Made by a program: the position numbers and the translations under genes. A model generated the notes under the pieces. That model searched no databases, was not told where the DNA came from, and saw only the letters and a list, made by a program, of their open reading frames with translations. 64,000 nt of DNA from Corallococcus sp. EGB (GTDB lineage Bacteria; Myxococcota; Myxococcia; Myxococcales; Myxococcaceae). Location of the stretch: contig NZ_CP079946.1 of NCBI RefSeq assembly GCF_019968905.1, positions 1,302,001 to 1,366,000 of the forward strand, read 5' to 3'. The stretch's first letter is position 1. Each line of letters begins with the position of its first letter. Shown here one piece after another: positions 1 to 64,000 of this stretch.

Positions 1-210
1 TTCGCCGAGCGGCTGAGCATGGGCCTGCGCCTGGTGTCGGGGGTGGACTGGGAGGCCGTCTGTGAGCGATACGGCCAGCCCGTGGAGCCCCGGCGCGCGG
101 AAGTCGAGCGACTCGTGGCCCACGGCTTCGCCACGCGCCAGGGCCGCAGGTTGGCCCTGACGGAGCGGGGGGCGGACGTGCACAGCGCCATCTGCGCACG
201 GCTGTTGTAG
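1..210 (+). CDS. hemW: HemW-like radical SAM protein, C-terminal end only
   Basis: Only the last 69 codons are visible; the start lies before base 1. The tail begins FAERLSMGLRL, continues with SGVDWEAV, and ends with GFATRQGRRLALTERG followed by a short helix. This layout matches the C-terminal winged-helix-like domain of HemW/HemN-type proteins, where a 'G-x-L..LTxxG' strand precedes the end. HemW is a radical SAM haem chaperone, not a true coproporphyrinogen dehydrogenase. The CxxxCxxC cluster motif is outside the window, so HemW versus another HemN paralogue cannot be settled here. The next gene follows after 26 bases on the same strand. Confidence 0.65.
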   Translation, partial: FAERLSMGLRLVSGVDWEAVCERYGQPVEPRRAEVERLVAHGFATRQGRRLALTERGADVHSAICARLL

Positions 211-236
211 GCGGCTCCAGGAAGGACGATTCGACC

Positions 237-1058
237 GTGCTGACCAAGTGGTTGTTGTGGATGGGCCTCACGATGCTGACGGGCAGCCCGCTGCTGTCCC
301 TCGGGCTGGTGGCCGTGCTGCTGTTCGCCGCGGACCGCTTCACGCTCCAGGTGCTGCCCAGCCCCATGCGCATCTTCAAGCGCTGGCAGCGCGCCGGTGA
401 GCTCGCGGGCACCATCCTCACCAACACCCACGACCGCCGCGCCCGCGCGGAGCTGGCCGACATCCGCGTGGGCCAGAAGCGCTATCAGGAGGCGGTGGAC
501 CTCTTGCGCCCCAACCTGGACGCGGGCGACGACGACGTGGACACCCTCTACCTGCTGGGCGTGGCCTACCTGGGCGCCGGCGACGCGCCCCGGGGCGAGC
601 TGCTGCTCACCGAGGCCGAGCGCCTGGACGCCGACTACCGCCAGGGCGCCATCGACCTGGAGCGCGGCCGCTTCCGCCTCCAGCGCGGCGACCTGAAGGG
701 CGCGCGCGAAGCCCTGGAGCGCTTCCTCCAGGTGCGCCAGGGCTCCGTGGAGGGGCGCGTGCTCCTGGCGCGCGCGCTGGACAAGGAGGGGCTGGACGTG
801 GAGGCCAAGGAGGCCCGCGACGCCGCCTGGCGCGAGTACGCCGCCGCCCCCCGCTTCCAGAAGCGCCGCGACCGCTGGTGGGCGTACCGGGCCCGTCCGT
901 CCCGCCCGCTGGCGTACGCCGCCATCGCCCTGGTGCTGATGGGCGTGGGGGCGTACCTGACCCGCTACCTGCCCACGCACGACACCTCCGGGCCCTACGG
1001 CGCCTTCGAGGCTGCGCCCTACGCCGCGGACGACATGGGCGGCGACGACGCGGAGTAG
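237..1058 (+). CDS. TPR-containing membrane protein
   Basis: A 273-residue protein with a GTG start and AGGAAGGA a short distance upstream. A hydrophobic segment near residues 10-33 probably anchors the N terminus. Residues about 60-195 form TPR-like helix pairs (ALDKEG, LLGVAYLGAGD, ALERFLQ). A second hydrophobic helix at about 225-243 (PLAYAAIALVLMGVGAYL) is followed by a short acidic tail. The TPR part between two membrane segments would face one side of the membrane and act as a protein-binding platform. The partner is unknown. It lies between the HemW-like gene and the DUF4388 gene, only 14 bases from the latter, so the three are probably co-transcribed. Confidence 0.75.
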   Translation: MLTKWLLWMGLTMLTGSPLLSLGLVAVLLFAADRFTLQVLPSPMRIFKRWQRAGELAGTILTNTHDRRARAELADIRVGQKRYQEAVDLLRPNLDAGDDDVDTLYLLGVAYLGAGDAPRGELLLTEAERLDADYRQGAIDLERGRFRLQRGDLKGAREALERFLQVRQGSVEGRVLLARALDKEGLDVEAKEARDAAWREYAAAPRFQKRRDRWWAYRARPSRPLAYAAIALVLMGVGAYLTRYLPTHDTSGPYGAFEAAPYAADDMGGDDAE

Positions 1059-1072
1059 TAGGCTTTCCGCGC

Positions 1073-2629
1073 ATGTTCCCCCCGCCGTCCCAGGTGCTGC
1101 GCCAGCGCGAGGGCCTGCTGGCGGACACGCCCTTCCCGCTGCTCCTGCACGCGCTGATGGTGGAGGAGCGCACCTGCACGCTGGAGCTCAAGGTGCGCCA
1201 GCGCGAGAAGCGCATCACCTTCGAGGACGGCGCCCCGGTGGCGTGCCAGTCCAACCTCCTGCACGAGACGCTGGGCAAGTACCTGGTGGAGAAGGGCCGC
1301 CTGTCGGAGGCGGACTACCAGAAGTCCCTGGCGGAGAGCGTGTCCTCGGGCATGCAGCTGGGCGGGCTGCTCGTGCAGAAGGGGCTCATCAGCCCCTTCG
1401 ACCTCTACAAGCAGCTCCAGGCGAACCTGGCGCACAAGCTGTTGGACTGCTTCCGCTGGACGGACGCGAAGTACCGCCTCATCGCGGACGTGGAGACCCC
1501 GGACGCCACCGTGCGCGCCAACAGCGCGCAGCTCATCCTCACCGGCGTCTCCACCCAGCTGCCCTTCGACACCGTCGCCACGCACTTCACCTTCACGGAC
1601 GACCGCCGCTTCGGACAGATGCCTGGCGTGGAGTCCGCCCCCAAGCTCTCCTCCAAGGACGCGCGCCTGTTCCAGGCCCTGCGCCAGCGCCCCAACTTCA
1701 ACGAGCTGCTGGAGCGCACCGGCTTCGACATGGACTCCGTGCTGCGCCGGCTCTACGCCCTGTGCCTGTTGGGCGTGGCGGGCTTCGTGGAGGACGTGGA
1801 CGCGCGCGCGGAGGAGCTGGCCCGGAAGGCCCCCGCCGCCCCCATCCCCGCGCCCGCTCCGGTGCCCGTCTCCACGCCGGTGCCCGTGCCGTCCCAGACA
1901 CCGTCGGGCACGCCCTTCTCGGACGAGGACGAGGCCGCGCGCAACGCGCTCGTGGGCGCGTTCCTCAACCACCGCAGCCTGGATCCGTTCGCGCTCCTGG
2001 ACGTGCCGGAGGACGTGCAGCCGGTGGCGCTGCGCAAGGCGTTCCTCGCCGCCGCGGACCGCTTCTCCCCGCTGCGCTTCCAGACCGCGGAGCTGAAGGA
2101 GAAGGCGGAAGGGCTGCTGGCCGCGTACGCGCGGGCCTACGGCTCGCTGTCGGAGCCGGAGCAGAACGCCATCTGGAAGAAGCGCCGGCAGGCCCACCGG
2201 GAGAAGGCGCGCAACGCCACCGGCCGGCCCTCCACCGCGGAGCAGTTCCGCATCCGCACGGACCTCCTGGACGCCACCAGCCAGTTCGACGAGGGCAAGA
2301 GGCGCCTGGAGGCGCGCAACTTCGCGGGCGCCTTCGAGTACTTCGAATACGCGTGCGACATCGACCCCAAGCCGCTGTACCAGGCCCACCGCGCCTGGGC
2401 GCGCTACCTCATGAGGCCAGAGGCCCATGGCCGGCTGGTGCTCCAGGAGCTCCAGGAGCTGACCCGCCAGGAGCCCGGCCTGGAGGAGGGTTGGGCCTTC
2501 CTGGGGGACGTCGCCCGGGGCGAGGGCCAGTGGGCGCTCGCGGACGAGGCCCTGCGCAAGGCCTTCAAGCTGAACCCCCAGCAGCGCCGCTACGTGGCGC
2601 TCATCCAGGAGATCGCCCGGCGGCGGTGA
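1073..2629 (+). CDS. DUF4388 protein with J-like and TPR regions
   Basis: I chose ATG 1073 (MFPPPSQVLRQREG), 14 bases after the previous stop; the frame stays open further upstream but only antisense to nothing conserved. The 518-residue product starts with a DUF4388/PATAN-like N-terminal domain (residues about 10-190: the strand-rich TCTLELKVRQREKRI segment, then ALxKYLVEKGRLSEADYQ). This domain is common in myxobacterial gliding and signalling proteins. A Pro/Ala-rich linker lies near 255-285. Residues about 300-365 resemble a DnaJ domain (DPFALLDVP, ALRKAFLAAADRFSP), but the HPD tripeptide is missing. The C-terminal 130 residues carry TPR-like repeats. The likely role is a cytoplasmic scaffold or adaptor. 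No enzyme motif is visible. Confidence 0.75.
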   Translation: MFPPPSQVLRQREGLLADTPFPLLLHALMVEERTCTLELKVRQREKRITFEDGAPVACQSNLLHETLGKYLVEKGRLSEADYQKSLAESVSSGMQLGGLLVQKGLISPFDLYKQLQANLAHKLLDCFRWTDAKYRLIADVETPDATVRANSAQLILTGVSTQLPFDTVATHFTFTDDRRFGQMPGVESAPKLSSKDARLFQALRQRPNFNELLERTGFDMDSVLRRLYALCLLGVAGFVEDVDARAEELARKAPAAPIPAPAPVPVSTPVPVPSQTPSGTPFSDEDEAARNALVGAFLNHRSLDPFALLDVPEDVQPVALRKAFLAAADRFSPLRFQTAELKEKAEGLLAAYARAYGSLSEPEQNAIWKKRRQAHREKARNATGRPSTAEQFRIRTDLLDATSQFDEGKRRLEARNFAGAFEYFEYACDIDPKPLYQAHRAWARYLMRPEAHGRLVLQELQELTRQEPGLEEGWAFLGDVARGEGQWALADEALRKAFKLNPQQRRYVALIQEIARRR

Positions 2630-2656
2630 ACGCCCGCCGCCGGAAGGGCCCGGGCA

Positions 2657-3319
2657 CTACAGGGCGTCGAGCTGGGCGCGGAGGCTCGAGGACAGGCCCA
2701 CGCCGTCCGACAGGTCCGTCATCGCCTGGTCGACGATGGGGAAGTTCGTGCTCGTGATGGTCTTGGTCTCCAGCAGGCGGAACAGCTCCTGGAAGTCCTT
2801 GTACTGGGTGACGGGGCCCAGCTCGAAGCTCTCCTCCGGCCTGGCTCCGTGGCGCTCGCTGTTCACGCAGTAGAGGAACAGGGGCTGGAAGAACCGCTCA
2901 CCCGCCGGCACCTCGATGGACACCCGCTGGGCCAGCATGCCGTTCTGCACGGCGCGGTTGCGGGACACGAAGATGAGGCCCGGCGGCAGCTGGAGCGTGA
3001 TGGGCCCGTTCGTGGTGTTGCGGAAGATGAGGCACAGGCGCACGTTCTCGCCCTGCCCCTTCGCCTCGTCCTCGTACTTGTTGTCACAGTCCGTGGGGTC
3101 GGAGTCATTGTAGCCATGGATGGGCTGCTCCAACTCCAGGCCCTGCGGAAGCGTGAACGTCGCCCCTTCCGGCGCGGACTCGTTGCGGCCCAGGCCGGGA
3201 CGGCCCTCGACGATGGGGTCGCCGCCGCCCCCGTCCTTCTCGTCGTCGTCGCCGCCGCACGCCGCCAGAGCCACCGTCGTCGCGACCAACGCCGCGCGCC
3301 ATGCCAATCGCCAGTTCAT
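2657..3319 (-). CDS. hypothetical lipoprotein, Myxococcota type
   Basis: The start ATG 3319 is preceded by GAGGAG at good spacing; the frame runs upstream to 3385, but that extension has no ribosome site. The first 20 residues (MNWRLAWRAALVATTVALAAC) form a signal peptide with a lipobox ending at Cys, then a GGDDDEKDGGGGDP acidic linker. The mature part of about 200 residues is rich in beta strands. It has paired cysteines (DPTDCDNKYE, VRLCLIF, FLYCVN) that may form disulfides. No family recognised; function unknown. It is convergent with the DUF4388 gene (27-base gap) and divergent from the pilin operon starting at 3568. The 240 bases between show no clear promoter to me. Confidence 0.7.
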   Translation of the reverse strand: MNWRLAWRAALVATTVALAACGGDDDEKDGGGGDPIVEGRPGLGRNESAPEGATFTLPQGLELEQPIHGYNDSDPTDCDNKYEDEAKGQGENVRLCLIFRNTTNGPITLQLPPGLIFVSRNRAVQNGMLAQRVSIEVPAGERFFQPLFLYCVNSERHGARPEESFELGPVTQYKDFQELFRLLETKTITSTNFPIVDQAMTDLSDGVGLSSSLRAQLDAL

Positions 3320-3567
3320 TGCCACTCCTCTGATGACTGCCTTGCCCGGCCCGATTGCTTCAACACCGCACCCGTTCGAGACCATGCATGGAGCGCAGCG
3401 TCAAGCGCCGTGACCCGGGCCCTCCCGCTACCCGACAACACGCCAGGTCACCCTCCACCCGGACCGGTCCAGTTGACGGATGGTGTCCAGCGGCGCGGGT
3501 GGGGGATAAGGTAGGAGAAGATTGGGGTCGGGAAGACGCTTACCTCATGTGACTCCTGGGGATGGTC

Positions 3568-4371
3568 ATGCGGTCCAGATACGAATCAGGGCAGGTGGCC
3601 GTGGAGACCGCCATCGTTCTTCCCCTGTTCATCTTCCTGCTGCTGGGCATCCTTCAACTGGGCCTGATGCACCAGGCGCGCCTGCTGACGAAGTACGCGG
3701 CCTACAAGGCCGTGCGGGCCGGCTCCCTGCACAACGGCAACGTGGAGATGATGGAGCGCGCGGCGCTCGCCGTGCTGCTGCCCATGATCAGCCAGGCCGG
3801 CAGCGGTGGCGCGGAGAAGATCACCCCCGTCAACGGCGCCTCGGAGTTCAACCAGAAGTGGAACGCCGTCTCCAAGAACAAGATGCCGGAGGTGAACCTC
3901 AAGTACGCGGAGGTGCAGATCTGCGGCCCCTCCAAGAACCTGATCACCTCCGACACCCACGACAACAGGGAGGCGGACTTTGATGACGCGAGGATCGCCT
4001 CCGGCAACGGTTCGGGGGGCGGTCAGGGCGACTGGGGAAAGAGCCTCCGCACCAAGCTGAGCATCCAGGTGACGTTCAACTACCGGCTGCCCATCCCCTT
4101 CGCGGACGTCGTCATCTACAACATCGCGCGGGGGCAGAGGACGCTCCCCTGGGTGCTGCGTCTGGGCAAGGAGGAGGACCAGACCAAGCTGTCATACGTC
4201 AAGTACAAGATCGATCAGAACGACGCGGCCGCCGCTCAGAAGATCTACATCCTGCCCATCCGCGCCACGTACATCATGCGGATGCAGTCCAATCTGTACC
4301 TGTCGAACTCGAACCTGCCGGATTCGTATCTCACGAACAAGTGCACGTTCACGTTCGACTCCCTGGGGTGA
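3568..4371 (+). CDS. TadE-family pseudopilin
   Basis: First gene of a six-gene operon. I prefer ATG 3568, with GGGGA five bases upstream, over ATG 3562. The 267-residue product opens MRSRYESGQVAVETAIVLPL. Gly at the cleavage position followed by four residues and Glu, then a hydrophobic helix, is the prepilin-peptidase signature of TadE/TadF pseudopilins of the tight-adherence (Flp) system. TadE proteins help initiate or extend the Flp pilus. The rest is soluble, presumably periplasmic, with a Cys pair (VQICGPS, NKCTF). The product is longer than classical TadE (about 190 residues). The next gene starts five bases after the stop. Confidence 0.8.
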   Translation: MRSRYESGQVAVETAIVLPLFIFLLLGILQLGLMHQARLLTKYAAYKAVRAGSLHNGNVEMMERAALAVLLPMISQAGSGGAEKITPVNGASEFNQKWNAVSKNKMPEVNLKYAEVQICGPSKNLITSDTHDNREADFDDARIASGNGSGGGQGDWGKSLRTKLSIQVTFNYRLPIPFADVVIYNIARGQRTLPWVLRLGKEEDQTKLSYVKYKIDQNDAAAAQKIYILPIRATYIMRMQSNLYLSNSNLPDSYLTNKCTFTFDSLG

Positions 4372-4375
4372 CCGA

Positions 4376-5908
4376 ATGAAGACCCGTCATGCTCGTGGAA
4401 GACGGAGCCGGGGCCAGTCGCTGGTGCTCGCCTGTCTGTCGTTCCTGCTGCTCGCGCTGATGACGACGCTCAGCTTCAACCTGAGCCACGCCCTGCGGGA
4501 GAAGATGAGCCTGCAGCAGCACAGCGACACGATGGCGTACTCCATGGCGGTGCTGGAGGCGCGCTCGCTCAACTATTACGCCGTCACCAACCGGGCCATC
4601 GCAGCCTCCTACGCGGCCATGACCAGCGTGCACGGCTACATGGTGGCTGCCAGCGTCACCGGCGACATGATGACCGCTGGCGCCTGGAACTTCGGCATCA
4701 TCGCCGTCGAGGAGCTGGCGCAGTGCTACCCCAACCTGTCGCACTGTGCTCACGCCATCGAGGCGGGCATCATCGCGGGCAAGTACAGCCAGAAGGCGAA
4801 CACCTACAACAACAAGGTGAAGAACCTGGAGTCGGCGTTCAACAAGGTCATCAAAAACCTCAATGACATGACGGACTCCCTGCACTCCTCCCAGGCCACC
4901 GTGCACATGGCGACGCGCAACGCCCTGCGCGGCTCCGGCCTGGACGACCTGACGGATTACAACGCGCCCGGAGCCAGCAACGTGAGCGCCGGGGTGGGGG
5001 GGCTCAACATCAAGGAGTTCGACTGCGTGGTGGACGGGATGGACTGCCAGAAGGCGCCCAGCACGGACGTGAAGGCGCGCGCCCGCTCCATGACCGAGGT
5101 CTCCAACGCGACGCGCCCGAGCTGGGCGGCGGACCGGAGCATCCCGGTGCTGATGAACGGCATCCCCACCTACCTCAACAACACCTTCCAGAAGTCCCTG
5201 CTCAAGGACATCCCCAGCCGGGGCACGCACATGGGCCTCGGCCATTCCGGCACGGCGAAGGTCGTCGAGTCCATGAGCGGCATCCATGGCAACGGCCAGT
5301 ACGGCGGCAACACCGGCAAGATGGTGGGCGCCGACGAGCACGGCACGCTGATGCAGCAGTGGCGCGACGGCTTCTCCGCCTTCCCCTACAAGGCCACCCT
5401 CAGCAGCGCGCAGAGCGGCAGCGAGCACAAGCCGGGCGGGGCGCACAGCGGGCAGCACACCGAATTTTCGGGCATCAACACCAAGCAGCTGTCCTCGTGC
5501 GCCAACTCGGGGAACTGCTTCATGAAGTTCCGCGGCATCGCCGACCCGGATGAGGACTGGGGCCAGCCGCACGTCTACAGCTACGTCACCAAGCAGTTCT
5601 TCGTCGGTGGCGGGACCAAGGCGCCCTGGGAGCTCAACAGCTCCGGCACGATGCGCTTCTCCCACGGGGCGCAGGGCGAGGGCGACCTCCGGCTGGCGCC
5701 CGGAGAGGGCGCCGCCCTGTCCAAGGCGCTGGTCTACTACCACCGGCTGGGCAAGGACGGCTGGAAGGAGGCGCCCAGCCTCTTCAATCCCTACTGGCGC
5801 GCCAAGCTCCATCCGTTCAAGGCCCCGGAGGCGGCCCGGGTGCTCGGCGCCGCGGGCAACTCGGAAGCCGGGCAGATCGCGACGGGCGCGGAGGACCTGA
5901 CCCTATGA
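4376..5908 (+). CDS. TadG-like pilus assembly protein
   Basis: A 510-residue protein. GGGGTGA lies just upstream of the ATG, within the end of the previous gene. The N terminus (SRGQSLVLACLSFLLLALM) has the Gly-Gln entry of the TadE/G class followed by one membrane helix, but Leu replaces the Glu at position +5. It may therefore not be cleaved by prepilin peptidase, as is usual for TadG. The remaining roughly 470 residues are extracytoplasmic and rich in Ser, Asn, Gly and His, with Cys pairs (AQCYPNLSHC, FDCVVDGMDC, SSCANSGNCF) suggesting disulfides. No vWA MIDAS motif is evident. It overlaps the next gene by ATGA. Confidence 0.7.
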   Translation: MKTRHARGRRSRGQSLVLACLSFLLLALMTTLSFNLSHALREKMSLQQHSDTMAYSMAVLEARSLNYYAVTNRAIAASYAAMTSVHGYMVAASVTGDMMTAGAWNFGIIAVEELAQCYPNLSHCAHAIEAGIIAGKYSQKANTYNNKVKNLESAFNKVIKNLNDMTDSLHSSQATVHMATRNALRGSGLDDLTDYNAPGASNVSAGVGGLNIKEFDCVVDGMDCQKAPSTDVKARARSMTEVSNATRPSWAADRSIPVLMNGIPTYLNNTFQKSLLKDIPSRGTHMGLGHSGTAKVVESMSGIHGNGQYGGNTGKMVGADEHGTLMQQWRDGFSAFPYKATLSSAQSGSEHKPGGAHSGQHTEFSGINTKQLSSCANSGNCFMKFRGIADPDEDWGQPHVYSYVTKQFFVGGGTKAPWELNSSGTMRFSHGAQGEGDLRLAPGEGAALSKALVYYHRLGKDGWKEAPSLFNPYWRAKLHPFKAPEAARVLGAAGNSEAGQIATGAEDLTL

Positions 5909-6978
5909 GCATCCGACTTCGCAGGGGCCACCGCGGCGCCGCCTCCGTGGAGATGGCGCTGTCGATGATCGTCCTCATCCCCATCTTCCTCTACGCCATC
6001 TTCCTGGACGACCTGCTGCGCTACTCACTGGACGCCCAGGAGGCGGCGCTGTCCACCGTCTGGGACTACACCACGCAGGACTACAGCAAGGACCTGCCGC
6101 AGAACAGGTCAGGCAGTGCCGGCACGGAGATCCAGTACTTCTCCCGCCTGACCTTCTGCGACCACGAGTCCGGCATCGACCGCACGGACCGGCAGGGCGG
6201 GGACGGCTCGTACCTGGACTGCAGTGATCCGGACCACCACAAGGCGGTGGTGGCCCACGTCTGCTGGATGAACAGCAACGCCAAGCAGGTGACGTGCGAA
6301 GCGCCCGACAGGGGCGCGGGCAGCTCGGTGGAGCCCCGCCACCGCATGTACCAGAACGAGTACACCAAGGGCGGCCTGGTGAAGTGCTCGGCCCGCGCGG
6401 TGGTGGAGAACTACATGCTGCCGGAGACGTTCCTGCCCCAGTTCGGCAAGGAGCCGAAGCTGGTGAAGAAGAACTGGAAGGGAGAGGGCGACGTCCACAG
6501 CAACGCCGAGGCCGGCGTGGGCGGCGAGGATGGCAACGCCTACTTCCTCAAGGAGCAGAAGCTGGCGATCATCACCGACACCTGGGCCATCACGGAGAAC
6601 GCGGACCGGGAGCCGGGGGACAAGGGCGGCGGCGAGATGTATTCCCGCGTCGACTTCGTCTACAGCCGCAGCCCGAAGTACGCGACCATGGCGCAGGCCT
6701 ACGCGACCTTCAGCCAGAAGATCACCCAGGACCTGCTCTCGCCGCTGGCCCTGGTGATGGGCGACAGCCCGCTCAAGCCGAACCTGGCCGTGAAGCCCCA
6801 CGACGGCCGCACGCCCACGCCCTCCATCAGCATGGCCCAGGAGGGCCGTGGTGGAGGCAAGGCCAACTACTTCACCACCGAGTGGAAGGACTGGGACAGC
6901 AACAAGAGCGAGGCCATCTACAAGCACGGGCAGCGCGGCGAGTGGTACATGGGCTGTAAGGACGCGGAGAAGTGCTGA
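5905..6978 (+). CDS. TadE-like pseudopilin (large)
   Basis: A 357-residue protein whose ATG overlaps the preceding stop (ATGA). The N terminus RGAASVEMALSMIVLIPIF has Gly, four residues, then Glu, followed by an uninterrupted hydrophobic helix. This is the same prepilin-type motif seen in the genes at 3568 and 8104. The soluble region has paired Cys residues (TFCDHES, YLDCSD, HVCWMN, VTCEAP, and MGCKDAEKC at the very end). That suggests a disulfide-stabilised extracytoplasmic domain. It is likely a minor pilin or assembly factor of the same machine. The following gene starts with GTG inside its last codons (seven-base overlap). Confidence 0.7.
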   Translation: MSIRLRRGHRGAASVEMALSMIVLIPIFLYAIFLDDLLRYSLDAQEAALSTVWDYTTQDYSKDLPQNRSGSAGTEIQYFSRLTFCDHESGIDRTDRQGGDGSYLDCSDPDHHKAVVAHVCWMNSNAKQVTCEAPDRGAGSSVEPRHRMYQNEYTKGGLVKCSARAVVENYMLPETFLPQFGKEPKLVKKNWKGEGDVHSNAEAGVGGEDGNAYFLKEQKLAIITDTWAITENADREPGDKGGGEMYSRVDFVYSRSPKYATMAQAYATFSQKITQDLLSPLALVMGDSPLKPNLAVKPHDGRTPTPSISMAQEGRGGGKANYFTTEWKDWDSNKSEAIYKHGQRGEWYMGCKDAEKC

Positions 6979-7835
6979 AGGAGCTGGCCCATCACCCCGC
7001 CTTCCGCGCGGGGGTCCTGCTGTTCTCCGTCGCCGTGGTGGGCGTGCTGCTGGGCGTGGCCTGGGAGGACGCCACCTACGGCAAGGTGGAGTCCGAACTG
7101 GAGCGCATGGAGGACCAGGCCGAAACGATGGAGGCGAAGCAGGAGGGCGTGCAGCGCTCGAAGCGGGAAGAGGCCATCCTGGCGCGCTCGCTGACGTACT
7201 TCCCTCCCTACCCGAACGCGGGGCGTCCGGCGGCGCTGGCGGCGGACTACCTGGGGCCGGACGTGCCCATCGCCGTCGCCTTCTTCACCACGAAGGACTC
7301 GTCGGATCAGGTCCTCCAGCACTACCGCAAGGTCATCCTGGAGCAGGGCCTGCCCGTCATCGGGGTGCGCTTCAGCGAGAACGCGGGCTACGTGGGGTAC
7401 TGGGAGCCGGAGGCGGAGGAGATCCGCCTCGTCTCCACGCTCCAGCAGGGCGGCGAGACGATGGCCTTCGTCTCCGCCGGGCAGATGGGCAACATGCTCC
7501 AGCGCAGCGCCGCGAAGATTCCGGATTGGGTCCCGGTGCCGCCGAACCTGCGGGAGGCCTCCACGCTGACGTTGAACATGGAGGGCCTCCAGAACACCGC
7601 GGTGAGGGGCCGGGTCGGGGCGCAAAGCGTGGAGGAGGCGGAGCTGGCCTACCGCGGCACGCTGCGTCTCATGGGCTGGAAGGCGGAGCCTGGCAGCTCT
7701 CCAGGCTTCCAGCAGCGCGAGTTCGTGGTGAGCAACACGGGCATGCGCGGGCAGGTCATCCTGAAGCAGGCGACGGGCAGCGACGAGGTGGAGTTCCACC
7801 TGTCGCTGATGCAGAAATCGGAGGCCTTGCCATGA
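6972..7835 (+). CDS. membrane-anchored protein with duplicated alpha/beta domain
   Basis: The start is GTG 6972, which overlaps the previous gene by seven bases. Residues 10-30 (FRAGVLLFSVAVVGVLLGVAW) form a single membrane helix. A short charged coiled segment (ELERMEDQAETMEAKQE) follows. The rest has two similar modules of about 85 residues. Both run as strand, helix ending Y-R, hydrophobic-G, then strands (module one includes SSDQVLQHYRKVI, module two VEEAELAYRGTLRLMGW). The repeat suggests a duplicated periplasmic domain. No named family recognised. Its place within a pseudopilin operon points to a role in pilus assembly or anchoring. It overlaps the next gene by ATGA. Confidence 0.6.
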   Translation: MLKELAHHPAFRAGVLLFSVAVVGVLLGVAWEDATYGKVESELERMEDQAETMEAKQEGVQRSKREEAILARSLTYFPPYPNAGRPAALAADYLGPDVPIAVAFFTTKDSSDQVLQHYRKVILEQGLPVIGVRFSENAGYVGYWEPEAEEIRLVSTLQQGGETMAFVSAGQMGNMLQRSAAKIPDWVPVPPNLREASTLTLNMEGLQNTAVRGRVGAQSVEEAELAYRGTLRLMGWKAEPGSSPGFQQREFVVSNTGMRGQVILKQATGSDEVEFHLSLMQKSEALP

Positions 7836-8107
7836 GCACCGCGCGAAAGGGACGCGAGGACATGAAGACGCAATGGGGTTGGGGACTGGCCGTGGGCGCG
7901 GTGCTGTTCGTCGCCCCCTCGGCCTGGGCCAAGGACTGCGCCCAGGTGTGCATGGACGACCTGGCGCGCAACAAGCAGCTCTGCAAGGAGCGCTCGAAGA
8001 AGCAGGTCGAGTGCGTGCAGATGTTCACGAAGGTCAAGGACATGTGCCTGAAGGAGTGCAAGAACCCCTCGAAGGACGACTCGCCTCCTCCGGAGGAGGG
8101 GGAATGA
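7832..8107 (+). CDS. small secreted six-cysteine protein
   Basis: A 91-residue protein. ATG 7832 has GGAGG seven bases upstream and overlaps the preceding stop (ATGA), so I prefer it to ATG 7862. Residues 11-34 form a Sec signal peptide ending SAWA before KDC. The mature part of about 58 residues holds six cysteines with mirror-symmetric spacing CX3C-X10-C-X9-C-X10-CX3C. It is highly charged and helix-prone, ending in a Pro/Glu tail (PPPEEGE). The pattern fits a disulfide-stapled helical hairpin exported to the periplasm. Function is unknown. It sits directly before the Flp-type pilin gene, so a role in folding or capping the pilus is plausible. Confidence 0.65.
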   Translation: MSTARKGREDMKTQWGWGLAVGAVLFVAPSAWAKDCAQVCMDDLARNKQLCKERSKKQVECVQMFTKVKDMCLKECKNPSKDDSPPPEEGE

Positions 8108-8286
8108 AGGCGCCCCGGGTCCTGTCGCGGCTCCAGCGCGGCCAGGCCATGGCCGAGTATGGCGTCATCACGGCGGCGTTCTTCGGCTTCACCGTGATGA
8201 GCTGGCCGTTCCTCGTCCAGCTGATCCGCGCCCTCAACACCTACTTCCAGTCCATCTACTACGTCATCCAGTCGCCCATCCCCTGA
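8104..8286 (+). CDS. Flp-type pilin-like protein
   Basis: A 60-residue protein overlapping the previous gene by ATGA. After a basic leader (MKAPRVLSRLQR) comes GQAMAEYGVITAAFFGFTVM. The Gly, four residues and Glu-Tyr pair is the Flp/Fap pilin signature cleaved by the TadV-type prepilin peptidase. The remainder is almost wholly hydrophobic (VMSWPFLVQLIRAL, YFQSIYYVIQSPIP). The size matches Flp pilins, which are usually 50-80 residues. It is last in its operon, whereas flp is normally first in a tad locus, so it may be a minor or divergent pilin. No TadA ATPase, RcpA secretin or prepilin peptidase is in the window. Confidence 0.7.
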   Translation: MKAPRVLSRLQRGQAMAEYGVITAAFFGFTVMSWPFLVQLIRALNTYFQSIYYVIQSPIP

Positions 8287-8320
8287 CGTGGGGACGGGCG
8301 GCCGGAGCGGGTGAGGCGGC

Positions 8321-9520
8321 TCAGGGCTTCACGGTGGTGACGAACACCGCCTTGCCGCCCTCCACCTTCATCACCACGGCCTGCTTCACCGCGTCCCGGT
8401 TGGCGTCCAGGTTGATGGTGCCCGCCACGCCCGGGAAGTCCTTCGTGGCCGCGATGGCGTCGCGCAGCGCGGGGCCGGACGTATCCGGCGCGCGCCTCAT
8501 CGCGTCCACCAGCAGGCGCCCGGCGTCGTACGCCAGCACCGCCACGCTGTCCGGCACGCTGCCGTAGGCGGACTTGTACTTCGCGAGGAAGTTCTGCACG
8601 ACGGGGTCCGGGTTGTCCGGCGAGTAGTGGTTGGAGAAGTAGCTGCCCTCCAGCGCGGAGCCGCCCAACTCGTACAGCTTGTCGGAGTCCCAGCCGTCAC
8701 CGCCCAACAGCGGCACGCGCAGGCCCACCTCGCGCGCCTGCCGCGCGATGATGCCCACATCCGTGTAGTAGCCCGGGACGAACACCGCCTCCGGCTTCAT
8801 GTTCTTGATGGACGTGAGCTGCGCGCGGAAGTCCGTGTCGCCCTTGGAGTAGCTCTCGTTGCCGGCGATGGTGCCGCCGAACTCCTTGAACTTCTGGTTG
8901 AAGACGTCCGCCAGCCCCACGGAGAAGGCGCTCTTGTTGTCCGTGAGCACCGCCACCCTGGACACCTTCAGGTTCTCCCGCGCGAACTTCGCCATCACCA
9001 GGCCCTGGAACGGGTCGATGAAGCAGACGCGGAAGATGTAGTCGCCCTTCTTCGTCACCTCCGGGCTGGTGGAGGTGGGCGTGATCATGGGCACCTTCGC
9101 CGCCTGCGCCTTGTCCGCCATGGCCATGGACACGGACGACGCGGCCTCGCCGAGCAGCGCCACCACCTTGTCCTGGGCGATGAGCCGCGTGGCGGCCTGG
9201 GCGCCTTCCTCCGGCCGGCCCTGGCTGTCGTAGACGCGCACCACCAGCTTCTGGCCGCGCACGCCGCCCGCGGCGTTGGCCTCCTGCAGCGCCAGGTCGA
9301 TGCCGTTGCGCGCGGAGATGCCGAAGGTGGCCTCGGAGCCGGTGAGGCTGCCCACCTCGCCAATGAGGATGCTGCCCTCCGGCGGAGGCCCCGGAGGCGC
9401 GGCGGTGGCGCCGCCCTCTTGCGTGGCGGGCGCGGGCGCGGGGGCCGGGGCGGACTTCTTCTCACAGCCCGCCAGGGCCATGGCCAGCGCGGTGAGCAGG
9501 AGGGGGAGGGAACGGCGCAT
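8321..9520 (-). CDS. branched-chain amino-acid-type ABC substrate-binding lipoprotein
   Basis: A 399-residue protein with GAGGAG ahead of the ATG. The signal peptide with lipobox (MALAGCEKK) is followed by a Pro/Ala linker and a periplasmic-binding-protein fold of the LivK/Leu-Ile-Val type. Visible family motifs are ILIGEVGSLTGSEATFG near the start, GIDLALQEANAAGG, the VALLGEAASSVSMAMADKA segment that lines the ligand pocket, and VPMITPTSTSPEV. These proteins deliver branched-chain amino acids, amides or aromatic acids to LivHMGF-type ABC transporters. No permease or ATPase gene lies next to it, so the ligand cannot be inferred. It is convergent with the pilin operon and divergent from the suf operon. 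Confidence 0.85.
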   Translation of the reverse strand: MRRSLPLLLTALAMALAGCEKKSAPAPAPAPATQEGGATAAPPGPPPEGSILIGEVGSLTGSEATFGISARNGIDLALQEANAAGGVRGQKLVVRVYDSQGRPEEGAQAATRLIAQDKVVALLGEAASSVSMAMADKAQAAKVPMITPTSTSPEVTKKGDYIFRVCFIDPFQGLVMAKFARENLKVSRVAVLTDNKSAFSVGLADVFNQKFKEFGGTIAGNESYSKGDTDFRAQLTSIKNMKPEAVFVPGYYTDVGIIARQAREVGLRVPLLGGDGWDSDKLYELGGSALEGSYFSNHYSPDNPDPVVQNFLAKYKSAYGSVPDSVAVLAYDAGRLLVDAMRRAPDTSGPALRDAIAATKDFPGVAGTINLDANRDAVKQAVVMKVEGGKAVFVTTVKP

Positions 9521-9639
9521 CGGTGAGGCTCCTCGGAGGGCAGGCGGGTACGGAAAGAGGACCGCTCCACCCTAGCTTGCCCGGCGGAGTGCGGCGAACC
9601 CGCACCCGACGTAACGGGCGGGGGAGCGCTTTGGATTTG

Positions 9640-9664
9640 AATGTGGACTGAAGAGGTCCACATT
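9640..9664 (+). promoter_or_regulatory. 25-bp inverted repeat, predicted operator of the suf operon
   Basis: Perfect 9-bp arms (AATGTGGAC and GTCCACATT) flank a 7-base spacer. The GAC-N7-GTC core and 25-bp total length are exactly the geometry of the IscR type-1 site. The arms themselves are not the E. coli consensus. It lies 57 bases before the Rrf2 regulator gene, in an A/T-richer patch that could hold the promoter (TACATA at 9664-9669 as a possible -10). Binding by the gene product at 9721 is inferred. Confidence 0.6.
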
Positions 9665-9720
9665 ACATAAGAGGCCGTCGCGGGCATCGGGCCCGTGACA
9701 GCCACAGGAGACACCCCTTC

Positions 9721-10218
9721 ATGCTCCGGATGAGCAAGATGACCGACTACGGCATCGTGCTGATGGCCGAGCTGGCGCGCGCGGACGGGGAGACCCGCAC
9801 CACGCGAGAGCTGGCGGCGCGCACGCGTGTCCCGCTTCCGTCCGCGAGCAAGGTCCTGAAGGGCCTGCTGCAGGCGGGGCTGGTGGTCTCGCACCGCGGG
9901 GCGAGCGGCGGCTACGGCCTGTCCCGCCAAGCGGAGGCCATCTCGCTGGCGGAGCTGGTGACGGCGCTGGAGGGGCCGGTGTCCCTCACGGAGTGCGGCC
10001 AGCACCAGGGCTCGCCCGCGGGCCCCTGTGAGTTGGAATCCGTGTGCCAGGTGCGCAGCCACTGGCGCCTCATCAATCAAGCCATCCAGGAAGCGCTGGG
10101 GAAGCTGACGCTCGCGGACCTGCGCGCGCCCGCGCCCCGCATGCCGGAGCGGCTGGTGGGCCTGGGCCTGCCGGCGTCCGTCGGCGCTCCTTCTTCCGCT
10201 ACGGGAGTCCGTTCATGA
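9721..10218 (+). CDS. Rrf2-family SUF-system regulator
   Basis: A 165-residue winged-helix regulator and the first gene of the suf operon. The N-terminal [19 protein letters not shown] and the recognition region ([25 protein letters not shown]) match Rrf2 proteins, close to the SUF-system regulator type known from Xanthomonas. Three cysteines at 92, 103 and 109 and His114 sit where IscR carries C92, C98, C104 and H107. They probably bind a [2Fe-2S] cluster that reports cellular Fe-S status. The C92-C103 gap is longer than in IscR. It overlaps sufB by ATGA, so the regulator and its target are translated together. Autoregulation through the site at 9640-9664 is inferred. Confidence 0.88.
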
Positions 10219-11653
10219 GCAGCACCGAAACCATCCAGGAGCTCACCCGCAGGGGCTACCAGGCGGGCTTCGTCACCCAGGTGGAGGCGGACACGCTGCC
10301 GCCCGGGCTGGACGAGGACGTCATCCGCGTCCTGTCCGCGAAGAAGCACGAGCCGGCCTTCATGCTGGAGTGGCGCCTGAAGGCGTACCGCCACTGGCTC
10401 ACCCTGAAGGAGCCCTCGTGGCAGGCGGTGAAGTACAACCCCATCGACTACCAGGCCATCCGCTACTACTCGGCGCCCAAGCAGAAGCCGAAGAAGGACA
10501 GCCTGGCGGAGGTGGATCCCGAAATCCTCCGCACCTACGAGAAGCTGGGCATCCCGCTGGAGGAGCAGAAGCGCCTTCAGAACGTGGCGGTGGACGCGGT
10601 GTTCGACTCCGTGTCGGTGGCCACCACGTTCCGGGAGAAGCTCTACAAGGCGGGCGTCATCTTCTGCTCGTTCTCCGAGGCGGTGCGCGAGCACCCGGAG
10701 CTGGTGGAGCGCTACCTGGGCACGGTGGTGCCCTTCTCCGACAACTTCTTCGCGGCGCTCAACTCCGCGGTCTTCAGCGACGGCTCGTTCTGCTACGTGC
10801 CCAAGGGCGTGAAGTGCCCCATGGAGCTGTCCACGTACTTCCGCATCAACGCGGCGGACACGGGCCAGTTCGAGCGCACGCTGCTCGTCGCGGACGAGGG
10901 CGCCTCCGTGAGCTACCTGGAGGGCTGCACCGCGCCCATGCGCGACACCAACCAGCTGCACGCGGCGGTGGTGGAGCTGGTGGCGCTGGACGGCGCGTCC
11001 ATCAAGTACAGCACGGTGCAGAACTGGTACCCGGGTGACGCGGAAGGCCGGGGCGGCATCTACAACTTCGTCACCAAGCGCGGCATCGCGCACAAGGGCT
11101 CCAAGATTTCGTGGACCCAGGTGGAGACGGGCTCGGCGATTACCTGGAAGTACCCCAGCGTCATCCTCAAGGGGGATGACTCGGTGGGCGAGTTCTACTC
11201 GGTGGCGCTCACCAACCACCGGCAGCAGGCGGACACGGGCACGAAGATGGTGCACATCGGGAAGAACACCCGGTCCACCATCGTGTCCAAGGGCATCTCC
11301 GCGGGCCGCGGGCAGAACACGTACCGGGGCCAGGTGAAGATGCTCAAGAGCGCCGCGAACGCACGCAACTACACGCAGTGCGATTCGCTGCTCCTGGGCG
11401 ACGAGTGCGGCGCCCACACGCTGCCGTACATCGAGGTGAAGAACGCGACCGCGCAGGTGGAGCACGAAGCGTCCACGTCGAAGATTGGCGAGGACCAGCT
11501 CTTCTACTGCCGGCAACGCGGCATCTCCCAGGAGGACGCGGTGTCAATGATTGTCAACGGCTTCTGCCGGCAGGTCTTCAAGGAGCTGCCCATGGAGTTC
11601 GCCGTGGAGGCGCAGAAGCTGCTGGGCGTGAGCCTGGAAGGGAGCGTGGGGTG

Positions 11654-11654
<1 letters not shown>
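10215..11654 (+). CDS. sufB: Fe-S cluster assembly scaffold protein SufB
   Basis: A 479-residue protein, the usual length for SufB (about 470-495). Start ATG 10215 ([14 protein letters not shown]) overlaps the regulator stop. Typical blocks are [43 protein letters not shown] and the C-terminal core [23 protein letters not shown]. That core includes the conserved Cys involved in cluster assembly at the SufB-SufD interface. SufB forms the SufBC2D scaffold in the cytosol, on which persulfide sulfur and iron are joined. It overlaps sufC by one base (TGATG), consistent with balanced subunit synthesis. Confidence 0.97.
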
Positions 11655-12432
<778 letters not shown>

Positions 12433-12436
<4 letters not shown>

Positions 12437-13739
12437 GCCTCTCGCACTACGTGGACGTGGCCCGGGCCTTCCAGGCGCGGGCGGATGTCCCCGCGTGGCT
12501 CCAGGCGCTGCGCGAGGAGGGCCTGAGCCGGTTCCAGGCGCGCGGCCTGCCCACGTCCAAGGACGAGGAGTGGAAGTACACGCCCGTCTCCACGCTGTCG
12601 TCGCATCCGTTCCAGCCCATGCGGGACGTGTCCGCGGGCGAGGACGTGGCGCGGGCGGTGGAGCGGCTGGCGCTGCCCGGCCCCCGGCTCGTGTTCGTGG
12701 ACGGGCGGTTCGTGCCGGCGCTGTCGGTGCTCGCGGGCCTGCCGCGCGGCGTGGTGCTCAAGCCGCTGTCGCAGGCGCTGCGCGAGGACGGGGCGCTGCT
12801 CCAGGAGACGCTGGGCCGGACCTCACGGCCTTCGGCGCATGCCTTCACGTCGCTCAACGCGGCCCTGCTGGAAGAGGGCGCCCTGCTCACGCTCGCGCCC
12901 CGGGCGCTGAGCGAGGTGCCGGTGCAGCTGCTGTTCCTCGCGCGTGGCGGCGACGGGCCGGTGCTGGCCAGCCCGCGCGTCGTCGTGGTGGCGGGCGAGG
13001 GCAGCGAGGCGACGCTGGTGGAGACGTACGCGGGCCTGGGCACGGGCGCGACGTTCACCAACGCGGTGACGGAGGTGTCGCTGGGGGACAACGCCAGCCT
13101 GCGCCACTTCAAGCTCCAGGCGGAGGGCGACGCCGCGCTGCACCTGGGCGGGCTGTATTCGCGGCAGGGGCGCGACAGCCGCTTCCAGTCGCATGCGTTC
13201 TCCTTTGGCGGGCTGCTTTCGCGCAATGAAGTGCACGCGGCCTTCGCGGGCGAGGGCGGCGAGTGCGTGCTCAACGGCCTGTTCGTGGGCCGGGGCACGC
13301 AGCACCTGGACAACCGCACGGACCTGGACCACGCGGTGCCGCATTGCTCCAGCCGCGAGCTCTACAAGGGCGTGCTGGACGACCGCGCGCGCGGCACGTT
13401 CCACGGGAAGATCCGCGTGCGCGAGGACGCGCAGAAGACGGACGCCAGCCAGCAGAGCCGCAACCTGCTGCTCTCCGAGGGCGCGCAGGTGGATGCCCGG
13501 CCGCAGCTGGAGATTCTCGCGGACGACGTGAAGTGCGCCCACGGCACGGCGGTGGGCCGGTTGGATGACAACGCGCTGTTCTACCTGCGCTCGCGCGGCA
13601 TCCCGAAGGGGGCGGCGGAGCGCATGCTGACGCAGGCCTTCGCGAGCGAGCTGGTGCGCGCGGTGCCGGAGGGGCCGGTGCGCGCGCGGGTGGAGCAGTT
13701 GCTCGCGGAAAAGCTGCCGGGTTCGGCGGAGGTGATGGG

Positions 13740-13743
<4 letters not shown>
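12433..13743 (+). CDS. sufD: Fe-S cluster assembly protein SufD
   Basis: A 436-residue protein starting at GTG 12433 (GTGA overlap with sufC). Family features are the early SKDEEWKYT block, the beta-helix core, and the C-terminal DDVKCAHGTAVGRLDDNALFYLRSRGI, which contains the conserved His needed in SufD for iron binding at the SufB interface. SufD is the SufB paralogue that completes the SufBC2D scaffold. The order B-C-D, followed by S and U, is that of SufU-type operons. It overlaps sufS by ATGA. Confidence 0.95.
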
Positions 13744-14965
<1,222 letters not shown>

Positions 14966-14969
<4 letters not shown>

Positions 14970-15418
14970 GCTCGGACCTCAAGGACCTGTATCAGGAGGT
15001 GGTGCTGGAGCACTCCAAGCGCCCGCGCAACTTCCGGGTGGTGGAGGGCGCCACCTGCGCGGCGGAGGGCTACAACCCGCTGTGCGGCGACCAGCTCTCC
15101 GTGACGCTCAAGCTGGAGGACGGCGTCATCCGCGACATCGGCTTCCAGGGCCAGGGGTGCGCCATCTCCAAGGCGTCCGCGTCGCTGATGACGGGCGCGG
15201 TGAAGGACAAGACCCGGGAAGAGGCGCAGGCCCTCTTCGAGCGCGTGCACGCGCTGGTGACCGAAGGGCCGGACAACGTGGACGTGGAGTCGCTGGGCAA
15301 GCTCGCGGTGCTGTCGGGCGTGAGCGAGTTCCCGGCCCGGGTGAAGTGCGCGAGCCTGGCGTGGCACACGCTGAACGCGGCGCTGGACGGCCGCACCACG
15401 TCGGTGTCGACGGAGTAG
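14966..15418 (+). CDS. sufU: zinc-dependent sulfurtransferase SufU
   Basis: A 150-residue protein with GTG start 14966 (GTGA overlap with sufS). The conserved ligands are C40 and D42 in NPLCGDQ, C65 in GQGCAISKAS and C128 in VKCASLAW. They coincide almost exactly with C41, D43, C66 and C128 of Bacillus subtilis SufU, which bind zinc and accept sulfur from SufS by ligand exchange. SufU is thus the sulfur shuttle here rather than a scaffold. The GQGC insert distinguishes it from IscU. Confidence 0.95.
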
Positions 15419-15427
15419 GGAGGCGAC

Positions 15428-15979
15428 ATGCGAGGCGCGATGACGGTCATCGAGCGCGACGTGGACGCGATGCTCATCCCCAGCGGGGACAAGGTGTTGC
15501 TGCCGGCGGGCTCGGAGTTGACGGTGGTGCAGACGCTGGGCGGCAACGTCACGGTGCAGGATCCGTACGGCCAGCTCTTCCGCATCGACGAGAAGAACGC
15601 GGACGTGCTGGGCGAGGAGTACGCCGCCAAGGCGAAGACTCCCGATGAGAGCGTCACACCCGGTGAGTTCCACGAGGAGCAGGTCTGGGAGCAGCTCCGC
15701 ACGGTCTACGACCCGGAGATCCCGGTGAACATCGTGGAGCTGGGGCTCGTGTACACGTGCAAGGCGACGCCGCTGGACGAGGGCGGGCAGCGCGTGGACA
15801 TCGAGATGACGCTGACCGCGCCCGGCTGCGGCATGGGGCAGGTGCTGGTGGAGGACGTGCGCTCCAAGGTGTCCGCGCTGCCCGGCGTGAAGGAGGCCCA
15901 CGTGGAGCTGGTGTGGGAACCGCAGTGGGACCAGAGCCGCATGTCGGACGTGGCGCGGCTCCAGTTGGGTTGGATGTGA
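15428..15979 (+). CDS. sufT: SufT-type Fe-S assembly protein (DUF59/MIP18)
   Basis: A 183-residue protein nine bases after sufU, with GGGAGG upstream of ATG 15428 (an alternative ATG at 15440 is possible). The C-terminal half is a DUF59 domain with DPEIPVNIVELGLVY and the PGCGMGQVLVEDV loop, whose Cys is conserved in SufT and other DUF59 proteins. The N-terminal 80 residues are the extra domain typical of SufT, with a beta-rich GDKVLLPAGSELTVV segment. SufT is an auxiliary Fe-S maturation factor, important at high Fe-S demand. It is the last gene; a hairpin spanning its stop codon follows. Confidence 0.9.
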   Translation: MRGAMTVIERDVDAMLIPSGDKVLLPAGSELTVVQTLGGNVTVQDPYGQLFRIDEKNADVLGEEYAAKAKTPDESVTPGEFHEEQVWEQLRTVYDPEIPVNIVELGLVYTCKATPLDEGGQRVDIEMTLTAPGCGMGQVLVEDVRSKVSALPGVKEAHVELVWEPQWDQSRMSDVARLQLGWM

Positions 15980-16011
15980 CGTCTCCGGGCTGCTTCGGGC
16001 CCTGAGGCGTC
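15978..16011. terminator. bidirectional hairpin between sufT and the DJ-1 gene
   Basis: GACGTCTCCGGG pairs with CCCTGAGGCGTC (one wobble, one mismatch) around a 10-base loop. It overlaps the stop codons of both convergent genes. There is no clear T run on either side, so its strength is uncertain. Confidence 0.45.
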
Positions 16012-16675
16012 AGGCCAGGGCCTTGCGCCCCCGTGCGACCAGGCCCAGCGTGGCCGCGGCGGCGAGCCCGCCCGCGAGCCATCGGGGCCAGCGCGGCGCG
16101 GCTTCCGTGGGAGCGCGGCGGGCGATGGCGGGGGACATGCGCTCCGCGAAGAGCTCCACCATCGCGTGCTCGAAGGCGAGCAGGTCGTGCGGCCCCCGGC
16201 TGGACACCCAGTTGCCGTCGCGCACCACGGGCTCGTCCGTCCAGTGCGCGCCCGCGTTCTCCAGGTCGTTGCGGATGCCCGGCCAGGACGTCAGGTGCCG
16301 GCCCTCCAGCAGGCCCGCCGACGCGAGCAGCCACGGCCCGTGACAGATGACCGCGATGGGCTGGTCCAACAGGTCCGCGTCCTTCACGAAGTCCAGCGCC
16401 AGGGCGCTCTGCCGGAGGAAGTCGGGGTTCATGAAGCCGCCGGGCAGGAGCAGCGCGTCGAAGTCCGCGGCCTTCACGTCGCGCAGCGTGGCGTCCACGC
16501 GCACCTTGCGGCCGGGCACCAGCAGGTTCATGCCCCGGATGCGGCCCTTGTGGAGGGAGACGATGGTGACGTACGCCCCCTCGCGCTCCAGGCGCTTCAC
16601 GGGCCGCGTCAGCTCCACCTGCTCGAAGCCATCCGCCGCCAGCACCGCCACCCGCATCCCCTTCAGCCTCTTCAT
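16010..16675 (-). CDS. DJ-1/PfpI-family protein with C-terminal membrane anchor
   Basis: A 221-residue protein; ATG 16675 has GGAGGA at seven bases. Residues 1-175 form the DJ-1/PfpI glutamine-amidotransferase-like fold. A Glu lies early (AADGFEQVEL) and the nucleophile-elbow Cys in VICHGPWLLASAG. The family includes PfpI-type proteins described as deglycases or proteases and stress proteins, and the exact activity is disputed. Unusually, a C-terminal hydrophobic helix (WLAGGLAAAATLGLVARG) follows a Pro/Arg-rich linker, suggesting tail anchoring in the membrane. It is convergent with the suf operon and divergent from the gene at 16897. Confidence 0.85.
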   Translation of the reverse strand: MKRLKGMRVAVLAADGFEQVELTRPVKRLEREGAYVTIVSLHKGRIRGMNLLVPGRKVRVDATLRDVKAADFDALLLPGGFMNPDFLRQSALALDFVKDADLLDQPIAVICHGPWLLASAGLLEGRHLTSWPGIRNDLENAGAHWTDEPVVRDGNWVSSRGPHDLLAFEHAMVELFAERMSPAIARRAPTEAAPRWPRWLAGGLAAAATLGLVARGRKALA

Positions 16676-16896
16676 CGCCACGTCCTCCCCGTGTCCATGG
16701 ATGTCCCCACGACCCGAAAAGAGACGGTGGACATGCCCCGCCGGGAGAGGAAGCGGGGGGCAGGCGGGCAGGCGGGCGCTCGGGGGGGCGCCGGGATGAG
16801 GTCCTCCGCTGGAGTGGTGCGGCGCGGCATGCGGCGGCGCTGGACGCCTCCGGAGAACGGCTCTACGACACAGGCCCTTTTCTGGAGGCGCACGGC

Positions 16897-18024
16897 ATGT
16901 CCCCCTCGTTCTCTCCCCGGATGCACCGCGGCCTGCTCGCGAGCACCGCGCTGCTGCTGGTCCCCCTGGGCTGCGCCACGTCATCGCAGGCGGGCGCCGC
17001 GCGTGACGAGGCGGCCCTGCGCACGGAGGCGCCGCCGCGCGTGAAGCCGAGGTGGGGGCTGGTCATCCACGGGGGCGCGGGCGTCATCTCGCGTGAGAAC
17101 CTGTCGCCCGAGCGCGAGGCCGCGATGCGCGCCGCGCTCACGGAGGCACTCCAGGCAGGGCACGCGGTGCTGGCGAAGGGGGGCCGCAGCCTGGACGCGG
17201 TGACGGCGGCCATCCGCGTGATGGAGGACTCGCCGTACTTCAACGCCGGCAAGGGCGCGGTGTTCAACCACGACGGCGTGAACGAACTGGACGCGGCGGT
17301 GATGGACGGCAAGACGCGCATGGCCGGCGCGGTGGCCGGCGTCCACCACATCCAGAATCCCATCGACCTGGCGCGGCTGGTGATGGAGAAGTCGCCGCAC
17401 GTGATGATGGTGGGCGACGGCGCGGAGGCCTTCGCGCGGTCGCAGGGCATGCCCCTGGTGGACGCGAAGTACTTCTACACGGAGGAGCGCTGGCAGGGCC
17501 TCCAGCGCGCGCTGGAGCAGGAGCGGGCGAAGGAGGCACCGCCCGCGCAGCCGCAGCCGCAGCCAGGCTCGTCGCTGACGCCGGGCGTGGATCCCATCAC
17601 CGGGGACCACAAGTTCGGCACGGTGGGCGCGGTGGCGTTGGACCAGGAGGGCAACCTCGCGGCGGGCACGTCCACGGGCGGCATGACCAACAAGCGCTTC
17701 GGCCGCGTGGGGGACTCGCCCATCATCGGCGCGGGCACCTACGCGGATGAGCGCTGCGCCGTGTCCGCCACGGGCCACGGCGAGTTCTTCATCCGCTACA
17801 CGGTGGCGCGCGACATCTGCGCCCGCGTCGAGTACCAGGACCTCCCGCTGCCTGAGGCCGCCAACTCCGTCGTCAACGACGTGCTGGTGAAGGCTGGCGG
17901 CGAGGGCGGCGTCATCGCCATGGACCGCCAGGGCCACGTGGCCATGCCCTTCAACTCCAGCGGCATGTACCGCGGCTACATCGGCGAGGACGGCACGCCC
18001 ACCGTCGCCATCTTCAAGCCCTAG
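16897..18024 (+). CDS. isoaspartyl peptidase/L-asparaginase lipoprotein (Ntn hydrolase)
   Basis: A 375-residue protein. The signal peptide ends in a lipobox (LLLVPLGCATSS). The plant-type asparaginase (T2 family) fold follows: GLVIHGGAGVI near the start, YFNAGKGAVFN, and the autocleavage site KFGTVGAVALD, where Thr becomes the N-terminal nucleophile. GGMTNKRFGRVGDSPIIGAGTYA carries the substrate-binding loop. Such enzymes cleave isoaspartyl dipeptides or asparagine. A Pro/Gln-rich insert before the cleavage site is the flexible linker removed in maturation. Lipid anchoring places it in the periplasm or outer membrane, where it may recycle damaged peptides. It stands alone; the following 226 bases hold no gene I can support. 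Confidence 0.92.
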   Translation: MSPSFSPRMHRGLLASTALLLVPLGCATSSQAGAARDEAALRTEAPPRVKPRWGLVIHGGAGVISRENLSPEREAAMRAALTEALQAGHAVLAKGGRSLDAVTAAIRVMEDSPYFNAGKGAVFNHDGVNELDAAVMDGKTRMAGAVAGVHHIQNPIDLARLVMEKSPHVMMVGDGAEAFARSQGMPLVDAKYFYTEERWQGLQRALEQERAKEAPPAQPQPQPGSSLTPGVDPITGDHKFGTVGAVALDQEGNLAAGTSTGGMTNKRFGRVGDSPIIGAGTYADERCAVSATGHGEFFIRYTVARDICARVEYQDLPLPEAANSVVNDVLVKAGGEGGVIAMDRQGHVAMPFNSSGMYRGYIGEDGTPTVAIFKP

Positions 18025-18250
18025 GCAGGCGGCCGAGCCCGGCGCGCGGGCCCCGCTGTCCCATGCCGAGAGAGAGCCATGGCCTCGCGCGCGTCCACGT
18101 GGCGAAGCTCGTGCTCAAGGACATGGTGGCGCGCAACGTGGGCCGCGGCCGCCACGGTGCTGCCGGCCCCGGTCTCCGCCGGGCAGCACCGCAAGCTGTC
18201 CGAGCCCGGCTCCGCGCACCACTGACGGGCGCGCGGAAGCGGTGCGCGGG

Positions 18251-21200
18251 CTACTGCTTCACGAGGAACAGCTCGCGCACCTGGAGCAGGTCCACGTCAC
18301 CGGCGAAGGCGGAGAACTTCTCGTACTCCGCCGGGGAGATGCGGGCGCGCGGCAGGTTGAAGGTCTCCGCGATGGAGAGCGTGCGCCCCTCCTGCTTCTC
18401 GGAGCGGGTGTAGTGGCCGAACTCGCTGTCCACCTTCAGGCCCGCCTGCGGGTCGCTGAGCTTCCAGCCCTGGGGCAGGGTGACGGTGACGTTGGTGCGG
18501 CTGGCCTCCGTGTCGTCGATGAAGAGCGGCGTGGTGCGGGTGGACAGCTGCACGTAGCGCCGGCCCAGCAGCGCGGGGAAGGTGAGGGGACCCAGCGCCA
18601 TGCGGCTGTCGCCCTCCATGCGCCCGAAGCGGGGCACAGTGAACGCGTAGCGCAGCACGAAGGGCGCGCCCACCTGCTCCTGGCGCTCCAGCTTCACGGA
18701 CGACAGCTCCGCGCCGCCGAAGTAGCGCGCCACCGCGCCCTGGAGCGCCTGGTTGCGGCTCTCTGCGGAGAGCTGCTCGAAGGCCTCGGCGATCTGCGCG
18801 GCCTCGAAGCCGGAGTAGGTCTCCTCGCCCTGGCCCTTGAGGCTGCCGTCGGCGCCCAGCTCCAGGTTGAGCTTCACGTCCTTGCCCGCGCGCGGCTTGA
18901 GCGGCGGTGTCTTCACCTTCTGCAGGGGCTTTCCGGGCTCCGGCAGCAGGTAAGCTTCACGCTCGCCCATGGCGGTCTCCGGCAGCTCGCCGAAGGGGCC
19001 GAAGCGCACGGACGTGTCCAGCCACACCGGCTGCTCCCCCGGCACCTCCACGCGCAGCGCCGCGTAGGGCAGCAGCGCGTCCGCCGGGAAGAGGTAGGGC
19101 GCGGGGTCGGTGTTGAAGGTGCGGATCGCCGCGAGGCGCGACGGGATGCCCAGCGCCTCCAGGCCCGCCTTCATCACCGTGAGCCGGCTGCCGCGGTCCT
19201 GCGCCACGGTGGACGCCGCGGACTGCGCGAGGCTCGCGTCGCGGCCGGAGAAGCGCTTCATCACCGCGGCGTGCAGCGCCTTCACCGCCTCCAGGCCCTT
19301 CTTGCCCTCCGTGGCCTGGCGCGCGAAGGCCTCCACCTCCGAGGTGCGCAGCCACCGGTCCTGGAACGCGTCGCCGTACACGCGCGCCAGCCCGTCGTTG
19401 CCCGTCTCGCCCGCGCCCACCATCACGAAGGGCAGGTACTCGTTGCCGGAGGGCGGCGCGTCCGGCTCCGGGATGAACGGCGGCACGCGGCGCGCGTCGT
19501 AGTGGAACACCTCCACGTCGCCCTTCACCTCGGGCGGCGGCGCCTTCATGCCGTGCGCGTCCACCTTCATGCCGCTGCCCTTGGGCGCGACCACGGTGTA
19601 CGTGCTCCACGCGTTGGGCTGGTTGGCGATTTGAAAGTAGAACGCGGACGCGGTGAAGCCCGGCTGCGCGGGGCCGCGGTCGCTCTCCGCCAGCAGGTAC
19701 TCCACCTCCACGGAGTCACCCACCTGCACGCCGGGCAGGCTCATGGTGTCCTTGCCCTCGATGTTCTCCGGCTCCAGCACGCGGCCGTCGGCCTTGAGCG
19801 TGCGCAGCGCCAGCACCTGGGCGCCGCGGGGGATGTTCACCTCCGCGATGTCCTGCACGCCCGACTGCTCCAGCGCCTTCTGGATGGTGTGGATGCGGTT
19901 GACGAGCGAGCCGTCCGGGTTGACCTGCACCGCCGCCGCGTCCAGCACGTACGCCGCCGAGCTGCCGCCGGTGACGGGCGCCGCCTCGTAGGCCTTCAGC
20001 GCCTCCTTGCCGTCGATGGCGTACGCCGCCAGCAGCTCCTTGCCCGTCTTCGCGCGCTCCACCGCGCGGCGCAGCGACAGGTCCGTGCCGTCCAGCTTGA
20101 GCGCCTGCTCGCGCACCTTCAGCGCCTCCGCGTGCTGGCCCGCGTACTCGCGCACGTCCGCCAGCCGCTTGAGGACCTCCGCGTTGCGCGGCCACACGGT
20201 GGACTGCCCCTGGAGCACCTTCGCCGCGTCGTCGTAGCGGCGCAGGCTCACGTAGACGCTGGAGAGCGCCGCGGCGGTGGTGAGGTTGTCCGGGTCCCGA
20301 GACAGGAGCTGCGCGTAGCCCTGCGCCGCGCCCTCCAGGTCGCCGCGCGTGCGCAGGTGGTCCACCCGCCGCGCCTCCGCGCTGGGGCAGCCCTCCTGCG
20401 CCTTCACCAGCTCGTCGGAGCGGGCCACCGCGTCGCGCCGGCGCGCCAGCGAGTACTGCATCCCCAGCGCCTCGCACAGGCCCGGCTGGGCCTCCAGCGC
20501 CGAGGCCAGGGAGACCTCCGCCTGCGCGTCCACGTCCAGCGCCAGCGCGGCGCGGGCCATCAGGAGGTGCACCGGGAAGCCCGCGGGCTTCACCGCGTCG
20601 CGCGCCGTCTTGAGCGTGTCCAGCGCGGAGGTCGGCTGGCCGTCATCCAGGAAGAGGTCCGCGCGCAGGAGCAGCGCCGCCACGTTGCCCGGGTCCTTCG
20701 CCAGCGCCGCCTCCAGGTCGCGCGTGGCCCGGCCGCGGGCCACCTTGGACGGGATGCGGCGGTCCTGCGCGGCCTGCTCCGCGCGCAGGGTGAGCAGCGC
20801 GGGCGTCGTCGCCTCCAGCCTCGCCATCAGCCGCTGGGTGCCGTCCAGGTCGCGCGCCAGGCCGTCGCGCACCGCGAGGAAGGTGCTCAGCGTCTCACCG
20901 GCCTCGCCCTGGAGCGCCTGGGCCAGGTCCTCCGCGCCCGGGTACATGTCCGGGGCCTCCACCTGGCCCGGGGCGCTCGCGTTCCAGCGCGGCGCGGGCC
21001 CGGTGGCGGCGGTGAGGCGCACCCCGGAGGGGCTCCCGTCCGCCTTCACCAGCGCGAAGGACAGGCCGCCCTGGGTGTTGTCGCGGGACATCTTCACCAC
21101 GAAGCGGTGCTTGCCCGCGGGCAGCTCCAGCGCGCGCACGGTCACCGTGGACGCGGTGTGCGCCCAGTCGCGGCGCTCCAGCACGGGCGCGCCGTCCATC

Positions 21201-22027
21201 ATCACGCGGTGCGACGTCTGGCTCACCGTGCGCAGCACGTACACGCCGTCCTGCGCCACCTCCGCGTCGATGCCCAGCGCGTACATGTCCCCGTGGCCGG
21301 GCTCGCCGCCCAGGGCCAGCCGTCCGTCCGGCGAGCGCAGCGTGCGCACCGTCAGCGGGCCATACGCGCCCGTGAAGGGGCCCGCGAAGGAGCCGTCCTT
21401 CTCCGGCGCGATGGGCTCGTCGATGGCCAGCACGTGGAAGGGGGAGAAGGGGCCCACCAGCGTGGCCTCGCTCGCGCCGCCCAGGTCCTGGAGCGTCCGG
21501 GCCTGCGCGGCCGAGTCCGCGCGCAGGCTCGCCACGGACAGGCGCGCGGCGCGCAGCAGGTAGGCCGTCTCACCCCGGGCGCCCGCGGCGAGCGCGGCGT
21601 CCACGCCCTGGAGGATGCGGTCGTCCTCCGCGCGGGACGTGCCCACGCGGTCCAGCACGTAGCGCGCGGCGATGACGGCCACCGGGTGGCGGGGGCTGCG
21701 CCTCACCAGCTCCAGCGACGCGATGAGGGCGCGATCGGACTGGCCGTTGCGCCGGGCCAGCAGCGCCTGCCCCTCCAGGGCGTACGGGTCGCCGGGGTCC
21801 TTCTTCACGGCGGCGTCGAAGCGCTCCTGCGCGAGCTTCACGTCGCCCGCGACGAGGTATGCGTGGAAGCCCGCGAACGCGAGCGTGCGCGCCTCCGCGT
21901 CACCCTGGCCGGCCCGCTCGGCGGCGGACTCGAGCACGTGGGGGGCGACGACGGAGGAGGGCCGGGGGCAGCCGGTGAGGCCGGCGACGAGTGCGAGCGC
22001 GGTCAGGCCGCGGCGGAAGGTGCGCAT
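18251..22027 (-). CDS. DUF3857/transglutaminase-like TPR lipoprotein, catalytic triad lost
   Basis: A 1258-residue protein. I chose ATG 22027 because it begins a lipoprotein signal (RGLTALALVAGLTGCPRP); the frame runs open into the kinase gene but without sense. Order: TPR-like repeats, a beta-sandwich domain near residues 210-330, more TPRs, DUF3857 (about 690-850) and a transglutaminase-like domain (about 890-1010), then a beta-rich C terminus. Alignment with the paralogue at 47009-50671 puts Arg945 and Tyr988 where the other has catalytic Cys906 and His949; only Asp1004 is kept. It is therefore probably a non-enzymatic cell-envelope protein. It lies 86 bases downstream of the kinase gene. 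Confidence 0.85.
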   Translation of the reverse strand: MRTFRRGLTALALVAGLTGCPRPSSVVAPHVLESAAERAGQGDAEARTLAFAGFHAYLVAGDVKLAQERFDAAVKKDPGDPYALEGQALLARRNGQSDRALIASLELVRRSPRHPVAVIAARYVLDRVGTSRAEDDRILQGVDAALAAGARGETAYLLRAARLSVASLRADSAAQARTLQDLGGASEATLVGPFSPFHVLAIDEPIAPEKDGSFAGPFTGAYGPLTVRTLRSPDGRLALGGEPGHGDMYALGIDAEVAQDGVYVLRTVSQTSHRVMMDGAPVLERRDWAHTASTVTVRALELPAGKHRFVVKMSRDNTQGGLSFALVKADGSPSGVRLTAATGPAPRWNASAPGQVEAPDMYPGAEDLAQALQGEAGETLSTFLAVRDGLARDLDGTQRLMARLEATTPALLTLRAEQAAQDRRIPSKVARGRATRDLEAALAKDPGNVAALLLRADLFLDDGQPTSALDTLKTARDAVKPAGFPVHLLMARAALALDVDAQAEVSLASALEAQPGLCEALGMQYSLARRRDAVARSDELVKAQEGCPSAEARRVDHLRTRGDLEGAAQGYAQLLSRDPDNLTTAAALSSVYVSLRRYDDAAKVLQGQSTVWPRNAEVLKRLADVREYAGQHAEALKVREQALKLDGTDLSLRRAVERAKTGKELLAAYAIDGKEALKAYEAAPVTGGSSAAYVLDAAAVQVNPDGSLVNRIHTIQKALEQSGVQDIAEVNIPRGAQVLALRTLKADGRVLEPENIEGKDTMSLPGVQVGDSVEVEYLLAESDRGPAQPGFTASAFYFQIANQPNAWSTYTVVAPKGSGMKVDAHGMKAPPPEVKGDVEVFHYDARRVPPFIPEPDAPPSGNEYLPFVMVGAGETGNDGLARVYGDAFQDRWLRTSEVEAFARQATEGKKGLEAVKALHAAVMKRFSGRDASLAQSAASTVAQDRGSRLTVMKAGLEALGIPSRLAAIRTFNTDPAPYLFPADALLPYAALRVEVPGEQPVWLDTSVRFGPFGELPETAMGEREAYLLPEPGKPLQKVKTPPLKPRAGKDVKLNLELGADGSLKGQGEETYSGFEAAQIAEAFEQLSAESRNQALQGAVARYFGGAELSSVKLERQEQVGAPFVLRYAFTVPRFGRMEGDSRMALGPLTFPALLGRRYVQLSTRTTPLFIDDTEASRTNVTVTLPQGWKLSDPQAGLKVDSEFGHYTRSEKQEGRTLSIAETFNLPRARISPAEYEKFSAFAGDVDLLQVRELFLVKQ

Positions 22028-22113
22028 AGGGGTGTCGAGGGATAATGCAATCCCCCCGGAGAGGCCATATTCCCCTTGAGGTGCTTGGTCCCGGGCCGCC
22101 CCTGGTTGTTTCC

Positions 22114-23985
22114 CTAGCGGCGCTTCGTGGCGGGCTTCGCGGGGGGCGCCTTGACCGGCGGGCGCTTGGGCGGGGGCTGCGGCGGGGCGGGCTTCTTGGG
22201 CGCCACCGCCTTCGCCGGCACCGTGTTGGCGGCCACCGTGCGCACCGGCTGCTGCGGCACCAGGACCACGGGCGAGGCCGGGGTCTCCACGGCCTGGGGC
22301 CAGTCCACCGCGTAGGTGAGCCCCTCCACCACGCAGGTGCCCTCGATGCAGCCGACGGCCGGCGCGGGGGGCTCGCCGAACTGGGCCTGCCAGTCCGGGC
22401 CCAGGTTCAGGGGCTCCGCGATGGGGCGCTGGTCCTTTCCGTGGCCCACGAAGGCCTGCAGCACGCCGTCCTCGGTGATGAACAGCTCCAGCCGCACCTC
22501 GCCCTCCGGGGACGCGAGGCCCAGCATGGCGCCGCTGCGCTCGCCCAGCGACCACTCCAGCGACAGCGGCACTCCCGCGCCGTGGTGCACGAGCGTCACG
22601 TAGCGGCCGTCGCGGCCCATCAGGCCCAGCGAGGCCACCGGCTCCGGCGGCGGGCCGTTCCAGAGCTCCTTCAGGCGGCGCTGCCACGTGGCCGGGGGCG
22701 CCTCGGCGCGCACCCGCGCGGTCAGCCGGGCCACGCCGCCCACCAGCCCCACCACGTCCACGCGCGCGCGGCCCACGCGGGGCTCGCCATCCTCCAGCGG
22801 CGGGAAGACGAGCGCCTTGTTGTCGAAGCTCAGCGTCCGGCCGGCCGCCACCACCTGCGGCGCGTCCGGCCCCTCGCCCATCGTCACGCGGCGCTTGTCC
22901 GGGGTGACATCCTCCACCCGGCCGGGGCCCTTGAGGGTCTTCACCGGCCCGAGCTCCCCCATGATGGCCCTGCCCGGCAGGGGCAGCGAGACGTGCACCT
23001 CTCCGCTGCGGTGCCACGCCACGCCCAGCACGCCCACGGCGGCCAGCACCGTCAGCCCGGCGGCCGTCTGCGCCGTCACGCGCACCGCGCGGCGCATCGC
23101 GGCCTTCGCCCGCTGCCAGCGCGTCAGCCGCAGGGGCGGCATGGACAGGAGGCTTCCGGGGACCAGCGGCTCCAGCTCCGCGATGAGCGCGGTGACGGAC
23201 GGATAGCGCTCGTCCGGATCCGGCTTGAGGCACCGCATCACGATGGCGTCCACGCGCGGATCCAGCCCCGGGCGCTTGCGCGAGGGCGGATCGAAGGTGC
23301 CCAGCGGCACCTCGCCGGTGAAGGTCTCGTAGAGGATGACGCCCAGGGAGAAGATGTCCGCCCGCTCGTCCGCGCTCTTCGCGTCCACGCGCTGCTCGGG
23401 CGCCATGTACGAGATGGTGCCCATGGACACGTGCGTGGACGTGAGCGCGAAGCGCGACGCCGCGGACGCGTCATCCAGGAAGGACGCCAGCCCGAAGTCG
23501 GACACCTTCGCGATGCCGCCGGCCTGCTGATCCAGCAGGATGTTCTCCGGCTTCAGGTCGCGGTGGATGACGCCCCGGCCGTGCGCGTACTCGATGGCGC
23601 GGCAGATTTCGAGCATCCGGCGCAGCAGCACCGGCGTCTCCATGGACGGGCTGCGCATGAGCTCGCGCAGGGACGGCCCGTCCACGAACTCCATCACCAG
23701 GTAGTAGGTGGTGTCCGTCTTCCCCTTGTCGACGATGGCGACGACGTGGGGGTGGCTCAGCGTCGCCAGCGCCGCGGCTTCCTTCTGGAAGCGCGCGATG
23801 AACGACGGGTCCTTGGCCAGCTCCGGATTCAGCAGCTTCACCGCGACCGTACGGCCGAGCGACAGCTGGGTGGCCTTGTGGACCTCTCCCATGCCGCCAG
23901 CGCCGACGAGCTTCTCCAGGCGGTAGCCGCTGACGAGATCAGGAGGCCGGGAACGACTGATGGCGGTGGGCTCGAACGAGGACAT
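22114..23985 (-). CDS. membrane-bound Ser/Thr protein kinase (PknB type)
   Basis: A 623-residue protein. The Hanks-type kinase domain covers residues 20-275, with glycine loop GAGGMGEVHKA, ATP lysine K50 in VAVKLL, HRDLKPEN at 141-148, DFG at 163-165 and GTISYMAPEQ. All catalytic residues are present, so it should be active. A membrane helix follows at about 303-324 (TAAGLTVLAAVGVLGVAW). The outer part of roughly 290 residues lacks PASTA repeats and includes beta-rich segments and a Cys pair (VGCIEGTCVV). It ends in a Lys/Pro/Ala-rich tail. The input signal is unknown. It is probably co-transcribed with the DUF3857 lipoprotein gene. Confidence 0.92.
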   Translation of the reverse strand: MSSFEPTAISRSRPPDLVSGYRLEKLVGAGGMGEVHKATQLSLGRTVAVKLLNPELAKDPSFIARFQKEAAALATLSHPHVVAIVDKGKTDTTYYLVMEFVDGPSLRELMRSPSMETPVLLRRMLEICRAIEYAHGRGVIHRDLKPENILLDQQAGGIAKVSDFGLASFLDDASAASRFALTSTHVSMGTISYMAPEQRVDAKSADERADIFSLGVILYETFTGEVPLGTFDPPSRKRPGLDPRVDAIVMRCLKPDPDERYPSVTALIAELEPLVPGSLLSMPPLRLTRWQRAKAAMRRAVRVTAQTAAGLTVLAAVGVLGVAWHRSGEVHVSLPLPGRAIMGELGPVKTLKGPGRVEDVTPDKRRVTMGEGPDAPQVVAAGRTLSFDNKALVFPPLEDGEPRVGRARVDVVGLVGGVARLTARVRAEAPPATWQRRLKELWNGPPPEPVASLGLMGRDGRYVTLVHHGAGVPLSLEWSLGERSGAMLGLASPEGEVRLELFITEDGVLQAFVGHGKDQRPIAEPLNLGPDWQAQFGEPPAPAVGCIEGTCVVEGLTYAVDWPQAVETPASPVVLVPQQPVRTVAANTVPAKAVAPKKPAPPQPPPKRPPVKAPPAKPATKRR

Positions 23986-24141
23986 GGGCGGGGAACAGGG
24001 CGGCGAGGCTAGCAGAAACGGGGCGCCGCGTTAGCGCTCCCCAACTGCCCCTCCGGCCCCCTCCCGCTCGCCGGGTGGGCGGGCGTCCATGACCCGGGTG
24101 GAGCCCCCAGGAGGCTCCCACAGGGAGGCTCCGGTGTCGGC

Positions 24142-24726
24142 TCAGGTGTCCCCGGCGACGGGGCGCAGCACGCTGGTGAGGTTGGTGCGCACCTGCGACA
24201 GCGAGGAGCGCATGCTCGCGTGCCGCACGGACGCGCCCACGGCCCGCGCCAGCGACTTGAGCAGCGAGATCTCCTCCGGGCGCCAGATGCGCGCCTGGCG
24301 GCAATCCTCGAACGCCACGAACCCCCACCACTGCTTGGCCGGGACGATGGGGCACAGCAGCACGGACTGCACGCCCTGGCGCTCCAGGAGCTCGCGCATC
24401 ATCGGCGGCGCGTCCTTGGCGAGGCAGGAGACCGTCATCTGCGCCTCCAGCATGTCCGTCCACGCCATGGCGTAGTCGCGCAGGGGCAGCGAGCGCAGCA
24501 CCGGGTGCGCCAGCGGGGACACCACGCCCGGCTCCGCCCAGGCGTAGCGCAGGTCCGTGAGGAACCGGCCCGCCAGGTTCGTGGTGCGGTTCTCGAAGAG
24601 GCACGCACGGTCCACCTTCAGCGGGCGGGCCACCATGCCCAGCGCATCCGAACCCGTGGCCGGGCACAGGCCCTTGTCCAGGAGCAACCGCGACGCTTCG
24701 GACACCTTCGTGAACGCTTCCACCAT
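24142..24726 (-). CDS. GAF-domain protein
   Basis: 194 residues from ATG 24726 (MVEAFTKVSEASRLL); in-frame ATG 24786 and TTG 24828 lie upstream. The body is one GAF domain: LKVDRACLFENR, the central helix, VQSVLLCPIVPAKQWWGFVAFEDC and a final helix (EISLLKSLARAVGASV). It resembles the small-molecule or light-sensing GAF modules found in sensor kinases, but there is no output domain. It is probably a stand-alone ligand sensor or adaptor. A good sigma-70 promoter (24800-24828) lies upstream. The start choice matters because a run of C7-T-C6 sits between the possible starts. It is transcribed toward the kinase gene, 156 bases away. Confidence 0.75.
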   Translation of the reverse strand: MVEAFTKVSEASRLLLDKGLCPATGSDALGMVARPLKVDRACLFENRTTNLAGRFLTDLRYAWAEPGVVSPLAHPVLRSLPLRDYAMAWTDMLEAQMTVSCLAKDAPPMMRELLERQGVQSVLLCPIVPAKQWWGFVAFEDCRQARIWRPEEISLLKSLARAVGASVRHASMRSSLSQVRTNLTSVLRPVAGDT

Positions 24727-24799
24727 GACCGTCTCGCTTGAAGGGGGGGAGGGGGGCACCCCTTCCTGTCGTGGATGAGCTGTCATCCACACATGTCCT

Positions 24800-24828
24800 G
24801 TTATGCGCGATTCCTTTGTTCCTGTCAA
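24800..24828 (-). promoter_or_regulatory. sigma-70-type promoter of the GAF gene
   Basis: On the minus strand TTGACA (24823-24828) is followed after exactly 17 bases by CATAAC (24800-24805). The -35 is perfect and the -10 matches four of six. Transcription would start near 24793, giving a leader of about 65 bases to ATG 24726. The site lies in a locally A/T-rich patch. Confidence 0.55.
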
Positions 24829-24896
24829 ATGGTGGTTTTACTGAAAACCCAAGAAGAAGTGAGCTGGGGTGGAGCCGGACTTCGCGAAACGCGAAC

Positions 24897-24925
24897 AGGA
24901 GCGCCCTCGTGAAGAGAGCGCCCCT
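24897..24925 (-). terminator. hairpin downstream of the small secreted protein gene
   Basis: Arms AGGAGCGC and GCGCCCCT (one mismatch) enclose an inner CTC/GAG pair with a five-base loop. On the minus strand it is followed by TGTTCGCGTTTCG, weakly T-rich. A near copy sits at 25428-25454 after the paralogous gene. Confidence 0.55.
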
Positions 24926-24970
24926 GTCGGGCACGGCGTGTGGTGCATCCCCTGGAGGCGGGTGAACGGG

Positions 24971-25270
24971 CTACTGCGCGTTCTTCGGGGCGGGAGCGGG
25001 CTTCTTCAGGGGCTTCTGCTGGGTGCCGGCGCCCTCCTTGTTCTTCAGCACGGCCTCCGCGCGGCCGGAAGCCTTGAGCTCCGGCTCCGCATCGGTCTTG
25101 GCCTCGTGCTTCGAAGGCGCGTTGGGGTCGGCCTGGATGTCGCCGGTGGGGGTCTCGAGGGTGCCGGTCGCGGGGGTCTTGACCGGGGGCTTCGTCTCGG
25201 TGGGCGGCTTGGGCGGGGCGGCGACGGCGGCGGAGGCGGCGAACAAGGCGGCGACGAGGAAGGTCTTCAT
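24971..25270 (-). CDS. small secreted Pro/Lys/Thr-rich protein
   Basis: A 99-residue protein. The first 18 residues, MKTFLVAALFAASAAVAA, are a Sec signal peptide nearly identical to that of the neighbour at 25516. The mature part is low-complexity, rich in Pro, Lys, Thr, Glu and Ala (KPPTETKPPVKTPATGT), and likely disordered. There is no lipobox and no enzyme motif. It is a tandem duplicate of the next gene with a copied terminator hairpin. A weak promoter may lie upstream on the minus strand (CTGACG, 17 bases, AATAAA). It probably encodes an abundant extracellular or periplasmic peptide of unknown role. Confidence 0.6.
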   Translation of the reverse strand: MKTFLVAALFAASAAVAAPPKPPTETKPPVKTPATGTLETPTGDIQADPNAPSKHEAKTDAEPELKASGRAEAVLKNKEGAGTQQKPLKKPAPAPKNAQ

Positions 25271-25427
25271 GGTGATGGGCTCGGATTCACATGACGGCGG
25301 CCGGTGCGGGAGTGCGCCAGGCATCATCGTCATCGCGCCTCTAGATGGAGCCTGGGGTTTGTTTATTCACCCGTTGTCCTGTCACGTCAGCGATTTCCGC
25401 TCCGACTGCGCGCCAGAGACGACAACA

Positions 25428-25454
25428 GGGGCGCCCTCGCGAAGAGAGCGCCCC
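25428..25454 (-). terminator. hairpin downstream of the second small secreted protein gene
   Basis: Perfect 7-bp arms GGGGCGC and GCGCCCC, extended after one mismatch by CTC/GAG around GCGAA (TTCGC on the minus strand). TGTTGTCGTCTC follows on the minus strand. It is almost the same as the hairpin at 24897-24925. Confidence 0.6.
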
Positions 25455-25515
25455 TGCCGGGCACCACGTCCTGTTCCGTCCCCTGGAGACGGCAGGGCGC
25501 GAGCGAAGAGAGGGA

Positions 25516-25773
25516 TCAGCCCTCGGACTTCGTCTCGGTGGTGGTCTTCTTCTCGGTCTTGGTCTTGGTGCCCTTCTTGCCGGCCTTGGTCTCGTGCTTG
25601 GTCTCGGTCTTGGACTCGGCCTTCATCTCACCCTGCGCCTCGGGGGCGGGGGCGGCGGCCTCGGTCTTCGCCTCGGCGGCGGGAGCCGGCTGCGCGGGGG
25701 CGGCGGCGGGGGCCGGGGTGTTGGCAAACGCGGCGGAAGCGGCGAACAGGGCGGCGACGAAGACGGTCTTCAT
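25516..25773 (-). CDS. small secreted Lys/Thr/Glu/Ala-rich protein (paralogue)
   Basis: An 85-residue protein with CCGGAG about seven bases before the ATG. The signal peptide MKTVFVAALFAASAAFA matches the gene at 24971 almost residue for residue. The mature half begins with a Pro/Ala stretch (APAAAPAQPAPAAEAK). It then becomes a repetitive K-T-E-rich tail (SKTETKHETKAGKKGTKTKT), positively charged and probably disordered. The composition of the tail differs from its paralogue while the signal peptide is conserved. This suggests rapid drift of the secreted part. No known family; function unknown. Confidence 0.6.
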   Translation of the reverse strand: MKTVFVAALFAASAAFANTPAPAAAPAQPAPAAEAKTEAAAPAPEAQGEMKAESKTETKHETKAGKKGTKTKTEKKTTTETKSEG

Positions 25774-26108
25774 GGATGACTCCGGGCACGACACGCCGAC
25801 GCGGAATTGCATCGGCTGTTGCCAGGGCCATGAGCACCCGCCGTGCCAGCGCGGGTTTTGAGCAACTTCGCGGGGTTCTCCGGGTGGGAGTGGATCCGCC
25901 ATGGGGAGAATCTCCTCAGTTGCAATTGAAACAATGGGTGCAAGCTCCCCAGGCAGGCGCACGTTGCTTTGACGGCAACGGCGCTCTTCTGCAAGCTGCG
26001 CCGCAACCTTCCGTTCCGAGCGCCACGCGCCGGGGCATGAAGGGGAGCACGGAGCCCGGATGTCCTCGTCGTGCATGTCGCGCGACCAGGCGTCGGGAGA
26101 GATGGCGT
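25774..26108. other. 335-base divergent intergenic region
   Basis: It separates the minus-strand small secreted gene from the plus-strand lipoprotein gene and must hold both promoters. It has a less G/C-rich core (25855-25945) and a short inverted repeat CGTTGC-N7-GCAACG at 25962-25980. I could not identify a convincing -35/-10 pair or any gene. Confidence 0.5.
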
Positions 26109-26570
26109 ATGCGGCACCTGTTGGTGGCATGGAGTGTGGCGTGGCTGGGAGTGGGATGCGCCGCGACCATTCCCCCCGAGCGCCTCCAGGCCCAGGTGAC
26201 GGAGACGGAGCGCTGGCAGCGCGAGTACCAGGCCGAGCGTGAGCGCACGGAGGCGCTGGCGGCGAAGCTGGCGGCCCTGGAGTCCGCGCTGGAGGAGCTG
26301 GCGCAGGAGCGCGCGGAGGCGGAGCAGGGGCGGGTGGAGGCGGAGCAGGCGCGCGCGACCGCGCTGGAGGAGCTGGCGCGGCTGGAGGCGGAGCGCCACA
26401 CGCTGGAGGAGCACAACGCGCAACTGCTGGCGCGGCAGCGTGAGCTGGCGGCGCTGCACGAGGAGCTGTCGGACGTGTGGTACGAGTCCGCGCTGGAGCG
26501 CGCGCGGCGGCGCACCCAGCCGCCCCTTCCGGGCGCCCCTCCCACCGAGGCGACCAGGCCGGTGCCGTGA
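26109..26570 (+). CDS. coiled-coil lipoprotein
   Basis: A 153-residue protein; ATG 26109 follows GGAGAG. The signal peptide (MRHLLVAWSVAWLGVGC) has a lipobox ending at Cys17. Residues about 28-135 are one long coiled coil of Glu/Ala/Leu/Arg heptads (LEELAQERAEAEQGRVEAEQ), and the tail is Pro/Thr-rich. It would hang from the membrane as a rod of roughly 15 nm. It resembles short Lpp- or OmpA-linker-like spacers, but no family is recognised. The histidine kinase gene starts 70 bases downstream on the same strand. Confidence 0.7.
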   Translation: MRHLLVAWSVAWLGVGCAATIPPERLQAQVTETERWQREYQAERERTEALAAKLAALESALEELAQERAEAEQGRVEAEQARATALEELARLEAERHTLEEHNAQLLARQRELAALHEELSDVWYESALERARRRTQPPLPGAPPTEATRPVP

Positions 26571-26640
26571 GTTTCGCGGGGGCGTCCGCGCGGCGGCGCT
26601 CCCTGGTTCTTCTTCTGTTGTCGACCCAAGGAGCGTGCCC

Positions 26641-28074
26641 GTGGCGATGAACTCGCGGACCCCCATCCGTGGATACCGCGCGGGTTTCTTCTTCGTGGTG
26701 ATGCTGCTGTCGGGCGTGACCGGCTTCATGCTCTGGACGGAGGTGCGCACCGGGCATCAGGTGGACGCGCTGGTGCTGGAGGCCCTGGAGCGCGCGAGCC
26801 TCATCGGCCGCATCCGCGTGGACGTGATGTCGCTGGAGTCCGCCATCGAGGCGCACGTGCGCGCCAGCGGCGACGCCGAGCGCAAGGAAGCCGACGCGGT
26901 GATGGAGGACATCCTCAACAGCATCCGCCAGTCCTCGGAGGCGTACATGCGCCACCTGCCGCCCGGGGAGAAGGAGGTCTGGCTGCGCTTCAACGACGCG
27001 TGCCAGGGATTGGCGGATCAGGTGCGCGCGGCGGCGGTGTTCTCACGCCAGCGCGACGCGGAGCGCGCCCGGCGCCACCTGGTGGAGAGCATCCGTCCCC
27101 TGGCGGCGGAGGTGGACCAGCTGGCGGGACAGCTGGCCACGGAGAACGCGGCCGACGCGCGCGTGCTGGTGGGGCGGCTGGGCACGCTGCGGGTGCGCAA
27201 CACCGCCCTGGGCGCGGCCACCACGCTGCTGGCCATCCTGCTGTCCATGCTGGTGGGCTGGCACATCATCTCCCTGCTCAAGCGCCAGGACGCCACCATC
27301 CAGGGGCAGCTGGAGGAGCTGGGGCGGCACAACCAGGAGCTGGATGCGTTCACCCGGCGCGTGGCGCACGACCTGATGGGGCCGCTGTCGCCGCTCAAGG
27401 GCTACCTGACGCTCATCCGGCGCTCCGGCGCGGTGAAGGACCCGGGCGCGCTGGAGATGATTTCACAGTGCGAATCCAGCGCGGTGCGCATGGGGGAGCT
27501 CATCGAGGCGCTGCTGCGCTTCTGCCGCGCGGGCACGCGGGGCGACGGGACGATGGGGGAGCTGGACACGGCGGTGAGCACGCTCTTGTTGGAGGTGAGC
27601 CAGACGGCGACGGCGCTGGGCGTGTCGCTGGAGCGCGAGCTGGAGCCGGGCGTGCTGGTGGACTGTCCGGCGCAGCTGCTCCAGGTGGTGGCGCGCAACC
27701 TGTTGTCCAACGCGGTGAAGTACACGGCGGGGCGGCCGGATCCGCGCGTGAAGGTGCGGGTGGCGACGGAGGGGGCGGACGCGGTGGTGGAGGTGACGGA
27801 CAACGGGATGGGGATGAGCGCGGCGACGCAGGCGTCCTTGTTCCAGCCGTTCTTCCGGGCCGCGGAGGCGCGGGGCATCCCGGGGCACGGCCTGGGCCTG
27901 GCGACCACCCGGCGCGTGGTGGAGGCGCACGGCGGCACGCTCACGGTGCACTCGGAGGAGGGGAAGGGCACGCGGATCCGCGTGCGGTTCGCGCGAGCGG
28001 CGCGCACTCCGGCGCCGCTTGTGGTGGAGTCGGGAGCGCAGCGTGACGCTTCCTCCATCCGCAAGGCCTCATGA
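26641..28074 (+). CDS. membrane sensor histidine kinase
   Basis: A 477-residue protein. GTG 26641 has AAGGAG seven bases upstream, so I prefer it to ATG 26647. A first membrane helix is near residues 17-38. A periplasmic helical sensor of about 150 residues resembles the four-helix-bundle (CHASE3-like) class. A second helix at about 195-218 leads directly to a short coil. The HisKA domain carries the phospho-His in RRVAHDLMGPLSPLKG, and the ATPase domain has N-box RNLLSNAVKYT, G1 DNGMGM and G2 GHGLGLATT. All catalytic boxes are intact. It overlaps the response regulator gene by ATGA, so the two form a cognate pair. The signal is unknown. Confidence 0.93.
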   Translation: MAMNSRTPIRGYRAGFFFVVMLLSGVTGFMLWTEVRTGHQVDALVLEALERASLIGRIRVDVMSLESAIEAHVRASGDAERKEADAVMEDILNSIRQSSEAYMRHLPPGEKEVWLRFNDACQGLADQVRAAAVFSRQRDAERARRHLVESIRPLAAEVDQLAGQLATENAADARVLVGRLGTLRVRNTALGAATTLLAILLSMLVGWHIISLLKRQDATIQGQLEELGRHNQELDAFTRRVAHDLMGPLSPLKGYLTLIRRSGAVKDPGALEMISQCESSAVRMGELIEALLRFCRAGTRGDGTMGELDTAVSTLLLEVSQTATALGVSLERELEPGVLVDCPAQLLQVVARNLLSNAVKYTAGRPDPRVKVRVATEGADAVVEVTDNGMGMSAATQASLFQPFFRAAEARGIPGHGLGLATTRRVVEAHGGTLTVHSEEGKGTRIRVRFARAARTPAPLVVESGAQRDASSIRKAS

Positions 28075-29432
28075 GCACAGCCCGAATCCTCGTCGTCGAT
28101 GATGATCCGCATGCGCGGGACCTGCTCCAGCGCCTGCTGGGCGTGCTGGGGCCGGTGACGCAGGCGCCGGACCCCAAGGGCGCGGCGGAGCGGATGAGCG
28201 AGCAGTCCTTCGACCTGGTGCTCACGGACATGGCCATGCCCGACCCGGGCGACGGCCTGAAGGTGCTCCAGCTCGTGAAGTCGAACCTGCCGGACACGCC
28301 GGTGATTGTCGTGACGGCGTTCGGCAACATCGAGGGCGCGCTGGACAGCATCCAGCAGGGCGCCTTCGACTACCTGTCCAAGCCGTTCGACGTGGACGCC
28401 ATCATGCGGGTGGCGAAGCGCGCACTGGAGCAGAAGCGGCTGGTGGAGGAGAACCGCACGCTGCGCAAGCAGGTGGAGCGCACGTCGCTGGTGGGCCGCA
28501 GCCAGGCGCTGCTGGAGGTCTACAAGCAGGTCGCCCGCGCGGCGACGAGCAACGTGCCCGTGCTCATCACGGGAGAGACGGGCACGGGCAAGGAGATGGT
28601 GGCGCGGGCGCTGCACAAGCGCTCGGCGCGGTCCTCGGGGCCGTTCATCCCGGTGGACTGCGGCGCCATCACCGAGTCGCTGATGGAGAGCGAGCTCTTC
28701 GGCCACGCGAAGGGCAGCTTCACGGGAGCGTCCGGCGCGCGGCGGGGCCTGTTCGAGGAGGCCAGCGGCGGCACGCTGTTCCTGGACGAGATTGGCGACG
28801 TGGGGATGAAGGTCCAGTCGCAGCTCTTGCGCGTGCTCCAGGAGGGGGAGATCCGCCGCGTGGGCGAGAGCGTCCCGGTGAAGGTGGACGTGCGGGTGCT
28901 GGCGGCGACGAACAAGGACTTGAAGGCGAGGGTGGCGGAGGGGCTGTTCCGCGAGGACCTGTTGTACCGGCTGGACGTGGTGCACCTGCACCTGCCGCCC
29001 CTGCGTGAGCGGCGCGAGGACATCCCGGCGCTGGTCGAGCACTTCGCGGCGTTGCATGCGCGGGGCGGGGTGCGGCCCGTGGTGACGGCGGACGCGATGG
29101 CGCGGCTCACGGTGTACGACTGGCCGGGCAACGTGCGGCAGTTGGAGAACGTGATGGCGCGGGCGCTCGCGCTGAACGTGACGGGCGTGTTGGGGCCGCC
29201 GGACTTCCCGGAGCCCATCGGTGACGCGCCCAAGCGGCTGATTGGTCTCGCGGGGGATTTGCCCAGCCTCGCGGAGCTGTCGAGGCGCTACGCGGCGCAC
29301 GTGCTCCAGCACGTGGGGGGCAACAAGAGCGAAGCCGCGCGCCTGTTGGGCGTGGACCGCAAGACGCTCTACAAGCTCCTGGAGGCGCAGGAGTCGCCCG
29401 AAGGGATGCCGCCCGCGGAGGGGCGGAGCTGA
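28071..29432 (+). CDS. NtrC-family sigma-54-dependent response regulator
   Basis: A 453-residue protein. The receiver domain spans residues 1-120 (acidic DDD at 10-12, phospho-Asp53 in LTDMAMPD, Lys in SKPFD). The AAA+ sigma-54 interaction domain covers about 140-380, with Walker A GETGTGKE, the GSFTGA loop (variant of GAFTGA) and [11 protein letters not shown]. The C-terminal Fis-type helix-turn-helix is NKSEAARLLGVDRKTLYKLL. It activates RNA polymerase-sigma-54 at promoters bound by the Fis domain, after phosphorylation by the kinase encoded just upstream. Targets cannot be seen here. Confidence 0.95.
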   Translation: MSTARILVVDDDPHARDLLQRLLGVLGPVTQAPDPKGAAERMSEQSFDLVLTDMAMPDPGDGLKVLQLVKSNLPDTPVIVVTAFGNIEGALDSIQQGAFDYLSKPFDVDAIMRVAKRALEQKRLVEENRTLRKQVERTSLVGRSQALLEVYKQVARAATSNVPVLITGETGTGKEMVARALHKRSARSSGPFIPVDCGAITESLMESELFGHAKGSFTGASGARRGLFEEASGGTLFLDEIGDVGMKVQSQLLRVLQEGEIRRVGESVPVKVDVRVLAATNKDLKARVAEGLFREDLLYRLDVVHLHLPPLRERREDIPALVEHFAALHARGGVRPVVTADAMARLTVYDWPGNVRQLENVMARALALNVTGVLGPPDFPEPIGDAPKRLIGLAGDLPSLAELSRRYAAHVLQHVGGNKSEAARLLGVDRKTLYKLLEAQESPEGMPPAEGRS

Positions 29433-29573
29433 GCCGCGGGGGCACTTTCCGCCGTTCGTGGCAATCACCGCTCAGGACGCAAGCCCTGCCCACCCACGCG
29501 CTTGCGAGCGCAGGTGATCGCACCTGGGCCGACGTTGAGGATGTCGGCGGGGACCCGTAGCGTTCCGGCTCGT

Positions 29574-31394
29574 ATGCGCCGCCGCTGGTTGCCCCTCGGA
29601 CTCCCCCTGGTTCTCTTCGCGTGCGCTCCGGTGGAGCCTCCCGTTTCCACCGCTCCGGTGGACGCGGGCACCGTCACCGCGCAGGCCGTCACGCCCGAAG
29701 CAGAGGGCGCACCGACGGAGTCCGTGGAGGCGTTGCGCTCCGCATGGCAGGCCACCGCGCCGGAGCCTTCGGATGACGGCGGCGTCAGGCATGCCACCGC
29801 GTCGGCGCTGCTGGGCGTGGTGGAGGGCGCGGACGACGCGGGCAGCTCGCTGTCGTTGTCGGTGGATCCCGTGCTGTCGCGCTCCGCCTCCGTCGGCTCG
29901 GACACGGAGGCCCTGCCCGGAGAAGAGGAGCCGCAGGTCATCACCGAGTCCGAGGTCCCCGTGCTGGAGCTGGGGCCGGATGGCGAGCCGGTGGTCGACG
30001 TGGAGGACGCCATCGAGTCCGGGGCGGATGCCCTCGCGCAAGGCCATGCGGATGCGTTGGACGGGGGCGTCATCCCGAGTTCTCCGTCCGGGACCGGTGG
30101 CACCGATGGCGAAGAGGACGCAGTCGCCGAAGCACCGCTCACGGATGTCGACGCAGGCATGGAGCCCTACGCCATTCCGTACGCACCGGACGCGGGCTCG
30201 CTGCGCGTGCGTCGCTCCATCGCGGTGCGCTCCGAGCCCCGGCAGGACTCGCCTTCGCTGGGCACCGTCGCGCAGGACATGCGCGTGATGTGGCAGGGCG
30301 CGATGCGCGGACCGGATTGCGACACCTGGGTGCAACTGCAACCGCGTGGCTGGGTCTGCGAGCGCTACCTGGAACAGAACTTCCGCGAGCCCCGGGTCCG
30401 CCCGCTGCCCCGGGTGGCGGAGGGCGCGCTCACGCCCGGCATCTACGCCCGCGTCGTGGGGCACCGCGTGCGCGCGTATCCGAGCCTCGCGCTCGCCCGG
30501 AAGAGGAAGCAGGGCGTGCTGCTCAAGGGCTCCGTCACCGTGAAGCTCCTGGGCCAGGTGAAGGTCGGCCGGCGCACCTTCTGGCGCACCTCCGAGGGGC
30601 AGTACTTCGAAGCGCGCGTGCTGCGCGAACACCGCCCCTCCGACTTCAGCGGCCTGGACGCGGAGGCGCTCGCGTCCCTGCCCATGCCCTTCGCCTGGGC
30701 CCAGTCGCGCGCCGCCCCGCGCGCCGACGTGGTGGTGCGCAAGGCCCCGGACGCGCGCGCGGAACGCGAGACCGAGCTCCCGCCGCGCACGCTCGTGTCC
30801 GTGCGCGAGCTGTCCCCCGATGGCCAGTGGGTCCGCATCGCCGAGGACCACTGGGTGGCCCGCGACGACCTGCACGTCGCGTGGCCGCTGGCGTCTCCCT
30901 CCATCGTGGAGCCCGGCGCGCGCTGGCTGGACGTGGACCTGGAGGCCCAGACGCTCATCGCCTACGAGGGGGACCGCCCCGTCTACGCCACGCTCATCTC
31001 CTCCGGCAAACCCGGCACCGACACGCCGGAGGGCCTCTTCCGCATCTGGGTGAAGTTCGCGGAGGCGGACATGACGGGCAGCATGGGCAAGGCCAGCTAC
31101 CGCGTGGCCACCGTGCCGTGGACCATGTTCTTCGAGGGCGACTTCGCCCTGCACACGGCCTACTGGCACGACCGCTTCGGCGAACCCGTGAGCCACGGCT
31201 GCATCAACCTGGCCCCCAAGGACGCGCGCGCCCTCTACGGGTGGACCACGCCCGAGGTTCCCGCCGGCTGGTCCATGGCCCACGCCATGCCGGACGACCC
31301 CGGCACCTGGGTGCGCATCCGAGGCCAGGCCCACGAAGCGCCGAAGAAGCGCCGCAAGGGCGCCCCCGTCGTCGCCGCCGTCCGGGACCTCTAA
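29574..31394 (+). CDS. L,D-transpeptidase (YkuD) lipoprotein with SH3-like domains
   Basis: A 606-residue protein from ATG 29574. The signal peptide has a lipobox at Cys17 (LVLFACAPV). A long acidic, Pro/Ser/Asp-rich linker occupies about residues 20-195. Two bacterial SH3-like domains follow (around 200-260 with VRRSIAVRSEPRQDS, and around 380-440 with ADVVVRKAPDARAE). The YkuD catalytic domain is C-terminal, with His in HTAYWHDRFG and the SHGCINL motif at Cys543. YkuD enzymes make 3-3 peptidoglycan cross-links or attach lipoproteins to peptidoglycan. The linker would let the domain reach the wall from the outer membrane. Its stop overlaps the convergent yjbQ-like gene. Confidence 0.9.
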   Translation: MRRRWLPLGLPLVLFACAPVEPPVSTAPVDAGTVTAQAVTPEAEGAPTESVEALRSAWQATAPEPSDDGGVRHATASALLGVVEGADDAGSSLSLSVDPVLSRSASVGSDTEALPGEEEPQVITESEVPVLELGPDGEPVVDVEDAIESGADALAQGHADALDGGVIPSSPSGTGGTDGEEDAVAEAPLTDVDAGMEPYAIPYAPDAGSLRVRRSIAVRSEPRQDSPSLGTVAQDMRVMWQGAMRGPDCDTWVQLQPRGWVCERYLEQNFREPRVRPLPRVAEGALTPGIYARVVGHRVRAYPSLALARKRKQGVLLKGSVTVKLLGQVKVGRRTFWRTSEGQYFEARVLREHRPSDFSGLDAEALASLPMPFAWAQSRAAPRADVVVRKAPDARAERETELPPRTLVSVRELSPDGQWVRIAEDHWVARDDLHVAWPLASPSIVEPGARWLDVDLEAQTLIAYEGDRPVYATLISSGKPGTDTPEGLFRIWVKFAEADMTGSMGKASYRVATVPWTMFFEGDFALHTAYWHDRFGEPVSHGCINLAPKDARALYGWTTPEVPAGWSMAHAMPDDPGTWVRIRGQAHEAPKKRRKGAPVVAAVRDL

Positions 31395-31807
31395 CCGCCC
31401 AGCACGGACACCGTGACGCGGCGGCGGTGCGGCGACGTGCGGTGCTCCCAGACGTAGACGCCCTGCCACGTGCCCAGGTCCGCCTCGCCGTCCTTCACCG
31501 GGATGCTCAGGGACACCTGCGTCAGCACCGTGCGCACGTGCGCCGGCATGTCGTCCGGCCCCTCCGCGTCGTGCTGGAACAGCGGGTCCCCGTCCTTCAC
31601 CAGCCGGGAGAAGAACGCCTCCAGGTCGCGCTGGACGACCGGGTCCGCGTTCTCCCCGATGATCAGCGACGCGCTGGTGTGGTGCAGGAACAGCGTGCAC
31701 AGGCCCTCGCGGATGCCCGTGCCCTTCACCGCCCGCTGCACCTCACCGGTGATGTCCACCAGGCCCCGGCCTCGCGTGGACACCGTCAGCTCCTTCGCCT
31801 GATACAC
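31391..31807 (-). CDS. YjbQ/UPF0047 family protein
   Basis: A 138-residue protein from GTG 31807, with GGAGG about seven bases upstream. The sequence is a classic YjbQ: GLVDITGEVQRAV, LFLHHTSASLIIGENADP, and GTWQGVYVWEHR near the end. The HHTSASL and ExAD segments hold the conserved metal-site residues. The E. coli protein shows weak thiamine-phosphate synthase activity, though its true role is unclear. It forms a minus-strand cluster with the esterase and cyclophilin genes. It converges with, and overlaps by three bases, the L,D-transpeptidase gene. Confidence 0.9.
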   Translation of the reverse strand: MYQAKELTVSTRGRGLVDITGEVQRAVKGTGIREGLCTLFLHHTSASLIIGENADPVVQRDLEAFFSRLVKDGDPLFQHDAEGPDDMPAHVRTVLTQVSLSIPVKDGEADLGTWQGVYVWEHRTSPHRRRVTVSVLGG

Positions 31808-31828
31808 CCCAAGCCTCCATCCCGCGGG

Positions 31829-32559
31829 TCAGCGCCCGTCCAGCCGCTTCACCAGGAACGCCGCCAGCTGCTCCAGTTCGTCGGTGATGATGGTGTGCCC
31901 GCCATCGAAGGGTAGGAACTCCACCGGCAGCCCCGCGCCTGTCAGCAGGTCGCGCAGGCGCTCGCCCTCCTGGAAGGGCAGCACCGGATCCTGCCGGCCG
32001 TGCCCCTGGAACACGGGCAGCGACGTCCTCGCGCGGACCTTGGGCTCCCACTCCTTCCCGGCCACCATGGCCCCGGACAGCAGGCACAGGCCGGCGGGGC
32101 ACTCCTCCAGCCGCAGCGCCACGTCCGTGGCCATCATCGCGCCCTGGCTGAAGCCTCCCAAGACGACGCGATTCAGCGGCACCTGGAGCGCCGCCACCAC
32201 GCTCATCAACGCCCGGCGCGCGGCGGGCATCCCCGGCGGCACGCCCTGCGAGTACTGCGCCCAGTCGCGCCCCTGGCCCATCAGGATGGCCGGAGGAATC
32301 TCGAACCACGCACGGCCGCCGGGCATGCCCAGCGCGTCCAGCGACAGCGGCGCCTCCGGGAAGACGAACCGCACGGCCTGGGCCAGCCGGGGCGCGGCCA
32401 CCATCAGCTCCGGCGCCAGCGCCACCAGGTCCGAGCCCGGCGCGCCGAAGCCGTGGCTCAGCACCACCACCAGCCCCGGCGCCGCGCCCTCGGGGAGCGC
32501 GTCCACCACGTGGCAGGTCAGCTCTCCCAGCTTCGTGCGCACGTGGCGCGGACGGAGGC

Positions 32560-32563
<4 letters not shown>
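31829..32563 (-). CDS. alpha/beta-hydrolase, carboxylesterase/phospholipase family
   Basis: A 244-residue enzyme. GTG 32563 overlaps the cyclophilin stop (GTGA). It has the oxyanion region VVVLSHGFGAPGSDL, nucleophile Ser in GGFSQGAMMA, catalytic Asp in GHGRQDPVLPF and His in DGGHTI. This is the arrangement of the YpfH/lysophospholipase-like serine esterases. No signal peptide, so it should act in the cytosol on acyl esters or acyl-proteins. The exact substrate is not determined by sequence. It is translationally coupled to the cyclophilin gene. Confidence 0.9.
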
Positions 32564-33261
<698 letters not shown>

Positions 33262-33335
33262 GGGGCGCGCATCCTAGCGGCTTTCGACCCGGCTCCAGCG
33301 TGTTAAAGAGAGGCTTCATCCCGGAGGTTTCCCCT

Positions 33336-33686
33336 GTGACAACCGGACAGGAATGGCTGGTTGACGCGAGCGGCTGCGCGCCGGAGCGGCTCAAGGACGC
33401 GGCCGCGCTGGCGGCCCTCTTCGAGGAGCTGGTTGTCTTGATGGACCTGAAGGTCGTGGGCCAGCCGCAGTGGCATGTCTTCCCGGAGCCCGGCGGTGTC
33501 ACCGGCCTGGCGCTCCTCGCCGAAAGCCACCTGGCCCTCCACACCTTCCCGGAGCACGGCTTCGCGGCGCTCAACGTCTACTGCTGCCGCACCCGCGCGT
33601 GCCCGGACTTCGAAGCGCTGGCGGCGAAGCACCTGGGCGCCACGTCGTGCCGTGTGCGCGAGCTGTCGAGAGGAGCGGAGGCGTGA
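33336..33686 (+). CDS. speD: S-adenosylmethionine decarboxylase proenzyme (SpeH type)
   Basis: GTG 33336 has GGAGG eight bases upstream and is preferred over GTG 33300. The 116-residue product has the autocleavage site LLAESHLALHT. Ser64 becomes the pyruvoyl group, His69 is the processing residue and Cys83 (LNVYCC) the proton donor, matching S63, H68 and C83 of the Thermotoga enzyme. It makes decarboxylated S-adenosylmethionine, the aminopropyl donor for spermidine-type products. It is the first gene of a seven-gene operon and overlaps the next by GTGA. Divergent from the cyclophilin gene. Confidence 0.93.
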   Translation: MTTGQEWLVDASGCAPERLKDAAALAALFEELVVLMDLKVVGQPQWHVFPEPGGVTGLALLAESHLALHTFPEHGFAALNVYCCRTRACPDFEALAAKHLGATSCRVRELSRGAEA

Positions 33687-35599
33687 CGCAGGGGGCGTGT
33701 CCGTCGTGCGGCGCGAGCGTGGAGTTCTCCGTCGGATCCGCGCAGGTGGTGGTGTGCGGCCACTGCCAGACGATGGTCGCCCGCGTCGGCGCGGAGCTGG
33801 AGGCCCACGGCAAGGTGGCCCGCGTCGTGGAGACGGACTCTCCGCTGCGCCTGGGATTGGAAGGCCGCGTCAACGGCACCGCGTATCAAATCGTCGGGCG
33901 CCTTCAGAAGGACCACGGCGCCGGCCCCTGGGACGAGTGGTACGTGGAGATGTCCGACGGCCGCACCGGCTGGCTCAGCGAGTCCGAGGGCGCCTTCCAC
34001 CTGCTCTCCGCCGCGGGCGTGGAGGAGGGCATCGAGCTGGAGCGCCTCCACCCGGGGGACCGGCTGCGCCTGCGCAACCGCCCGCTGGTGGTGGAGGAGC
34101 GCGGCCACGGGCGCGTGACCGCCGCGGAGGGGCAGCTCCCCAGCGACGTGGATCCAACGGCGGACAGCTCCTACGTGGACGCCACCGGTCCTCGCGGCCT
34201 GTTCGTCACGCTGGACTTCGGCACGCGCGACCGCGATCCGGAGGTGTTCCTGGGGCAGAAGCTGGAGCTCGCGCAGCTGGGCATCCCCGTGGGGGAGATG
34301 CGCCCGCGCGCGCGCCAGGTCCAGCTCCAGCAGGCGCGCTGCACCCAGTGCAACGGCCCGCTGGAGCTGCGCGCGCCGGACCAGACGATGCGCGTGGCGT
34401 GCCCGTACTGCGGCGCGCTGATGAACGCGTCCCAGGGCAAGCTGTCCTTCCTCAAGCTGCTCCAGAAGCCGGCGCTGCCGGCGGCCATCGCGCTGGGCCA
34501 GAAGGGCACGCTCGACGGCGCGGAGTGGATCTGCATCGGCTACCAGGAGCGCTCGTGCGTGGTGGAGGGCACGCGCTACCCGTGGATGGAGTACCTGCTC
34601 TACCACCGGGCGCGCGGCTTCACCTGGCTGATGGAGTCCAACGGCCACTGGGTGTTCTTGAAGCCCCTGGCCGCCGGTGACGCGAACGTCGTGCCGCGGA
34701 GGTCCGCGTTCTACGAAGGCCGCCGCTACAAGGCCTTCCAGTCCGTCACCGCCGTCACCGACGCCGTGGTGGGCGAGTTCTACTGGAAGGTCTTCCAGGG
34801 AGAGAAGGCGCGGGCCACGGAGTACGTCGCGCCGCCGTACTCGCTGAACGAGGACGCCACCGACAACGAAGTCACCTACACGCACGGCGAGTACCTCACG
34901 CCGGAGCAGGTGCGCGACGCGTTCAAGCTGAAGGAGCCGCTGCCCAGGCCCCGAGGGATCGCGCCGAGTCAGCCCAACGCGCGCAACGCGGCCATGCAGC
35001 GGACGATGCTCTGGTCGCTGGTGTGGCTGGTGGGCCTGTTCGCCCTGGCCGCCTACTTCAACGTTCGCGCCCTCAACGCGCAGGTGCTGGACCTGCGGGT
35101 GACGGTGAGCCCCGGCGCGGCGTCCGGCACTCCCAGCGCCATGCACTTCAGCGAGCCCTTCGAGCTGCTGCGCGACGGCAACGTGCTGGCGCAGATCACC
35201 GTGTCGACCCCGCTCGACAACTCATGGGTGGGCGTGCAGGGCGACCTGGTGAACCAGGACACGCAGGACGTGGCGAGCTTCTACGAGGAGGTCAGCTACT
35301 ACCATGGGCGTGACAGCGACGGCTCCTGGAGCGAGGGCGGCCAGGGTGGCAGCGTGTACCTGTCCACCCTGCCCAAGGGCCGGTACGTGCTGCGGACGAC
35401 CACGTCGTTCGACCCGGTGCTGGCCAACCAGGCCCGGGCCGGACAGCCGCCCGTCGCCTACAAGGTGGTGCTCATCCACGACACGCCCAACGGGAGCTGG
35501 TTCATCATCGCGCTGGTGCTGTTGATCCTCATCCCGGCGCTGTCGTTCTTCAGCGCCAACAGCTTCGAAACCGAGCGCTGGAAGGAAAGCAACCTGTAG
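33683..35599 (+). CDS. DUF4178 membrane protein with two zinc ribbons
   Basis: A 638-residue protein with GTG start overlapping speD. The N terminus is a zinc ribbon (C6, C9, C25, C28), then a DUF4178 domain (residues about 60-150; VNGTAYQIVGRLQ, WDEWYVEMSDGRTGWLSESEG). A second ribbon (C220, C223, C240, C243) is followed by a second DUF4178 domain (about 270-400; WICIGYQERSC, YPWMEYLLYHRARGFTWL). A membrane helix at 442-460, an outer beta domain and a second helix at 606-625 complete it. DUF4178 genes are repeatedly found next to DUF350 and spermidine-synthase-like genes in bacteria. The biochemical role is unknown. The cytosolic part could bind nucleic acid or partner proteins through the ribbons. 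Confidence 0.85.
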   Translation: MTQGACPSCGASVEFSVGSAQVVVCGHCQTMVARVGAELEAHGKVARVVETDSPLRLGLEGRVNGTAYQIVGRLQKDHGAGPWDEWYVEMSDGRTGWLSESEGAFHLLSAAGVEEGIELERLHPGDRLRLRNRPLVVEERGHGRVTAAEGQLPSDVDPTADSSYVDATGPRGLFVTLDFGTRDRDPEVFLGQKLELAQLGIPVGEMRPRARQVQLQQARCTQCNGPLELRAPDQTMRVACPYCGALMNASQGKLSFLKLLQKPALPAAIALGQKGTLDGAEWICIGYQERSCVVEGTRYPWMEYLLYHRARGFTWLMESNGHWVFLKPLAAGDANVVPRRSAFYEGRRYKAFQSVTAVTDAVVGEFYWKVFQGEKARATEYVAPPYSLNEDATDNEVTYTHGEYLTPEQVRDAFKLKEPLPRPRGIAPSQPNARNAAMQRTMLWSLVWLVGLFALAAYFNVRALNAQVLDLRVTVSPGAASGTPSAMHFSEPFELLRDGNVLAQITVSTPLDNSWVGVQGDLVNQDTQDVASFYEEVSYYHGRDSDGSWSEGGQGGSVYLSTLPKGRYVLRTTTSFDPVLANQARAGQPPVAYKVVLIHDTPNGSWFIIALVLLILIPALSFFSANSFETERWKESNL

Positions 35600-35629
35600 C
35601 GCTCGAGGCCCGCGGGCCGGAGGTGGACG

Positions 35630-35791
35630 ATGAAGTACCTGGGCGGCTTGGTGCTCGTGGCGTACGCGTGGGCCACCTATTCGGGGTGGGCTCCCTTCAG
35701 TGACGAAGAGCGCGGCAAGGTGACCGGAGACGTGAAGCGCGGTCCCGGCGGCGTGCTGCTGTGGACCGGTGGATTCATGGGAGGCAAGTGA
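35630..35791 (+). CDS. 53-residue membrane-associated small protein
   Basis: ATG 35630 is preceded by GGAGGTGG, 30 bases after the DUF4178 gene. The product begins MKYLGGLVLVAYAWATYSGW, a single hydrophobic segment that may be an uncleaved signal anchor. A charged middle (DEERGKVTGDVKRG) and a Gly-rich end (GGVLLWTGGFMGGK) follow. Its stop overlaps the start of the DUF350 gene (TGATG), which strongly supports translation. No family recognised. I infer a small partner of the DUF350 or DUF4178 membrane proteins. Confidence 0.65.
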   Translation: MKYLGGLVLVAYAWATYSGWAPFSDEERGKVTGDVKRGPGGVLLWTGGFMGGK

Positions 35792-36018
35792 TGCTGTTGC
35801 TTGGAGTGGTGGTCACCCTGCAGGGAGTGCTCGCGAGCGTCATCTATTCGCTCATCGGCCTGGCGGTGTTCGTGGCCGGCTTCTACGTCATCCGCCTCAT
35901 CCTGCCGTACGACGTGCACAAGGAGATCGAGGTCGACCAGAACACCTCGCTGGGCATCGTCATCGGCTCGTTCATCCTGGGGCTGTCCATCATCATCGCG
36001 GCGGCCATCAGCGGCTGA
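35791..36018 (+). CDS. DUF350 membrane protein, single-repeat form
   Basis: A 75-residue protein from ATG 35791 (TGATG overlap). Two membrane helices flank an amphipathic loop: GVLASVIYSLIGLAVFVAGFY, then LPYDVHKEIEVDQNTSLG, then IVIGSFILGLSIIIAAAIS. The loop with a polar DxxxE.D.N pattern before a Gly is the hallmark of a DUF350 repeat. Usual DUF350 proteins (for example E. coli YjfL) have two such repeats in about 130 residues, so this one is half-size and would need to dimerise. Its position between DUF4178 and a spermidine-synthase-like gene is a known genomic association. Confidence 0.8.
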   Translation: MLLLGVVVTLQGVLASVIYSLIGLAVFVAGFYVIRLILPYDVHKEIEVDQNTSLGIVIGSFILGLSIIIAAAISG

Positions 36019-36031
36019 AACACGTGAAGCC

Positions 36032-37528
36032 TTGAACAAGACGCTGCTCTTCCTCACCGTCCTCGTCATCGCGACGTGCGGGCTCATCTACGAGCTCATC
36101 GTCGGGACGCTCGCCAGCTACCTGCTGGGGGACAGCATCACCCAGTTCTCCACCGTCATCGGTGGCTACCTCTTCGCCATGGGCATTGGCAGCTACCTGT
36201 CGCGCTTCGTGGAGCGCGGGGTGGCCCAGCGCTTCGTGGAGGTGGAGCTGGCCGTGGCGCTCGTCGGCGGGCTGTGCGCGCCGATGCTGTTCCTCACCTT
36301 CTCCCTCACCCGCGTGTTCCCCGTGGTGCTGTACGGCAGCGTGCTGGCCATTGGCACGCTGGTGGGCCTGGAGATTCCCCTCCTCTTGCGCATCCTGCAG
36401 GACCAGCTCAAGTTCAAGGACCTGGTCAGCCAGGTGCTGACGTTCGACTACCTGGGGGCGCTCGCCGCCAGCGTGGCCTTCCCGCTGCTCCTGGTGCCCA
36501 AGCTGGGGCTGGTGCGCACGTCGCTGCTCTTCGGGCTGCTCAACGCGGGCGTGGGGCTGTGGAGCACGTGGCTGCTCGCCCCCGTGCTGGCCAACCCCGT
36601 GCGCCTGCGCATCAAGGCGGTGGCGCTGTGCGCGGGGCTCCTGGTGTGCTTCGCGCTGGGGGACCGGCTCACCACGTTCTACGAGGATCAGCTCTACGCG
36701 GACGAGGTCGTCCACGCCACGAGCTCCCCCTACCAGCGCATCATCGTCACGCGCGGCAAGCGGGGCTTCTCACTGTTCCTCAACGGCAACCTCCAGTTCG
36801 CCAGCATCGACGAGTACCGCTACCACGAGTCCCTGGTACACCCGGTCATGGTGCGCGCGCAGAAGGTGGAGCACGTGCTGATTCTTGGCGGTGGGGACGG
36901 GCTCGCGGCGCGCGAGGTGCTGAAGTATCCGGAGGTGAAGTCCATCACGCTGGTGGACCTGGACCCCGCCATCACCGGGCTGGCCGTGAACTACAAGGAG
37001 CTGGCGGCGCTCAACCACCACTCGATGACGCACCCGAAGATGCGCGTCATCAACACGGACGCCATGCAGTTCCTGGCCGAGGGCACGAACACCTGGGACG
37101 TGGTCATCGTGGACTTCCCGGACCCCAACAACTTCGCGCTGGGGAAGCTCTATACGACGGGCTTCTACAAGATCTTGAAGAAGCGCATGGCGCCGGGCGG
37201 GGTGGCGGTCATCCAGAGCACGAGCCCCCTGTTCGCGCGGCGCTCGTTCTGGTGCGTGGAGGGCACGCTCAAGGCCGCGGGCTTCTGGACGCAGCCGTAC
37301 CATGCGCTGGTGCCGTCCTTTGGTGAATGGGGCTACGTGCTGGTGGCGCACGAGCGGCCCGGCCGCTACCGCCCGATGCCGGAGGGGCTGGCGTTCCTGG
37401 ACGAGGACACGCTGGAGGGGCTCACGCGCTTCTCCCCGGACATGGGGCCGCTGCCGGCGGAGGTGAACCGGCTGAACAACCAGGTGCTGGTGCACTACTA
37501 CGAAGAGGAGTGGCGGCGGTGGAACTGA
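36032..37528 (+). CDS. membrane-embedded spermidine-synthase-like aminopropyltransferase
   Basis: A 498-residue protein starting at TTG 36032; no ATG or GTG fits. Residues 1-205 form about seven membrane helices. The C-terminal half is a spermidine-synthase fold, with an early QYRIIV-like strand (PYQRIIVTRGKRG), the cofactor loop GGGDGLAAREVLKYP near residue 286, HPKMRVINTDAMQFL, and DFPDPNN near 361, the form taken by the catalytic Asp loop in membrane-fused family members. It should transfer aminopropyl groups from decarboxylated S-adenosylmethionine, made by the first gene of the operon, to an amine acceptor. The acceptor is not known. It overlaps the next gene by 10 bases. Confidence 0.88.
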   Translation: MNKTLLFLTVLVIATCGLIYELIVGTLASYLLGDSITQFSTVIGGYLFAMGIGSYLSRFVERGVAQRFVEVELAVALVGGLCAPMLFLTFSLTRVFPVVLYGSVLAIGTLVGLEIPLLLRILQDQLKFKDLVSQVLTFDYLGALAASVAFPLLLVPKLGLVRTSLLFGLLNAGVGLWSTWLLAPVLANPVRLRIKAVALCAGLLVCFALGDRLTTFYEDQLYADEVVHATSSPYQRIIVTRGKRGFSLFLNGNLQFASIDEYRYHESLVHPVMVRAQKVEHVLILGGGDGLAAREVLKYPEVKSITLVDLDPAITGLAVNYKELAALNHHSMTHPKMRVINTDAMQFLAEGTNTWDVVIVDFPDPNNFALGKLYTTGFYKILKKRMAPGGVAVIQSTSPLFARRSFWCVEGTLKAAGFWTQPYHALVPSFGEWGYVLVAHERPGRYRPMPEGLAFLDEDTLEGLTRFSPDMGPLPAEVNRLNNQVLVHYYEEEWRRWN

Positions 37529-39150
37529 CGCGGCGCGAGCTGGTGGCCGCGTTCCTGGGCGCCTCCGTGGCGAGCGCCTGCGCGCGGCAGGCCGCTCGCG
37601 CGCCGGTGCCGGGCGCCATCGTGGACCGGGTGGTGGACACCGGCCACAAGCTGCGCGGCGGACCGCTGCCTCGCGCGCAGGACCTCGAGCCGGTGGAAGT
37701 GCTGATTGTCGGCGCGGGCGCGGCCGGGCTGTCCGCCGCGTGGCGCCTGTCAGCGGCGGGCGTGAAGGACCTGCGCGTGGTGGAGCTGGAGGCGGAGCCC
37801 GGGGGCACGTCGCGCTCGGGCAGGAACAGCGTGTCCGCGTTCCCGTGGGGCGCGCACTACCTGCCGTCGCCCCTGGAGGACCGGGGGCCGGTGATGCGCC
37901 TCCTGCGCGAGATGGACGCCGTCACCGGCGTGGACGCGCAAGGCCACCCGTCGTTCGCGGAGGAGCTGCTCATCCAGGAGCCCGACGAGCGCATCTTCTA
38001 CAGGGGCCACTGGTACGAGGGGCTGTACCTGCGCCCGGGCGCGAGCGCGGAGGACCTGGCGGAGCTGGAGCGCTTCGACGCGCGGATGAACGCCTTCGCC
38101 GCCGCGCGAGACGCGAAGGGGCGCAAGGCGTTCGCGGTGCCGGGGGCGCTCTCCAGCGACGACGCGGAGTGGACCGCGCTGGACCGGCTCAGCATGGCGC
38201 AGTGGATGGAAGCGGAGGGCTTCCGCTCGCCCCGGCTGAAGTGGTTCGTGGACTACGCGTGCCGCGACGACTACGGCGCCACCTCCGAGCACGTCTCCGC
38301 CTGGGCGGGCATCTGGTACTTCACCGCGCGGCAGAACGGGCAGGGCGAGCGCAGCGACGGCTTCCTCTCCTGGCCCGAGGGCAACGGCCGGCTGGTGAAG
38401 CAGCTGGCGTCGTCACTCCGCCCGCGTCAGCTGGAGACGCAGGTGCTGGTGCACACGGTGGAGCCGGGGGACGACGGCTGCCGCGTGCACGCGCTGGACG
38501 CGCGCACCGGGGCGCCCCGGGCGTTCCAGGCGCGGCAGGTGGTGCTGGCGTGCCCGCGCTTCATCGCCGCGCACGTGGTGGCGCCGTGGCGCGACGCCCG
38601 GCCCGGGTGGATGGACGCGTTCGCCTACAGCCCGTGGGTGGTGGCGAACCTGACGGTGTCCCAGCCGCCGGCGTCGCGCGGCTTCCCGCTGGCCTGGGAC
38701 AACGTCTTCTACGAAAGCCGCAGCCTGGGCTACGTGGTGGCCACGCACCAGGCGCTGCGCCAGGACGCGCGCGGGCCCACGGTGCTCACCTGGTACCTGC
38801 CCATGGCCGGCGCGGACGTGAAGGCGGAACGCAATCACGCCCTCTCCGCGACGTATGCGGACTGGGAGGCGCTCGTGATGGCGGACCTGTTGCCGGCGCA
38901 CCCCGGGGTGGGCGCGCTCGCGCAGCGGCTGGAGGTGCAGCGCTGGGGCCACGCCATGGTGCGGCCCCAGCCCGGCTTCATCTGGGGCGAGGCTCGCCGC
39001 GCCGCGCAACAGAGCCTGGGGCGGCACCTGCACTTCGCGCACACGGACCTGGGCGGCATGGCCCTCTTCGAGGAGGCCAACTGGTTCGGCGTGCAGGCCG
39101 CGGAGCGGGCCCTGGCGGGAATGGGGCTCAAGAGCGCCAGTTGGTTGTAG
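37519..39150 (+). CDS. Tat-exported FAD-dependent amine-oxidase-like protein
   Basis: GTG 37519 lies inside the previous gene with GAGGAG at eight bases. The 543-residue product begins MELTRRELVAAFLGASVASAC, a twin-arginine signal with a possible lipobox Cys21. The FAD-binding Rossmann motif is VLIVGAGAAGLSAAW (G65, G67, G70), followed by VVELEAEPGGTSRSG and the flavin-contact GAHYLP. It belongs to the flavin amine-oxidase/phytoene-desaturase superfamily. Tat export means it folds and binds FAD in the cytosol and then works in the periplasm. In this operon a polyamine or modified polyamine is the most likely substrate, which is inference. Confidence 0.85.
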   Translation: MELTRRELVAAFLGASVASACARQAARAPVPGAIVDRVVDTGHKLRGGPLPRAQDLEPVEVLIVGAGAAGLSAAWRLSAAGVKDLRVVELEAEPGGTSRSGRNSVSAFPWGAHYLPSPLEDRGPVMRLLREMDAVTGVDAQGHPSFAEELLIQEPDERIFYRGHWYEGLYLRPGASAEDLAELERFDARMNAFAAARDAKGRKAFAVPGALSSDDAEWTALDRLSMAQWMEAEGFRSPRLKWFVDYACRDDYGATSEHVSAWAGIWYFTARQNGQGERSDGFLSWPEGNGRLVKQLASSLRPRQLETQVLVHTVEPGDDGCRVHALDARTGAPRAFQARQVVLACPRFIAAHVVAPWRDARPGWMDAFAYSPWVVANLTVSQPPASRGFPLAWDNVFYESRSLGYVVATHQALRQDARGPTVLTWYLPMAGADVKAERNHALSATYADWEALVMADLLPAHPGVGALAQRLEVQRWGHAMVRPQPGFIWGEARRAAQQSLGRHLHFAHTDLGGMALFEEANWFGVQAAERALAGMGLKSASWL

Positions 39151-39176
39151 TCATTGGAAGCGGGAGGGAAGGGCAC

Positions 39177-40457
39177 ATGAAGGACAGTCGCTTCAGCCGC
39201 GCGGAGTTCCTGGGTCTCACCAGCCTGCTCGCGGGCTCCACGCTGTTCCCCGGACGCGGCGAGGCGGCCCCGGACGGGGGCACACCGTCCCTGCGCACCG
39301 TCAAGTCGCCGGGGCTCGTGAGCGCCCCCGCGGCGAGCCCGGGCACCGCCGCCCCCAAGCCGGGGGCGCCTTCACCGGCCGAGGTGGAGCAGTTGTACCG
39401 GAGCTGCACCGCGTCCCTGCCCGTCACCTCCACGTCCGACGACGGCGCGGAGTACGTGCGCATCGGCGAGTGGATGCAGCGCCAGAAGCTGTCCAGCGAC
39501 GTCTACGGCAATGGCGACTTCGTGCAGGCCTTCGAGAAGAAGATCGCGGACCTGCTGGGCTTCGAGGACGCGTGCTTCATGCCCACGGGCACCATGGCGC
39601 AGCTCATCGCGCTGCGCGTCTACGCGGACTCCAGCAACGTGCGCACCGTGGGCGTGCACCCGTCGTCGCACCACGTGCTGCACGAGGACGACGCCTACTC
39701 CGTGCTGCACCAGCTGCGCGCGGTGTACCTGGGCCCGTGGACACGGCCGCTGCTGGCGGAGGACGTGGCGCAGGCCCGCGACACGCTGGGGACCGTCAGC
39801 GTGGAGCTGCCGGTGCGCTGGCTGGGCGGGCAGCTCCAGACGTGGGAGCAGCTCCAGGAGCTCAAGCGCACCTGCCGCGACAAGAAGGTGAAGCTGCACA
39901 TGGACGGCGCGCGGCTGTGGGAGAGCCAGCCCTTCTATGGCCGCTCCTATGCGGAGATCTGCAAGGGCTTCGACTCCGTCTATGTGTCCTTCTACAAGAT
40001 GGTGGGCGGCATCGGCGGCGCCGTGCTGGCGGGCAGCCGCGACTTCATCAAGGAGGCGCGCGTGTGGCGCCACCGCCACGGCGGCAACCTGTATCACCTG
40101 GCCCCGCTGGTGGCCTCCGCCGCCATGCGCTTCGACGGGGCGCTCGCCGCCATCCCCGGCTACGTGAAGCGCGCCAAGTCGCTCACCGCGCTCATCGCGG
40201 CGGATCCGCGCGTCACGGTGCTGCCGCAGCCGGTGCAGACGAACATGTTCCACGTGTTCCTGCGCGGCTCACCCCAGGCCTACGCGAAGCAGCGCGACCG
40301 CATCGCGCGCGAGGACCGCGTCTGGGTGGCGTGGGGCTTCGGGCAGACGCGCGTGCCCGGCGTCGTGTCCACGGAGCTCCAGGTGAGCGAGGGGCTCCAG
40401 AACATCAGCGACGCGGACGCGGCCAGGGCCTTCCTGCGCATCCTGGAGGCGGCCTGA
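39177..40457 (+). CDS. threonine-aldolase/beta-eliminating-lyase family PLP enzyme with signal sequence
   Basis: A 426-residue protein 26 bases after the flavoprotein gene. The first 35 residues (RFSRAEFLGLTSLLAGSTLF) look like a Tat signal in which the second Arg is Ala. A Pro/Ala linker follows. The fold-type I PLP domain has YGNGDFVQAFEKKIADLLG, CFMPTGTMAQLIAL, SHHVLHEDDAYSVLH, the PLP-Asp in KLHMDGARLW and the Schiff-base Lys in VSFYKMVGGIGGAVLAG. These match low-specificity L-threonine aldolases, normally cytosolic. The export signal is the oddity. It is the last gene before a strong hairpin and likely acts on a product of the operon. Confidence 0.85.
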   Translation: MKDSRFSRAEFLGLTSLLAGSTLFPGRGEAAPDGGTPSLRTVKSPGLVSAPAASPGTAAPKPGAPSPAEVEQLYRSCTASLPVTSTSDDGAEYVRIGEWMQRQKLSSDVYGNGDFVQAFEKKIADLLGFEDACFMPTGTMAQLIALRVYADSSNVRTVGVHPSSHHVLHEDDAYSVLHQLRAVYLGPWTRPLLAEDVAQARDTLGTVSVELPVRWLGGQLQTWEQLQELKRTCRDKKVKLHMDGARLWESQPFYGRSYAEICKGFDSVYVSFYKMVGGIGGAVLAGSRDFIKEARVWRHRHGGNLYHLAPLVASAAMRFDGALAAIPGYVKRAKSLTALIAADPRVTVLPQPVQTNMFHVFLRGSPQAYAKQRDRIAREDRVWVAWGFGQTRVPGVVSTELQVSEGLQNISDADAARAFLRILEAA

Positions 40458-40476
40458 TACCGGGCCGCCAGCGCTG

Positions 40477-40507
40477 ACGTCGGGTGTCAAAGTCAGACAC
40501 CCGACGT
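40477..40507. terminator. strong bidirectional hairpin ending the polyamine operon
   Basis: A perfect 12-bp stem, ACGTCGGGTGTC and GACACCCGACGT, with a 7-base loop. GTGTGAAAAAC follows on the plus strand; on the minus strand the same A run lies before the stem, so transcripts from either side can fold it. It sits between the convergent PLP-enzyme and cupin genes. Confidence 0.75.
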
Positions 40508-40533
40508 GTGAAAAACAGCACGGCGGCGCCGCG

Positions 40534-41010
40534 TCAGGCCGCCTTCTTGATGCTGTACTGCGGCTCCTGCGACTGCGCCTTCAGGAAGAACTCCGAGTCC
40601 AGCAGCATCACGATGCGGCCCTGGTCGTCGTGGAACGCGATGGGGCCGTGCGCGGTGAAGTGGATGAGCGACTCCTCCAGCGCGGTGGTGGCCGGGTGCT
40701 CGGCGCCCAGCGGCTCGAACTCGTAGTCCCCCGCGCGGGTGATGCCCAGGCGGTCGTGCGTCGAGCCGGAGAGGATGAAGATCTCCGCCGGGCCCAGGTG
40801 CTTGTGCGGCGCGAAGACGGCGCCCTTCTCCATCTTCAGGATGGCGCTCCACACGCCCGTCTCCGCGCTCACGCGCAGCAGGCGGTAGGCGGTTCCAGGA
40901 CCGAGCGGCTTCCACTCGAGGTCCGCGGTGTGAATGATTCCATCCATCATCGCCATTCCGGACATGAAAGCCTCCACGGGTCGGCTGGGCAGCGGTGTGT
41001 CTACAGCCAT
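40534..41010 (-). CDS. ChrR-like cupin domain protein
   Basis: A 158-residue protein from ATG 41010. A single cupin barrel has the metal motif FAPHKHLGPAEIFILSG (His-x-His-x4-Glu) and a later His in SLIHFTAHGPIAFHDD. The overall pattern matches the family annotated as 2,4'-dihydroxyacetophenone dioxygenase-like or as the ChrR C-terminal cupin. It could be a small dioxygenase or a metal-bound sensor; there is no zinc anti-sigma domain attached. It is convergent with the polyamine operon and ends 26 bases from the shared hairpin. No sigma-factor gene is nearby. Confidence 0.8.
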   Translation of the reverse strand: MAVDTPLPSRPVEAFMSGMAMMDGIIHTADLEWKPLGPGTAYRLLRVSAETGVWSAILKMEKGAVFAPHKHLGPAEIFILSGSTHDRLGITRAGDYEFEPLGAEHPATTALEESLIHFTAHGPIAFHDDQGRIVMLLDSEFFLKAQSQEPQYSIKKAA

Positions 41011-41136
41011 GATAACGCCGAGGTTTGAAATCCTTGCAAGTTAGTCGCACGTGTCGGGTTGTTGTCTTTGAGTCATACCTTTGTCTCAGGAAGATTCCGC
41101 GACGGCTGTCCGCAGGGGCCGCTCCCGGCCGCATTT

Positions 41137-41146
41137 TCTGATCAGA
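41137..41146. repeat. 10-bp palindrome in an A/T-rich island
   Basis: TCTGATCAGA is a perfect palindrome flanked by TTT and TAAAAA, within the 267-base gap between the divergent cupin gene and the membrane protein gene. It could be an operator or part of a promoter region. No further evidence. Confidence 0.3.
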
Positions 41147-41277
41147 TAAAAAGCGGGTGGTGATAGCGGACCCGCGCGAAACCCGTACCCGCGGCACGTC
41201 CGGGCCTCACTGCCGGAGGCGCGCCGCCCGGGGCGGGCCGGTGCCGGGGAGGGCCAGCTGGTAGGCTCCCGGGCCTG

Positions 41278-42420
41278 ATGCCCCGCCTCTTCTCGCCCGC
41301 GCAGGCCTGGCTGTTCGGCCCTCGCGTGGACCTCGCCGTGTTCGCCGGCAGCGCACTCGCCTCCGTGGCCTTCGTGCTCGGGGCGCCGTGGCTGGGCGCG
41401 GAGGGGGATACGCCTGTGTGGGCGTGGCTGTTGTTCGTGGTGGGCGTGGACGTGGCGCACGTCTGGTCCACGCTGTTTCGCACGTACCTGGATGGCGAGG
41501 AGGTGTCGCGCCGGCCGGGGCTCTACGTGGGCGCACCGCTCGCCGCGTACGTGGCGGGCGTCTTCGCGTACCTGGTGTCGCCTGGCGCGTTCTGGAGCCT
41601 GTTCGCGTACGTGGCGCTGTTCCACTTCGTCCGCCAGCAGTACGGCTGGGTGGCGCTCTACGACCGCAAGGCGCGCGCGTCCGACTTCGAGCGGCGCCTG
41701 GACGCCGCGGCCATCTACGCCGCCACGCTGGGCCCCGTCGTCTGGTGGCACGCGAACCTGCCCCGCGCCTTCTGGTGGTTCGTGGAGGGCGACTTCATCG
41801 CCGGCCTGCCGCCGTGGATGGGCACCGTGGCGCTGGGCGCGCACGCGGCGGTGCTCACGCTGTGGGCGGGCTTCCAGGCCCTGCGCATCGCGCGGGGAGA
41901 GGGCGTGCAGGCCGGCAAGGTGCTGCTGGTGGTGGCCACGTCGGTGGCGTGGTTCGGCGGCATCGTGCTCGCGCGGGACGACTTCGCGTTCACGGTGATG
42001 AACGTGGTGCTGCACGGCGTGCCGTACTTCGCGCTCCTGTTCCGCTACGCGCGCGGGCGCCACGCGGAAGGCGGCTTCGGCGGCCTGGGCGTGCTCCTGC
42101 GCGCGGGACTGCCCGGCTTCCTGCTGTTGCTCGTGGGATTGGCGCTGGTGGAGGAGGGGTTGTGGGACGTGCTGGTGTGGCACGACCGGCCGGTGTTGTT
42201 CGGCGACGGTGGCCCCGCCCTGGAGGCTGATGTGCTGGCGCTCGTGGTGCCGCTGCTTGCGCTGCCGCAGGCCACGCACTATGTGCTGGACGCGTTCGTG
42301 TGGAAGGCCGGGAAGGAGCCCGCGCTGCTGGCCCGGCTCGGCTGGGCGCGGGCGGGCCAGGAGGCTGCAAACGTCAGCCAGGCACACAAGGTGGTAGCCA
42401 TTCCCGGGAGGGGTGAATAG
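41278..42420 (+). CDS. eight-helix membrane protein with conserved-looking His motifs
   Basis: A 380-residue protein with about eight membrane helices and no signal peptide. Polar residues cluster at helix ends: DVAHVWSTLFRTYLD, ALFHFVRQQYGW, VVWWHANLPRAFWW, VVLHGVPYFALLFRY and LPQATHYVLDAFVW. Buried or interfacial histidines of this kind suggest a metal-dependent membrane enzyme. The arrangement vaguely recalls Brp/Blh carotene dioxygenases, but I cannot claim membership. The N- and C-terminal tails are short. The otsAB-like gene starts only 13 bases after its stop, so the two are probably co-transcribed. Function unknown. Confidence 0.7.
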   Translation: MPRLFSPAQAWLFGPRVDLAVFAGSALASVAFVLGAPWLGAEGDTPVWAWLLFVVGVDVAHVWSTLFRTYLDGEEVSRRPGLYVGAPLAAYVAGVFAYLVSPGAFWSLFAYVALFHFVRQQYGWVALYDRKARASDFERRLDAAAIYAATLGPVVWWHANLPRAFWWFVEGDFIAGLPPWMGTVALGAHAAVLTLWAGFQALRIARGEGVQAGKVLLVVATSVAWFGGIVLARDDFAFTVMNVVLHGVPYFALLFRYARGRHAEGGFGGLGVLLRAGLPGFLLLLVGLALVEEGLWDVLVWHDRPVLFGDGGPALEADVLALVVPLLALPQATHYVLDAFVWKAGKEPALLARLGWARAGQEAANVSQAHKVVAIPGRGE

Positions 42421-42433
42421 AGCTAGTGGGTCT

Positions 42434-44605
<2,172 letters not shown>

Positions 44606-44626
44606 CCGCGGGGCGCGGCGTGGGCG

Positions 44627-46924
44627 TCAGAGGTTGAAGCCCACGTTGCCCACGGAGATGCTGGGGCCGAAGATGAAGGACCACTTGCTGGAGGGCACCA
44701 CGGTGTCGGTGCTGGGGTCTCCGCTGGTGCGCCGGGTGATGTCGCCCCGGAACTCGCGGGCAATCCACGCCTGGGCGCCCACCGCCGCGCCCGGGCCAAT
44801 GGGCACCCGGAGGCCCAATCCCAGCACGGCCGCGAGCGTGGGCGGGAACTGGATCTCCCCGGACTGCGGCACCAGGCCCAGGCCCATCAGCCCCATCTCG
44901 ATGCCCAGGAGGCGCTCCTGGCCCTCGTTGTTGAGCAGCGCCAGGCGCGACAGCACGCCGAAGTTGATGGCCAGCTGTCCCGACGGCTGCGTCGCGCGGT
45001 AGAGGCCCGCGGGGATGGTGGCCATGGTGTAGAGGCGGAACATGCCGCCGCGCACGATGGCGGTCCACTGCGCGGACGGCAGGCCCGTGCGGTCCACCGT
45101 GGAGAGGGCGTAGCGGGACTCGTCCGCCACGTGCGACACCTGCACGAGGATGCGGTCGTACTGGCCCAGGTTGCCCTGCACGGGGATGACGCGCATCTCC
45201 CCCTTGGGGCGCAGGAACAGGCGCTGATCCACGCCGCTCTCGCCGCGCGTGGAGCCGTCCGACTTCGTCACGGTGATGCGCAGGGTGATTTCCTGGTTGC
45301 CCTCCTCCGGCGTGAGGCGCTCGCGGTGGATGATGACGCGGCAGGTGTTGCGCATGGCGTACTCGATGCGGTGCGGGCGGCTGGGCGTGAGATTCTCGTC
45401 GTTGCCCTCCTTGTCCGCGCAGACGAAGTCCACCAGGTTCTCCACGTTGGTGGGCACGCTGGCCTCGCGCACCGCGCGCTGCACGCGCTCGTCGGTGATG
45501 AACAGGTCGGCCGTGGCCAGCTCCGCCGGCAGCGTGGGCAGCCGGTAGCCGAAGCGCAGCGACACGAAGCCGCCCGCGGTGGCCTCGCCCTGGACGAGCG
45601 TGGCGGACTCGCGCATCGTCACGGTGTACGCCCCGCTCAGCGGGCGCAGCACGAAGCGGCCCAGGCCGCCGTTGGACGCCACCGTCACCTCCGCCGGGCG
45701 GTTGGTGGGCACGAAGTCGATGGGGCCGTGGCCGGGCAACTCCAGGGTCGCGCGGGGGACGGGCGCCGCCTGCGTGTCCGACGTCTCCGACGCCACCACC
45801 GTGCCGTCCACGCGCGAGGTGATGGCGGTGACGGTCACCTGCGGCTCGTTGGTGCCGCTGGTGCGCAGGAGCACGTAGGTCCCGTCCTGGGCCTTCACCA
45901 CGCGCTCCACCCGCACGCGCGCGCCGTTCACCGTCCACAAGAGGCCGCGCGGGTCGTGCGCGCAGGAGGGGTCCAGGCGCATCACCAGGCCGGAGTTCTC
46001 CGCGTCGCGCAGCACCGTGCCCTCCACCGCGGCGAGGGGACACGCGAGCACGGGCAGCGTCTCCGTGAAGGAGGTCTCCAGCGCGTCGCCCTTCGCGAAG
46101 AACACGCGCGGCACCAGCCGCAGGCGCAGCGTCACCGTGGGATTCAGCCCCGGCACGTTGCGGATGGACACGGCGCCCTCCGCCACCTCGCAGCGCGCGC
46201 TGCCGCAGTCCACGGACGCGATGGCCTCCGAGTGCGTCACCGCCGCGTAGCCGGGGCCCTTGGACAGGTCCACGCCGGAGGACTGCACCAGGGGCCGCGT
46301 GAGCACGGTGCGGCCGGGGCGCAGGTGGAAGTATTCGTCATCCAGGAAGCGCCCGTTGGCGTCGTACGTCGTCACGTCCGCGCCCCTGCGGCCAAAGGGC
46401 GGCACCCACGACAGCGTCGCGTCCGTGGGCAGGCCGGGCGCCAGCGGGACGGCGCACTCGTTGGGGCCGTTGGGCTCCAGACAGACGTCCTGTCCGTCCA
46501 GGGAGCCCGTCTTCGGATCCACGCCGCGCGGTGTTCCGGACCAGGCGATGGCCACGTTCTTCAGGCCCGTGCCCCTGAGCTCCAGGCGCCCGTCGTCCGG
46601 GTAGAACGTGGTGGAGGCGCTGTCGATGCGCGGGAAGGGCCCGGTGGCCAGCACCACCACGGTGTCGGTGGTCGTGGCGCAGGAGGCCTCGTCCGCGGCG
46701 ACCTTCAGTTCCAGCGTGCGGTTGGTCTCATCCGCGCGCGCGGGCGGCTTGAGGGTGCGGCCCTCCGGCCCCATCACCCAGCCTCCGCGCACGGGGCCGC
46801 ACAGCACGCCCTTGGGGATGACCTCCACCGCCCGTCCACCCTCGGGGACCTGGACGACGGGAGCGGCGGTGGCGACCGTCGCCACCAGCAGGCAGCCAAG
46901 GACGAGCGCGCGTACAGGGTGCAT
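44627..46924 (-). CDS. large secreted beta-rich envelope protein
   Basis: A 765-residue protein with a Sec signal peptide (ALVLGCLLVATVATA). The first 480 residues read as repeated Ig-like beta domains with scattered Cys (VLCGPV, ASCATTT, VDCGSARC, ACPLAA). From about residue 600 the sequence becomes alternating hydrophobic/polar strands (INFGVLSRLALLNNEG, AAVLGLGLRVPIGPG, FIFGPSISVGNVGFNL), like an outer-membrane beta barrel or an OmpW/OmpA-style domain. It is probably an outer membrane protein with a large periplasmic or surface part. No family named. It lies downstream of the DUF3857/transglutaminase gene (84 bases), so co-transcription is possible. Confidence 0.65.
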   Translation of the reverse strand: MHPVRALVLGCLLVATVATAAPVVQVPEGGRAVEVIPKGVLCGPVRGGWVMGPEGRTLKPPARADETNRTLELKVAADEASCATTTDTVVVLATGPFPRIDSASTTFYPDDGRLELRGTGLKNVAIAWSGTPRGVDPKTGSLDGQDVCLEPNGPNECAVPLAPGLPTDATLSWVPPFGRRGADVTTYDANGRFLDDEYFHLRPGRTVLTRPLVQSSGVDLSKGPGYAAVTHSEAIASVDCGSARCEVAEGAVSIRNVPGLNPTVTLRLRLVPRVFFAKGDALETSFTETLPVLACPLAAVEGTVLRDAENSGLVMRLDPSCAHDPRGLLWTVNGARVRVERVVKAQDGTYVLLRTSGTNEPQVTVTAITSRVDGTVVASETSDTQAAPVPRATLELPGHGPIDFVPTNRPAEVTVASNGGLGRFVLRPLSGAYTVTMRESATLVQGEATAGGFVSLRFGYRLPTLPAELATADLFITDERVQRAVREASVPTNVENLVDFVCADKEGNDENLTPSRPHRIEYAMRNTCRVIIHRERLTPEEGNQEITLRITVTKSDGSTRGESGVDQRLFLRPKGEMRVIPVQGNLGQYDRILVQVSHVADESRYALSTVDRTGLPSAQWTAIVRGGMFRLYTMATIPAGLYRATQPSGQLAINFGVLSRLALLNNEGQERLLGIEMGLMGLGLVPQSGEIQFPPTLAAVLGLGLRVPIGPGAAVGAQAWIAREFRGDITRRTSGDPSTDTVVPSSKWSFIFGPSISVGNVGFNL

Positions 46925-47008
46925 GCCCCTGCTAAAGCACGGAGGGCCGAGTCCGGGTCAAGCCCTCCGTGCGACTCGGCGGCAGGCAGGCGCGCCGAAT
47001 GTCAGCGA

Positions 47009-50000
47009 TTACCGCGAAGCCGTCTTCTGCCCCGGCCCCTGGAGGAGGATGCGGCGGCCGAAGGCGCGGTCCACGCGGCCCAGGAACTCGCGGAACTGCG
47101 GGTACTCGTCCGCCTTGATGCGGGCGACGGTGAGGGCCACCTCGCCGTCGGCGATGAGCGCCCCGTTCTCCACGCGGTAGCTGAGCTTCACGCGGCCGAA
47201 CGGGGTGGTCTCCTCCACCGCCTGCGGCATCTCCGCCACGGTGTAGCCGCCGGGCAGCGTGTAGCGCAGCTTGAAGGTGTTCACCCAGGGGCTCTGCATC
47301 ACCAGGTCGAAGCGGCGCTCGGCGAGCGACGCGTAGGCCTGCTGGTACGTGCGCCCCGTGCCGAAGGGCAGGAAGCGCAGGCTGCCGCCGGGCAGCACCT
47401 CCGTGTAGCGCGGGATGCCCATGGCGAAGTCCAGCGTCACGTCGTCGTCCAGGCGGGTGGTGTCGCTGAGCTTCACCTCGCGCACGGTGAGGCCGGGGAA
47501 GCTCTGCGCCCACGCGCGCTCGAAGGTGGACTTGCGCGTGGACTCCGGGCGGTACGCGCGGCGGTAGTCCGGCGCGGACTGGCCGGACACGCTGCTCACG
47601 CCCTTCACCTCCGCGCTGCCGTCCGGACGCAGCGCCACGTCCATGCTCAGCGTCGTCTTGTTGTCGTCCGCCTTCGCCTCGGGGGTGGTGAGGAAGTTGC
47701 TGGTGCCGTTGGGGTCCACCACCAGCACGTTGGCCACGCGGTCCGCGCTGGGGAGCTCCCTGGCCCCGTGGAACTCCGCGGTGCCGTCCAGGTACAGGTC
47801 GAACTTGGGCACGTACGCGATGGCGTGGTTGAAGGCCGCCAGCGACGCGGGCTCCGCGTCCAGCGAGCCCAGGTTGCGCATGCGCAGCAGCACCAGCCGG
47901 CTGTCCACGCCCGCCACCTTCAGCATGGCGTGGATGAGGCTCGCCTTGTCCTTGCAGTCGCCGAAGCGGCGCGCGAGCACGCGGTCCACGCGGTACGGCT
48001 TGAAGCCGTGGATGCCGAACTCCAGCGCCACGTAGCGGGTGTTGGTGACGACGAACGCGTAGATGGCGCGCACCACGGCCAGCTGGTCCTTGCGGTCCAC
48101 GCCGGTGAGCACCTGGTCCACCGTGGACTTCAGCTCCGCGTTGGGCTGGAGCTGATCCCGCACGAGGCCCCACCAGTAGTGGCCCACCTGGTCCCACGTC
48201 TTGTACGTGGAGATGTGCAGGTTCTGGGCGACCTCCGCCCAGCCCGGCATGCCCGGCTCCGGCACCACCTTGGAGACGTGCTTCGCGCCGAAGCGGTACA
48301 CGGTGCGGCCGGCCTCCGGGGACTCCTGCTGCTGCTCCACGCCCGCCAGGCGGCTCTTGTTCCAGTACAGCGGCCGCTCCTTGGGCATGTCCACGACGTA
48401 CTGGAAGCGCACCTTCGGGTAGACGCCCTGCACGCTCTCCACGTCGCCCCAGTAGTCCGACAGCAGGTTGTCCTGCGCGGTGTCGTCCAGGCGGTAGGTG
48501 AGCTCCAGCGTGTCACCGGGGGCCAGCGACGGGAACGACAGGATGCGCGCGCGGGCGTCGTAGTACATGCCCGTCCAGGGCTCGTTGATGTTGCGGTCCG
48601 CGTCGCCGTAGCTGTCCACCACGGAGCCGTCCGGCTTGGTCACGCGGGCGCGCAGCACGCGCACCTCCTGGCGGTCCGGCGAGTACGTCACCGGCACGCT
48701 GCGGAACGCGTCCACGCCGCGCTGGTTGTACACGCGCACCACCACCTGCTGGAGGCGGCTGGCCAGGCCGCTCTTCTGCACGCGCACGTAGCTGTTGTCC
48801 ACGAGGTACAGGGCGTCCTCGTTCATGTAGCCCTCGGCCTCCTTGGACAGGGGCTTCGCGTCCACCAGGTACTGGGTGCCCGCGCTCTCGGACTCACCCT
48901 TGAGGGTGCGCAGGGCCTCCTTGAGGCCGGGGTTCTGCGGGCGCAGCGCGAGCGACTTCTCGAAGGCGGCCAGGGCGGGCTCGCGCAGACCGGCGGCGAG
49001 CAGCGCGCGGCCCTCGCGCTCATACACCTCCGGCTCGTCCGGGGAGAGGGCCTTGGCCTCCGTGAAGAGGACGGCGGCCTCCTCCACGGCGCCGTTGGCG
49101 GCCTTGAGCTCCGCCAGGCGCACGCGGCTGCCGTTGTCGAAGGGGTTCAGGTCGGTGAGCTTCGCGTACTCGCGCTCGGCGGCGTCCACCTTGCCCGCGT
49201 CCGCGAGCATGGCGGCCAGCTGCCGGCGGGTGGCCGTGTCGTCGTAGCGCAGCGCCAGCACCACGCGCATGCGGTCCATGGCCTCCTGGTCGCGGTCCAG
49301 CTGGCGGGACGCGGCGGCGGCCACGCGCACCACGCGGGGCACGCGCGGCTGCTGACGGAAGGCCTCCTCCACCAGCGCGTGCGCCCGGGCGCGCTCGCCC
49401 AGGGCCTCCGCCGCGCGAGCGAGCAGCAGCCGCGCGCCCGGCACGTTGCGGCCGTCCTCCACCTCCAGGATGGGGGTGAGCAGCGGCTGCACGCGCTCCG
49501 GGTGGCCGCGGTCCAGCTCGTGGTCCGCCAGCGCGAGGCGCGCGGGGGCGTAGGTGGGGTCCGCCTTCACGGCGGCCTCCAGGAAGCGGCGGCGCTCGTT
49601 GAGGTCGTCCGTCTGGGTGTTGGCGGCCAGGACCTGGAGGCGCGCGTCGCTGGGGGCGTTCTCCGCCGCGAGCGCGGCCTCGGCGGTGGCGGTGTGCTCG
49701 CGCTCGTCATACGCGCGGAAGAAGGCCAGCACCTGGGCGTAGTCGCCGCGCAGCTGGGCGTCGTCCGGGTTCTTCTCCACCAGCGTGCGCAGCGACGAGG
49801 TCAGCGTGGGCAGGGGCTGCGGCGCGGGCGCGGGCATGCGCTCCAGGGCGGGGGCCCTGGCGGGCAGCGAGGCGCGGGCGGACGCGGACTCCGAGCGCAG
49901 GTAGAAGCCCAGCGGGCCGGACTCCTGGCACACCTTCAAGAGCACGCGGTTGAGGCCCTTCTTGAGCTTCACGGACACGCGCGTCTGGTCCGGGCGGGGC

Positions 50001-50671
50001 AGGTTGTAGCGGTCCTCCTTGGACGCGAGCTGCCCGTTCACCCACAGGCGGTAGCCGCCGGAGGTGCCCAGGCCCAGCGCCACGCGCGAGTCCTGCGGCA
50101 CCTCCAGCCAGGTGAGCGCGTACGCCACGGACTCCTTGTTGGGGCGCACGGCGGTGGCCAGGTCCACGTAGCCATCCGCGGACGTGACGGACAGCTTGCG
50201 CCAGGTGGCCTCGTGGCCCTTGGCGCCGGGGTAGCGCGCGGTGAGGTCCAGGTTGGCGGCCTCCGGACCGAAGTCCGTGTCGCAGCCGGCCTTGCCCTCG
50301 TTCTCGAAGCCGCCCACGACGTAGTAGTCGTTGATGAAGCCCAGCCACTGGCGGACCTCGTTGGCGCGCACCATGCGGCCGCGTGAGCGCTCCGCGTCCA
50401 TGAGGAGCAGCTGCGCGGTGGTGCGCGTGTTCGCATCCGACGTGCGGCGCGACGCGATCTGCTGGTAGGTGCTCACCAGCGGGGTGAGGTCCTCCACGTC
50501 ATCCACCAGCGCGTGCATGCGCAGCAGGGCGGCGCCGCCGCGCGGCGAGTTGGCGGCCTTGACGGCTTCGGCCGCGTACTCGCGGGCCCGGTCGTCCGCG
50601 TTCGGCTTCGCGAGCCCCAGCACGGGACAGGTGAGCACGACAAGTGCGGCCAGCGATGTGAAACGCGACAT
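47009..50671 (-). CDS. DUF3857/transglutaminase TPR protein with intact triad
   Basis: A 1220-residue secreted protein with a Sec signal (SLAALVVLTCPVLGLA). Order: helical repeats, a beta-sandwich near residues 110-250 (GYRLWVNGQLASKED, GLNRVLLKVCQ), TPR repeats (about 290-580), DUF3857 (about 610-780), and a transglutaminase core with Cys906 in RFGDCKDKASLIHAML, His949 in AFNHAIAYV and Asp962 in LYLDGTAEF. A beta-rich C terminus follows. The papain-like triad is complete, so it could cross-link or cleave amide bonds at the cell surface. It is a full-length architectural paralogue of the protein at 18251-22027, which has lost the triad. Confidence 0.88.
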   Translation of the reverse strand: MSRFTSLAALVVLTCPVLGLAKPNADDRAREYAAEAVKAANSPRGGAALLRMHALVDDVEDLTPLVSTYQQIASRRTSDANTRTTAQLLLMDAERSRGRMVRANEVRQWLGFINDYYVVGGFENEGKAGCDTDFGPEAANLDLTARYPGAKGHEATWRKLSVTSADGYVDLATAVRPNKESVAYALTWLEVPQDSRVALGLGTSGGYRLWVNGQLASKEDRYNLPRPDQTRVSVKLKKGLNRVLLKVCQESGPLGFYLRSESASARASLPARAPALERMPAPAPQPLPTLTSSLRTLVEKNPDDAQLRGDYAQVLAFFRAYDEREHTATAEAALAAENAPSDARLQVLAANTQTDDLNERRRFLEAAVKADPTYAPARLALADHELDRGHPERVQPLLTPILEVEDGRNVPGARLLLARAAEALGERARAHALVEEAFRQQPRVPRVVRVAAAASRQLDRDQEAMDRMRVVLALRYDDTATRRQLAAMLADAGKVDAAEREYAKLTDLNPFDNGSRVRLAELKAANGAVEEAAVLFTEAKALSPDEPEVYEREGRALLAAGLREPALAAFEKSLALRPQNPGLKEALRTLKGESESAGTQYLVDAKPLSKEAEGYMNEDALYLVDNSYVRVQKSGLASRLQQVVVRVYNQRGVDAFRSVPVTYSPDRQEVRVLRARVTKPDGSVVDSYGDADRNINEPWTGMYYDARARILSFPSLAPGDTLELTYRLDDTAQDNLLSDYWGDVESVQGVYPKVRFQYVVDMPKERPLYWNKSRLAGVEQQQESPEAGRTVYRFGAKHVSKVVPEPGMPGWAEVAQNLHISTYKTWDQVGHYWWGLVRDQLQPNAELKSTVDQVLTGVDRKDQLAVVRAIYAFVVTNTRYVALEFGIHGFKPYRVDRVLARRFGDCKDKASLIHAMLKVAGVDSRLVLLRMRNLGSLDAEPASLAAFNHAIAYVPKFDLYLDGTAEFHGARELPSADRVANVLVVDPNGTSNFLTTPEAKADDNKTTLSMDVALRPDGSAEVKGVSSVSGQSAPDYRRAYRPESTRKSTFERAWAQSFPGLTVREVKLSDTTRLDDDVTLDFAMGIPRYTEVLPGGSLRFLPFGTGRTYQQAYASLAERRFDLVMQSPWVNTFKLRYTLPGGYTVAEMPQAVEETTPFGRVKLSYRVENGALIADGEVALTVARIKADEYPQFREFLGRVDRAFGRRILLQGPGQKTASR

Positions 50672-50864
50672 CCGTTCTCCTCGAGTATCGACGGCGCCCG
50701 GGGGCAGGCAGGGGGCGGTGACGCCAGTGAACAGGCGGACCCGTCATGGCCTTCCCCTGCATGCGGCCCCGGACGGCGGGCAGGCAGCCAGTTCGCGCCC
50801 CACTCTATGCCGGACCGGTGTGGGGCGGGGTGGGCCCGTGAAGGCGAGGGCGCGAAAACGCACA

Positions 50865-50899
50865 GGGCCGGCGCGGGCTTGGAGTGCCCGGGCCGGCCC
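50865..50899 (-). terminator. rho-independent terminator of the chitinase gene
   Basis: A 14-bp stem (one mismatch) of almost pure G/C surrounds the loop TTGGAGT. On the minus strand it is followed by TGTGCGTTTTCG, providing a short T run. It begins 28 bases after the chitinase stop. Confidence 0.7.
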
Positions 50900-50926
50900 C
50901 GATGTGTGCGTCCCCTGGGGGAGGCG

Positions 50927-52963
50927 TCAGTGGAGCTTGTTGTAGAGGGCGTTGACGAGGCTGCCGTCATCGCCGCTCAGCTCCCAGAACATCGCGCCGC
51001 CCAGGCCCTTGGCCAGGATGTAGTCCGACTTGGCGTTCATGCTCTGCACGTCGTCGTAGGCCACCCAGACCTTCGTGGACGGGCTGTAGACGTAGGCCTG
51101 CTTGCCCTCCGGGTGGAAGAACTTCGTGTAGCCGGAGCCCGCGCGTTCGAAGTTGGCCTTGAGGTCCTTGTAGTCGAACACGCCGGTGAGACCGGACTGG
51201 CCATCATCCCAGGTGCCCTTGGTGGGGACGCCGGACTGGAACAGGCCGTTGTTCACGTTGGGCACGTTGCCCCAGCCGCGGCCGTAGAACGGCACGCCGA
51301 CGACGATCTTGGACGCGGGCACGCCCAACTGGAGCATCTTGGAGATGGAGCCGTCCGTGTAGAAGCCGTCGTTGGCGCCCGGGTCGCCCGTCACGCGGTC
51401 GAGCGCGGAGTGGAAGTTGACCGTGCTCTCGAAGGCGCCGTGGTAGTCGTAGGACATCACGTTGATCCAATCGAGGATGCCGGCCAGCTTCACGGTCTCC
51501 TGCTTGTTGGCGAGCAGGTCCGGCGACGCGCCCGACGCGATGGTGAGCAGGTAGGGCTGGCCCGTCTGCGCGGTGACGGCGGACAGCTGGGTGCGGAACT
51601 CCTGCATGAGCAGGGTGTAGTTCTGCTTGTCCGCGGGGCTGCTGATGTTGTCCGGCAGGCCGCCGCCGGTGGGGTACTCCCAGTCCACGTCGATGCCGTC
51701 GAAGACGCCCACGCCGTTGGCCGGGGTGACGCCGGGGAACTGGCCCTTCACGTACAGGTCCACGCAGGACTTCACGAACGCGCTGCGCGACGCGGCGGTG
51801 GCGGCCACCTGGGAGAAGTACTTGGACCAGGACCAGCCGCCAATGGAGATGAGGAGCTTGAGGTTCGGGTAGGCCTTCTTCAGCTCCTTGAAGGCGCGGA
51901 AGTTGCCGCGCAGCGCGCCGGGGTCCCATTCACCGGGGAAGCCGAAGCCCTTGTCGATGTCCGCGAACGAGTCTCCGAGGATGCACTTGCCGTCCGGGGA
52001 GATGTTGGAGAAGGCGTAGTTGATGTGCGTGAGCTTCGACGCCGGCACGTTGGACACCTGGTAGTTGCGCGCGTAGATGCCCCACGCGGCGAAGTAGCCG
52101 ACGAGCCGCTTGCCTCCCGGCGGAGGCGTGCCGGGCAGCTCCACCACGACGCTCACCGTCTTCGTGCCCACGTTGCCGGCGGCGTCGTACGCCTTCACGG
52201 TGTACGTGTACGTGCCGTTCTGCGCGGACGTGGAGAACGCGCGGGTGAACGACGACGCGGTGGCCACGAGCGTGCCGTTCTCCAGGATTTCAATCCGGGT
52301 CACGCCCGTGTCGTCGGTGGCGCTGGCGGAGATGGTGACGGAGCCCGCGGCGGTGATGCGCGATGCGCTGGCGCTGGCGGTGACGACCGGCGGGGTGACG
52401 TCGCCGTTGGAGGGGATGGCGACGGTGACGGTGACCGTCTTCGAGCCCACGTTGCCGGCGGCGTCGTATGCCTTCACGGTGTACGTATACGTGCCGTTCT
52501 GCCCGGCGCCGGAGAAGCTGCGCGTATAGGACGACGCGGTGGCCACGAGCGTGCCGTTCTCCAGGATTTCAATCTTCGTCACGCCTGTGTCGTCGGTGGC
52601 GCTGGCGGAGATGGTGATGGAGCCCGCGGCGGTGACGTTCGTCGTGCTGCTCGACGCGGTGACGACGGGGGCGGTGGTGTCGCCGCCGCCCGTCACGGGG
52701 CCCAGGTCCAGCCACAGTGCCGCCACGGCCACGGGCGTCCAGTCCGCCTGGGACGTGTGGGCCTGACGGCACTGGTAGACGCGGCCTTCATAGGTGACGC
52801 GCGTGCCCACGGCATAGGCGACGCCCACGGCCCATGCGGCATCCAGCGGCGCCTTCATCACGCTGCCCGGGCCTCCGGCTTCGGGAGCGAAGGACTCCTG
52901 GCCACAACCGGCGACGGTCAGCGCGGACGCCACCAGGCCCACAATCCAGTTGCTACGACGCAT
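50927..52963 (-). CDS. GH18 chitinase lipoprotein with CBM5/12 and two Ig-like modules
   Basis: A 678-residue protein. Lipobox at Cys20 (SALTVAGCGQ). Residues about 41-86 are a CBM5/12 chitin-binding module (YAVGTRVTYEGRVYQCRQAHT, then DWTPV). Two Ig-like modules (about 97-187 and 190-282) are nearly identical in protein and DNA. The GH18 barrel spans about 290-678, with SIGGWSWS, the catalytic motif DGIDVDWEYP (acid Glu429), NVMSYDYHG and GAMFWELSGDD. It hydrolyses chitin, giving chito-oligosaccharides at the cell surface. NagA and an amino-sugar isomerase gene lie just upstream on the same strand, forming a chitin-use cluster. Confidence 0.95.
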   Translation of the reverse strand: MRRSNWIVGLVASALTVAGCGQESFAPEAGGPGSVMKAPLDAAWAVGVAYAVGTRVTYEGRVYQCRQAHTSQADWTPVAVAALWLDLGPVTGGGDTTAPVVTASSSTTNVTAAGSITISASATDDTGVTKIEILENGTLVATASSYTRSFSGAGQNGTYTYTVKAYDAAGNVGSKTVTVTVAIPSNGDVTPPVVTASASASRITAAGSVTISASATDDTGVTRIEILENGTLVATASSFTRAFSTSAQNGTYTYTVKAYDAAGNVGTKTVSVVVELPGTPPPGGKRLVGYFAAWGIYARNYQVSNVPASKLTHINYAFSNISPDGKCILGDSFADIDKGFGFPGEWDPGALRGNFRAFKELKKAYPNLKLLISIGGWSWSKYFSQVAATAASRSAFVKSCVDLYVKGQFPGVTPANGVGVFDGIDVDWEYPTGGGLPDNISSPADKQNYTLLMQEFRTQLSAVTAQTGQPYLLTIASGASPDLLANKQETVKLAGILDWINVMSYDYHGAFESTVNFHSALDRVTGDPGANDGFYTDGSISKMLQLGVPASKIVVGVPFYGRGWGNVPNVNNGLFQSGVPTKGTWDDGQSGLTGVFDYKDLKANFERAGSGYTKFFHPEGKQAYVYSPSTKVWVAYDDVQSMNAKSDYILAKGLGGAMFWELSGDDGSLVNALYNKLH
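52140..52671. repeat. tandem DNA duplication encoding two Ig-like modules
   Basis: Two units of about 255 bases (52140-52395 and 52419-52671, offset near 280) are almost identical over long stretches. Examples are the shared CCCACGTTGCCGGCGGCGTC and GTGCCGTTCTCCAGGATTTC. The closeness at third positions implies a recent duplication or ongoing gene conversion within the chitinase gene. Confidence 0.8.
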
Positions 52964-53020
52964 TCGTGTTCTCCTCGCCTGCGGTACACGCGGAAGGAGT
53001 CACGCGCCCATTTTTCCGGG

Positions 53021-54193
53021 TTAATGGCTGGCTTTGGATTTTGTCTGTCCGCCCACCCATGTGCTGTGAACGGAAAGGTCCGGCGTCAACAGCACGAGGT
53101 CCGCGCGGTGTCCGGGGGCGATGCGGCCCCGGTGGCCGTGCACGCCAATGAACGTGGCGGGATGGAGCGAGGCCATGCGCAGCGCCTCCTCCAGCGGAAC
53201 CCCGAGCGAGTGGAGGCAATGGCGCACGGCCGCCGTGAGGTCGATGTCCGCTCCCGCGAGCGTGCCATCCTCCGTCTCCAGGCGGCCATGGCGGCGCAGG
53301 ATGGTGCGGCCCTGGAGCGTGAAGGACGTGACGGGCGTGCCGACGGGCGGCATGGCGTCCGTGACGAGGAACACCTTGCCGGGCGGTTTGACCTTGAGGA
53401 GCAGGCGCAGGTTGTCCGCGTGCACGTGCACGCCGTCCGCGATGACGCCGCACCACGCGTCGTCGTGATTGAGCGCGGCGACGATGGGGCCGGGCTGGCG
53501 GTTCATCACCGGGGGCATGGCGTTGAACAGGTGGGTGAAGCCGCGCACGCCGGCTTTCAGGGCCTGGGTGGTGCGCTCGCTGCTGGCGGCGGTGTGGCCC
53601 GCGCTGAGCACCACGCCGGAGCTCGCGAGGCGGCGCAGCGTGGCGTCGTCCACGCACTCGGGCGCGAGCGTCATCAGCACACGGCCTCCGTGCGCGGCGA
53701 AGCGGCGGGGCAGGGTGGTGAGGTAGTCCAGGTCGCGAGGGTCGGGCGCGCGGATGAAGGATGGTGCGTGGACACCGGCGCGCTCACGGCTGATGAACGG
53801 GCCCTCCAGGTGGATGCCGAGCACTCCACTGTCGGGGCGCGCGGTAGCGGAGAGCGCGGCCTCGCAGGCTTCGCGCATGCGGTCGGCGTCGTCGGTGATG
53901 AAGGTGGGCAGCAGGCCTGTGGTGCCGCACGTCCGCATGGCGGAGGCGATGGCGAGCGCGGCCTCCTCGGTGGGTGTGTCGTTGAAGAGCACTCCGCCCG
54001 CGCCGTTGACCTGCACGTCGACGAAGCCTGGGGCCAGCAGCGTGTCACCGGGCAGCGTGTGCACGGTGGCGCCAGTGGGGACTTCGGACGAGGGCACGAC
54101 GGCGTGAACGGTGCCGTCCCCGATGACGACGGCATGCCCTTCGAGGAGCTGGTCCCCGGTGAAGACGCGTGCGCCTTGGAGGACGGTGGGCAT
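53021..54193 (-). CDS. nagA: N-acetylglucosamine-6-phosphate deacetylase
   Basis: A 390-residue amidohydrolase from ATG 54193, overlapping the SIS gene stop by one base (TGATG). Conserved segments: VDVQVNGAGGVLFND, LGIHLEGPFIS (metal Glu), SAGHTAASS, GFTHLFNAMPP, GVIADGVHVHADNL and VTDAMPPVG (catalytic Asp). It converts N-acetylglucosamine 6-phosphate to glucosamine 6-phosphate and acetate in the cytosol. Together with the upstream isomerase and the neighbouring chitinase it completes chitin catabolism to fructose 6-phosphate, except for uptake and GlcNAc kinase, which are not in the window. Confidence 0.95.
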   Translation of the reverse strand: MPTVLQGARVFTGDQLLEGHAVVIGDGTVHAVVPSSEVPTGATVHTLPGDTLLAPGFVDVQVNGAGGVLFNDTPTEEAALAIASAMRTCGTTGLLPTFITDDADRMREACEAALSATARPDSGVLGIHLEGPFISRERAGVHAPSFIRAPDPRDLDYLTTLPRRFAAHGGRVLMTLAPECVDDATLRRLASSGVVLSAGHTAASSERTTQALKAGVRGFTHLFNAMPPVMNRQPGPIVAALNHDDAWCGVIADGVHVHADNLRLLLKVKPPGKVFLVTDAMPPVGTPVTSFTLQGRTILRRHGRLETEDGTLAGADIDLTAAVRHCLHSLGVPLEEALRMASLHPATFIGVHGHRGRIAPGHRADLVLLTPDLSVHSTWVGGQTKSKASH

Positions 54194-55239
54194 CACACGG
54201 TCTCCGTGACCTTGCGCAAGTGCTTGGGTGCATCCGGATCCAGCCCACGTGCTGCCGCGAGCTGGTGCACCGCGAAGTAGAAGCTCTGCACCTGGCAGAG
54301 CGGCGCGAGCGCCGCGGGAAGGCCCGGCAGCGTGGGCAGGGCCCGAGCGCCGGTGACGGGCAGGGCGGAGTGGACGTTCGCGCCCAGCTCGACCATGCGC
54401 TGCACGACGTCGCGAGTGCCCTGCGCGGCGTTGTCGTCCTGGCCCAGCGCGAGCACGGGGAAGCCCGGACGCACGAGCTCGAGCGGACCGTGGAGGACCT
54501 CCGCGGCGCTGAAGGCCTCCGCGTGCAGGCGGCAGGTCTCCTTGAGCTTGAGGGCCATCTCCAGCGCGGCGCCCAGGCCACTGCCCCGTCCGACGACATA
54601 GAGGCTGTGGGCATCCTTGAGCGTCGCGAGCGCCGGCCACCAGTCGAGCTTCCCCGCGGCCTCCAGTGCGTCCGGGAAGCGCCGTGCGGCCTCATGCAGC
54701 TCCGCGGAGTCCGACCAGTGCGCGACGAGCTGGAGGAAGGCGAGCCCGGAGAGCAGATAGGACTTGGTGGCGGCGACGCTGTGCTCGGGGCCGGCGGACA
54801 GCGGGATGCCCACGTCGCACAGCGTGGCCAGCGGCGAAGCTTCGTCGTTGATGAAGCCCAGGACGACGGCGCCGCCCGCGCGGGCGGCCTCGGTCATGCG
54901 CAGGAGGTCGGGGCTCCGGCCGGACTGGGAGACGGCGATGAAGAGCGCGTCGTGCAGGTCCAGGGAGCGCGTGTTGTAGACGGACGCGACGCTGGGGCCG
55001 AGCGATGCGACGGCGCGGCCCAGCGTGGTTTCGATGAGGTACTTGCCATAGACGGCCGCATGGTCGGAGCTGCCTCGCGCGCAGGTGACGACGAAGCGGG
55101 GTGGCGTGCGGCGCAGGCGAGCGCCCAGGTAGGCGAAGGTCTCTCGGCAGCGTTCGAGCTGGCGGCGGGCCGCGTCCGGAGCCTGGGCGGCCTCCCGTGC
55201 GAGCGCGGGAAGGGATGGGGTTTTCAGGGTGGGGTCCAC
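54193..55239 (-). CDS. SIS-domain glucosamine-6-phosphate deaminase/isomerase (NagB-II type)
   Basis: A 348-residue protein from GTG 55239. Two SIS domains resemble the C-terminal isomerase half of GlmS. The first has FVVTCARGSSDHAAVYGKYLIE and FIAVSQSGRSPDLL, the second LYVVGRGSGLGAALEMALKLKE and AEAFSAAEVLHGP. It lacks the N-terminal glutaminase of GlmS. Such stand-alone proteins (NagB-II, AgaS-like) deaminate glucosamine 6-phosphate to fructose 6-phosphate. Gene order isomerase-nagA with a one-base overlap supports that role. No NagR/GntR regulator is adjacent. Confidence 0.9.
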   Translation of the reverse strand: MDPTLKTPSLPALAREAAQAPDAARRQLERCRETFAYLGARLRRTPPRFVVTCARGSSDHAAVYGKYLIETTLGRAVASLGPSVASVYNTRSLDLHDALFIAVSQSGRSPDLLRMTEAARAGGAVVLGFINDEASPLATLCDVGIPLSAGPEHSVAATKSYLLSGLAFLQLVAHWSDSAELHEAARRFPDALEAAGKLDWWPALATLKDAHSLYVVGRGSGLGAALEMALKLKETCRLHAEAFSAAEVLHGPLELVRPGFPVLALGQDDNAAQGTRDVVQRMVELGANVHSALPVTGARALPTLPGLPAALAPLCQVQSFYFAVHQLAAARGLDPDAPKHLRKVTETV

Positions 55240-55420
55240 GCGCAGGGGATAACAGCCTCCAGGGGTGGACGGGGTGACGAAGGCGTCAGGCGTGATGCGC
55301 CCGACATCCGGCGCCTGGTTCCGGAGGTCGTGACGTCAGGCCGGACCTGGAGCGGGCAGGCCCGGCAGGCACCGCCGGATGCCTTGACGGCGAGGGAAGG
55401 GGCGGAGGAGAGAGGACCTC

Positions 55421-55738
55421 ATGCTGAAGACCGCCCTGGGCCGTTTCCGCGTCGTCGCCTTCTGGGAAGGCCTGTCCTTCCTGGTGCTGCTGCTCATCGC
55501 CATGCCGCTGAAGTACGTGCTGCACATGCCCCTGGGCGTGCGCGTGGCGGGCATGGCGCACGGCCTGCTGTTCATGGGGTACCTCTACACGTTGATGATG
55601 GCGGCCATCGAATACCGCTGGGGCGCGAAGCGGATCGCCGTGGCTGTCGTGGCCTCGGTCGTGCCGGGCGGGACGTTCTGGCTGGACGCGAAGTTGCGTG
55701 GGGAAGCGCTCGCGCTGGAGGCGGCGAAGACGCGCTGA
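55421..55738 (+). CDS. DUF3817 membrane protein
   Basis: A 105-residue protein, GGAGGAGAG upstream of the ATG. It has three membrane helices, with the signature FRVVAFWEGLSFLVLLLIAMPLK split as FRVVAFWEGLSFL and LIAMPLKY, then GMAHGLLFMGYLY. This is the DUF3817 family (YnfA-region-like integral membrane domain) with its invariant E-G-x-S and H-G residues. Function unknown. It lies alone between the SIS gene and a convergent small membrane protein whose stop is one base away. Confidence 0.88.
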   Translation: MLKTALGRFRVVAFWEGLSFLVLLLIAMPLKYVLHMPLGVRVAGMAHGLLFMGYLYTLMMAAIEYRWGAKRIAVAVVASVVPGGTFWLDAKLRGEALALEAAKTR

Positions 55739-55739
55739 T

Positions 55740-56027
55740 TCACCGCTTGTCGAAGATGATGAACAGCACGGTCAGCTGCATGAGGAGGAAAGGTGGGGTG
55801 TTGAGCACGAGGCCGATGACGGCGGGCACGACGATTCCGGGGCGGAGGCGGCTCCGCTCCAGGATGAATGCCGCGACGCCACAACCCAGGCCCAGCGCGA
55901 AGCCCGCCAGCACGATGAACGCCCACACGTTGCTGGTCGTCGCACGCGCCAGGGAGCCAGCGTGGAGGTCATTCGTCGCGAAGCATAGACGACGGTCTGG
56001 GAATTCCTTGGCGCATTGCTTGCTCAT
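55740..56027 (-). CDS. small hypothetical membrane protein
   Basis: 95 residues from ATG 56027 (MSKQCAKEFPDRR); the frame can also be read from 56081, but that would overlap the divergent Uma2 start. Two hydrophobic helices: WAFIVLAGFALGLGCGVAAFIL and PAVIGLVLNTPPFLLMQLTVLFII. Two Cys lie in the N-terminal part. No known family. Third-position G/C is lower than in neighbouring genes, as it is for the Uma2 gene, so this small block may be a later insertion. Confidence 0.5.
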   Translation of the reverse strand: MSKQCAKEFPDRRLCFATNDLHAGSLARATTSNVWAFIVLAGFALGLGCGVAAFILERSRLRPGIVVPAVIGLVLNTPPFLLMQLTVLFIIFDKR

Positions 56028-56079
56028 CGCCCGCGCGGGGCGATTGACCTGAAAGCCTGCCCGACGCAGGCTGACGGTC

Positions 56080-56874
56080 ATGGGACGTCATACCGACAAG
56101 GTTGGAGATGCCTTTCCCCGGGCGCCTTCGCAGGAAGAATGGGATCGGATGGGGCAGGAGGAGCGGGACCGGGTGGTGGCAACACTGCCGAATGAGGTGA
56201 CGTACGAAGAGATGGCGATGCCCGAGGGGGACGACCATCAGGAGCCCAAGTTGCTCGCCCGCGAAGCGCTCCGGGGCTACTTCAAGCGTCGCGGGCGCAA
56301 GGCTTACGTAGGCTCGGAATTGCCCGTGTATTACCCGGCGGAGCGACGGTTCGCGCCGGACCTGTTGGTCGTGCTGGACGTGGAGAACCACCGACGGAAG
56401 AAGTGGTTGGTCAGTCACGAGGGGCACGGGCTCGACTGGGTGATGGAGATCCACGCCGGAGGCGATCGGAAGAAGGATGCCGAGTACAACGTGAGCCGGT
56501 ATGCCCGTCTGGGAATCCCCGAGTACTTCATCTTCGATGGGGGAGGGCTCGCGTTGGAGGGCTACCGGCTGGCAACACCGGATGCGCGCGTCTACACGCG
56601 CATGGAGTCCCGGAATGGTCGCTTCACCTCTGAGGTGTTGGGGCTCGACCTCCAGGTCGAAGGCGAGGACGTGCGCTTCTGGGCAGGCAACGCGCCGTTG
56701 CTGGTCTCCGAGGAGTTCATCGAACGCCTGGAAGATCAGACGATGACCCTGCAACGGCGTGCCCAGGAGGAATCCCGGCGCGCGGATGAGGAATCCCGGC
56801 GCGCGGACGAGGCCGAACGCCGTTTCAAGGAACTCGAAGCCGAGCTCGCCCGGCTGAAGAAGTCCCAAGGCTGA
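56080..56874 (+). CDS. Uma2-family (DUF820) restriction-endonuclease-fold protein
   Basis: A 264-residue protein. The PD-(D/E)XK core is visible: EPKLLAREALRGYF, RFAPDLLVVLDV (Asp), WVMEIHAGGDRKKD (Glu and Lys) and RYARLGIPEYFIFD. The C-terminal 60 residues are an Arg/Glu coiled coil containing the direct repeat EESRRADEESRRADE. The Uma2 family is abundant in cyanobacteria and myxobacteria and predicted to be nuclease-like, with unproven function. The gene sits between small membrane protein and comF genes with slightly different base composition from its neighbours. Confidence 0.88.
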   Translation: MGRHTDKVGDAFPRAPSQEEWDRMGQEERDRVVATLPNEVTYEEMAMPEGDDHQEPKLLAREALRGYFKRRGRKAYVGSELPVYYPAERRFAPDLLVVLDVENHRRKKWLVSHEGHGLDWVMEIHAGGDRKKDAEYNVSRYARLGIPEYFIFDGGGLALEGYRLATPDARVYTRMESRNGRFTSEVLGLDLQVEGEDVRFWAGNAPLLVSEEFIERLEDQTMTLQRRAQEESRRADEESRRADEAERRFKELEAELARLKKSQG

Positions 56875-56885
56875 ACCCGCGGACC

Positions 56886-57587
56886 TCAGGCGAGGGTGAA
56901 CGCCCTCGCCAATGTCAGCACCTCCACGCGCGTGGCCCCAGCGTCCCGCAGGGCGATGGCGGCGGCTCGCGCAGTGGACCCCGTGGTGAACACATCGTCC
57001 ACGAGCAGCACCTCCTGCCCCTTCACCGCTCGCGACGCCGCGAACGCTCCCGCCACGTTGCCCGCGCGCTCCGCTTCACTCAGCCCCACCTGCCTTCGCG
57101 TCTCCCGCGTGCGCTCCAGCCAGCCCGCAGGTGCTGTCCGCCCCGAGGCCTTCGCCAACTCGCCCGCCAACAGGTGCGCCTGGTCGTACTGCCGTTTCCG
57201 GAAGCGCCGCACATGCAGCGGCAGCGCCACCACGCACCCGGGCGCGCTCCTCAGGAACCGCCGCGCTTCGTCCGCGAGCAGCACGCCCAGCGGCGCCGCG
57301 AGGTCCGGATGGTCCTCGTACTTGAACCGGTGAATGGCCCTCGCCACCGGGCCTTCATGCGCGAACGGCGCCCACGCCCGGCTGAACGGCGGCGGCACCG
57401 TCCGGCAACGGGGACAGGTGTTCCTCGGGAACGCGCCTGGTTCCGCGCATGTCCGGCAACACGCGGGCGGCAGCCGCTCCAACGCCGTGTCACATGTCTC
57501 GCAGAACACCGCGCCCACGCCCGGCAGCACCTTCGCGCAGGCCAGACACATGGGCGGGTAAATCAAATCCAGCAGGGCCTTCCACAT
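56886..57587 (-). CDS. comF: ComF-family phosphoribosyltransferase
   Basis: A 233-residue protein from ATG 57587 (GTG 57590 is also possible), GGGAG upstream. N-terminal zinc-finger cysteines come in pairs (MCLACAK, FCETCD, CCRTCAE, CPRCRT). The ComF core has FKYEDHPDLA, PLHVRRFRKRQYDQAHLLA and the PRPP loop VLLVDDVFTTGST. ComF is needed for DNA uptake in naturally competent bacteria and binds PriA and ssDNA in some. It is last in a minus-strand run rsfS-rlmH-rtcB-comF. No competence pilus gene is nearby. Confidence 0.92.
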   Translation of the reverse strand: MWKALLDLIYPPMCLACAKVLPGVGAVFCETCDTALERLPPACCRTCAEPGAFPRNTCPRCRTVPPPFSRAWAPFAHEGPVARAIHRFKYEDHPDLAAPLGVLLADEARRFLRSAPGCVVALPLHVRRFRKRQYDQAHLLAGELAKASGRTAPAGWLERTRETRRQVGLSEAERAGNVAGAFAASRAVKGQEVLLVDDVFTTGSTARAAAIALRDAGATRVEVLTLARAFTLA

Positions 57588-57644
57588 CACCGGGACTCCC
57601 AGGGGCAGCGCATCCGCGCGCCCCTCATGCGAGCCCCGTGCCGC

Positions 57645-58790
57645 TCACTCCGCCGTGCGGCTCCGCGTCTTGTACGTGAGCACCGGCGCCAGCGTCGCCA
57701 CCACCCGCACCAGCCCCGCCTCCACCAGGTCCGTCACCACACGGTCGATGGCCTTGTACGCCGGCGGCGCCTCCTCGAAGAGCAGGTCCCGGTCCTCGCA
57801 CACCACGTGGCTCTTGAAGGACGTGCGCGTCAGCGACTCCGCCGTGAAGCGCTCCTTCATCCGGTCCCGCGCCGCCGAGCGCGTCCACTTGCGCCCCGCG
57901 CCGTGCGCCAGGCTGAACGCGCTCTGCTCGCCCGTGCCCACCGGCAACACCAGATAGCTCAGCGCGCCACGACTGCCGGGAATCACCACCGGCCCCTCGT
58001 CCCAGGGCGCCGCGCCTTTTCGATGCAACCACCCCACGCGCCCGCCCGAGTGTCGCGCGGTCACGCTGTTGTGGCACACGTCCAACACCCGCCGCCCCGT
58101 CGCCCCAATCCCTTCCAACGCCCGTTGCGCCACCAGCGCCCGGTTCGCCTTCGCCCACAACACCGCGCCGTCGTGCCGCGTGAGATAGGCGCGCGCCTCG
58201 TCCGAGTCCGCCGCCAGTCCGCCCGCCGCATGCCGGTCGACATGCTTGCGCAGGATGGCCTCCCCCAGCCCGCGCGACCCCGAGTGCACGAGCAACAGCA
58301 ACCGCTCCTCCCGCAGGCCCAGCGCCTCGAAGACGCGCGCGTCGTGCACCTCCTCCACCCGCTGCACCTCCGCGAAGTGGTTGCCGCCGCCCACCGTGCC
58401 CAGCGCCGCCTCGAAGCCCGTGCTCTGCGCGCCGTGCTCCGCGAGGACCGCGCCCGTGTCCCCCTCCCACGGCCCCTCCAGGTCCAGCTTCGCCGCCCAC
58501 CGCTCCGCCTTCGCCTTGCGCGTCGGCAGGTCCACGTCCCACAGGCCCATGCCACAGCCGATGTCGCTGCCCACGAGGTAGGGATAGAGGAAACCCTCGG
58601 ACTCGAAGGCGGCGCCCACCGGAGCGCCCTTGCCGGGATGCAGGTCCGGCAGTCCCACCGCGAGCCTCATGCCCGGCAGCCGCGACACGGCCTCCAGTTG
58701 GCGGACGGCCTCGCCCTCCACCCAGGACTGGGGCGAGGCGATGATGCGCACGGTCGCGGCCGTGGAGGTTTCAGAAGAGGGTGTGGTCAT
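57645..58790 (-). CDS. rtcB: RtcB-like RNA ligase (PrfH-associated subfamily)
   Basis: A 381-residue protein, shorter than canonical RtcB (about 400-480). Metal and guanylylation residues are present: Cys in GSDIGCGMG, His in GTVGGGNHF, His in LLVHSGSRGLG, His in VCHNSV and the nucleophile His in LAHGAGRKWTR. RtcB joins 2',3'-cyclic phosphate or 3'-phosphate RNA ends to 5'-OH ends using GTP and Mn. The size and the GLPDLHPGKG opening fit the subfamily usually paired with the release-factor homologue PrfH, but no prfH is adjacent here. Start ATG 58790; 64 bases separate it from rlmH. Confidence 0.9.
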   Translation of the reverse strand: MTTPSSETSTAATVRIIASPQSWVEGEAVRQLEAVSRLPGMRLAVGLPDLHPGKGAPVGAAFESEGFLYPYLVGSDIGCGMGLWDVDLPTRKAKAERWAAKLDLEGPWEGDTGAVLAEHGAQSTGFEAALGTVGGGNHFAEVQRVEEVHDARVFEALGLREERLLLLVHSGSRGLGEAILRKHVDRHAAGGLAADSDEARAYLTRHDGAVLWAKANRALVAQRALEGIGATGRRVLDVCHNSVTARHSGGRVGWLHRKGAAPWDEGPVVIPGSRGALSYLVLPVGTGEQSAFSLAHGAGRKWTRSAARDRMKERFTAESLTRTSFKSHVVCEDRDLLFEEAPPAYKAIDRVVTDLVEAGLVRVVATLAPVLTYKTRSRTAE

Positions 58791-58854
58791 GATGGCCGCT
58801 CCCGACGCGGACCCTTTCCACGCCCTGACGCCCCGGGACCGCCTGCCCGGCCGC

Positions 58855-59319
58855 CTACTTGTGGTAGGGCTCGCCCTTCAGGATGGTGAACGCGCGGTAG
58901 AGCTGCTCGATGAGCACCACCCGCGCCAGCCGGTGGGGCAGCGTCATCCGCGAGAGCGACATCACCTGATGCGCCGCGCCGCGCACCGAGTCATCCAGCC
59001 CCTCGTCACCACCAATGACGAAGAGCAGGTCCTTCGCGCCCGTCTGCGCCTTGGCGACGTAGCGGCTGAGCTCCACCGAATCCAGCAGCGTGCCGCGCTC
59101 GTCCAGCGCCACCAGCCAGTCCTGCGGCTTGCGCTTGCCGAGGATGGCGGCGGCCTCCGCGGACTTCGCCTCGCCGGGCTTGAGCTTGCGGCCCGAGGCC
59201 TCGTTCAGCTCCAAAAGCTCGAAGCGCGTGTAGTGCTCGAGCCGCCGCGCGTACTCCTGCACGGCGGGCTCGAACAGTCCGGAGCGGTCCTTTCCGATGG
59301 AGAGGAGGCGGACCTTCAC
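58855..59319 (-). CDS. rlmH: 23S rRNA pseudouridine-1915 N3-methyltransferase RlmH
   Basis: 154 residues from GTG 59319 ([10 protein letters not shown]); upstream codons belong to rsfS read in another frame. It has the SPOUT-family fold with [27 protein letters not shown] (the knot that binds S-adenosylmethionine), [20 protein letters not shown] and the C-terminal GEPYHK. It methylates pseudouridine 1915 in helix 69 of 23S rRNA in assembled 70S ribosomes. Adjacency to rsfS is conserved in many bacteria, including E. coli ybeB-ybeA. Only four bases separate it from rsfS. Confidence 0.96.
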
Positions 59320-59323
59320 GGGA

Positions 59324-59866
59324 CTAGGACAGCTTCTCCCGGGGCGCGTCCGCCCACAGGCCGTCCAGGTCGTAGAAGGCGCGCACGTCGCCGTTGAACA
59401 GGTGGGCCACGACGTCGTCGTAGTCCAGGAGCACCCACTGGCCCGTCTCAAAGCCCTCCGTGCTGATGGGACGCAGCGGCTGCGGGTCCTGCTTGAGCTG
59501 CACCTGGACGTTCTCCGCCATGGCGCTCACCTGGCGGTCGCTCTCGCCGGAGGCGATGACGATGTAGTCCGCGTAGGACGTCATCCCGCGCATGTCGAGG
59601 ATGACGACGTCCGTGGCCTTCTTGTCCAGCAGCAGGTTGCCGATGCGGCGCGCCAGCTCGCGCGCCTTCGCGTTCTCCGCGGGCTTGGGAGGCGCGGGAG
59701 GGGCGGCGACCTTCGCGGCCTTCTTGCGCGCGGGGGCCTTCTTGCGCGCCGCCGGACGCAGGCGGGTCTTCGCGGCCTTCTTCGCGGCCGTCTTCTTGCG
59801 GGCCGGAGCCCGGGTGCCGGTCTTCGCCTTCGCCTTGGATGCAGGGGTCTTCTTCTTCGTGGCCAT
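59324..59866 (-). CDS. rsfS: ribosomal silencing factor RsfS with basic N-terminal extension
   Basis: A 180-residue protein. Residues about 68-180 are RsfS ([64 protein letters not shown] and the Asp-rich end). It binds ribosomal protein uL14 and blocks subunit joining in slow growth. Residues 1-65 are an unusual Lys/Ala/Pro-rich tail ([29 protein letters not shown]) like the C-terminal tail of histone H1. Ordinary RsfS proteins are about 105-120 residues and lack it. Whether the tail binds RNA or DNA is not known. Confidence 0.92.
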
Positions 59867-59927
59867 GTGGCGGCTACCCTATCGCACCCTTGGCAAGCTT
59901 CCAGCGCTCCTCTAAGGGGATCCGTCC

Positions 59928-60242
59928 ATGAGCGACGCCCGCCTGGAACAATTCAAGAAGATGACGGTCCAGTTCCCCGACGCCCCCATGGCCTGGTTCT
60001 CCCTGGGGAAGCTCCACCTGGAGCGCAAGGAGTACGACAGCGCCATCCAGAGCCTGGAGAACGCCGTCCGCCTGGACCCGAAATACGCCGCCGCCCTCGT
60101 CTCCCTGGGGGACGCCTACGCGGGGGCCGGCAAGACGGACAAGGCGAAGGAGGTGCTCACCACCGCTCGCGACCACGCGCTCGCCCAGCAGCACCCCAGC
60201 CTGGCGGAGGAGATCGACGAGCGCATCGCCGACCTGGACTGA
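59928..60242 (+). CDS. small TPR protein
   Basis: A 104-residue protein with AGGGGAT ahead of ATG 59928. It consists of two and a half TPR motifs (MAWFSLGKLHLERKEYDSAI, YAAALVSLGDAYAGAGK) plus a capping helix (SLAEEIDERIADLD). No signal peptide, so it is a cytoplasmic protein-interaction module. It is divergent from rsfS (61 bases) and convergent with the barrel protein gene. The function beyond protein binding cannot be deduced. Confidence 0.82.
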   Translation: MSDARLEQFKKMTVQFPDAPMAWFSLGKLHLERKEYDSAIQSLENAVRLDPKYAAALVSLGDAYAGAGKTDKAKEVLTTARDHALAQQHPSLAEEIDERIADLD

Positions 60243-60255
60243 CGGGCCTTCGCGC

Positions 60256-61311
60256 CTAGTCCGTGTCCCGCCAGGTGAAGCCCACGCCGAACACCTGGCG
60301 TGTGTAGTGCAAGTCATTGCGCGGCAGGCGCGTGCTCCAGAGGCCCCAGGACAGCTCCAGGTCCACGCGAGCGGAGACGGGCCGGGCCAGCTTGAGGGAC
60401 AGCGAGTTCTGCCCCTCGTCCTCGTCCACCAGGATGATCTCCGGCGACAGGTAGATGCCATCCGGATAGCGCGAGAAGCCCAGCGTCCCCTGCGCCAGCA
60501 GCGTCAGCCGCCACGGCAGCCGCACCCCGGCGCTGGCGGTGAGCCGGTGGCGCATCGCCGTCTCGCCGAAGCTGTTGGAACTCACCTCCTGGAAGGCGTA
60601 GCTCAGCGACAGCTTCACCGGCCCCCGGTACGCCCAGCCCGCCCCCGCCACCAGCGCGCCGTCCTGCCTGCGCCCCGGGGACGTGGTGTGGCCCGGGAAG
60701 GGACGGGCGAGGGGGCCGTAGCGGCGCGAGCCCCATTCCCCAAACACGCTCAGGGTGTGGCGCGGGGTCAGCCGGTAGCGGCCCAGCACCCCCAGCTCCG
60801 GGCCGCCGAAGTCGGCGGTGGGGTCCGGGCGGTACACGAAGCGGCGGGCGCCCGCGCGCAGGCGCAGGGCCAGGCGCACGTCCGGAGCGTATTCTGCGAA
60901 GAGGCTCGCGCCCAGGTCCGAGTACGCGCGGCTGCCACCCCGCCGGTCCTTGGCGTGCCCTTCGGCGCCCACGCCCCACTCGGTGCCCAGGGCGAGCGAG
61001 CCCTCCAGCGCGCCCGCCTGCACCAGCGTGTCCTCGCTCTCGTACTCCACGTACTTGCGCGCGCCCAGCTCGTAGCGGCCCACCACCTGGGCGCGCTCGC
61101 CGGTGCCCTTGCCTTCCGCCACGCCCAGCACGCTCAGGGCCAGGTCCGAGCCGGGACCGGGCGTGAGGCGGTCGGAGAAGTCGCGCGGGGCGTTGCTGTC
61201 CACGAGCAGCCGGCCGGTGCCCCGGAGCGAGCCCTGCCACTCGGCCGCGCGCGCACGTCCGCCCCAAGGCAACGCGAGGGCGACGAGGAGCGGGAGGAGG
61301 CGGCGGTCCAA
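60256..61311 (-). CDS. predicted outer-membrane beta-barrel protein
   Basis: 351 residues. I place the start at TTG 61311, which begins a good signal peptide (RRLLPLLVALALPWGGRARA, cleaved before AEWQG). The frame is open to GTG 61422, but that part is Cys/Arg-rich and lacks a signal. After the signal the whole chain alternates hydrophobic and polar residues in strands of 8-12 with Arg/Tyr girdles (LRLRAGARRFVYRP, RHTLSVFGEWGSRRYG, VDLELSWGLWSTR). This fits a 12-14-strand barrel. The last residue is Asp, not aromatic. No family named. The start is uncertain. Confidence 0.6.
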   Translation of the reverse strand: MDRRLLPLLVALALPWGGRARAAEWQGSLRGTGRLLVDSNAPRDFSDRLTPGPGSDLALSVLGVAEGKGTGERAQVVGRYELGARKYVEYESEDTLVQAGALEGSLALGTEWGVGAEGHAKDRRGGSRAYSDLGASLFAEYAPDVRLALRLRAGARRFVYRPDPTADFGGPELGVLGRYRLTPRHTLSVFGEWGSRRYGPLARPFPGHTTSPGRRQDGALVAGAGWAYRGPVKLSLSYAFQEVSSNSFGETAMRHRLTASAGVRLPWRLTLLAQGTLGFSRYPDGIYLSPEIILVDEDEGQNSLSLKLARPVSARVDLELSWGLWSTRLPRNDLHYTRQVFGVGFTWRDTD

Positions 61312-61446
61312 GACGCGCGCACCATACCCCTTCCCGAGGGCATCCCCACGCTCGCAAGTGTCCCGGCCGACCGCGTCGCCCCGGGGACATCCGGGGGGCG
61401 CCCACGGTCGGTGACGGCACACCCGGCCGCCCGGTACATTGCCGCC

Positions 61447-61989
61447 ATGTCTTACGCGTCCTTCCTCGCGGTGGCGGCCGGCCTGTCGCTCACCGCCTGT
61501 TCCCCCTCGTCCTTCACCACGGAGGTCCGGGGCGAGGCGACGGTGCCCGCGAGCCCCGCCGGCACCGCCACGCTGCTCAACGCCTTTCCAGCCATCAGCA
61601 GCTTCTCCGCGCTGGACTTCAACGAGAACCAGGACTTCAAGAACCGCGACGTCACCAAGGACGAGGTGACGCGCGTGCAGGTGAAGAAGATGACCCTCAA
61701 GGTCCTGAGCCCCAACGACCAGGACTTCGGCTTCCTGGACTCGCTGGAGGCCGTGGCCCGCGCGGGCAACTCCGAGTCTCGCTTCGCTTCCCGGGCGGGC
61801 ATCGCGGGGCTTGGCCTGAATCCTCCCAACCCCACGGTGGAGCTGAACACGGATGGCAGCCTGGACCTGAGGTCCTACGTGGCCGCGCCCAGCATGGCCA
61901 TCATCCTGCGCGGCACGGGGCGCCTGCCGGAGCGCGAGGTGCGCGTGCAGGCCACGGTGGTGCTGGAGGTGGAGGGCGGCGTGCTGTAG
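61447..61989 (+). CDS. hypothetical lipoprotein
   Basis: A 180-residue protein from ATG 61447. The signal peptide has a lipobox (AGLSLTACSPSS). The mature part is beta-rich, with an Asn/Asp/Lys segment (LDFNENQDFKNRDVTKDE) and a C-terminal strand series (SMAIILRGTGRLPEREV, VQATVVLEVEGGVL). The length and layout resemble small periplasmic immunoglobulin-like lipoproteins; no family recognised. It is divergent from the barrel gene, whose signal start is 135 bases away, and convergent with the coiled-coil protein gene. The two may share an envelope function, which is only a guess. Confidence 0.65.
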   Translation: MSYASFLAVAAGLSLTACSPSSFTTEVRGEATVPASPAGTATLLNAFPAISSFSALDFNENQDFKNRDVTKDEVTRVQVKKMTLKVLSPNDQDFGFLDSLEAVARAGNSESRFASRAGIAGLGLNPPNPTVELNTDGSLDLRSYVAAPSMAIILRGTGRLPEREVRVQATVVLEVEGGVL

Positions 61990-61991
61990 CC

Positions 61992-62008
61992 GGCCGCCGT
62001 GCGCGGCC
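61992..62008. terminator. short bidirectional hairpin
   Basis: Perfect 6-bp arms GGCCGC and GCGGCC around CGTGC, lying exactly between the stop codons of the convergent genes 61447-61989 and 62009-63049. No T run. Probably a modest terminator. Confidence 0.4.
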
Positions 62009-63049
62009 TCAGGGCGCCAGCGTCTTCGCGCGCTGCTCCAGCGCGCCCGCGCGCCCGTCCAGTTCGTGCTCCAGGGACTCCAGCCGCGCGGCCTCCTGCT
62101 CCATCAAGCCGACGTCCTCCGCGCCGCCCGCGGCCAGCGCCTGGGCGCGCACCGGGTCCACCTGGGGACGGCGGTCGCTGGCGGTGACGGAGGGCGGTGT
62201 CCCCCCCGCGGAGACCTCGCCCCCGTTTCCGGGCGCGGGGCCGCCCGCGTAGTTCGGCGCCTGGTCCGACTCGCCCGCGCTCACCCACGGCAGGCGGCCA
62301 CTGCCCCGCTGGGTGGGCGCCAGCTGCAGGCCCCGGTCGCCCGACGTGCGCATGCGCAGGCGGCGGTCCTGGTCGTCGAACATGGACTCCTCCCCCAGGA
62401 AGTCGTTCATGCGGCGGTCCAGGTCGCGCTCCTCGCGCACCTCGGTGATGCGTGTCTTCAGCGCCTGGAGCCGCTGGCGCACCTTGTCCTGGGTGTCGCG
62501 CAGCGCGTCCGCCTGCGCGAGCAGGTCCTCCGGATCATCCCCGCGCGCCGCGCCATCCAGCGCCGGCACCTGCGAGGCGGGCAGCGCCGCGCGCACGGCC
62601 TCCCGCTCGCCGCGCACGGAGCGCATCTGCTCCAAGAGCCGCGCCCGCTCCGCCCGGTCCGTCGTCGCGTCCCACGCCGCGCGCAGGCGCGTCAGCTCCT
62701 GGGACAGCGCGCCGTGCAGCGCCAGGTGCGCGCGCTCCACCTCTCCGTCCGCGCCGGACACCGACTGCGCCAGCCCCGTCAGCTCCCCGCTCAGCTCCTG
62801 CGAGCGGCGCAGCGCGGCCTCCAGCTCGCCGCCGGGCGTGAGCTTCCCCTGGCGCTGCGCCTTGAGGGACTCGATGCGCGCGGCCAGGCCGTTGAGCTCG
62901 TCGCGCAGCCCCTGCTGCCGGGTGCGCAGGGTGCGTGCCTCCGTGCGCGCCGCCTGGGCCTTCGCGCGCGCCTGCTCCAGGCCGGACATCGCCCCGGCGG
63001 GAGCCGCCACGAACAGGCACAGGAGGAGGGGGAGGACACGCGACATCAT
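62009..63049 (-). CDS. secreted coiled-coil protein
   Basis: A 346-residue protein from ATG 63049 (ATG 63046 and TTG 63052 are adjacent alternatives). The signal peptide (VLPLLLCLFVAAPAGA) is followed by a long helical coiled coil from about residue 25 to 215 (LEQARAKAQAARTEARTLR, LNGLAARIESLKAQRQG). A Gly/Pro/Ala-rich disordered region (about 230-300) and a final short coil (EQEAARLESLEHELDGRA) complete it. It looks like a periplasmic spacer or peptidoglycan-hydrolase activator such as EnvC/YibP without the LytM domain. No catalytic motif. A G-rich tract of potential regulatory interest lies about 100 bases upstream. Confidence 0.65.
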   Translation of the reverse strand: MMSRVLPLLLCLFVAAPAGAMSGLEQARAKAQAARTEARTLRTRQQGLRDELNGLAARIESLKAQRQGKLTPGGELEAALRRSQELSGELTGLAQSVSGADGEVERAHLALHGALSQELTRLRAAWDATTDRAERARLLEQMRSVRGEREAVRAALPASQVPALDGAARGDDPEDLLAQADALRDTQDKVRQRLQALKTRITEVREERDLDRRMNDFLGEESMFDDQDRRLRMRTSGDRGLQLAPTQRGSGRLPWVSAGESDQAPNYAGGPAPGNGGEVSAGGTPPSVTASDRRPQVDPVRAQALAAGGAEDVGLMEQEAARLESLEHELDGRAGALEQRAKTLAP

Positions 63050-63148
63050 CAAGGGGACACCGTCAGCAAGGCGGATGCCAGTCCTTCCCTCCTACCCCGT
63101 TCCCGGGCCCGACGGAAAGCGCCCTGGTTCCGGACACCTGCACGGGCC

Positions 63149-63169
63149 GGGTGGGGTGGGGTGGGTGGG
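63149..63169 (+). other. G-quadruplex-type tract
   Basis: Five G runs (3, 4, 4, 3 and 3 G) are joined by single T residues over 21 bases on the plus strand. It is 100-120 bases upstream of the coiled-coil gene start. Single-base loops make this one of the most stable quadruplex patterns on paper. Structure and function are not demonstrated. Confidence 0.55.
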
Positions 63170-63236
63170 CCGGACGGTGGAAAGTCATGGCGCCGGGGCG
63201 GAGGTGACGGATTTCCGAGGCCCTGAAGCGCCGGGG

Positions 63237-63255
63237 CCCACGCGCACCGCGTGGG
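63237..63255 (-). terminator. hairpin after the sigma-54 regulator gene
   Basis: Perfect 8-bp arms CCCACGCG and CGCGTGGG around CAC, beginning four bases after the stop codon on the minus strand. No T run follows, so intrinsic termination may be partial. Confidence 0.5.
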
Positions 63256-63258
63256 TGG

Positions 63259-64000
<742 letters not shown>

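Follow-up and report, generated by a model that had tools for sequence, protein, structure and literature searches.

A lysine- and alanine-rich, H1-like N-terminal tail on the ribosome silencing factor RsfS of the Myxococcaceae

Tails that resemble histone H1 are known mainly from DNA-binding proteins. In the 64,000-nucleotide stretch of the Corallococcus sp. EGB chromosome that was analysed here (the window), a tail of this kind stands at the N-terminus of RsfS, a widespread factor of the 50S subunit, and this raises the question of whether H1-like tails also serve ribosome factors. RsfS itself is already known, as are lysine-rich regions on bacterial proteins that deal with nucleic acids (PMC6821194); among the open-licence papers that our literature searches listed, no title or abstract opening mentions such a tail on RsfS, or a pair of tails on RsfS and Obg in myxobacteria. 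The tailed clade, which includes Myxococcus xanthus, constitutes a natural fusion with which to probe what limits RsfS on the ribosome.

An RsfS core with a basic N-terminal arm

Judged from its sequence, rsfS encodes an ordinary RsfS core fused to a basic arm (Table 1). The domain matches PF02410 (E 1.3e-29; 102.8 bits against a cut-off of 21.6; aa 75-171) and lies above the cut-off of TIGR00090 (109.5 against 56.9), and the AlphaFold model has the RsfS fold, with 4wcw as its best Foldseek match (E 1.2e-11, probability 1.00). The RsfS structures are followed in that search by pre-50S chains and mitochondrial MALSU1, several of them from 50S or mitoribosomal large-subunit particles. Some MALSU1 chains are 228-234 aa long, and the N-terminal part of MALSU1 is taken to hold a targeting signal. 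Residues E137, D148 and Y165 occupy the positions of Glu70, Asp81 and Tyr98, the reported contacts of Staphylococcus aureus RsfS to uL14 (PMC7125091), when they are mapped by their spacing and by the ends of the 6sj5_A alignment (an offset of 65 at the start and 67 at the end, hence a two-residue insertion) rather than by a residue-level alignment. The core domain, the predicted fold and the three uL14-contact residues are thus those of the RsfS/Iojap/YbeB proteins; however, bacterial PDB chains of this family measure 105-139 aa (152 aa in 28ye), whereas here a basic N-terminal arm of 60-100 residues has been added. RsfS is present in 10 of the 14 control genomes.

On the same strand, rlmH follows 4 bases past rsfS; the NCBIfam RlmH models match it under their cut-offs. 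Beyond rlmH and still on the same strand is an RtcB-family RNA ligase (window positions 57645-58790, minus strand; PF01139, E 3.6e-71).

Table 1. The rsfS locus in window coordinates, and tailed genes found elsewhere in the genome
Feature	Position	Strand	Tail	Basis and remarks
rsfS, ribosome silencing factor	59324..59866	-	N-terminal, basic	180 aa; PF02410, TIGR00090, AlphaFold model
rsfS residues 1-65, Lys/Ala/Pro/Thr-rich tail	59672..59866	-		Net charge +22; predicted unstructured; conservation and codon analysis
RsfS domain, PF02410, aa 75-171	59354..59644	-		Profile match; residues by alignment ends and spacing
rlmH, 23S rRNA methyltransferase	58855..59319	-		PF02590, E 1.4e-48; GTG start taken
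Gap of 61 bases between rsfS and the divergent TPR gene	59867..59927	.		ORF positions
Small TPR protein gene, divergent neighbour	59928..60242	+		Profile match
Obg			C-terminal	Pattern and profile match
Frame with ValS anticodon and C-terminal domains			C-terminal	Pattern and profile match
DNA topoisomerase I (TopA)			N-terminal	Pattern and profile match
KaiC-like ATPase			C-terminal	Pattern and profile match
TfoX_N protein			C-terminal	Pattern and profile match
SMI1-like protein			C-terminal	Pattern; SMI1 match just under cut-off
DUF1016_N protein			N-terminal	Pattern and profile match
Stand-alone 67-residue H1-like ORF (L222)	G000:C1, about 8207755-8207865		All tail	Starts MAAKKKTAKKAASKK...

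An earlier note on this DNA had described an RsfS with about 65 extra N-terminal residues of Lys, Ala, Pro and Thr, and the description is borne out: beside the PF02410/TIGR00090 domain, residues 1-65 comprise 20 A, 17 K, 9 P, 6 T and 6 R with a single acidic residue (E64), and residues 66-180 have a net charge of -6. Among 2,368 stop-free stretches of at least 100 aa in the window and 400 kb of the same chromosome, the tail ranks first, its best 65-aa window having an excess of K over D+E of 17, with 11 for the next. This ranking and the codon selection described below rule out a chance or spurious ORF as the origin of the tail.

The tail is translated, in all probability, from the ATG at 59866. 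This codon, which is preceded by a weak Shine-Dalgarno-like AGGG, is the sole ATG, GTG or TTG before residue 92, and residue 92 lies beyond the first predicted helix and strand (66-81 and 85-91); CTG occurs at 36, 71 and 78-80, and ATC at 75 and 89. An internal start past the tail, which the earlier note had named as the finding that would overturn it, is therefore unlikely, and purifying selection on the tail codons also argues against it.

In the AlphaFold model, for which the input was an alignment of 50 sequences, block-mean pLDDT is 53-64 over residues 1-50, 75 over residues 51-60 and 90-98 in the domain, and secondary structure starts only at residue 66. The tail thus has the properties by which we recognise an H1-like tail, being rich in Lys, Ala and Pro, nearly free of acidic residues and, by prediction, unstructured. 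However, RsfS has no match to the HC2 family (PF07382) at E up to 0.1. The likeness to histone H1 that had been proposed consequently applies to composition and predicted disorder and does not extend to membership of HC2.

Distribution of the tail and selection on its codons

The distribution was scored over 166 RsfS loci, the window's own included. Of 96 Myxococcaceae genomes, 92 had a match and one (G040, with the gene in two pieces) was omitted, giving 91 loci; matches in 77 genomes of other families, less G119 and G127, gave 75 loci, 17 in the next family (f3) and 58 elsewhere in the phylum. To count as tailed, a locus had to possess a start codon, 30 or more residues ahead of the domain and, in its best 40-residue window, at least 8 Lys, at least 10 Lys+Arg and at most 4 acidic residues. 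This rule replaced one that scored a fixed 56 residues before the domain, and which had found the tail in 84 of the 91 family loci but in only 1 of the 17 in f3, because in f3 an Ala/Pro linker parts the tail from the domain. Under the new rule the family count stayed at 84 of 91 (L095 dropped out and L002 came in), and the tail was found in 14 of 17 loci of f3 and in 4 of the 58 elsewhere. Two of the three f3 misses reach the contig end without a start codon and the third is weak; the 58 include four more weak tails and six loci without an ATG, GTG or TTG start that were scored as untailed. The tail is, then, a lineage trait. These counts supply the survey of Myxococcota that the earlier note had asked for, and its statement that ordinary RsfS lacks the tail proves largely right, though not wholly, given the tails of the two families, the four tailed and four weak loci among the other 58, and the 152-aa RsfS chain of PDB 28ye, which is not among the loci scored and has a K/R/A-rich N-terminal stretch too.

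In two f24 loci scored as untailed (L121 and L140), Lys/Ala-rich repeats occur upstream in the RsfS open frame, some 90 or more residues before the domain, so that 4 of 58 may undercount the tails. Lys/Arg-bearing stretches also precede the domain in four Polyangium loci (L274, L275, L277 and L278), which stand outside the scored set. Among named records the tail is found in Corallococcus, Myxococcus (including M. xanthus AM003, L269), Archangium, Hyalangium, Citreicoccus and Pyxidicoccus, and also in Anaeromyxobacter soli, terrae and oryzae. Since Anaeromyxobacter is not known to form fruiting bodies, a purely developmental role for the tail is not favoured. One record titled Comamonas sp. 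KCTC 72670 (L263) carries a Myxococcus-type RsfS and is probably mislabelled.

The 84 tails of the Myxococcaceae vary from 59 to 104 residues (median 72) and from +18 to +34 in net charge, with a composition of K 29%, A 24%, P 12%, T 10% and R 8%; upstream of the last 12 residues, D and E together account for 18 of 5,288 residues. The start MA-x-KKK is shared by 68 of them. The seven family exceptions consist of three weak tails in which Arg replaces Lys (g21 twice, g11), three that are short or weakly basic (g9 once, g23 twice) and L075. The last of these, from a MAG of the window's genus and the same place as L252, has a broken tail frame that reads as poly-Arg and has no start, through either an assembly error or a true frameshift. 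In L099-L113 (f1 genera g4, g12, g18, g25 and g26) the RsfS core has diverged (62-83 bits against the window's 104) and the basic tail is kept; in L105 and L112, the loci that were read, the EG..GxW loop is VEPSPDW or VEASPDW.

At the codon level, median dN/dS among 15 Corallococcus-group genes is 0.25 for the tail and 0.27 for the domain, and among 27 Myxococcus-group genes 0.46 and 0.35; in the latter group the constraint on the tail is weaker than that on the domain, yet its ratio is well below 1. Lys in the tail is nearly always encoded by AAG, a single transition from the Glu codon GAG, and neither GAG nor GAA occurs among 952 Corallococcus-group and 1,795 Myxococcus-group tail codons (0 of 2,747), a count that leaves aside the 8 alignment columns nearest the domain, among which the window's one Glu lies. 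In 105 pairwise alignments of the 15 Corallococcus-group genes, from which the frame-broken L075 was omitted, all 119 DNA gaps in the tail are multiples of three, the pairs being non-independent. These observations indicate that composition has been kept rather than exact sequence, which would be the expectation for a basic unstructured arm, and the tail is translated and under a purifying selection that preserves its positive charge. Within the Corallococcus group, synonymous differences are scarcer in the RsfS domain (mean pS 0.088; 59354-59644) than in the tail (0.209; 59672-59866).

Other tailed proteins and the pairing with Obg

RsfS is not the only protein of this genome with such a tail, a point that goes beyond the earlier note. 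The codon pattern KK-(A/P/S/T)x3-KK, searched over the chromosome, gave 27 matches at 12 places and none in the reversed control; nine places were judged to be plausible genes, RsfS and eight others (Table 1), and three (L200, L206 and L216) to be non-gene frames. As the pattern is blind to tails built otherwise, nine is a lower bound. Three of the eight (Obg, the ValS frame and TopA) have their function at the ribosome, on tRNA or on DNA; to our knowledge, the TfoX_N, KaiC-like, SMI1-like and DUF1016_N proteins are not ribosome factors. HC2 matches, all below cut-off, were obtained for Obg, the ValS frame, TopA, the SMI1-like protein and the 67-residue ORF, and this last may be a candidate small nucleoid protein. 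No further Lys tail in the window and the 400 kb sampled passed the filter; this, and the restriction of the pattern to 12 places, rule out a genome-wide fashion for Lys tails as the sole cause. When the RsfS tail was searched against the proteins of the genome there were 13 matches (150 of 272 candidates scored), among which RsfS itself alone was significant; the other 12 had E 0.14 or worse, and the frames there were, on reading, without a comparable tail. In one of those loci, L175, the tailed SMI1-like gene lies at another position.

Contact sites between ObgE and RsfS have been shown on an Escherichia coli pre-50S particle (PDB 7BL2), and the two factors are proposed to cooperate in the maturation of H89 (PMC10693566). 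The same source has the mitochondrial RsfS homologue MALSU1 on large-subunit intermediates, in contact with the Obg-family GTPase GTPBP10 (PMC10693566). Because ObgE and RsfS touch on the pre-50S, we compared their tails in the 59 genomes with an Obg match: 27 Myxococcaceae, nine genomes of the next family with a tailed RsfS and 23 others (G176 had no Obg match). Within the Myxococcaceae, Obg is tailed in 22 of the 23 genomes with a tailed RsfS (one reaches the locus end) and in none of the four with an untailed RsfS, two of which (g11 and g21) retain Arg-rich basic stretches. The next family has both tails in two of nine genomes and the RsfS tail alone in seven, and the 23 remaining genomes include three with only the RsfS tail, two with only the Obg tail and none with both. 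An Obg tree with 58 rows, from which the cut L356 was omitted, shows 7 changes of the RsfS tail and 6 of the Obg tail, and the tree test of coupling was not significant (4-5 supported independent contrasts; median sign-test p 0.5). Co-occurrence as a proof of coupling was rejected in view of the basic stretches in g11 and g21, the exceptions in other families and the outcome of the tree test; the pairing in the Myxococcaceae is suggestive and unproven.

A putative RNA-binding arm and its alternatives

Given the intact core, the simplest role for a flexible arm of +22 would be to hold RsfS to nearby rRNA. RsfS of S. aureus is reported to bind uL14 and possibly, through positively charged side chains, the 23S rRNA, in a cavity that H95 and bL19 share (PMC7125091), and mutation of Y98 to abolish the anti-association activity (PMC9503621). 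In E. coli, RsfS occurs on both pre-50S and 50S particles and sits on the intersubunit face (PMC13246957), and, to go by a title in the reference list of that paper, its role is debated between hibernation and biogenesis. The low-complexity regions of DNA-binding proteins are reported to be enriched in lysine, and lysine-rich regions are present in most bacterial examples of L21 (PMC6821194).

We therefore propose, as the likeliest reading although the case for and against it seems to us evenly balanced, that the tail serves as a disordered arm which binds RNA and keeps RsfS close to the rRNA of the 50S or pre-50S subunit. In its favour are the spread of the tail and the selection on it, its predicted disorder, the conserved uL14-contact residues and the tails on Obg, the ValS frame and TopA; against it stand the higher dN/dS of the tail in the Myxococcus group, the loss of the Obg link outside the family and the tailed proteins without a known ribosomal role. 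The core would bind uL14 and block 30S joining, as in other bacteria, and the disordered polycationic arm of 60-100 residues fused to it would act as an electrostatic tether, insensitive to sequence, that locates the 23S rRNA near the place where RsfS sits and keeps hold of it, on finished as well as on immature 50S subunits. The affinity or residence time of RsfS on the 50S would be raised in this way, and assembly or hibernation might be affected; in the Myxococcaceae a neighbouring 50S factor, Obg, would have the same kind of arm. The earlier suggestion that the tail could bind nucleic acid gains from its being a real, translated and maintained basic tail of H1-like composition, which could have that capacity, and the effect on hibernation in starvation development that the note also raised is hypothetical; as to the target, the sequence cannot tell rRNA apart from DNA, polyphosphate or membrane.

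A further idea, which we consider a long shot, is that in the Myxococcaceae RsfS and Obg, two 50S factors in contact, have both gained polylysine-like arms and form a module on the immature large subunit that is tuned by charge. Acetylation of the lysines, or competition from polyphosphate, would then switch the grip of this module on rRNA when the cell starves. Such a module, if it were real, would link ribosome shutdown to the starvation state.

The chief rival to the rRNA-binding arm, by analogy with known tails, is a tether that would bind DNA or polyphosphate and bring RsfS, and idle 50S subunits with it, to the nucleoid or to the granules of polyphosphate in starvation; we consider this rather unlikely. 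It draws on the H1-like composition of the tail, on the five other tailed proteins that match HC2 below cut-off and on the tail of TopA in this genome, but RsfS does not match HC2 even at E up to 0.1, its core is a standard RsfS domain, and Obg and ValS, which are tailed as well, are RNA-side proteins. Two known kinds of tail also bear on the DNA or polyphosphate tether. The PAKK/KAAK tail of HupB, a mycobacterial HU, has similar basic motifs added to a core domain and is reported to be required for nucleoid association; however, it is C-terminal and on a nucleoid protein, whereas that of RsfS is N-terminal and on a ribosome factor (PMC5676037). The KPAA tails of AlgP and PhaF are, like the RsfS tail, of Lys, Pro and Ala and have been likened to histone H1, and that of AlgP is required for the spacing of polyphosphate granules, but they consist of long tandem repeats and belong to granule proteins (PMC9239181). 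A further tail for comparison is that of Streptomyces TopA, a housekeeping enzyme with lysine repeats that are said to give processivity; it is a topoisomerase and its tail is C-terminal (PMC7398561), whereas the TopA of this genome has an N-terminal tail.

We think it improbable that the tail is a neutral low-complexity extension, produced by repeat slippage in a GC-rich genome and of little function beyond solubility. The wide range of tail lengths (59-104), the absent or weak tails of 7 of the 91 family loci, one of them a broken frame, and the similar tails on unrelated proteins are what such an origin would lead one to expect; nevertheless, dN/dS is well below 1, none of the 2,747 codons encodes Glu although AAG is one transition from GAG, and the window and the 400 kb sampled have no second such tail.

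Still less probable, in our estimation, is an inhibitory arm that would span the subunit interface and repel or capture the 30S subunit or mRNA, thereby strengthening anti-association, a suggestion consistent with the location of S. aureus RsfS at uL14, bL19 and H95 (PMC7125091) and with that of the E. coli factor on the face between the subunits (PMC13246957). That the tail is an annotation artefact and the true protein begins past it, as the weakness of the AGGG before the ATG might suggest, is scarcely credible when no ATG, GTG or TTG follows until residue 92, when 68 of the 84 tailed family loci start with MA-x-KKK, and when selection of the coding type extends across the tail.
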